Shown one piece after another: positions 1 through 33,319 of a DNA stretch of 33,319 bases (the first letter of the stretch is position 1; the number at the start of each line of letters is the position of its first letter). A program made the translations under genes and the position numbers. The notes beneath the pieces were generated by a model. It did no database searches. It had not been told where the DNA came from and saw only the letters and a program-made list of their open reading frames with translations. Location of the stretch: NCBI GenBank assembly GCA_025459195.1, contig JALORF010000033.1, positions 1 to 33,319 of the forward strand, written 5' to 3'. Origin of the DNA: Beijerinckiaceae bacterium (GTDB lineage Bacteria > Pseudomonadota > Alphaproteobacteria > Rhizobiales > Beijerinckiaceae).

Positions 1-517
1 GCAGCCAGCGCGGCGCATGCCGCATGCACACGAGAAGTGCCAGCGGAAACAGGATGTAGAACTGCTCCTCGACACTCAGCGACCACATGTGCAGCAGCGG
101 CTTCTGCTCGGCGTCCGGGGAGAAATAGTTCGTGTCGCGCCAGAAATGCACGTTGGCGACGAACAACACGGTGGCAATCGCACTCCTGGCAAGGCCTATC
201 AGGTCGCCTGGCAACAGCAGTGCGGCGCCTGCCAGCATGGTGAAGACGAGCACGGCCAGAAGCGCGGGCATGATGCGGCGGACACGTCGTTCATAGAAGG
301 CAAGAATCGAGAACGAGCCGTCCGCCATCTCGCGCGCGATGATGCCGGTGATCAGATAGCCGGAGATCACGAAAAACACGTCGACGCCGAGAAACCCGCG
401 CGGAAGCCATTGCGGTGACAGGTGATAGATCACCACCGACAGCACGGCGACGGCCCTGATCCCGTCGATATCGGGCCGATAGGTCTGCTGTCCGGAAGGA
501 GCGCGTGCGGATGTCAT
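1..517 (-). CDS. Acyltransferase 3 family protein (OafA/YrhL-like), N-terminal part, truncated by window edge
   Basis: Reverse-strand translation from CAT at 515-517: MTSARAPSGQQTYRPDIDGIRAVAVLSVVIYHLSPQWLPRGFLGVDVFFVISGYLITGIIAREM...HMWSLSVEEQFYILFPLALLV. Typical R-DIDG-RA-AV, GVD-FFVISG and W-SLSVEEQFY motifs. Not in the ORF track because no stop lies inside the window. Confidence 0.93.
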   Translation of the reverse strand, partial: MTSARAPSGQQTYRPDIDGIRAVAVLSVVIYHLSPQWLPRGFLGVDVFFVISGYLITGIIAREMADGSFSILAFYERRVRRIMPALLAVLVFTMLAGAALLLPGDLIGLARSAIATVLFVANVHFWRDTNYFSPDAEQKPLLHMWSLSVEEQFYILFPLALLVCMRHAPRWL

Positions 518-736
518 GCCGGTCTGTTGCAGGCTCGGTGGTGACAAGGGGAGATCAGACGGGGCAGAAGGGTCAATCCGGCGGGCCAATCGACAACGAC
601 AAGGGTTTCTCATCGCAGGATCACACTTTGCCCTGTCCTGTCCACTCAAACACGGGTGAGCCCGTTAGGTCCGATGGCGATGCCGCCCACGGCATCCGTG
701 CGACGGGCCCTGCGGCATCTGGCCTTGACGGGTAGG

Positions 737-754
737 TGTAAACACAAATTGACG
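737..754. promoter_or_regulatory. Degenerate PpsR/CrtJ-type site upstream of bchG (TGTAAACACAAATTGACG)
   Basis: TGT-N12-ACG; shares ACACAAATTGAC with the perfect site at bchC. Confidence 0.5.
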
Positions 755-779
755 CATCAGGGCGTCAATTGTAGTTGAG

Positions 780-1688
780 ATGTCAGACGCCCGTGTTCAT
801 TCCAGCGCCTCGTCCCGTTCCGCGCTGCCGCGACCGTCGGCGGTTCTGGAACTGTTCAAGCCGATCACCTGGTTCGCGCCGATGTGGGCTTTCGGCTGCG
901 GCGTGGTCTCGTCCGGCCAGCCGGTTGGCGAGCGCTGGCTGGCGGTGGCGCTCGGCGTGCTGCTGGCCGGCCCGCTCGTCTGTGCCACCTCGCAGGCTGT
1001 CAATGACTGGTATGACCGGCACGTCGACGCGATCAACGAACCGGGCCGCCCCATCCCGTCGGGCCGCATTCCCGGGCGCTGGGGGCTGTGGATCGCCATC
1101 TTCTGGACGCTGGTCTCGCTCGGCGTGGCCAGCCTGCTCGGGCCATGGGTTCTGGGCGCGGCCGTGTTGGGGCTGGCGCTGGCCTGGGCCTACAGCGCGC
1201 CACCCTTCCGTCTGAAGAACAACGGCTGGTGGGGCAATTCCGCCGTCGCGTTTTCCTATGAGGGACTGCCCTGGTTCACCGGCGCGGCCATCATGACGGC
1301 GGTTGCGCCGGATTGGCGGATCACGCTGTTTGCCGCGATCTATGCAGCCGGTGCCCACGGCATCATGACGCTCAACGACTTCAAGGCGGTCGAAGGCGAC
1401 CGCCGCATGGGCGTTGCCTCGCTTCCGGTCCAGCTTGGCGAGGCGGCTGCCGCGCGTCTGGCCTGCTGGGTCATGGCGCTGCCGCAGGTGGCGGTCATCG
1501 CGCTGCTGATCGGCTTCGGCAGGCCCTGGCACGGCGCGCTGGTGGCGCTGCTTCTGGCAGCGCAGATGGCGCTGATGCCGCGGCTGCTCTCCGATCCGCG
1601 CCAGCATGCCGCCTGGTATAACGCCACCGGCACCACGCTCTACGTGCTTGGCATGCTGGCTTCGGCCTTTGCCCTGCGTTCCCTCTGA
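780..1688 (+). CDS. bchG: Bacteriochlorophyll synthase (geranylgeranyl/phytyl transferase)
   Basis: 302 aa UbiA-type prenyltransferase; LELFKPITWFAPMWAFGCGVVSSG, NDWYDRHVDAINEPGRPIPSGRI, TLNDFKAVEGDRRMGVASLPV; PGC context. Confidence 0.95.
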   Translation: MSDARVHSSASSRSALPRPSAVLELFKPITWFAPMWAFGCGVVSSGQPVGERWLAVALGVLLAGPLVCATSQAVNDWYDRHVDAINEPGRPIPSGRIPGRWGLWIAIFWTLVSLGVASLLGPWVLGAAVLGLALAWAYSAPPFRLKNNGWWGNSAVAFSYEGLPWFTGAAIMTAVAPDWRITLFAAIYAAGAHGIMTLNDFKAVEGDRRMGVASLPVQLGEAAAARLACWVMALPQVAVIALLIGFGRPWHGALVALLLAAQMALMPRLLSDPRQHAAWYNATGTTLYVLGMLASAFALRSL

Positions 1689-1696
1689 GGCTCGCC

Positions 1697-3124
1697 ATGG
1701 ACCAGACAGCCCCGCTGACAACGCCCTCGCTTTCCGCACCCGCCACAGCCAGCCGAAGGCCTGATCTGGGCTGGCTCGGCATCATCCGGCTCGGGCTGGT
1801 GCAGACCGCGCTCGGGGCCATCATCGTGCTCACCACCTCCACGCTCAACCGCGTGATGGTGGTCGAGCTTGCCCTCCCCGCCATCCTGCCCGGCCTCCTG
1901 GTCGGGCTGCACTATGCCTTGCAGGTCCTTCGCCCGCGCTGGGGCTTCGGGGCCGACAAGGGCCAGCGCGCCACGCCATGGATCATCGGCGGCATGGGCA
2001 TGCTGGCGGCCGGCGGTTTCGTCGCCTCGCTGGCCACCGCGCTGATGACCATCAACCTTCTGGCTGGCATCGGCCTTGCCATTCTTGGCTTCATCCTGAT
2101 CGGCGTCGGCGTCGGTGCCTCCGGAACCTCGTTGCTGGTTCTGCTCGCCAAGCGTGTCGCGCCGGATCGCCGCGCGCCGGCCGCAACGCTTGTCTGGCTG
2201 ATGATGATCTTTGGTTTCGCTGCGACCGCCGGTCTTGCCGGCCATTATCTCGACCCGTTCTCGATCGAACGCATGGTGGCCGTCGCGGCCATCCTGTGCG
2301 CGCTGGCCTTTGCGGTGTCGGTGGTGGCCGTGCTGGGCGTGGAAGGGCAGGGCAGTGCCGCCCCGCCGGCTGCGAAAGCTGACGAGATGCCGTTCCGCGC
2401 CGCCCTGGCCGAGGTCTGGGCGGAGCCGCGGGCGCGGCTGTTCTCGCTGTTCATCGTCATCTCCATGCTGGCCTACAGCGGACAGGACCTGATCCTCGAA
2501 CCCTTTGCCGGCATTGTCTTTGGCTTCACGCCGGGGGGTTCCACCAAACTCTCGGGCGTGCAGCATGGCGGCGTGCTGCTCGGCATGATCTTCGTGGCCG
2601 TGGTGGCTGGTCCTCTGGCCAAGGGCCGCCTTGGGTCACTCGGTTTCTGGACCATGGCCGGTTGCGTGCTGTCGGCGGCGGTGCTGCTGGCCCTTGTCAT
2701 TGCCTCCAATGTCGGGCCTGCCTGGCCGCTGAAGGCCAATGTCTTTGCGCTTGGCGTCGCCAACGGCATCTATGCCGCCGCTGCCATCGGCTCGATGATG
2801 CTGCTGGCAACCAGCGGGCGCGGCGAGCGCGAGGGCACGCGCATGGGCCTGTGGGGCGCCGGGCAGGCGCTCGCCATGGGAGCCGGCGGCCTCGTTGGCG
2901 CAGGCGCTGTCGATCTGGCGAAATGGCTGAGCGGCTCGCCGTTCGTGGCCTATGCCAGCGTCTTCACAGGCGAGGCGATCCTGTTTCTCGTGGCAGCCGT
3001 GCTGGCCGCGAAAGTCGCCGCCTTCAGCGCAACGCCGCAGGGCGTGCCATCGCTGGCAGCGGCACCCCATCTGGCAAAGGGCCAGGCCCTGGCCCTTGGT
3101 TCCAACCTGGAGCGGACGCGATGA
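1697..3124 (+). CDS. PucC/LhaA/Bch2-family MFS transporter (BCD family)
   Basis: 475 aa polytopic protein, LGWLGIIRLGLVQTALGAIIVLTTSTLNRVMVVELALPAILPGLLVGLHY..., between bchG and bchP as in many PGCs. Confidence 0.9.
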   Translation: MDQTAPLTTPSLSAPATASRRPDLGWLGIIRLGLVQTALGAIIVLTTSTLNRVMVVELALPAILPGLLVGLHYALQVLRPRWGFGADKGQRATPWIIGGMGMLAAGGFVASLATALMTINLLAGIGLAILGFILIGVGVGASGTSLLVLLAKRVAPDRRAPAATLVWLMMIFGFAATAGLAGHYLDPFSIERMVAVAAILCALAFAVSVVAVLGVEGQGSAAPPAAKADEMPFRAALAEVWAEPRARLFSLFIVISMLAYSGQDLILEPFAGIVFGFTPGGSTKLSGVQHGGVLLGMIFVAVVAGPLAKGRLGSLGFWTMAGCVLSAAVLLALVIASNVGPAWPLKANVFALGVANGIYAAAAIGSMMLLATSGRGEREGTRMGLWGAGQALAMGAGGLVGAGAVDLAKWLSGSPFVAYASVFTGEAILFLVAAVLAAKVAAFSATPQGVPSLAAAPHLAKGQALALGSNLERTR

Positions 3125-4329
3125 CTGAACCCGAGACCTTCGATGTGGTCGTGGTTGGCGGCGGGCCGGCTGGCGCGACGGCAGCGGCCGATCTGGCTGC
3201 CAAGGGCCATTCCGTGCTGCTGCTCGACAAGGCAGGGCGGATCAAGCCCTGTGGCGGTGCCATCCCGCCGCGCCTGATCCGCGATTTCCGCATTCCCGAC
3301 GAGTTGCTCTGCGCCAAGATCTCCTCCGCGCGGATGATCCCGCCATCGGGCAAGGCGGTCGACATGCCGATCGACAATGGTGGCTATGTCGGCATGGTCA
3401 ACCGCGAGACCTTCGACGAGTGGCTGCGGGTGCGTGCCGGCCAGCAAGGGGCCGAGCGCCGCCGTGGCCAGTTCGAGCGGCTCAGCCGCGCGCCCGATGG
3501 CGTGTCGGTGGTGCATTACACACCCCGGTCTGCCGCAGACCCTGCCGGCAAGCAGGAGGAATTGCAGGTTCGTGCCCGCATCGTGATCGGTGCGGACGGG
3601 GCCGTGTCTGGCGTCGCGCGGGCTGCCATTCCCGGTGCCGACAAGATCCCCTTCGTCTTCGCCTACCACGAGATCGTGCGCGCCCCGGCTGACGGGCCGA
3701 GCTATGACAGCAAACGTTGCGACGTGCATTATGATGGGCGCTTTTCGCCCGATTTCTACTCCTGGGTGTTTCCGCACGGCGACACGATGAGCATCGGCAC
3801 GGGCAGCGCCAACAAGGGCTTCAGCCTGCGTGGCTCGGTGGCCGACCTGCGCCGCCATCTCGCGCTCGACGAGGCTGCCACGATCCGCAAGGAAGGCGCG
3901 CCGATTCCGCTGAAACCGCTGAAGAAGTGGGACAATGGCCGCGACGTGATCGTCATCGGCGATGCGGCAGGCGTGGTCGCGCCATCATCGGGCGAGGGCA
4001 TCTACTATGCCATGGCTTGTGCCCGGCATGCGGCGGATGCGGTTCATCAGGCTCTGGTCAGCGGTGATGCGCGCGCATTGGCCGGCGCCCGAAAGGCCTT
4101 CATGAAAGCCCATGGCCGGGTGTTCTGGATTCTCGGCGTCATGCAGTGGGTCTGGTATCGCAACGACCGCCTGCGCGAGCGCTTCGTGGCGATCTGCAAG
4201 GACAAGGATGTCCAGCGCCTGACCTGGGAATCCTACATGAACAAGGAACTGGTCCGCTCCGATCCGATGGCCCATGTCCGCATCTTCTTCAAGGATCTCG
4301 GGCATCTGCTCGGGGTGGCCCGGACATGA
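3121..4329 (+). CDS. bchP: Geranylgeranyl diphosphate/bacteriochlorophyll reductase
   Basis: ATGA overlap with the preceding gene; 402 aa MTEPETFDVVVVGGGPAGATAAADLAAKGHSVLLLDKAGRIKPCGGAIPPRLI...; FAD-binding N-terminus. ORF-track start at 2662 is an artefactual extension. Confidence 0.95.
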   Translation: MTEPETFDVVVVGGGPAGATAAADLAAKGHSVLLLDKAGRIKPCGGAIPPRLIRDFRIPDELLCAKISSARMIPPSGKAVDMPIDNGGYVGMVNRETFDEWLRVRAGQQGAERRRGQFERLSRAPDGVSVVHYTPRSAADPAGKQEELQVRARIVIGADGAVSGVARAAIPGADKIPFVFAYHEIVRAPADGPSYDSKRCDVHYDGRFSPDFYSWVFPHGDTMSIGTGSANKGFSLRGSVADLRRHLALDEAATIRKEGAPIPLKPLKKWDNGRDVIVIGDAAGVVAPSSGEGIYYAMACARHAADAVHQALVSGDARALAGARKAFMKAHGRVFWILGVMQWVWYRNDRLRERFVAICKDKDVQRLTWESYMNKELVRSDPMAHVRIFFKDLGHLLGVART

Positions 4330-4341
4330 CCGGATCGTTTC

Positions 4342-4857
4342 ATGCTTGATGTGATGGTCGCCCAATGGCCTGCCCTTCTCGTTGCAACGGCCGTCACGCT
4401 GCTCGTGGCTGTGGCTGGCGGTGTGCTGACGGAGATCGGGCCATGGTATAACAGCCTGCGGTTTCCAGCCTGGAAGCCACCGAACTGGGCGTTCGGGCCC
4501 GTGTGGACCGTCATCTTCACGCTCTCCATCGCCTGCGCCGTGCTGGCCTGGGCAGCCACTGCACCAGGTTTGCCGCGCACCGTGCTCGTCGGTCTGTTCC
4601 TGCTCAACGCGGCGCTGAACGTGCTTTGGAACATCCTGTTCTTCACCTTGCGGCGGCCTGACTGGGCCTTGCTCGAAACAGCGCTGCTGTGGCTGTCGGT
4701 TGCGGCTCTGATTGTCTTCATCTGGCCGATGTCGCCAGTCGCAAGCCTGTTGCTTGCCCCTTACCTTGTCTGGGTCTCGATTGCCGGCGCGCTGAACCGC
4801 GCCATCGTGCAGCTCAATGCACCGTTCGCAGGCCGTCCCCATCCGAGGAGTGCCTGA
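4342..4857 (+). CDS. tspO: TspO/MBR family tryptophan-rich sensory protein
   Basis: 171 aa, WYNSLRFPAWKPPNWAFGPVWTVIFTLSI..LNALNVLWNILFFTLRRPDWALLE; TspO signature. Confidence 0.9.
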   Translation: MLDVMVAQWPALLVATAVTLLVAVAGGVLTEIGPWYNSLRFPAWKPPNWAFGPVWTVIFTLSIACAVLAWAATAPGLPRTVLVGLFLLNAALNVLWNILFFTLRRPDWALLETALLWLSVAALIVFIWPMSPVASLLLAPYLVWVSIAGALNRAIVQLNAPFAGRPHPRSA

Positions 4858-4858
4858 G

Positions 4859-5875
4859 ATGGCCCGTCCGTTTCCGTTCACGGCGATTGTCGGACAGGAT
4901 GAGATGAAGCGCGCGCTGCTGGTGGCCGCTGTCGATCCGACCATCGGCGGTGTGCTGATCTTCGGTGATCGCGGCACAGGCAAGTCCACGGCCGTGCGCG
5001 CCCTGGCCCGCTTGCTGCCGCCCATGAAGGCTGTGGAAGGGTGCCCCTATCACTGCGACCCGGCGCGACCGGCGCAGGTCTGCCCTGTCTGTCAGGGGCA
5101 TTCGGGAAAGATGAAATCCCATGTGATACCCGTCCCGGTTGTAGACCTGCCACTGGGTGCCACCGAGGACCGGGTGGTGGGTGCGCTCGATATCGAGCGG
5201 GCGCTTGCCCATGGCGAAAAGGCGTTCGAGCCGGGCCTGCTGGCCCGCGCCCATCGCGGCTTTCTGTATATCGACGAGGTCAACCTGCTTGAGGATCATC
5301 TGGTCGACCTTCTGCTGGATGTGGCGGCCTCGGGCGAGAACGTGGTCGAGCGCGAGGGCCTCAGCGTCCGGCACCCGGCGCGCTTCGTGCTGGTCGGCAG
5401 CGGCAATCCGGAAGAGGGCGAGTTGCGTCCGCAACTGCTCGACCGGTTCGGGCTCTCCGTCGATGTCCGCACGCCGACCGACATTGCGATGCGGGTCGAG
5501 GCCGTGAAGCGCCGCGATGCCTTCGACCGCGATCCGGACGCCTTCAGTGAAGCCTTCGCCGCCGATGAGGAGCGCCTGCGCCGCAAGATTACCGCAGCGA
5601 AAAAGCTGTTGCCCACGGTCGATGTCGCGGATGACACACGCCGCCGCGTCGCGGAACTGTGCGTGGCGCTCGGCACGGATGGCCTGCGCGGGGAGCTGAC
5701 CTTGCTGCGCGCCGCCCGCTCTGTGGCCGCGCTCGACAAGGCGCAGACCGCGACCATGGCCCATGTCAAAGCCATCGCCATGCCGGCGCTGCGCCATCGG
5801 CTGCGCCGCAACCCGCTGGATGAGGTCGGCTCTGGCGTGCGCATCGAGCGGGCACTGGCGGAGGTGTTCGGCTGA
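4859..5875 (+). CDS. bchI: Magnesium chelatase subunit I (AAA ATPase)
   Basis: MARPFPFTAIVGQDEMKRALLVAAVDPTIGGVLIFGDRGTGKSTAVRALARLLP...; Walker A GDRGTGKST, LYIDEVNLLEDHLVD. Confidence 0.97.
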   Translation: MARPFPFTAIVGQDEMKRALLVAAVDPTIGGVLIFGDRGTGKSTAVRALARLLPPMKAVEGCPYHCDPARPAQVCPVCQGHSGKMKSHVIPVPVVDLPLGATEDRVVGALDIERALAHGEKAFEPGLLARAHRGFLYIDEVNLLEDHLVDLLLDVAASGENVVEREGLSVRHPARFVLVGSGNPEEGELRPQLLDRFGLSVDVRTPTDIAMRVEAVKRRDAFDRDPDAFSEAFAADEERLRRKITAAKKLLPTVDVADDTRRRVAELCVALGTDGLRGELTLLRAARSVAALDKAQTATMAHVKAIAMPALRHRLRRNPLDEVGSGVRIERALAEVFG

Positions 5876-7674
5876 TGACAGGCGATGATCCGCGCGCAGG
5901 CCTGATCTGGAAGGACGCCCTGATGGCGGCCGACCTGATCGCGCTTGACCCTGCGGGTCTGGCGGGTGCCGTGATCAGGGCCGGTGCCGGCCCGGTGCGC
6001 GATGCCTGGATGGCGCGGCTGAAGGCGGGCCTGCCCGCCGGCGCGCCGATACTGCGCGCCCCCTGCGATGTCGATGATGCCGCGTTGCTGGGCGGGCTTG
6101 ATCTTGCTGCAAGCCTGTCCGGCGGGCGCACGGTCGCTCAGCGTGGCTTGCTGGCGCGCTGCGATGGCGGCGTTCTGGTCGTGACCATGGCCGAGCGCCT
6201 GGCCCAGACACCCGCTGCCCACATCGCCGCCGTGCTCGATCAGGGCGAGGTGGTCGCCGAGCGCGACGGCATGACCCTGCGCGGGCCGGCGCGATTGGCG
6301 GTCCTGGCGCTCGACGAGGGTCTGGCCGACGATGACCGCCCGCCTGCCGCGCTCTTGGAGCGGCTGGCCTTCCACGTCGACCTGCGCGAGCTGTCGCACC
6401 GCGATCTGGCCAGCCCGGACGCCGCGCCAGCGCGCGCCGACATGGCTGCTGCGCGGTTGCGCCTGCCCGCAGTCACTGTCCCTGATGACATGGTCGAGGC
6501 CCTGTGCGCCGCCTGTGCCGCGCTGGGGGTCGGCTCGGCCCGGGCTCCATTGCTGGCCCTGAAGGTGGCCCGCGCCGCAGCCGCCCTGGCGGGGCATGCG
6601 AGCGTGCGCCACGAGGATGCAGCGCTCGCCGCCCGCCTCGTGATCGCGCCGCGCGCCCTCCACCTGCCGGCCGACAGCGCCCCGGAGGAGCAGGAGGCCG
6701 AGCAGCAGCAGGCCGACACCCCGCCTCAGCCGCCAGAACAGCAGCCCGACGAGGCCGATCAGGGCGAGGTCAAGGCCCTCGATGACACCGTGCTGGAGGC
6801 AGCCCTCGCGGCCTTGCCGCCCGGCCTTCTGGCGCGCCTTCAGGCCACGGCGCAGCGGCTGCGCGCCGGGCAGACGGGCAAGGTCGGGGAAAGCCAGTCG
6901 ACGGTGAAGCGTGGCCGGCCGATCGGCGCGCGCAAGGGCGATCCACGCTCCGGCGTCAGGCTCGATCTGCTGCACACGCTCAGGGCCGCCGCGCCATGGC
7001 AACGCCTTCGCAAGCGCGGGCTCGATCCGGCGCAGGCGCGCCCGCCGGTGGAGATCCGGCGCGAGGATTTCCGGATCAAGCGTTTTCGCGACCGCAAGCA
7101 GACCACCACGATCTTCGTCGTCGACGCCTCCGGCTCGACGGCCCTCGAGCGGCTCGGCGAGGCCAAGGGCGCTGTCGAACTGCTGCTCGCCGATTGCTAT
7201 GTGCGCCGCGACGAGGTGGCGCTGATTGCGTTCCGCGGCACGGGAGCCGACATCCTGTTGCCGCCGACGCGCTCGTTGCACCGGGCCAAGAAGGAACTGG
7301 CGATGATGCCCGGCGGAGGCGGCACACCGCTGGCCGCCGGCATCATGGCTGCCGGCCTGATGGCGGACGAGGTGCGCCGCAAGGGCCGGACACCGACGCT
7401 GGTGGTGATCACCGATGGGCGCGCCAACGTTACGCGCGAAGGCGTGGGCGGCCGGGCGCAGGCTCAGGACGAGGCCATGAGCGCAGCCCGCGCCATCAAG
7501 GCACAGGGCCATCGCACCTTGCTGGTCGACAACTCGGCAAGGCCGGAGCCGCGCGCCGGCAAGCTGGCCGATGATCTTGGTGCGCTCTACCTGCCACTGC
7601 CGCGTGCAAGCTCCGACATGATCTCGAAAGCGGTGCGGGCCAGCGGACCGCAACCGGGCAGTGTGCGGCGATGA
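5875..7674 (+). CDS. bchD: Magnesium chelatase subunit D
   Basis: 599 aa; Gln/Pro/Glu-rich linker; VWA domain FVVDASGSTALERLGEAKGAVELLLADCYVRRDEVALIAFRG; overlaps bchI by one base. Confidence 0.96.
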   Translation: MTGDDPRAGLIWKDALMAADLIALDPAGLAGAVIRAGAGPVRDAWMARLKAGLPAGAPILRAPCDVDDAALLGGLDLAASLSGGRTVAQRGLLARCDGGVLVVTMAERLAQTPAAHIAAVLDQGEVVAERDGMTLRGPARLAVLALDEGLADDDRPPAALLERLAFHVDLRELSHRDLASPDAAPARADMAAARLRLPAVTVPDDMVEALCAACAALGVGSARAPLLALKVARAAAALAGHASVRHEDAALAARLVIAPRALHLPADSAPEEQEAEQQQADTPPQPPEQQPDEADQGEVKALDDTVLEAALAALPPGLLARLQATAQRLRAGQTGKVGESQSTVKRGRPIGARKGDPRSGVRLDLLHTLRAAAPWQRLRKRGLDPAQARPPVEIRREDFRIKRFRDRKQTTTIFVVDASGSTALERLGEAKGAVELLLADCYVRRDEVALIAFRGTGADILLPPTRSLHRAKKELAMMPGGGGTPLAAGIMAAGLMADEVRRKGRTPTLVVITDGRANVTREGVGGRAQAQDEAMSAARAIKAQGHRTLLVDNSARPEPRAGKLADDLGALYLPLPRASSDMISKAVRASGPQPGSVRR

Positions 7675-8699
7675 GCCGCCGGCTTGACTGGACCCGCGAC
7701 GGGGCGGACTGGCCCAACCGCCAGCACAGCCGCTTCGTGCAGGCCGGCGGGCTGGACTGGCACGTCCAGATCATCGGCGACACGCACGAGGGTGAAGGCC
7801 GGGCGGCAAAGCCCGTGGCGCTGCTGCTGCATGGCACCGGGGCGAGTACCCATAGCTGGCGCGATCTTGCCCCACTCCTTGCCAAGCATTTCACCGTGGT
7901 GATGCCGGACCTGCCGGGTCATGGCTTCAGTGGCGATGGCGGCTTCGGCACGCTTTCGCTGCCCGGCATGTCGGAGGCCCTGTCGGCTCTGCTGCACGAC
8001 CTCGACATCAAGCCGGCTCTCGGTGTCGGTCATTCTGCAGGTGCCGCTGTGCTGTTGCGCATGGCGATTGACGGGCAGATCGCGCCGGATCTCATCGTCA
8101 GTCTCAACGGTGCGCTCCAGCCCTTCCCCGGTCTGGCCGGCCAGATCTTCGCGCCGATCGCACGGCTCCTGGTGCTCTGGCCCGTGGTGCCGAGCCTGTT
8201 CGCCTGGCGCGCCAGCGACCCGAATGTGGTCGACGATCTGCTCAAGCGCACCGGCTCGCGGCTCGATCCGGATGGCGTGGCGCAATACCGCCGTCTGGCC
8301 CGCAACCCGGCCCATGTCGGGGCGGCGCTCGGCATGATGGCAAGCTGGGACCTGCCAGGCCTGAAACGCGACCTTGGCCGCGTGCCCTGCCGCGTCCTGC
8401 TGATTGCCGGCGCGCTGGATGAGATGGTGCCGCCCTCCGATGCTGCAACCTCTCTCTCCGAAATCCCCGGCAGTCGCGCCGTGCGTCTCAAGGGGCTGGG
8501 CCATCTGGCCCATGAAGAACAGCCAGGCCTGGTTGCGGGCCTGATCGAGGATGCCTTCAGCGGCCGCGAACTTCGGCTCGGTTCGGCCGGGCGCGAGTTG
8601 CCGGGCAATGCGGACAGGCCGGCAGCCCTCGCTGAGCCCAGGGCCCGCAAGGCTGCCGCACACCAGCATGCGGCCGGAGAGGCCGGGAGACAACCATGA
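7671..8699 (+). CDS. bchO: Alpha/beta hydrolase, magnesium chelatase accessory protein
   Basis: LLLHGTGASTHSWRDLAPLLAKHFTVVMPDLPGHGFS, GVGHSAGAAVLLRMA; located between bchD and crtI. Confidence 0.92.
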   Translation: MSRRLDWTRDGADWPNRQHSRFVQAGGLDWHVQIIGDTHEGEGRAAKPVALLLHGTGASTHSWRDLAPLLAKHFTVVMPDLPGHGFSGDGGFGTLSLPGMSEALSALLHDLDIKPALGVGHSAGAAVLLRMAIDGQIAPDLIVSLNGALQPFPGLAGQIFAPIARLLVLWPVVPSLFAWRASDPNVVDDLLKRTGSRLDPDGVAQYRRLARNPAHVGAALGMMASWDLPGLKRDLGRVPCRVLLIAGALDEMVPPSDAATSLSEIPGSRAVRLKGLGHLAHEEQPGLVAGLIEDAFSGRELRLGSAGRELPGNADRPAALAEPRARKAAAHQHAAGEAGRQP

Positions 8700-10219
8700 C
8701 AGCACCGCTTCGTCACCCTGTTCCTGGCGGCGCGCCCAAGCCCCACGCCGTGGTCATCGGCTCCGGCTTTGGCGGGCTGGCGGCGGCGGCCCGCCTGTGC
8801 GCGCGCGGCTATCAGGTCACGGTGCTGGAGAAGCTGGATCAGCCCGGCGGACGGGCGCGCATGTTCCGGCAGGATGGCTATGCGTTTGATGCCGGCCCCA
8901 CCATCATCACCGCGCCGTTCGTGCTTGAGGAACTCTGGCAGTTCTGCGGCGGCAAGCTCGGCGATGATGTCAGACTGGTGCCGATGGAGCCGTTCTACCG
9001 TCTGCAGTTCCATGACGGCACCACCTTCGATGCCTCCAGCGACCCGGAGGCGATGCGCCGCGAGATCGCGCGCCTGTCACCCGGCGATGTGGCCGGATAC
9101 GAGCGCTTCTTCGCGCGCAGCAAGACGCTGTACGAGATCGGCTTCGAGGATATGGGCACGGTGCCGTATTCGACCCTGATGGACCTGATCAAGTCCGTGC
9201 CCGACATCGTGCGCCTGCAGGGCTACCGCTCGATCCATGCCCTTGTCTCCGACTACATCAAGGACGAGCGGATCCGGATGGCGCTGTCCTTTCATCCCCT
9301 GTTCATCGGGGGCAATCCCTACAGCGCCAGCGCGATCTATGGCTTGATCGCCTATCTCGAACGCACCTGGGGTGTTCATTATGCCATGGGCGGCACCCAT
9401 ACGCTGGCCCAGGGCATGGTCCGGCTGATCGAACGGCAGGGCGGGCAGGTGCGCTTCAACGCGGAGGTCTCCGAGATCACGCTCGATGGACGCAAGGCCA
9501 CCGGTGTCCGGCTCGCCTCCGGTGAAACCATCGCCGCCGACATCGTGGTCTCGAATGCCGATGCGGCCTGGACCTATCGCAAGCTGTTGCCGCCGCAGGC
9601 GCGCTCGAAGTGGAGCGATGCCAAGCTTGATCGGGCGCGTTACTCGATGAGTCTGTTCGTCTGGTATTTCGGCACTGACAAGCGCTTCGAGGATGTGCCG
9701 CATCACACCATCCTGATGGGTCCCCGCTACAAGGGCCTGCTCGACGACATCTTCACCCACAAGGTTCTGGCCGAGGATTTCAGCCTGTATCTGCATCGAC
9801 CGACCGCAACCGACCCGTCGATGGCGCCGCCCGGCTGCGACGCGTTCTATGTCTTGTCGCCGGTGCCGAACCTGGCCGGCGGCCAGGATTGGGCGAGCCT
9901 CTCCGAAGGCTATCGCAAGGCCATCGAGAACCGCCTCGCCGAGACCATCCTGCCCGATCTCGGCAAGCATGTCGTGACCTCGAAAATCATGACACCGAAC
10001 GATTTCCGCGACGATCTGCTGTCTGTGCACGGCGCAGCTTTCGGGCTCGAACCGGTGCTGTTGCAAAGCGCCTATTTCCGTCCGCACAACAAATCCGAGG
10101 ACATCGCCAACCTGTTCATGGTTGGAGCCGGCACCCATCCCGGTGCCGGGCTGCCCGGGGTTGTCACGTCAGCCCGTATCCTGGACGAGGTCATCCCCCA
10201 TGCGCACACCTTCGCCTGA
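8696..10219 (+). CDS. crtI: Phytoene desaturase
   Basis: 507 aa; VIGSGFGGLAAAARLCARGYQVTVLEKLDQPGGRARMFRQDGYAFDAGPTIITAPF; C-terminal FMVGAGTHPGAGLPGVVTSARIL. Confidence 0.97.
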   Translation: MTAPLRHPVPGGAPKPHAVVIGSGFGGLAAAARLCARGYQVTVLEKLDQPGGRARMFRQDGYAFDAGPTIITAPFVLEELWQFCGGKLGDDVRLVPMEPFYRLQFHDGTTFDASSDPEAMRREIARLSPGDVAGYERFFARSKTLYEIGFEDMGTVPYSTLMDLIKSVPDIVRLQGYRSIHALVSDYIKDERIRMALSFHPLFIGGNPYSASAIYGLIAYLERTWGVHYAMGGTHTLAQGMVRLIERQGGQVRFNAEVSEITLDGRKATGVRLASGETIAADIVVSNADAAWTYRKLLPPQARSKWSDAKLDRARYSMSLFVWYFGTDKRFEDVPHHTILMGPRYKGLLDDIFTHKVLAEDFSLYLHRPTATDPSMAPPGCDAFYVLSPVPNLAGGQDWASLSEGYRKAIENRLAETILPDLGKHVVTSKIMTPNDFRDDLLSVHGAAFGLEPVLLQSAYFRPHNKSEDIANLFMVGAGTHPGAGLPGVVTSARILDEVIPHAHTFA

Positions 10220-11318
10220 GGCCACCCGAGCCAGCGATCTGGAGGCCTGCCGCGCGCTCTTGCGGAACGGCTCCAAGTCGTTCTTCGCGGCATCGCTGCT
10301 GCTGCCGCGCAGCGTGCGCGAGCCGGCAACCGCGCTCTATGCCTTCTGCCGCGTCGCGGACGATGCCATCGACACCACCGACGATCCGCAGGCGGCGCTG
10401 CGCCTGCTGCACCAGCGGCTGGACCGCATCTATGCCGCGCATGCCCTGACCGATCCCGTCGACCGCGCGGTCTCCGGCGTCATCATCTGGTTTGCCTTGC
10501 CGCGTCCGGTCTTCGATGCGCTGCTCGAGGGGTTTGCGTGGGATGCCGAAGGCCGGCGCTATGACGATCTGTCATCCGTGCTGGCCTACTCGGCGCGTGT
10601 CGCCGCCACAGTCGGCGTGCTAATGACGCTGTTGATGGGCGAGCGCGGCCCCCGAACCCTGGCCCGCGCCTGCGATCTGGGCATCGCCATGCAACTGACG
10701 AACATTGCCCGCGATGTCGGTGAGGATGCGCGCAACGGCCGGCTCTACCTGCCGCGCGACTGGTTGCGCGCCGAGGGAATCGACCCCGACCAATGGCTGG
10801 CCGAACCGGTGTTCGATGCCCGTCTCGGACGGGTGGTCGAGCGGCTGCTCAAGGTCGCGGACGGCCTATATGATCGCTCGCGCGCCGGCATCTGCGATCT
10901 GCCATCCGATTGCCGATCCGCCATCCAGGCCGCGCGGCTGGTCTATTCCGACATCGGGCGGATGGTCGCCCGGGGCGGCTATGATTCGGTGACCGGCCGG
11001 GCCGTCGTGTCGGCCCGCCGCAAGCTGGCCCTCGTGGCGAGAGCTTGCGCGCCGAGTTGGCTGGCCCGGTCCCGGCGGACGGAGCCCGCACTGGACGAGG
11101 TTACCTTCCTGATCGAGGCCGTGCGGCGCGAGCGTCGCAGCGCCTTGCCGCGCCAGGGTGATGACAACCCGGTCCTGCGGCCTTTCCGTGGCTTTGCCCG
11201 CCGCACCGTGGGCGTGGTCGCCCTGTTCGAGCGCGTGCTCGCCCGCGAGCATGAGACGGATTCCGGATTTCCGGACAGCTTCACCATGTCCGGCGCCAGG
11301 CAGGCGGGACCAACCTGA
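10200..11318 (+). CDS. crtB: Phytoene synthase
   Basis: MRTPSPEATRASDLEACRALLRNGSKSFFAASLLLPRSVREPATALYAFCRVADDAIDTTDD; LTNIARDVGEDARNGRLYLP; overlaps the crtI end. Confidence 0.96.
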   Translation: MRTPSPEATRASDLEACRALLRNGSKSFFAASLLLPRSVREPATALYAFCRVADDAIDTTDDPQAALRLLHQRLDRIYAAHALTDPVDRAVSGVIIWFALPRPVFDALLEGFAWDAEGRRYDDLSSVLAYSARVAATVGVLMTLLMGERGPRTLARACDLGIAMQLTNIARDVGEDARNGRLYLPRDWLRAEGIDPDQWLAEPVFDARLGRVVERLLKVADGLYDRSRAGICDLPSDCRSAIQAARLVYSDIGRMVARGGYDSVTGRAVVSARRKLALVARACAPSWLARSRRTEPALDEVTFLIEAVRRERRSALPRQGDDNPVLRPFRGFARRTVGVVALFERVLAREHETDSGFPDSFTMSGARQAGPT

Positions 11319-11325
11319 GGAGACG

Positions 11326-11478
11326 ATGATGGACGAAGGACTTTTCAAGGGGCTGGAATTCGCACTGATCTTCGGCGTGATCTTTGCTGTCTGCATCCAC
11401 CAGTTGCTCGACGTGAAGAAGGCGCAACGCAACCTCGCTGAAAAACAGCGCGCGCGCGGCGAGATGCAGGAAGGCTGA
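11326..11478 (+). CDS. Small putative single-pass membrane protein downstream of crtB
   Basis: GAGGAGA Shine-Dalgarno before ATGATG; 50 aa MMDEGLFKGLEFALIFGVIFAVCIHQLLDVKKAQRNLAEKQRARGEMQEG; one hydrophobic helix then a basic tail. Confidence 0.75.
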   Translation: MMDEGLFKGLEFALIFGVIFAVCIHQLLDVKKAQRNLAEKQRARGEMQEG

Positions 11479-11513
11479 GCGGCACCACGCCCGCCCCACG
11501 GCCTCCCCCGTCT

Positions 11514-11534
11514 TGGTCGGGTCAGACCCGGCCA
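11514..11534. repeat. Imperfect palindrome between convergent genes (terminator and/or dispersed intergenic repeat)
   Basis: TGGTCGGGT-cag-ACCCGGCCA, 9-bp arms with one G.T-compatible mismatch, between the small ORF (+) and crtC (-). Confidence 0.45.
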
Positions 11535-11680
11535 TGACGGGATGGTCGCGGGATCCATCGAACGCGCCTTTGGCGACATTCAGCGCAGCAGCCATCCGTT
11601 CCCTGCCCTGGATCGCGCGGCCCTCCTCCTGACCCTGTCGCCCATGGGCACAGAGGTTCCGGTGTTTCTGACGTTCGCCC

Positions 11681-12586
11681 CTACACCCGCCGCGGCATGC
11701 GGAAGGGCATCAGCCATTCGATCCACGGCACCTGCAATCGGTCGAGGTTGACGCTTTCGTGCATCAGCGTGACCGGCGCACCGGCGAGGCGCGTGGTCAC
11801 CAGAGAGCGGGCGTAGAACGGCGTGTCTTCCAGGGTGGCGAGCACGCGCGGCCTCGCTCCCGCATCGCAGCGGGTGGCGCGGCGCATGCGCCATGGCGTC
11901 CGTGGCAGGCTGGCAATGGGCGGCGCGGCCAACGGCGCGAGCATGCCATCCGCTCCGACGCCAAGACTCAGGTGCAGCTCCGTGCCATCACGGCGGCTCA
12001 GATCATAGTGGATCACCGGGCCTGAGGGCGTCGTGCCGCGCGCCCAGTCCCAGGCAATGAAATCATCCTTCAGCGGGCGCGCGCCGTGGTTGCTGTCCAT
12101 GTAGCCATCACCACTCCAGCGCTGGCCGGGTTGCTCGAAATCGACCTCTGCCCTGGCCTGCACCGCGATCGGCCGCCAGGTGTGCAGACCCGCCGCATCA
12201 AGATCGAAGGCCTGACCGGCCAGCAGCTTCGGGGTCAGCCGGATGGTGCCGGCCATGCGCAGGCGATGGGGCGCGCTGCGCTCCTCGATGTGGATGGTGA
12301 GGCTGGTGCCGTCCCATGCCAGGCTGCTGCGGCCAAGCTGGAAGTGGTGCTCGTCGCGTCGGAGGTCGGCCGCCGTGCGCTCGGTCATGGCCCAGTGATG
12401 GCCACCCCGGCCATAGAGCGCGACGTTGATGGCGCAGTGGTTCTCGGGATCAGCCGGCCCTGTGCGCAGGGCCCGCGCGTAGTAGGGCGAGAACACGCTG
12501 CCGACGAAGGCGATGACGACGAGCCCGAACCGGCCATCATCACTCAGCGCATCGACATACCACCAGCGATAGCCACCTGCCGCAAT
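11681..12586 (-). CDS. crtC: Carotenoid 1,2-hydratase (start uncertain)
   Basis: GGYRWWYVDALSDDGRFGLVVIAFVGSVFSPYYARALRTGPADPENHCAINVALYG...MTERT; CrtC family. No ATG/GTG/TTG where homology begins; start given here is an ATT codon, the alternative is an internal GTG at 12496. Confidence 0.85.
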   Translation of the reverse strand: MAAGGYRWWYVDALSDDGRFGLVVIAFVGSVFSPYYARALRTGPADPENHCAINVALYGRGGHHWAMTERTAADLRRDEHHFQLGRSSLAWDGTSLTIHIEERSAPHRLRMAGTIRLTPKLLAGQAFDLDAAGLHTWRPIAVQARAEVDFEQPGQRWSGDGYMDSNHGARPLKDDFIAWDWARGTTPSGPVIHYDLSRRDGTELHLSLGVGADGMLAPLAAPPIASLPRTPWRMRRATRCDAGARPRVLATLEDTPFYARSLVTTRLAGAPVTLMHESVNLDRLQVPWIEWLMPFRMPRRV

Positions 12587-14106
12587 GGCTGCTGCGAAGT
12601 CCGGTCCGCCAGAAGGCTTTGCGCCGCCAGCATTCCCGACATCGCCGCCATCGGCACGCCCGGCCCCGGATGCACGCTGCCGCCCGCCAGATAAAGGCCC
12701 GGCAGCCGCGTGCGTGCGCCCGGCCGCTTGAACGAGGCCTGCCAGCCGTGGCTGGCCTGTCCATAAAGCCCGCCCCCCGTGGCCGGGAACAGGGCATTGA
12801 AGCCCGCCGGCGTTGTCTGCGCCACCGGGCCCGCGTGCAGCATCAGTCCGCATCGCTCCATCAGCCGCGCCGCCCTGTCCTCGCATGAGGCAATCTCCGT
12901 TTCACTGAAACTGGCACCATCACCGTTGGCGGGCGCATTGATCAGGCACAGCAGGCGTTCTGGCCTTGCCGCCGACGCTGGCTCGCCATCACCGGCCAGA
13001 CCGGAATCGCCCCGGTCCTGCGCGCAGATGTAGACCGTCGGCTCCTCGGGCAGATGCCCCTGGCCGAAAATCCGCCGGAACTCGCTGGCATAGTCGCTGC
13101 TGAAGAACACATTGTGCCGGATCAGCGGAAAGCCGCTGGTGGCAGCCAGCCGGCAACTGACAATGGCCGAGAGCGAGCGCCGCCGCGTCTGCGTGGCCGG
13201 CACGGAAGAGGCGAGTTCGAGGCCGAGCAAGCCTGCACCAAGCGCGGCATAGTCCCCGTTGAAGATCACGGCACTGGCAGGCAGCACCTCGCCGCTCGCC
13301 AGCACCACGCCCTCGACGCCGCCAGAGCCGGCCTTGATCCGCGCTGCCCTGGCACCGAAGCGGATGTCGGCCCCGCGCGATTTTGCCAGATCGCAGATCG
13401 CCCGTGCCAGCGCATGCATGCCGCCGTTCACACTCCAGACTCCGGCCTGCTCGGCATGGGCAATCAACATCAAGGTTGCGGGAGCCTCGAAGGGGGAGGA
13501 GCCGCAATAGGTGGCATAGCGGCCGAACAATTGGCATAGCCGCGGATCGGTGAACGACCGTCCGAGTGCCGACCACATCGTCTCGAACGGCCGCATGCGC
13601 ATCAGGTCGAGCGGGTTGCGCAGCCCTTCGCCGAACAGATTGCGCGCCAGCCCGAACAAGCCCGGCTTCTGCGCCCGCATGAAGCTGGCATCCAGCATGG
13701 TGTAGATGGAGCGCGTCTCGTCGGCAAAGCGGCGGAAGCGCTCAGCCTCGTCCGGGCCGGCAAAGGCCGCGATCGCCTGTGCCGACTGCTCGGCATCGGC
13801 AAAAAGATCGAGACGCGAGCCATCCGCCCAGGCATGCCGCGCCAGAATGTCGAGCGGCTGGAGCGTGACATGCGCGTCCAGCCGCGCACCGGCCCGCTCG
13901 AACAGGGTTTCGAAGACATGGCGCATGGTGAACACGGTGGGGCCGGCATCCATGGCCGCGCCGCCGGCTGACAGTTGCCGCATCTTGCCGCCCGGCCCGG
14001 TCTCTTTTTCGATCAGTGTCACGGCAACGCCCTGGCCGGCCAGGTCGAGCGCTGCCGACAGCCCGCCGATACCGGCTCCGATGATGACCACGGGTGGTGT
14101 TGTCAT
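12544..14106 (-). CDS. crtD: Hydroxyneurosporene/methoxyneurosporene desaturase
   Basis: 520 aa; MTTPPVVIIGAGIGGLSAALDLAGQGVAVTLIEKETGPGGKMRQLSAGGAAMDAGPTVFTMRHVFETLF; upstream of and overlapping crtC. Confidence 0.95.
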   Translation of the reverse strand: MTTPPVVIIGAGIGGLSAALDLAGQGVAVTLIEKETGPGGKMRQLSAGGAAMDAGPTVFTMRHVFETLFERAGARLDAHVTLQPLDILARHAWADGSRLDLFADAEQSAQAIAAFAGPDEAERFRRFADETRSIYTMLDASFMRAQKPGLFGLARNLFGEGLRNPLDLMRMRPFETMWSALGRSFTDPRLCQLFGRYATYCGSSPFEAPATLMLIAHAEQAGVWSVNGGMHALARAICDLAKSRGADIRFGARAARIKAGSGGVEGVVLASGEVLPASAVIFNGDYAALGAGLLGLELASSVPATQTRRRSLSAIVSCRLAATSGFPLIRHNVFFSSDYASEFRRIFGQGHLPEEPTVYICAQDRGDSGLAGDGEPASAARPERLLCLINAPANGDGASFSETEIASCEDRAARLMERCGLMLHAGPVAQTTPAGFNALFPATGGGLYGQASHGWQASFKRPGARTRLPGLYLAGGSVHPGPGVPMAAMSGMLAAQSLLADRTSQQPLRQVAIAGGMSMR

Positions 14107-14201
14107 GCGTCCATTCTAGTCCTGCATGCTGCCCTGCGCAGCGCGGGTTCTCCCCAATTGACAGCTTTGACATGAGTGTCCATTCTGCCAGTCAGTGCAA
14201 G

Positions 14202-14219
14202 TGTCATATAAGATTGACA
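14202..14219. promoter_or_regulatory. PpsR/CrtJ-type operator (TGTCATATAAGATTGACA) in the crtD-crtE divergent region
   Basis: Exact TGT-N12-ACA in the intergenic region shared by crtD (-) and crtE (+). Confidence 0.75.
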
Positions 14220-14247
14220 GTTGCTCAACCGGCAGGAGACCGTGGCC

Positions 14248-15108
14248 ATGATGACGCGGATCGAAACGGCGATGCAGGCTGCATTGGCGATCACCCAGAC
14301 CTCCTGTCCACCCAGGCTGGCCGCCGCGCTGCAATATGCGGTGTTCCCCGGCGGGCATCGCCTGAGGCCGCGCCTTGCCATCACGGTGGCCCGCGCCTGC
14401 GGGGACTCGGACCCTGCCGCCGCTGATGCTGCCGCCTGCGCCATCGAATTCCTGCATTGCGCCTCGCTTGTGCATGATGACCTGCCCTGTTTCGATGATG
14501 CCGATCTGAGGCGCGGCAAACCCTCGGTGCACAAGGTTTATGGCGAGCCGCTGGCCGTGCTGGCGGGCGATGCGCTGATCGTGCTTGCCTTCGAGACCAT
14601 CGCGCGCGGGGCGACGCAGCACCCTGACCGCATGGCCGGGCTTGTCAGCCTCGTGGCCCAGGCCGGCGGCGCGCCGCATGGCATCTGCGCCGGCCAGGCC
14701 TGGGAAAGCGAACCCATGATCCCGCTGGCAGAGTATCACCGCGCCAAGACATCCTCCCTGTTCGCCGCGGCCACCTCGGCAGGCGGCCTTGCTGCCGGCC
14801 ATGATCCGCTGACATGGCGCACGCTCGGCGAGCGCCTGGGCTGCGCCTATCAGGTCGCTGACGACATCCGCGATGCCGCCGACACGTCCGAGGAAATGGG
14901 CAAGCCTGCCGGGCAGGATGCCGCTCGCGGCCGGCCCAACGCCGTGCAGGAACTGGGCATGGAGGGTGCGATCCGCTGGCTGGACCGCCTGATCGCCGAG
15001 GCTGTCGAAGCAATCCCCGCCTGCCCCGGCCAGACCGGCCTCAAGGCCGCGATCGAGCGCGAAGCCACCCGCTTCCTGCCGCCGGAGCTGTCGATTCGCG
15101 CCGCCTGA
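14248..15108 (+). CDS. crtE: Geranylgeranyl diphosphate synthase
   Basis: ATG preceded by CAGGAG; CAIEFLHCASLVHDDLPCFDDADLRRGKPSVHKVYGEPLAVLAGDALIVLAFE; DDLPCFDDADLRRG aspartate-rich motif. ORF-track start 14221 is TTG. Confidence 0.94.
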   Translation: MMTRIETAMQAALAITQTSCPPRLAAALQYAVFPGGHRLRPRLAITVARACGDSDPAAADAAACAIEFLHCASLVHDDLPCFDDADLRRGKPSVHKVYGEPLAVLAGDALIVLAFETIARGATQHPDRMAGLVSLVAQAGGAPHGICAGQAWESEPMIPLAEYHRAKTSSLFAAATSAGGLAAGHDPLTWRTLGERLGCAYQVADDIRDAADTSEEMGKPAGQDAARGRPNAVQELGMEGAIRWLDRLIAEAVEAIPACPGQTGLKAAIEREATRFLPPELSIRAA

Positions 15109-15117
15109 GGCCTTGCC

Positions 15118-16299
15118 ATGGCCCATCTGCAAGCCGCTTCCCCTGCCGGTGACAAGGCCGCGCCCGCCACAGGCCTGAGGGTCCGGCTGGGCGATGCGAT
15201 CTATCGCTGGCGCGACGCCCTGCTCGCCAGCCAGCGCTTTCAGGTCATGGCCGCGCGTTTTCCGCTGACACGGGCCGTCTCGGCGCGCCGTGCGCGGGCC
15301 TGCTTCGATCTGTGTGCCGGCTTCGTCTATTCCCAGGTCCTGTTCGCCTGCGTGAAGCTCGACCTGTTCGAGCTTCTGGCCCGCGGCCCGCTCGATGTGC
15401 CGGCCATTGCGCGGCAGACCGGCCTTGGCGAGGATGCCGCCCGCCGTCTGCTTCTGGCGGCTGCCTCGCTCGATCTGCTCCAGCCGCGCTCCGGCGGGCG
15501 CTTTGGCCTTGGCCAGCTTGGAGCGGCGATGCGGGCCAATCCCGGCGTCAGGGCGATGATCGAACACCATGCCATGTTCTATGCCGACATGGCCGATCCG
15601 GTGGCGCTGTTGCGTGGCACGGCTGGTCCAACGGCATTGTCGCGCTACTGGCCCTATGCCGATGGCGCGGATCCGGCCAGCCTCGCGCCCGGCGAGGTTG
15701 CGCCCTACACCGACCTGATGGCCACCTCGCAGCAGTTCGTGGCCGAGGATGTGCTCGATGCCTATCCCGTGGGCCAGCACCGTCGCCTGATGGACGTCGG
15801 CGGCGGGGATGGTTCATTCCTGCGTTCTGCCGCCCGCCGCGCACCGTCTCTGGCGCTGACGCTGTTCGACCTGCCAGCGGTGGTCGAGACGGCACGGCCG
15901 CGCTTTGTTGCGGCAGGCCTCGATGGCCGCGTGACGCTTGTCGGCGGGTCCTTCTCCCATGATCCGCTGCCGAAGGGCGCGGACCTGATCACGCTGGTGC
16001 GCATTGCCCACGATCACGGTGACGACACGGTGCAGGCCCTGCTGGCCGCCATCCATCAGGCCCTCGAGCCGGGAGGCAGCCTGCTGATCGCCGAGCCGAT
16101 GGCGGGCGATGCGGCGTCCGCGCCGATGGCGGATGCCTATTTCGGCTTCTACCTCCTGGCGATGGGCAAGGGCAGGGCGCGCCGACCGGATGAATTGGTG
16201 TCAATGCTGCTTCAGGCCGGCTTCGAAAGCGCCCGCCCGATCGCCATGCCGCGTCCGTTATTGTCCGGACTGATCCATGCCCGAAAGCGACACATATAA
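15118..16299 (+). CDS. crtF: Hydroxyneurosporene O-methyltransferase
   Basis: 393 aa SAM-dependent O-methyltransferase; RRLMDVGGGDGSFLRSAARRAPSLALTLFDLPAVVETA; between crtE and bchC. Confidence 0.94.
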   Translation: MAHLQAASPAGDKAAPATGLRVRLGDAIYRWRDALLASQRFQVMAARFPLTRAVSARRARACFDLCAGFVYSQVLFACVKLDLFELLARGPLDVPAIARQTGLGEDAARRLLLAAASLDLLQPRSGGRFGLGQLGAAMRANPGVRAMIEHHAMFYADMADPVALLRGTAGPTALSRYWPYADGADPASLAPGEVAPYTDLMATSQQFVAEDVLDAYPVGQHRRLMDVGGGDGSFLRSAARRAPSLALTLFDLPAVVETARPRFVAAGLDGRVTLVGGSFSHDPLPKGADLITLVRIAHDHGDDTVQALLAAIHQALEPGGSLLIAEPMAGDAASAPMADAYFGFYLLAMGKGRARRPDELVSMLLQAGFESARPIAMPRPLLSGLIHARKRHI

Positions 16300-16300
16300 G

Positions 16301-16318
16301 TGTCAACACAAATTGACA
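16301..16318. promoter_or_regulatory. PpsR/CrtJ-type operator upstream of bchC (TGTCAACACAAATTGACA)
   Basis: Exact TGT-N12-ACA starting 2 nt after the crtF stop; contains a sigma70-like TTGACA -35 (16313-16318), with TATCAT 16 nt downstream (16335-16340). Confidence 0.82.
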
Positions 16319-16386
16319 GATAGACTTGTCTGTCTATCATGACTTTTCCGCCCGGTGCCGGGCTGGAGTTCAGGGGATCAGGTGTC

Positions 16387-17322
16387 GTGAAGAACACCAT
16401 GGCCATCATTCTCAGGGAGCCGCGCCATCTCGTCCTCGACGAGGTTGGCCTCGTGGACCTGACCGAAGGCGACGTGCTGGTCGAGGTGATGTGGTCTGGC
16501 ATCAGCACGGGCACGGAACGCCTGCTCTGGTCCGGCCGGATGCCGCACTTCCCTGGCCTGCAATATCCGCTCATCCCCGGCTACGAGACCGTCGGCATCG
16601 TGCGGGAAGCCGGAACGGCGTCGGGTCGCCAGGTCGGCCAGACCGTGTTCGTGCCCGGTGCGCGCTGCTTCAGGGGCATCAGCGGCCTGTTCGGCGGCGC
16701 AGCCCATCATCTGGTCGCGGCCGGTGCCAAGGTCGTTCCGGTCCCGGCCAGCCTTGGCGAGGACGGCGTGCTTCTGGCTCTCGCGGCCACGGCGCGCCAT
16801 GCGCTGGCTGGCGGGGCGCTGCCTGACCTGATCGTCGGCCACGGGGTGCTGGGCCGGTTGCTTGCCCGCCTGGCCGTCGCGCTGGGCGGCAACCCCACGG
16901 TCTGGGAAAAGAACCCGGCCCGGATGACGGGGGCGGAAGGCTATGCCGTTATCGATCCGGCCACGGATGCGCGCTGCGACTACGCTGTGATCTGTGATGT
17001 CAGCGGCGACGGCGCCTTGCTCGACACGCTGATCGCACGGCTGTCGCGCGGTGGTGAGATCGTGCTGGCCGGCTTTTACGAAGCGCCGCTGTCCTTCGTC
17101 TTCCCGCCCGCCTTCATGCGCGAGGCGAGGCTGCGCATTGCCGCCGAGTTCCTGCCTGCCGATCTGGCCGCCGTGATGGCGCTGATCGAGGCCGGGAAAC
17201 TGTCCCTGTCTGGCCTGATCAGCCACCGCGCGCCGGTGGCCGATGCCGCACGAGCCTATGAAACCGCGTTTGCCGACCCGGCCTGCGTGAAGATGATTCT
17301 CGATTGGAGAGCCTGCCCATGA
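16387..17322 (+). CDS. bchC: Bacteriochlorophyllide a dehydrogenase
   Basis: VKNTMAIILREPRHLVLDEVGLVDLTEGDVLVEVMWSGISTGTERLLWSGRMPHFPGLQYPLIPGYETVG; MDR-like. GTG 16387 (or ATG 16399) preferred over the track start 16339, which lies in the promoter. Confidence 0.93.
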   Translation: MKNTMAIILREPRHLVLDEVGLVDLTEGDVLVEVMWSGISTGTERLLWSGRMPHFPGLQYPLIPGYETVGIVREAGTASGRQVGQTVFVPGARCFRGISGLFGGAAHHLVAAGAKVVPVPASLGEDGVLLALAATARHALAGGALPDLIVGHGVLGRLLARLAVALGGNPTVWEKNPARMTGAEGYAVIDPATDARCDYAVICDVSGDGALLDTLIARLSRGGEIVLAGFYEAPLSFVFPPAFMREARLRIAAEFLPADLAAVMALIEAGKLSLSGLISHRAPVADAARAYETAFADPACVKMILDWRACP

Positions 17323-18362
17323 GTGCCGCAACCCTTGCGCCCGCGCCTTCTTCCGCCCCTGCCTCGTCGAAAATGGCGCTGAATGCCGCCCTCGCGGCCC
17401 ATGGCATCAGCACCGAAGCGGCTGGCCCGGACCTCACCGAAGATGCCGTGCATGAAACCAAGACCCAGATCATCGCGATCTATGGCAAGGGCGGCATCGG
17501 CAAGTCGTTCACACTGGCCAATCTGAGCTACATGATGGCCCAGCAGGGCAAGCGGGTGCTGCTGATCGGCTGCGACCCGAAAAGCGACACGACCTCGCTG
17601 CTCTTCGGCGGCAAGGCCTGCCCGACCATCATCGAAACCTCCGCCCGCAAGAAGGCTGCCGGCGAGGAGGTTCGCATTGAGGATGTCTGTTTCAAGCGCG
17701 ACGGTGTGTTCGCCATGGAACTGGGCGGGCCGGAGGTCGGCCGCGGCTGCGGCGGGCGCGGCATCATCCACGGCTTCGAACTGCTGGAGAAGCTGGGCTT
17801 CCATGACTGGGGCTTCGACTACGTGCTGCTCGACTTCCTGGGCGATGTGGTCTGCGGCGGCTTTGGCCTGCCGATTGCCCGCGACATGTGCCAGAAGGTG
17901 ATCGTGGTCGGCTCCAACGACCTGCAATCGCTCTATGTCGCCAACAATGTCTGCTCGGCGGTGGAGTATTTCCGCAAGCTCGGCGGCAATGTCGGGGTGG
18001 CCGGCATGGTCATCAACAAGGATGACGGCACCGGCGAGGCTGCGGCCTTCGCCGAGGCGGTTGGAATCCCGGTGCTGGCCTCGATCCCTGCGGATGAGGA
18101 CATCCGCCGCAAGAGCGCCAACTACCAGATCATCGGCCGGCCCGGCGACCGCTGGGGTCCGATGTTCGAGGAGCTTGTCCAGAATGTCGGCGATTCAAAG
18201 CCGATGCGCCCCGCGCCGCTGACACAGGACGGGTTGCTCGGCCTGTTCAGCGCCGACTCGGTTGGCCGCGGTGTGGTGCTCGAGCCGGCCTCGCTGGCCG
18301 ACATGTGCGGCGGCACCGTCACCGAAAAGCCGACGCTGGAAGTTGTCTACGACGAAGCCTGA
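17319..18362 (+). CDS. bchX: Chlorophyllide a reductase iron protein subunit X
   Basis: IIAIYGKGGIGKSFTLANLSYMMAQQGKRVLLIGCDPKSDTTSLLFGG; NifH-like. Confidence 0.97.
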   Translation: MSAATLAPAPSSAPASSKMALNAALAAHGISTEAAGPDLTEDAVHETKTQIIAIYGKGGIGKSFTLANLSYMMAQQGKRVLLIGCDPKSDTTSLLFGGKACPTIIETSARKKAAGEEVRIEDVCFKRDGVFAMELGGPEVGRGCGGRGIIHGFELLEKLGFHDWGFDYVLLDFLGDVVCGGFGLPIARDMCQKVIVVGSNDLQSLYVANNVCSAVEYFRKLGGNVGVAGMVINKDDGTGEAAAFAEAVGIPVLASIPADEDIRRKSANYQIIGRPGDRWGPMFEELVQNVGDSKPMRPAPLTQDGLLGLFSADSVGRGVVLEPASLADMCGGTVTEKPTLEVVYDEA

Positions 18363-18399
18363 CAGCCGTGATCCCGAACCTCAAGCTGGATGACACGTC

Positions 18400-20010
18400 A
18401 TGGTCACCGTGATCGACACGCTCAACAAGACGCCCAAGCCGGCAGCACCGGCAGCTGCAGCAGTCGCCGCGCCGGTGGCTGCCCCGTCAGCCTCCGATGT
18501 CGCGGCGGCCACGCAAGCCGTGGCCAAGGCCGAGGTGCTCGGCAATGGCTGCCACGCCGGCCGCGACCAGATGCGCAAGGCGGCGGTGGCTGCGGGTGCA
18601 AGCGACACGCTGGAGCGCTACGCGGCGGATTATCCACTGGGTCCGCACGACCAGCCCCAGAGCATGTGTCCCGCTTTCGGCTCGCTGCGCGTCGGCCTGC
18701 GCATGCGCCGCACGGCCACGGTGCTGTCCGGCTCGGCCTGCTGCGTCTATGGCCTGACCTTCACCTCGCATTTCTATGGTGCGCGCCGCACGGTCGGCTA
18801 TGTGCCCTTCAATTCCGAGACACTGGTCACCGGCAAGCTGTTCGAGGACATCCGCGAGGCCGTGCATTTGCTGGCCGATCCCGAGCAATATGACACAGTG
18901 GTCGTCATCAACCTGTGCGTGCCGACGGCCTCCGGCGTGCCGCTGAGGCTGCTGCCCGACACCATTGATGGCGTGCGGATCATCGGCATCGATGTGCCCG
19001 GCTTCGGTGTGCCCACCCATGCCGAGGCCAAGGATGTGCTGGCCGGTGCGATGCTCAACTTCGCCCGCAAGGAAGCGGAGGCCGGCCCCGTCGCCGCTCC
19101 CCGTGGCGGCCGCAACGACAAGCGCACGGTGACGCTGCTCGGCGAGATGTTCCCGGCCGATCCGGTCGGCATCGGCATGATGCTCGGTGCCCTCGGGCTG
19201 GGGGCCGGCCCTGTGGTGCCCACGCGCGAGTGGCGTGAACTCTACGCTGCGCTCGATTGCGCGGCGGTCGCCGCCATCCACCCGTTCTACACCGCCTCGA
19301 TCCGCGAGTTCGAGGCCGCCGGCCGGCCGGTCGTCGGCTCCGCCCCGGTGGGCCATGACGGCACGGCGGCCTGGCTCGATGCCATTGGCGAGGCCTGCCA
19401 GGTGTCGAAGGCCACGGTGGATGCGGCCAAGGCGCAGTTCCTGCCGATGATCAGGGGCGCGCTGGCCGCCAAGCCGGTCAATGGCAAGATCACCGTGTCC
19501 GGCTATGAGGGCTCGGAACTGCTGGTGGCCCGGTTGCTGATCGAGAGCGGGGCCAGCGTGCCGTATGTCGGCACCGCCTGCCCGCGCACGCGCTGGTCCG
19601 ATCCGGATCGCCTATGGCTGGAAGCGCGCGGCGTTCACATCCAGTTCCGGGCCTCGCTGGAGAACGATCTGGCAGCGGTGGATTTCCACGAGCCTGATCT
19701 GGCCATCGGCACCACGCCGGTGGTGCAGCATGCCAAGGCGCGCGGCATGCCCTCGCTCTACTTCACCAACCTGATCTCCGCCCGCCCGCTGATGGGTGTC
19801 GCCGGGGCAGGCTCGCTGGCGCAGGTGGTCAACGCCGCCATGGCCAACAAGGCCCGCATGGACGAGATGCGCGACTTCTTCGAAGGGGTTGGCAGCGGCC
19901 ATGCTGCCGGCATCTGGGAAGACACGCCGCGTGATCGCCCGGAATTCCGCAAGAAGCAGCTCGCCAAGCTCGGCAAGACCGACATGGGCATGTCGGGGGA
20001 GATCCTCTGA
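18400..20010 (+). CDS. bchY: Chlorophyllide a reductase subunit Y
   Basis: [68 protein letters not shown]; NifD/BchN-like; follows bchX. Confidence 0.97.
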
Positions 20011-21500
20011 TGCTGGTCCTTGATCACGACAGGGCAGGGGGCTACTGGGGCGCGGTCTATGTGTTCTGCGCCGTCAAGGGCCTTCAGGTCATCATCGACG
20101 GACCGGTGGGGTGCGAGAACCTGCCCGTGACCTCGGTGCTGCATTACACCGATGCCTTGCCGCCTCACGAATTGCCGATCGTGGTCACCGGCCTGGCCGA
20201 GGAGGAACTCGGCCAGCATGGCACCGAAGGCGCAATGAAGCGCGCCCACAAAACGCTCGATCCCGGCCTGCCATCGGTGGTCGTGACCGGCTCGATTGCC
20301 GAGATGATCGGCGGCGGCGTGACCCCTGAAGGCACCAACATTCTTCGCTTCCTGCCGCGCACCATCGACGAGGACCAGTGGCAATGCGCCAACCGGGCGA
20401 TGGCCTGGCTGTGGAAGCAGTTTGGCCCGAAGAAGGCCCCTGCGCTCAAGCCCCGCAAGGAGGGCGCAAAGCCCAAGGTCAACATCATCGGGCCGATCTA
20501 TGGCACCTTCAACACCTGGTCTGACCTGGCCGAGATCCGCCGGTTGGTCGAGGGCATCGGCGCTGAGGTCAACCTCAGCTTTCCGCTCGGCACGCACCTC
20601 GCCGACATCAACAAGCTCGGCGATGCCGAGGTCAACATCTGCATGTACCGCGAGTATGGCCGGCTGCTCTGCGAGGCGCTGGACCGGCCCTACCTGCAGG
20701 CCCCCATCGGGCTGCACTCCACCACCAAGTTTCTGCGCAAGCTCGGCGAGCTGACCGGGCTTGATCCAGAGCCGTTCATTGCGCGCGAGAAGCACACCAC
20801 CATCAAGCCACTCTGGGATCTCTGGCGCTCGGTGACGCAGGATTTCTTCGCCACCGCTTCCTTCGCCATTGTCGCTAATGAAACCTACACGCGTGGCATC
20901 AAGCAGTTCCTTGAAGTCGAGATGGGGCTGCCCTGCACGTTTGCCGTATCGCGCAAGCCGGGCGAGAAGACGCTGAACGATCAGGTCCGTGACCTGGTCA
21001 AGACGCGCACGCCGCTGATCCTGTTCGGCAGCTACAACGAGCGCATGTATCTGGCCGAGGCGGGCGGCCGAGCCATCTACATCCCGGCCTCCTTCCCCGG
21101 CGCGATCATCCGGCGGCACACCGGCACCCCGTTCATGGGCTATGCCGGCGCGACCTATCTCGTCCAGGAGGTCTGCAACGCGCTGTTCGACGCGCTGTTC
21201 AACATCATTCCGCTGGCCACCGACATGGATGCGATCGAGGCCACGCCCTCGCGCCTGCATGAGGAGCTGCCATGGAGCGTGGAAGCCAAGGCCATGCTGG
21301 ACCGGGTGGTCGAGGAGCACCCGGTTCTGGTGCGCATCTCGGCGGCGAAGCGCCTGCGGGATGCCGCCGAACGCGATGCCAGGCCTGCGGGATGCCGCCG
21401 AACGCGATGCCAGACAGGCCGGATCGGACAGGGTCACCGAGTCCTCGGTGTCCCGCGCGCAAGGCACCCTGTCAGGCCGACAGCCGCGCTAAGCATCTAA
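20010..21500 (+). CDS. bchZ: Chlorophyllide a reductase subunit Z, C-terminus altered by tandem duplication
   Basis: [76 protein letters not shown]; overlaps bchY by one base. Tail after ...AAERDAR is frameshifted by a 31-bp duplication. Confidence 0.95.
21352..21413 (+). repeat. Perfect 31-bp tandem duplication in the bchZ 3' end
   Basis: GCCTGCGGGATGCCGCCGAACGCGATGCCAG at 21352-21382 and again at 21383-21413. Confidence 0.98.
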
Positions 21501-21558
21501 AATACCGAAGTTTTTAATTCAAATTTCAAAACGGTGACTGAATTTCTAAATCCACAAG

Positions 21559-21576
21559 TGTCAAATTAAATTGACA
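21559..21576. promoter_or_regulatory. PpsR/CrtJ-type operator upstream of puf operon (TGTCAAATTAAATTGACA)
   Basis: Exact TGT-N12-ACA in the AT-rich bchZ-pufQ gap; a second half-like TGTCAATTTATCCCGGCA follows at 21584-21601. Confidence 0.8.
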
Positions 21577-21629
21577 AATCAAGTGTCAATTTATCCCGGC
21601 AGTGCTATAAATGGTCCGAGAGGTGACTC

Positions 21630-21864
21630 ATGACCGACATGCGACTTGAAATGCCCCGCTCCCGCGCCCGCAGCGATGACCGCTTCGCGTTCCGTCTGCT
21701 GGTGGCGCTGACCTATCTATCCGCTGTTTCTGGCCGCCGCGATCATCTCGCGGCTGGCACCGATCGGGCGCGGCCTGCTGGCCCGCCCCGAGGGCCGCGT
21801 CTCGATCTTTGCGCAGGCCCGCCGATCGAGCGAGGCCACCATCGCCTTCGCCTTCATGGGCTGA
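21630..21864 (+). pseudogene. pufQ: PufQ, frameshifted by a 4-bp CTAT tandem duplication
   Basis: N-terminal frame [29 protein letters not shown]; after (CTAT)2 at 21713-21720 the PufQ-like continuation [47 protein letters not shown] is in another frame. Removing one CTAT restores a 76-aa ORF. Confidence 0.85.
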
Positions 21865-21985
21865 AGGCGTCACCGAATCCTGCCCGGGCAACCGGACAGG
21901 CAGTCATCGTGGCTTCACGAGGACGATCCCAGCCGCGCGGGATGGGCGCGGTAACGGCTTCGGCCAGTATGAGGAGTGTCAGGTC

Positions 21986-22135
21986 ATGGCTGACAGAGAC
22001 AGGCAGTCCCTCACGGGACTGACAGAAGGTGAAGCACAGGAATTCCACAAGTTCATGATTCAGGGAACTTTGGGTTTCGGCGCTGTTTCACTGTTCGCCC
22101 ACATCCTGATCTGGATGTGGCGTCCTTGGTTCTGA
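21986..22135 (+). CDS. pufB: Light-harvesting 1 (LH1) beta subunit
   Basis: 49 aa [60 protein letters not shown] BChl-binding motif. Confidence 0.96.
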
Positions 22136-22168
22136 CGATCACTGAAACGTAGAGAAGGAGAATTCGAC

Positions 22169-22321
22169 ATGTGGAGAATCTGGCTGATTTTCGATCCGCG
22201 CCGTTCGCTCGTTGCCGTCCTCGGCTTCTGCTTCGCGATGGTGCTCGTCAATCACTTCGTGCAGCTCAGCACGCCGCGTTACGGCAGCTGGCTCAGCGCA
22301 CCTGCGGTTGTGAAGAAGTAA
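22169..22321 (+). CDS. pufA: Light-harvesting 1 (LH1) alpha subunit
   Basis: 50 aa MWRIWLIFDPRRSLVAVLGFCFAMVLVNHFVQLSTPRYGSWLSAPAVVKK; GGAG RBS; absent from ORF track because of the size cutoff. Confidence 0.96.
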   Translation: MWRIWLIFDPRRSLVAVLGFCFAMVLVNHFVQLSTPRYGSWLSAPAVVKK

Positions 22322-22329
22322 GGCAGACC

Positions 22330-22392
22330 AGGGCGGACGAGCTTCGGCGCTTGCGCTCGAACTTGCCCGCCCTACTCGCCCATCGAGGCGAG
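22330..22392 (+). promoter_or_regulatory. Two consecutive hairpins in the pufA-pufL intercistronic region
   Basis: AGGGCGG(a)CGAGC...GCTCG(aacttgc)CCGCCCT (22330-22373), then CTCGCC-catcga-GGCGAG (22375-22392). Confidence 0.6.
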
Positions 22393-22429
22393 AGAGAACT
22401 TTCTGGGGGACCACGCGGAGGCCAACACC

Positions 22430-23254
22430 ATGGCAATGCTCAGTTTTGAAAGAAAATACCGCGTCCGTGGCGGGACGCTGATCGGCGGGGACCTTTTCGA
22501 TTTCTGGGTTGGCCCCTTTTATGTCGGGATTTTCGGCGTCACGGCCGCCTTTTTCTCGTTCCTTGGCACCGTGCTGATCTTCTACGGCGCGTCGCTGCAA
22601 GGCACCTTCAATCCCTGGACGATCAACATCGCGCCGCCAGACCTGAAATATGGCCTGGGACTGGCGCCGCTGGCCGAAGGTGGCCTGTGGCAGATCATCA
22701 CCATCTGCGCCATCGGCGCGTTTGTGTCCTGGATGCTGCGTGAGGTCGAGATCTGCCGCAAGCTCGGCATGGGATTCCACGTGCCGGTGGCTTTCGGTGT
22801 CGCGATCTTCGCCTACGTGACCCTTGTGGTGATCCGTCCGGTCCTGCTCGGCGCCTGGGGGCACGGCTTCCCCTATGGCATCTTCAGCCACCTCGATTGG
22901 GTTTCCAACGTCGGCTACCAGTACCTGAACTTCATGTACAACCCGGCCCACATGATCGCGGTGACCTTCTTCTTCACCACGACGCTGGCCCTGTCGCTGC
23001 ATGGCGCGCTGGTTCTCTCGGCCACCAATCCCAAGGATGGCGAGCCGGTCAAAACCCCCGAGCACGAGAACGCCTATTTCCGCGATTTCATCGGCTACTC
23101 CATCGGCACGATCGGCATCCATCGCCTGGGTCTGTTCCTCGCCCTGTCGGCAGGTTTCTGGTCAGCCATCTGCATCGTCATCAGCGGACCTTTCTGGACC
23201 CAGGGCTGGCCCAGGTGGTGGAGCTGGTGGCTCGATCTGCCAATCTGGTCTTGA
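22430..23254 (+). CDS. pufL: Photosynthetic reaction centre L subunit
   Basis: 274 aa [37 protein letters not shown]...; full length. Confidence 0.98.
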
Positions 23255-23266
23255 GGGGAGGGCGAC

Positions 23267-24259
23267 ATGGGTCTTCTGACAACAATCGACTATCAGAACA
23301 TCTTCACCCGGGTTCAGGTTCGCGGACCTGACGACCTCGGTGTCCCCATCGCCAAAGGCATCTACGAGCGTGGCACCACGGCCAGCCACAACTACTGGTT
23401 CGGCAAGCTCGGCGATGCGCAGGTTGGTCCGTTCTACCTCGGCGTCTGGGGCCTGCTGTCCATCGCCTGCGGTTTCATCGCCATCGAGATCATCGGTCTC
23501 AACATGCTGGCTTCGGTCAACTGGGACCCGGTGCAGTTCATCCGCCAGCTTTTCTGGCTCGGCCTTGAACCGCCGCTGGCCAAGCACGGCCTCAACCCCT
23601 TCATTCCGCTCAACGAAGGCGGCTGGTTCCTGATGACCGGCCTGTTCTTCACCCTGTCGGTGCTGTTCTGGTGGGCCCGCACCTATACAAGGGCGCGCGC
23701 ACTCGGCATGGGGACGCATGTGCCATGGGCTTTCGCCGCTGCCATCTGGCTGATGCTGGTTCTGGGCTTCATCCGCCCGATCGCCATGGGATCGTGGAGC
23801 GAAGCTGTGCCCTACGGCATCTTCCCTCACCTTGACTGGGTGCAGGCCTTTTCGATCCGCTATGGCAATCTGCACTACAATCCGTTCCACGCCTTCTCGA
23901 TCGTGTTCCTCTATGGTTCCGTGCTGCTGTTCGCCATGCACGCCGGCACCATCCTGGCGGTGACCCGCTACGGCGGCGAGCGTGAGATCGAGCAGATCGT
24001 CGATCGCGGCACGGCCTCCGAACGTGCTGCCCTGTTCTGGCGCTGGACCATGGGCTTCAATGCCTCCATGGAATCGATCCATCGCTGGGCCTGGTGGTTC
24101 GCCGTCCTCACCCCGATCACGGGCGGCATCGGCATCCTTCTTACGGGCACTGTTGTCGACAACTGGTATCTCTGGGCCCAGCATTATGGCTTTGCGCCAA
24201 GCTATCCGCCCGTGAATCCCCCTGTCGTTGACCCAGCCCTGCTTCCGGGAGCGCGGTGA
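23267..24259 (+). CDS. pufM: Photosynthetic reaction centre M subunit
   Basis: 330 aa; [81 protein letters not shown]. Confidence 0.98.
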
Positions 24260-24260
24260 C

Positions 24261-25328
24261 ATGAGCACGCAGATCAACTCGTCCATCCGCTTCGGTGCCA
24301 TTGCCGCCGCCGCTCTGGGTTTTGGAATGCTGCTGGCCGGTTGCCAGCAGAATCCGCCCGAAGCGACCCAGCAGAACGGCTACCGCGGCGTTGCCCTGGA
24401 GCAGGTCCAGAGCCCGAAGCTCCTCGCCAAGCTGGCCGAAGCCAATCAGGCTCCTGAAGTCGTCCCCCCCGGCGACCGGACCGGGCCTCGCGCCAGTCAG
24501 GTCTACCAGAATGTCAAGGTGCTCGGTGATCTCAGCGAGACGGAGTTCACCCGCATCATGGTGGCCATGACAGGCTGGGTCGCGCCCGGCGGCGTGGCCG
24601 GCTCCGATGAAGGCCAGGGTTGTTCCTATTGCCACAACCTCAACAACATGGCCGACGAGTCGAAGTACCAATACCAGACCGCCCGCCGCATGATCCAGAT
24701 GACGCGGGAGATCAACAGCAACTGGACCAACCATGTCGGCGCCACCGGCGTCAGCTGCTACACTTGCCACCGCGGCAACCCGATTCCGGCCCAGACATGG
24801 TTCACCGGTGGCGGCCATCCGAAGAACCTGGCGGATGGCGGTGGCTGGCTCGGTGCCAACAACGGCCAGAACCTGGCCGGCAAGCATGTCGGACGGGCGT
24901 CGCTCCCGGCCGATCCGTTCACGCCGCTGATCCAGTTTGCCGAGACCATCCGTGTCACCGGCAAGACAGCGTTGCCGACTGCCAAGGGCGAGACCATCGC
25001 GGTGGCGGAACGCACGAACGCGCTGATGAACCACATGTCCGAGTCTCTCGGCGTCAACTGCACCTTCTGTCACAACAGCAGGGCCTTCGCCGAGTGGAAG
25101 GATGCACCTCCGCAGCGCGTCAATGCTTTCCATGGCATCCGCATGCTCCGGGAGATCAACGCCAACTATCTTGCGCCGCTGAATACCACCTACCCCGCGA
25201 CCAAGCTCGGTCCGGAGGGTGATGCGGCCAAGGCCTACTGCGCCACCTGCCACCAGGGTGCCCAGAAGCCGGTCAACGGCGCTCCGATGCTCGGTGAATA
25301 TCCCGAGCTTGGCGCTCCGCGGAACTGA
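24261..25328 (+). CDS. pufC: Reaction-centre tetrahaem cytochrome c subunit (lipoprotein)
   Basis: MSTQINSSIRFGAIAAAALGFGMLLAGCQQN lipobox; four CXXCH motifs (CSYCH, CYTCH, CTFCH, CATCH). Confidence 0.96.
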   Translation: MSTQINSSIRFGAIAAAALGFGMLLAGCQQNPPEATQQNGYRGVALEQVQSPKLLAKLAEANQAPEVVPPGDRTGPRASQVYQNVKVLGDLSETEFTRIMVAMTGWVAPGGVAGSDEGQGCSYCHNLNNMADESKYQYQTARRMIQMTREINSNWTNHVGATGVSCYTCHRGNPIPAQTWFTGGGHPKNLADGGGWLGANNGQNLAGKHVGRASLPADPFTPLIQFAETIRVTGKTALPTAKGETIAVAERTNALMNHMSESLGVNCTFCHNSRAFAEWKDAPPQRVNAFHGIRMLREINANYLAPLNTTYPATKLGPEGDAAKAYCATCHQGAQKPVNGAPMLGEYPELGAPRN

Positions 25329-25331
25329 TCC

Positions 25332-25433
25332 GGTCCGGGTTTCCGCCCGGGCCCCGGCCGCAGCGAACGTGCCAGCCACGCCCGCTGCGGCCGATTTGCG
25401 TCTGGTGACATGGATCCGGTCCGCACCGGATCC
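25332..25433 (+). terminator. Cluster of three strong inverted repeats after pufC (putative terminator/mRNA-stabilising structure)
   Basis: GGTCCGGG-tttccg-CCCGGGCC (25332-25353); GGCCGCAGCG-N17-CGCTGCGGCC (25356-25392); GGATCCGGT-ccgc-ACCGGATCC (25412-25433). Confidence 0.55.
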
Positions 25434-25526
25434 GGCTCGCGCGGACGGATCCGCAGGGCCTGGCCCTCAGGGCAAGCGTTCACGCGGTCAGTTAAAGCCG
25501 GCAAGCCCGGTCGCAGCGGGCAACGG

Positions 25527-26207
25527 CTATCGCCTGAGGCCCGATCGTGTGCTGGCGCCCAGGCTCAGCCTTGTTTCGCAGGCCGGCTTGCCATCCTCGA
25601 TGCTCAGGGAGAATGTGCTCGTCACGCGTCTGGCCAACGCGCCTGCCATCACGCCATGCAGCGTCGCGGCATAGTAGGCGGCGAGCGTAGGGCGGGCTTC
25701 GCGGGCACCATTCAGCGGCCCGCCGATGATGGTGAGAACGAGCGGATCGCCGCGCTGCACACCGAACCGGCCGCTCCCCACGAAGGTCCAGGCGTGGCGC
25801 GAAACGGCGCGGCACAGGACAGCCGCCCCGATCACCGCCGGCAGCCTTGAAAGCACGCGCTGGGCCAGGCGCGGAATGCGGTTGTGCAGCAGATAGACAG
25901 CCGTCCGTTCGCCCGCATCCTGCGCGACGGCAGCCGCTTCGGCAGGGCCGAGCAGGCTGGCCAGCGCCGCGTGCAGGCGCACGACATCCGCCTCGTCCAC
26001 CATCGCCTGCGGTGCCGAGGCGAGATGATGGGCCAGTCCCGCTGCGTCGAAGACCTGTTCGCAGGTCTGGACGCCGTGGCGCATGCGGATGGCAGCCACC
26101 GCCTGGATGATGGCATTTGGCCCGATGTGGCCGGAAGGCGTGGCCTCACCGGACGGATGTGGCACCCCGCGCGCCGTGTCCATCGGCAGCGTGGCCTGGC
26201 GGGTCAC
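25527..26207 (-). CDS. bchJ: BchJ, V4R-domain bacteriochlorophyll biosynthesis protein (historically 4-vinyl reductase)
   Basis: 226 aa IGPNAIIQAVAAIRMRHGVQTCEQVFDAAGL...EADVVRLHAALASLLGPAEAAAVAQDAGERTAVYLLHNRIPRLAQ; immediately downstream of bchE. Confidence 0.88.
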   Translation of the reverse strand: MTRQATLPMDTARGVPHPSGEATPSGHIGPNAIIQAVAAIRMRHGVQTCEQVFDAAGLAHHLASAPQAMVDEADVVRLHAALASLLGPAEAAAVAQDAGERTAVYLLHNRIPRLAQRVLSRLPAVIGAAVLCRAVSRHAWTFVGSGRFGVQRGDPLVLTIIGGPLNGAREARPTLAAYYAATLHGVMAGALARRVTSTFSLSIEDGKPACETRLSLGASTRSGLRR

Positions 26208-26218
26208 CGCTCGGCCCT

Positions 26219-27889
26219 TCAGATCTTCATGCGCGGGCCACCGCGCGTGAACTCCACTCTCTGCTTCGGGGGCACCGGTGCCGGCAGCGCCGCATCCGCC
26301 TCGCCGTCATCTGCCATCTGCTGGTGGCTGCCGCCGCAGGCCATGGCCTGCGCCGCATCATGCATGGTGGAGCGCCGGTTATGCGTGGTCTGCCATTCGA
26401 CATCGCCCTCATCGGCGCGTGCGCGCGACATGTCGAAGTCGAACTTCACCTTCTTGCGGGACTGCGGACCCCAGTAGTCGACCTTGCCGAGGTCGTAGAA
26501 TTTCCGTTCGAAGCCTGCCTTCATGTAGGCTTTCAGGCAGCCCCAGAGATAGCGGCCCCGCGTCGAAAAACCCTGCCAGGGATAAGAGAAAAGGGCCTTC
26601 TTTATGTAAAAGCGGCGATAGTTGTTCATCGTCCGGTCGAGCAGTTCGCCGCGCTCCATCGCGTCGGGTTTCATGATCGGCGTGACGAAGTTGTATTTCT
26701 CGTAGTCGAAGACCTCGACCTTCTCGCCAAGTTCGCGGAACAGGTCGGAGAAGGGCCAGGGGGTATACATCGACCAGTTGGCCAGGTCCGGTTTCCAGTC
26801 GCAGGCCATCTTGTAGGTCTCTTCCAGCGTCTCCGCCGTCTCGTTCTCCATGCCGACGATGAACTGGGCTTCCACCACGATGCCGTTCTTGCGCAGCAAC
26901 TCGATCGCCTTCTTGTTGTCGGCGATGGTGGTCTCCTTGTTGAACAGGTCGAGCTTGAGCTGGGCCGCAGCTTCGGTGCCGAGCGAAACGTGGATGAGCC
27001 CCGCCTTGCGGTAAAGCGGCAGCAGGGCCTCATCGCGCAGGATGTCGGTCACGCGCGTGTTGATGCCCCAAAGGACATTGACCTTGCGGTCGATCAGCTC
27101 GTTGCAGAAGGCGACGAATTTCTTCTTGTTGATCGTCGGTTCCTCGTCCGCAAGGATGAAGAACCCGACCTGGAACCGTTCCTTCAGCTCGACGATCTCG
27201 TCGACCACCTTCTTCGGGTCGCGGACGCGGTAGTCGCGCCAGAACTTCCACTGGCTGCAGAACGAACAGGTGAAGGGGCAGCCGCGCGCCATGTTCGGAA
27301 TGGCGACGCGCGTGTTGAGCGGAATGTAGTTGTATTTCGGCCAGTCAAGGATCGACCAGTCGGCCTTGACGGAATCGATGTCCTTGACGGTGGGTGCGGC
27401 CGGCGTGGCATAGACCTTGCCGTCGACGATATAGGCAAGCCCCTTGATCGAGGCCCTCGCCTCAGGCCAGCGCCCCTCGGCGACGGCCCGCGCCACCTCG
27501 ATCATGATTTCTTCGCCCTCGCCCCGGACGATGGCGTCGATCCACGGGGCCTCCGGCAGAACCTGCTTGTACATGAAGGTGGCGTGCACGCCGCCCAGCA
27601 GCGTCACGGCACCGGGAGCAGCCTCCCGCGCGATTTCAAGGACCCGCTCTGCCTTGTAGATTGAGGGTGTGATGGCGGTGGCACCGACAATGTCGGGCTT
27701 TGCCTCCTCGATCAGCTCGCGCAAGCGGTCCTCGTTGACGTCATCCGTCATCGCGTCGATGAACCGGACATCCTCGAAGCCCTTGGCCTTCAGGGCCCCT
27801 GCGAGATAGGCCACCCAGGCCGGCGGCCAGGTCCCCGCGATCTCGGCGCCGCCGGAATGATAGTTCGGATGGATGAACAGGATGCGCAT
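26219..27889 (-). CDS. bchE: Anaerobic Mg-protoporphyrin IX monomethyl ester oxidative cyclase (radical SAM, B12-binding)
   Basis: Start [50 protein letters not shown]; radical SAM motif [22 protein letters not shown]. Track start at 28153 is an extension through the promoter. Confidence 0.96.
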
Positions 27890-27932
27890 GACGGGTCCCT
27901 CCCCGGGTGTCTGCCGATAGCGCCTGATCATG

Positions 27933-27950
27933 TGTCCACTGTAATTGACA
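27933..27950. promoter_or_regulatory. PpsR/CrtJ-type operator in the bchE-hemN divergent region (TGTCCACTGTAATTGACA)
   Basis: Exact TGT-N12-ACA, about 43 nt upstream of the bchE ATG. Confidence 0.75.
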
Positions 27951-27958
27951 CCGATCAA
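27945..27958. promoter_or_regulatory. FnrL/FNR-like site (TTGACACCGATCAA) overlapping the PpsR-type site
   Basis: Close to TTGAT-N4-ATCAA (one mismatch: TTGAC-ACCG-ATCAA), between the oxygen-sensitive-pathway genes bchE and hemN. Confidence 0.72.
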
Positions 27959-27987
27959 AAACGGGCAGCCTGCCAATGGGTCACATC

Positions 27988-28007
27988 GCGCCGGATTGAT
28001 CCGGCGC
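27988..28007. repeat. Perfect 9-bp-arm palindrome between bchE and hemN
   Basis: GCGCCGGAT-TG-ATCCGGCGC. Confidence 0.8.
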
Positions 28008-28077
28008 AAGGTCTGTCCACCGCTGTCAGGGCAATCTTTGCCCAAGGCGGTCGTCATGAGCGCCGGGAGGATCGCCC

Positions 28078-29436
28078 ATGTCCCTGTCTCCGGAAGCCAT
28101 CCTGCGCAACGCCGAGCAGCCGGTGCCGCGCTACACCAGCTATCCGACAGCACCCCACTTTCATGCCGGTGTCGGGCCGGATGTCTATCGGGGCTGGCTT
28201 CAGGCCTTGCCGGAGAATGCCGCCCTTTCGCTGTATGTGCATGTGCCGTTCTGCGACACGCTGTGCTGGTTCTGCGGGTGCCACACCAAGATCACGCGGC
28301 AATATGCGCCCATCGCGGACTACCTCGAGGCGACCATGCGCGAGATTGCCACGATCGCGGCGCTGGTGCCGGCATCGGCGCGTGTCACGCATCTGCACTG
28401 GGGCGGAGGCTCGCCAACCATCCTCAGCCCCGATGACAGCCGCCGGCTGGTGGATCGCATCCGTCGCGAGTTCCGTGTCGACGATGACATGGAGTTTGCC
28501 GTCGAGGTCGATCCGCGCGGCATGGATGATGCCCGCATCGATGCCCTCGCCGAAAGCGGGCTGACCCGCGTCAGCATCGGCGTGCAGGATTTCGATCCGG
28601 CTGTGCAGAAGGCCATCAACCGTGTGCAGAGCGTCGCCGAAACCCGCGCCGTGATCGAACGCTTCCGCGAGCATGGCGTGGGCTCGCTCAACATCGATGC
28701 CATCTACGGCCTGCCCGGCCAGCATGCGCAGCAGTTGAGCCACACGCTCGATGAGGTGGTCAGGCTGGCTCCGGACCGTATCGCCCTGTTCGGCTATGCC
28801 CATGTGCCATGGATGAAGCGGCACCAGTCCATGATCGACACAGGTGCGCTTCCCGGCGTGCTGGAGCGCCATGCCCAGGCCGAACTCGCCGCCGGCCTGC
28901 TGGAGGAAGCTGGCTTTGCCCGCATCGGCATCGACCATTTTGCCCGCCTTGATGACGAATTGGCTGTGGCGGCACGCGAGGGCCGTCTGCAACGCAACTT
29001 CCAGGGTTACACGGTCGATCCTGCCGATGCGCTGATCGGCCTCGGTGCCTCGGCCATCGGCAAGCTGCCGCAAGGCTATGTGCAGAACGAACCGGCGATT
29101 GCGGGCTATGCCCGCGCCACGCAGGCTGGGGGGCTTGCCGCCGTGCGCGGCGTCGCGCTGAGCGCCGAGGATCAGATGCGCGGCGAAGTGATCGAGCGAC
29201 TGATGTGCGATCTTGCCTTTTCCCGTCGTCACCTGCGCCAGCGCTACGGGTCAGCGGCCGATCCCCTGATTGCCGAGGCAGAGGAGATCATCGAGGCGGA
29301 TGCCGACGGCTTCGTTGTCGGCACCGATGATGGCTTCATGATCACCAGCCGCGGCAGGCCCTTTCTGCGCACGGTGGCGGCACGGTTCGATGCCTATCTG
29401 CCGGGCCGCCCCAACGGCCATTCGCTGGCAGTCTGA
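28078..29436 (+). CDS. hemN: Oxygen-independent coproporphyrinogen III oxidase
   Basis: 452 aa; [26 protein letters not shown], radical [45 protein letters not shown]. Confidence 0.95.
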
Positions 29437-29610
29437 TCCCATTAGCCACCGGCTTTGACCGATGAGCCGACGGCCAGCGCAAATGCCCGCCCGCGCTGAT
29501 GCGAGGGATGTCATGAACTGTGATGGGTCACAGATCATGACCACTGGCCTGGCGCGCTTGGCCGCCGGGCGGAACGACCTGATCGGAATGTGCCATGAGG
29601 CAGGCGCCGC

Positions 29611-30633
29611 TCAGGCAGCGCTGGCTGCCGCCGTGGCTGTCGCTGGCGCCAGATTGGCAACGAAGGCGTCGGTGGCCGCCGGCCAGGATCGCGTCATGGC
29701 AAAGGCCCTGCAGCGGGGACGTGGCACCGCAAGCGCCGCCAGGCAGGCGCGGCGCAGGTCAAAGTCGAGGCAGGCGACATCACTGCCGCCGACCACGTCG
29801 AGAGGGCCCGGAACGGGAAAGGCCGCCACCGGCAATCCCGACGCTGCGGCCTCGAGCAGCACGATGCCATAGGTATCGGTCAGGCTCGGGAATACGAACG
29901 CATCCGCCGAGGCATAGAGCGCCGCAAGGTCCCGGCCCTGTTTCAGGCCGGCGAAATGCACGTGCGGGAACCTGGCCTTGAGCGCATCGGCTTGCGGGCC
30001 GTCACCGACCACCACCTTGGAACCCGGCAGGTCAAGGCCGAGAAAGGCCTGAAGGTTCTTTTCCGGCGCAAGCCGGCTCACCGTCAGGAAGATCGGGCGC
30101 GGCAGATCGAGCACGCGCGGCTGGTCGGGGTGGAACAGGGCGGTATCGACCCCGCGGGGCCAGTGGGCGAGGTGGGTGAAGCCATGCGCCTTCAAATCTG
30201 CGCGCATGCTGTGGGTCGAGACCATCACGCGCGCTGCCGGCGCATGAAAGTGCCGCAGCATGGCATAGGTCATCCACTCCGGCACAGGCACGCGGGCGCT
30301 GACATATTCCGGAAAGCGCGTGTGGTAGCTGGTCGTGAAGCACCGCCCGAGGGCGAGGCAAGCCCCGCGCATGGCCCAGCCGATGGGGCCTTCCGTGGCG
30401 ATGTGGATCGCGTCCGGCTGCTCGGCGACCAGCACCGCGCGCAGCGTCCCTGCCGTGACCATGGCAAGCCGGATGTCCGGATAGGTCGGCATGGCAAAGG
30501 TCTGGAAATCCCGCGGCGTGACCATTTTGACCACATGGCCACGCTGGCGAAGATCGTCGATGGTCGCCTGCAAGGTGCGGACGACGCCATTGACCTGCGG
30601 CTCCCAGGCATCGGTGGCGATCAGGATCTTCAT
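29611..30633 (-). CDS. GT4-family glycosyltransferase, candidate diacylglycerol glycosyltransferase (Agt-like)
   Basis: 340 aa MKILIATDAWEPQVNGVVRTLQATIDDLRQRGHVVKMVTPRDFQTFAMPTYPDIRL...FPSLTDTYGIVLLEAAASGLPVAAFPVPGPLDVVGG; 12 nt downstream of the metallophosphoesterase. Confidence 0.88.
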   Translation of the reverse strand: MKILIATDAWEPQVNGVVRTLQATIDDLRQRGHVVKMVTPRDFQTFAMPTYPDIRLAMVTAGTLRAVLVAEQPDAIHIATEGPIGWAMRGACLALGRCFTTSYHTRFPEYVSARVPVPEWMTYAMLRHFHAPAARVMVSTHSMRADLKAHGFTHLAHWPRGVDTALFHPDQPRVLDLPRPIFLTVSRLAPEKNLQAFLGLDLPGSKVVVGDGPQADALKARFPHVHFAGLKQGRDLAALYASADAFVFPSLTDTYGIVLLEAAASGLPVAAFPVPGPLDVVGGSDVACLDFDLRRACLAALAVPRPRCRAFAMTRSWPAATDAFVANLAPATATAAASAA

Positions 30634-30645
30634 CTGCCGCCCCTT

Positions 30646-31461
30646 TCAGGCTGCCAGAGGCTCCACTTGCTTGCCGGAGCCTGCCGCCCCGCTGCCTTCC
30701 GGATCGGCTGCCGCGATCAGCGCGGCCTTGCTGGTGTTCCAGGCGATGATCTCGAACTGGCCATCCTGCCGCTCGACAAGGGCCGTGCTGCTTTCCACCC
30801 AGTCGCCGCAGTTCATGTAGTGGATGCCGCTGATCTCGCGGATCGCGGCATGGTGGATGTGCCCGCAGATCACGCCATCGGCCTGCTGCCGGCGCGCCTC
30901 GCCTGACAGGGTTTCCTCGAAGGCGCTGATGAAGTTGACGGCCTTCTTGACGCTGTGCTTGGCCCAGGCCGAGAAAGACCAGTAGGTCAGGCCCAGCCGC
31001 CGCCGGATGAAATTGATCTGATTGTTGAGGACCAGGGCGATCTCGTAGGCCCAGTCGCCCACGAAGGCGAGCCACTTGGCGTGCATCACCACGGCATCGA
31101 ACTGGTCGCCGTGGATCACCAGATAGCGCCGGCCGTCCGCGCCTTCGTGGATCGTCCGGTCGGCGATCTCGATGCCGCCGACCTGGCTGTCCTGGAAATC
31201 GCGCAGGAACTCGTCGTGATTGCCGGGCACCAGCACGATCCGGGTGCCCTTGCGGCCCTTGCGCAGCAGCTTCTGCACCACGTCATTGTGCGATTGCGGC
31301 CAATACCATGATTTCTTCAGCCGCCAGCCATCAACGATGTCGCCGACCAGATAGATCATGTCGGACTCGGTATGCTTCAGAAAGTCCAGCAGCGCGTCGA
31401 CCTGGCTGGTGCGCGTGCCCAGATGCACGTCCGAGATGAAGATGGCGCGATAGCGGTTCAT
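30646..31461 (-). CDS. Calcineurin-like metallophosphoesterase, PlcP-like (often annotated UDP-2,3-diacylglucosamine diphosphatase)
   Basis: Start MNRYRAIFISDVHLGTRTSQVDALLDFLKHTESDMIYLVGDIVDGWRLKKSWYWPQSHNDVVQKLLRKGRKGTRIVLVPGNHDEFLRDF...GVICGHIHHAAIREI; canonical metal-binding motifs. Track start at 32280 is antisense to the methyltransferase. Confidence 0.9.
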   Translation of the reverse strand: MNRYRAIFISDVHLGTRTSQVDALLDFLKHTESDMIYLVGDIVDGWRLKKSWYWPQSHNDVVQKLLRKGRKGTRIVLVPGNHDEFLRDFQDSQVGGIEIADRTIHEGADGRRYLVIHGDQFDAVVMHAKWLAFVGDWAYEIALVLNNQINFIRRRLGLTYWSFSAWAKHSVKKAVNFISAFEETLSGEARRQQADGVICGHIHHAAIREISGIHYMNCGDWVESSTALVERQDGQFEIIAWNTSKAALIAAADPEGSGAAGSGKQVEPLAA

Positions 31462-31511
31462 GCGTCCCCGGTCATCGTTCGTTGCGCTGATCCGGTGTTT
31501 GCTTGATTTGT

Positions 31512-31529
31512 GTCTCAGTTTTTTGACAG
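31512..31529 (-). promoter_or_regulatory. PHO-box-like element upstream of the metallophosphoesterase
   Basis: Minus-strand CTGTCAA-AAAA-CTGAGAC versus CTGTCAT-N4-CTGTCAT; first half 6/7, second half 4/7; about 50 nt upstream of ATG 31461. Confidence 0.4.
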
Positions 31530-31608
31530 GCGTTGTCTGGTAAATGGCAATTCGCAAGACTGTCACGCGGCGCGGATATGCCAACAAGGCCAAATTGCCT
31601 GACCGGGG

Positions 31609-32256
31609 ATGCGCCACATGCTTGCCGACCTTGACCGATCGACCGTGGAACGCGCCTATGCGCGCTGGGCCCCGCTCTATGATGTGCTGTGCGGGCCGGT
31701 CTTCCTCAACGCGCGCCGCGCGGCCACCGCCGCCGCCAAGCAGGCCGGTCCGCGCGTGCTCGAGATCGGGGTCGGCACCGGCCTGTCCTTCCCCGATTAT
31801 GACGCGCGTCATGCCGTGACGGGCATCGACATTTCCGAGCAGATGATCGCCCGTGCCCGCGCCCGGCAGGCCTCGGGCCGCTACCCCTGGGTTGCCGGCC
31901 TGCACGTCATGGATGCCGAACACCTGGCCTTCGGGCCCGGCTGTTTCGATGCGGTCGTGGCCCAGTTCGTCATCACCCTCGTGGCCCACCCCGAGCGCGT
32001 TCTGGACGAATGCGCCAGGGTGCTCAGCCCCGGCGGCGAGATCATCCTCGTCAACCACTTCTACTCGGAGCGCGGCCTGGCCGCGAAGCTGGAAGACGGG
32101 CTGGCCAAGGTGGCCCGTCCGCTCGGACTGCGCCCGGAATTCCCCTTCGCCCGCATCGCCGGCTGGGCCGAGGCCCAAGGCAACATGCAGGTCATCGAAC
32201 GCCGCAAAATCACCCCGTTCAAGGTCTTCACGCTGGTGAGGATCAAGCGGGTTTGA
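31609..32256 (+). CDS. pmtA: Class I SAM-dependent methyltransferase, PmtA-like phosphatidylethanolamine N-methyltransferase
   Basis: VERAYARWAPLYDVLCGPVFLNARRAATAAAKQAGPRVLEIGVGTGLSFPDYDARHAVTGIDISEQMIARAR...; start may be ATG 31618. Confidence 0.82.
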   Translation: MRHMLADLDRSTVERAYARWAPLYDVLCGPVFLNARRAATAAAKQAGPRVLEIGVGTGLSFPDYDARHAVTGIDISEQMIARARARQASGRYPWVAGLHVMDAEHLAFGPGCFDAVVAQFVITLVAHPERVLDECARVLSPGGEIILVNHFYSERGLAAKLEDGLAKVARPLGLRPEFPFARIAGWAEAQGNMQVIERRKITPFKVFTLVRIKRV

Positions 32257-32425
32257 TAGATTTCTGTGAGCCGGCACCACCAGATGGACTCAATTGGCCT
32301 GAGTTTCCGGCCCGCACGCACGATCAAGGGGCGCGTTCTCGGATTTTAAAGCGACTCGATCACGGAAGGTATAGATCCTAGACAGACTCGCTTCGTGATC
32401 TCCACCAGACCGAGTTAAGCCAACT

Positions 32426-33154
32426 GTGACGACAAACCTACCTTCCGATTTTTACTTTATGGATGAAGCACGAATCGTCGCCGCGCATGATATTTTGATC
32501 GCGCAAGATCCCGAGTTGAAGTCACATGCGGAGCTCATAAACCGTTGTTTGGAGTTCATAGATTGGCTTTTGAGGCTCGAAAATCATCAGGATAGCGAAC
32601 ACCTAGCCTTGCTTCGGCTCGGCGTCCGGTGCTTCAACTCGTGCGGTGCAGCCTTGCGCTTGTTGCGATGTGGCCATTGGCAACCGACTATATTGATAAT
32701 TCGTGATCTCTACGAAACCCAGTTTCTGCTGGACCTACTCGCCCGCGATACCACGAAACTCAAAGCATGGCTGACGCTTTCAGCGAAGGAACGAAACAAA
32801 CAATTCAAGGCCGTAAGCATTCGCCAAGACCTCGATACGCGGGATGGGTTCAATGACAAAAAACGTGCGGAGCGCTATAAGATGCTGTCTACTTATGGGG
32901 CGCACGCGACCCCAGAAGGTTTCGACATCATTTCTCCTAACGGCATAACGAATATCGGCCCATACCCAGACCAAAAAATGCTTAAAAGCACTATTGAAGA
33001 GCTTGCAATGGTAACCGCGCATGCGGCTGCTACAATATCCCCGCTGGTGGAGCCAATTGATCAATACGGTTGGAATCGGAAGCTCGCGTTCATTGAGTCA
33101 CTCGAAGTATGGCGCAAGCGGTTCCTCAATCATGGCTCCGACAAATCGGATTAG
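32426..33154 (+). CDS. DUF5677-like hypothetical protein
   Basis: 242 aa MTTNLPSDFYFMDEARIVAAHDILIAQDPELKSHAELINRCLEFIDWLLRLENHQ...IIRDLYETQFLLDLLARD...; resembles DUF5677 proteins (recognised by eye); AT-richer than flanks. Confidence 0.65.
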   Translation: MTTNLPSDFYFMDEARIVAAHDILIAQDPELKSHAELINRCLEFIDWLLRLENHQDSEHLALLRLGVRCFNSCGAALRLLRCGHWQPTILIIRDLYETQFLLDLLARDTTKLKAWLTLSAKERNKQFKAVSIRQDLDTRDGFNDKKRAERYKMLSTYGAHATPEGFDIISPNGITNIGPYPDQKMLKSTIEELAMVTAHAAATISPLVEPIDQYGWNRKLAFIESLEVWRKRFLNHGSDKSD

Positions 33155-33220
33155 CATGATCGAGTCGCCCTAGCGGTGAAAGCGAGTTGGTACAGAGTTG
33201 TGCGGATACCCACCGGGGAA

Positions 33221-33296
33221 TGGTGGGCCCTGCAGGACTCGAACCTGCAACCAGACCGTTATGAGCGGTCGGCTCTAACCATTGAGCTAAGGGCCC
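33221..33296 (-). tRNA. tRNA-Ile2 (CAU anticodon, lysidine-modified type), CCA encoded
   Basis: Reverse complement GGGCCCTTAGCTCAATGGTTAGAGCCGACCGCTCATAACGGTCTGGTTGCAGGTTCGAGTCCTGCAGGGCCCACCA; cloverleaf arms pair; body resembles E. coli ileX/ileY rather than elongator or initiator Met. Confidence 0.88.
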
Positions 33297-33319
33297 TTGA
33301 TCGTCAGATACGTGCGGGC

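Follow-up and report, generated by a model that had tools for sequence, protein, structure and literature searches.

The duplication of four bases that interrupts pufQ and a 31-bp duplication close by in bchZ are best explained as local assembly errors in a fragmented, apparently metagenome-derived genome, an explanation to which we assign a probability of about 0.75. In the organism itself, both BchZ and a 76-residue PufQ are most likely intact. An earlier note on this DNA had left four explanations for the broken pufQ side by side, namely a recent loss of function, phase variation, programmed frameshifting, and a sequencing or assembly error, and the last of these is now the best supported of the four, on the strength of other exact duplications and of a frame-breaking deletion in the same assembly. 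The stretch of DNA analysed, termed the window in the following, is a whole contig of 33,319 bp (C134), which is one of 253 contigs in a genome of 3.23 Mb.

Two frame-shifting duplications in the photosynthesis gene cluster

As written, the open reading frame that starts at position 21630 codes for 130 amino acids and ends at 22022 (21630..22022, plus strand), overrunning the start of pufB at 21986, just as the earlier note had described and as the open reading frame listing confirms. At 21713..21720 (plus strand) it reads CTATCTAT, an exact 4-bp tandem duplication resulting in a +1 frameshift, and the inference drawn from it, that a PufQ-like protein is split at this point, holds: a PufQ profile (A1) matches the window in two frames, at 21630-21716 and at 21718-21861. 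The N-terminal part in the original frame (residues 1-29; 21630..21716, plus strand) is supported by a profile match with E = 1e-6 and by the alignment with relatives, and the C-terminal part in the shifted frame (21718..21864, plus strand, ending with a TGA at 21862-21864) by a match to profile residues 29-76 with E = 9.4e-18 and by its constrained codons. In the relatives G033 and G030 the same profile is matched in a single frame over residues 1-76. The sequence CTATCTAT occurs only once in the window, with 0.09 occurrences expected by chance; doubled 4-mers are unremarkable when taken alone, since simple arithmetic predicts about 130 of them per 33 kb, and it is the homology to PufQ and not the repeat itself that makes the duplication significant. 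The whole array, CTATCTATC, consists of two units and spans 9 bp, with a junction homology of 1 bp.

On the basis of the puf region, metagenome-assembled genomes assigned to the same genus are the closest relatives. The comparison with close relatives that had been proposed as a check found pufQ intact in all five (75-76 codons), each with one CTAT-type unit (L001, L002, L003, L004 and L083 in the alignment), and the four extra bases are thus private to the window. Downstream of the duplication, pufQ differs from its counterpart in L003 by nine synonymous and three nonsynonymous changes over 48 codons.

The second lesion, which the earlier note had overlooked, lies about 300 bp upstream of the first at the 3' end of bchZ. 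It is a perfect 31-bp tandem duplication (21352..21413, plus strand; two copies, Tandem Repeats Finder score 124) that shifts the frame, shows no junction homology and is likewise private to the window, being absent from all five aligned relatives. The match of a relative's BchZ protein to the window runs to 21392 in one frame and resumes in another frame at 21385. In consequence, the bchZ gene as written (20010..21500, plus strand; 496 amino acids) has an altered C-terminus, in which the PCP_red domain match reaches 28.2 bits and so falls below the cut-off of 32.5 bits, as opposed to 39.8 bits in L003, whereas the body of the protein is intact and scores well above the BchZ family cut-off. 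Past the duplication, the tail differs from that of L003 by 12 synonymous and six nonsynonymous changes over 30 codons. In both genes the codons that follow the lesion still appear to be under constraint, and neither lesion is old.

Two further peculiarities of bchZ were observed. Around positions 20496-20528 there are five amino-acid differences within eleven residues from L003, which reads GPSYGNFNMPSDVAEI there, in a protein that is otherwise very similar, and the bchZ gene of the metagenome-assembled genome from Lac Pavin contains an exact 15-bp tandem repeat (L004:6718-6747) that probably adds five residues and is possibly a similar artefact.

When the remainder of the window was searched for frame disruptions, no further broken gene emerged, and, the bchZ tail aside, pufQ is the sole mid-sequence break in an otherwise intact photosynthesis cluster. 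The adjoining genes pufB (LH1 beta; 21986..22135, plus strand) and pufA (LH1 alpha; 22169..22321, plus strand) match NF040862 and NF040861, respectively, above cut-off. Neither a second intact pufQ nor a second bchZ was found in the genome, and runs of N, checked as a sign of scaffolding, occurred only as whole masked contigs.

The assignment of the interrupted gene as pufQ is suggested by its syntenic position and by similarity among the Hyphomicrobiales. In the window as in L001-L004 it is located between bchZ and pufB. The Pfam model PF05398 matched neither a protein of this genome nor the intact proteins of L003, L002 and L009, while it does detect the Rhodobacter-type locus L191, and searches of NCBIfam and Pfam returned no name for the Hyphomicrobiales PufQ. 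A profile comparison with a PF05398-type protein by hhalign gave a weak match, with a probability of 33%, that spans 32 columns in the region of the hydrophobic segment.

Comparable lesions elsewhere in the assembly

For this genome (G000), all exact two-copy tandem repeats were listed over a sample of about 830 kb, and for the sister genome G033 over 825 kb; those retained had a period of 15 bp or more and no more than 1 bp of junction homology. This left six duplications with periods of 17-76 bp in G000 and none in G033, a small count taken from chosen stretches of both genomes and not from whole genomes. All six lie within conserved genes as identified by family models. Besides the one in bchZ, they comprise an exact 76-bp duplication at the end of hisH (L243:13235, contig C13), an exact 32-bp duplication at the end of narH (L252:649, C148), an exact 17-bp duplication within the CCA tRNA nucleotidyltransferase gene cca, where the frame is lost (L245:5690, C16), an exact 23-bp duplication within an L,D-transpeptidase gene, where both of the split frames match the same family (L138:312, C22), and a 21-bp duplication in the lipoyl synthase gene lipA, which adds seven residues (GECWEKN) beside a cysteine motif (L147:4460, C52). 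In addition, 62 bp that are present in G033 are deleted from a molybdenum hydroxylase-like gene, which breaks the frame inside a molybdopterin-binding domain (L183:6833, C106); this deletion was the only candidate kept after inspection of the alignments from a tblastn screen for frame breaks, which produced many false matches to over-extended or antisense open reading frames.

The sister metagenome-assembled genome G030 likewise has a 16-bp insertion in bchX (C244, L113:17878-18684), which is an imperfect repeat of the adjacent bases, and lacks 81 bp of bchZ, and these lesions are comparable, as local errors, to those in the present assembly. The bchX insertion resembles two variants that have been joined.

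Origin of the duplications

That lesions of the same kind and of other lengths recur across unrelated conserved genes elsewhere in this assembly is the reason for favouring an artefact. Clean duplications in conserved genes are what local mis-assembly produces, and a single living lineage is unlikely to have gained so many of them recently in such genes. We infer that the duplications arose during assembly rather than in the cell, by the joining of overlapping pieces. Pieces whose overlaps ranged from a few bases to some tens of bases might have been joined with the overlap left uncollapsed, which would yield an exact two-copy tandem repeat and thereby a shift of the frame. A 4-bp overlap is, however, shorter than the length at which assemblers usually join, and the CTAT unit could therefore be a separate and genuine slippage mutation. 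Literature searches found no papers that name exact short tandem duplications from assembly as a class of artefact.

The alternative that comes next is a genuine and very recent loss, in which slipped-strand duplication of the four bases in this lineage left a truncated PufQ with about 29 native residues. The duplication is after all present in the record and private to the window, and the altered tail of bchZ could be taken to reflect relaxed selection on phototrophy. A loss would also be survivable by analogy with Rhodobacter sphaeroides, in which PufQ reduces the activity of ferrochelatase and so steers porphyrin towards bacteriochlorophyll, and in which the deletion of pufQ lowers bacteriochlorophyll to 6% of the wild type but can be suppressed by a change in ferrochelatase; moreover, some purple bacteria lack PufQ altogether (PMC5725709). 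By the same analogy, bacteriochlorophyll would drop in the present organism unless haem synthesis were dampened elsewhere. Against a genuine loss, the window shows every other gene of the cluster to be intact, the codons past the lesion show no decay, and equally clean duplications are found in genes such as lipA and cca, for which a loss of function would be unlikely. A recent loss as proposed in the earlier note accordingly keeps some plausibility but is not favoured, the cluster being intact save for the tail of bchZ. We regard a genuine recent loss of this kind as unlikely, and it is a little less likely again that PufQ has really been lost very recently from a photosynthesis cluster that is otherwise intact. 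Were the loss nevertheless true, it would provide a natural test of how haem and bacteriochlorophyll are balanced without PufQ, possibly via a changed ferrochelatase; the ferrochelatase gene (hemH) match in this genome has its 5' end cut off by the end of contig C7.

The two remaining proposals found no support. Phase variation, whereby slipped-strand mispairing at the CTAT repeat would toggle PufQ on and off, appears very improbable: in principle, a tandem 4-bp unit within a reading frame could gain and lose copies, but there are only two units in the window and a single one in each of the five aligned relatives, so that the copy number does not vary and no array is seen in any of them, whereas known contingency loci have longer repeat arrays. 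Programmed +1 frameshifting at the repeat, which would restore a full-length PufQ and for which it speaks that both frames are open and jointly encode a PufQ-like protein, can be considered even more remote, as there is no conserved shift site and the relatives encode PufQ uninterrupted in a single frame without such a site.

With assembly error as the preferred explanation, the disruption of pufQ should not be carried forward as a biological claim without reads. Exact short tandem duplications in this genome mimic frameshift mutations, and other apparent pseudogenes in it therefore need to be checked as well.

A conserved RNA element in the pufB leader

A useful by-product of the analysis of pufQ, worth a finding of its own, is a conserved candidate RNA element in the leader of pufB, located between pufQ and pufB and ending at the pufB start (21922..21985, plus strand). 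It consists of a first stem (GCCGYGC/GYRCGGY), a possible CCC/GGG pseudoknot with the loop of this stem, a second stem in the form of a GGCC hairpin with stable tetraloops, and the ribosome-binding site. Further copies are found, e.g., at L063:7832-7897, L069:7566-7631 and L042:7823-7885. In an alignment of 34 loci, 11 of the 14 proposed pairs change on both sides with pairing kept, values that none of 500 shuffles reached and that slid versions of the structure fell far short of, with the qualification that the structure was drawn from the same sequences on which it was tested, which somewhat favours it. The window copy folded as a single sequence is only modestly more stable than its shuffles (z = -1.35), and the support for the element is thus comparative.

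With a covariance model, the element was placed immediately upstream of pufB in the majority of the 80 loci collected, which include gamma- and betaproteobacterial metagenome-assembled genomes as well as one record titled Gemmatimonadetes (L073). When applied to 289 genomes of the class, the model matched 20 at E <= 0.001, and among the ten best matches the window's own copy is one of eight that immediately precede pufB, the two exceptions being among the weaker matches. Weak matches elsewhere fall in coding sequence. Genome G208 has, besides its match upstream of pufB, a weaker one directly upstream of pufQ (L262; G208:C122:40781-40846, minus strand). No match for the element was obtained from Rfam in the stretches searched, and literature searches found no description of it. 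Taken together, the sequence comparisons suggest a covarying RNA element that occurs across phototrophic Proteobacteria and Gemmatimonadota.

In Rhodobacter, cleavage by RNase E inside pufQ results in a more stable pufBALMX mRNA (PMC6238624), and on this account it is a reasonable guess that the element may serve in the protection or translation of pufBALMX-type mRNA. Should the element be confirmed, it would offer a testable component of the stabilisation or translation of LH1 mRNA, a question that has been studied mainly in Rhodobacter. If, on the other hand, the frameshift in pufQ were real, ribosomes would read through the element.

Comparison with known systems

With the simple-sequence contingency loci, the lesion in pufQ has in common a tandem 4-bp unit within a reading frame, but it differs from them in that there are two copies only and no array among the relatives. 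The protein in turn resembles the PufQ of Rhodobacter (PF05398) in the position of its gene between bchZ and pufB, in a length of about 75 residues, in a hydrophobic segment in the middle and in a similar C-terminal pattern, whereas it differs in that the Pfam model scores neither the intact nor the broken Hyphomicrobiales proteins, and in the weakness of the profile comparison. A further comparison is with the artefacts that short-read metagenome assemblies owe to uncollapsed overlaps and local mis-assembly. A 4-bp overlap would be short for such joins; the likeness lies in exact two-copy tandem repeats that vary in length and have little homology, if any, at their junctions, in the occurrence of short deletions, and in the fact that unrelated conserved genes of one and the same assembly are affected.
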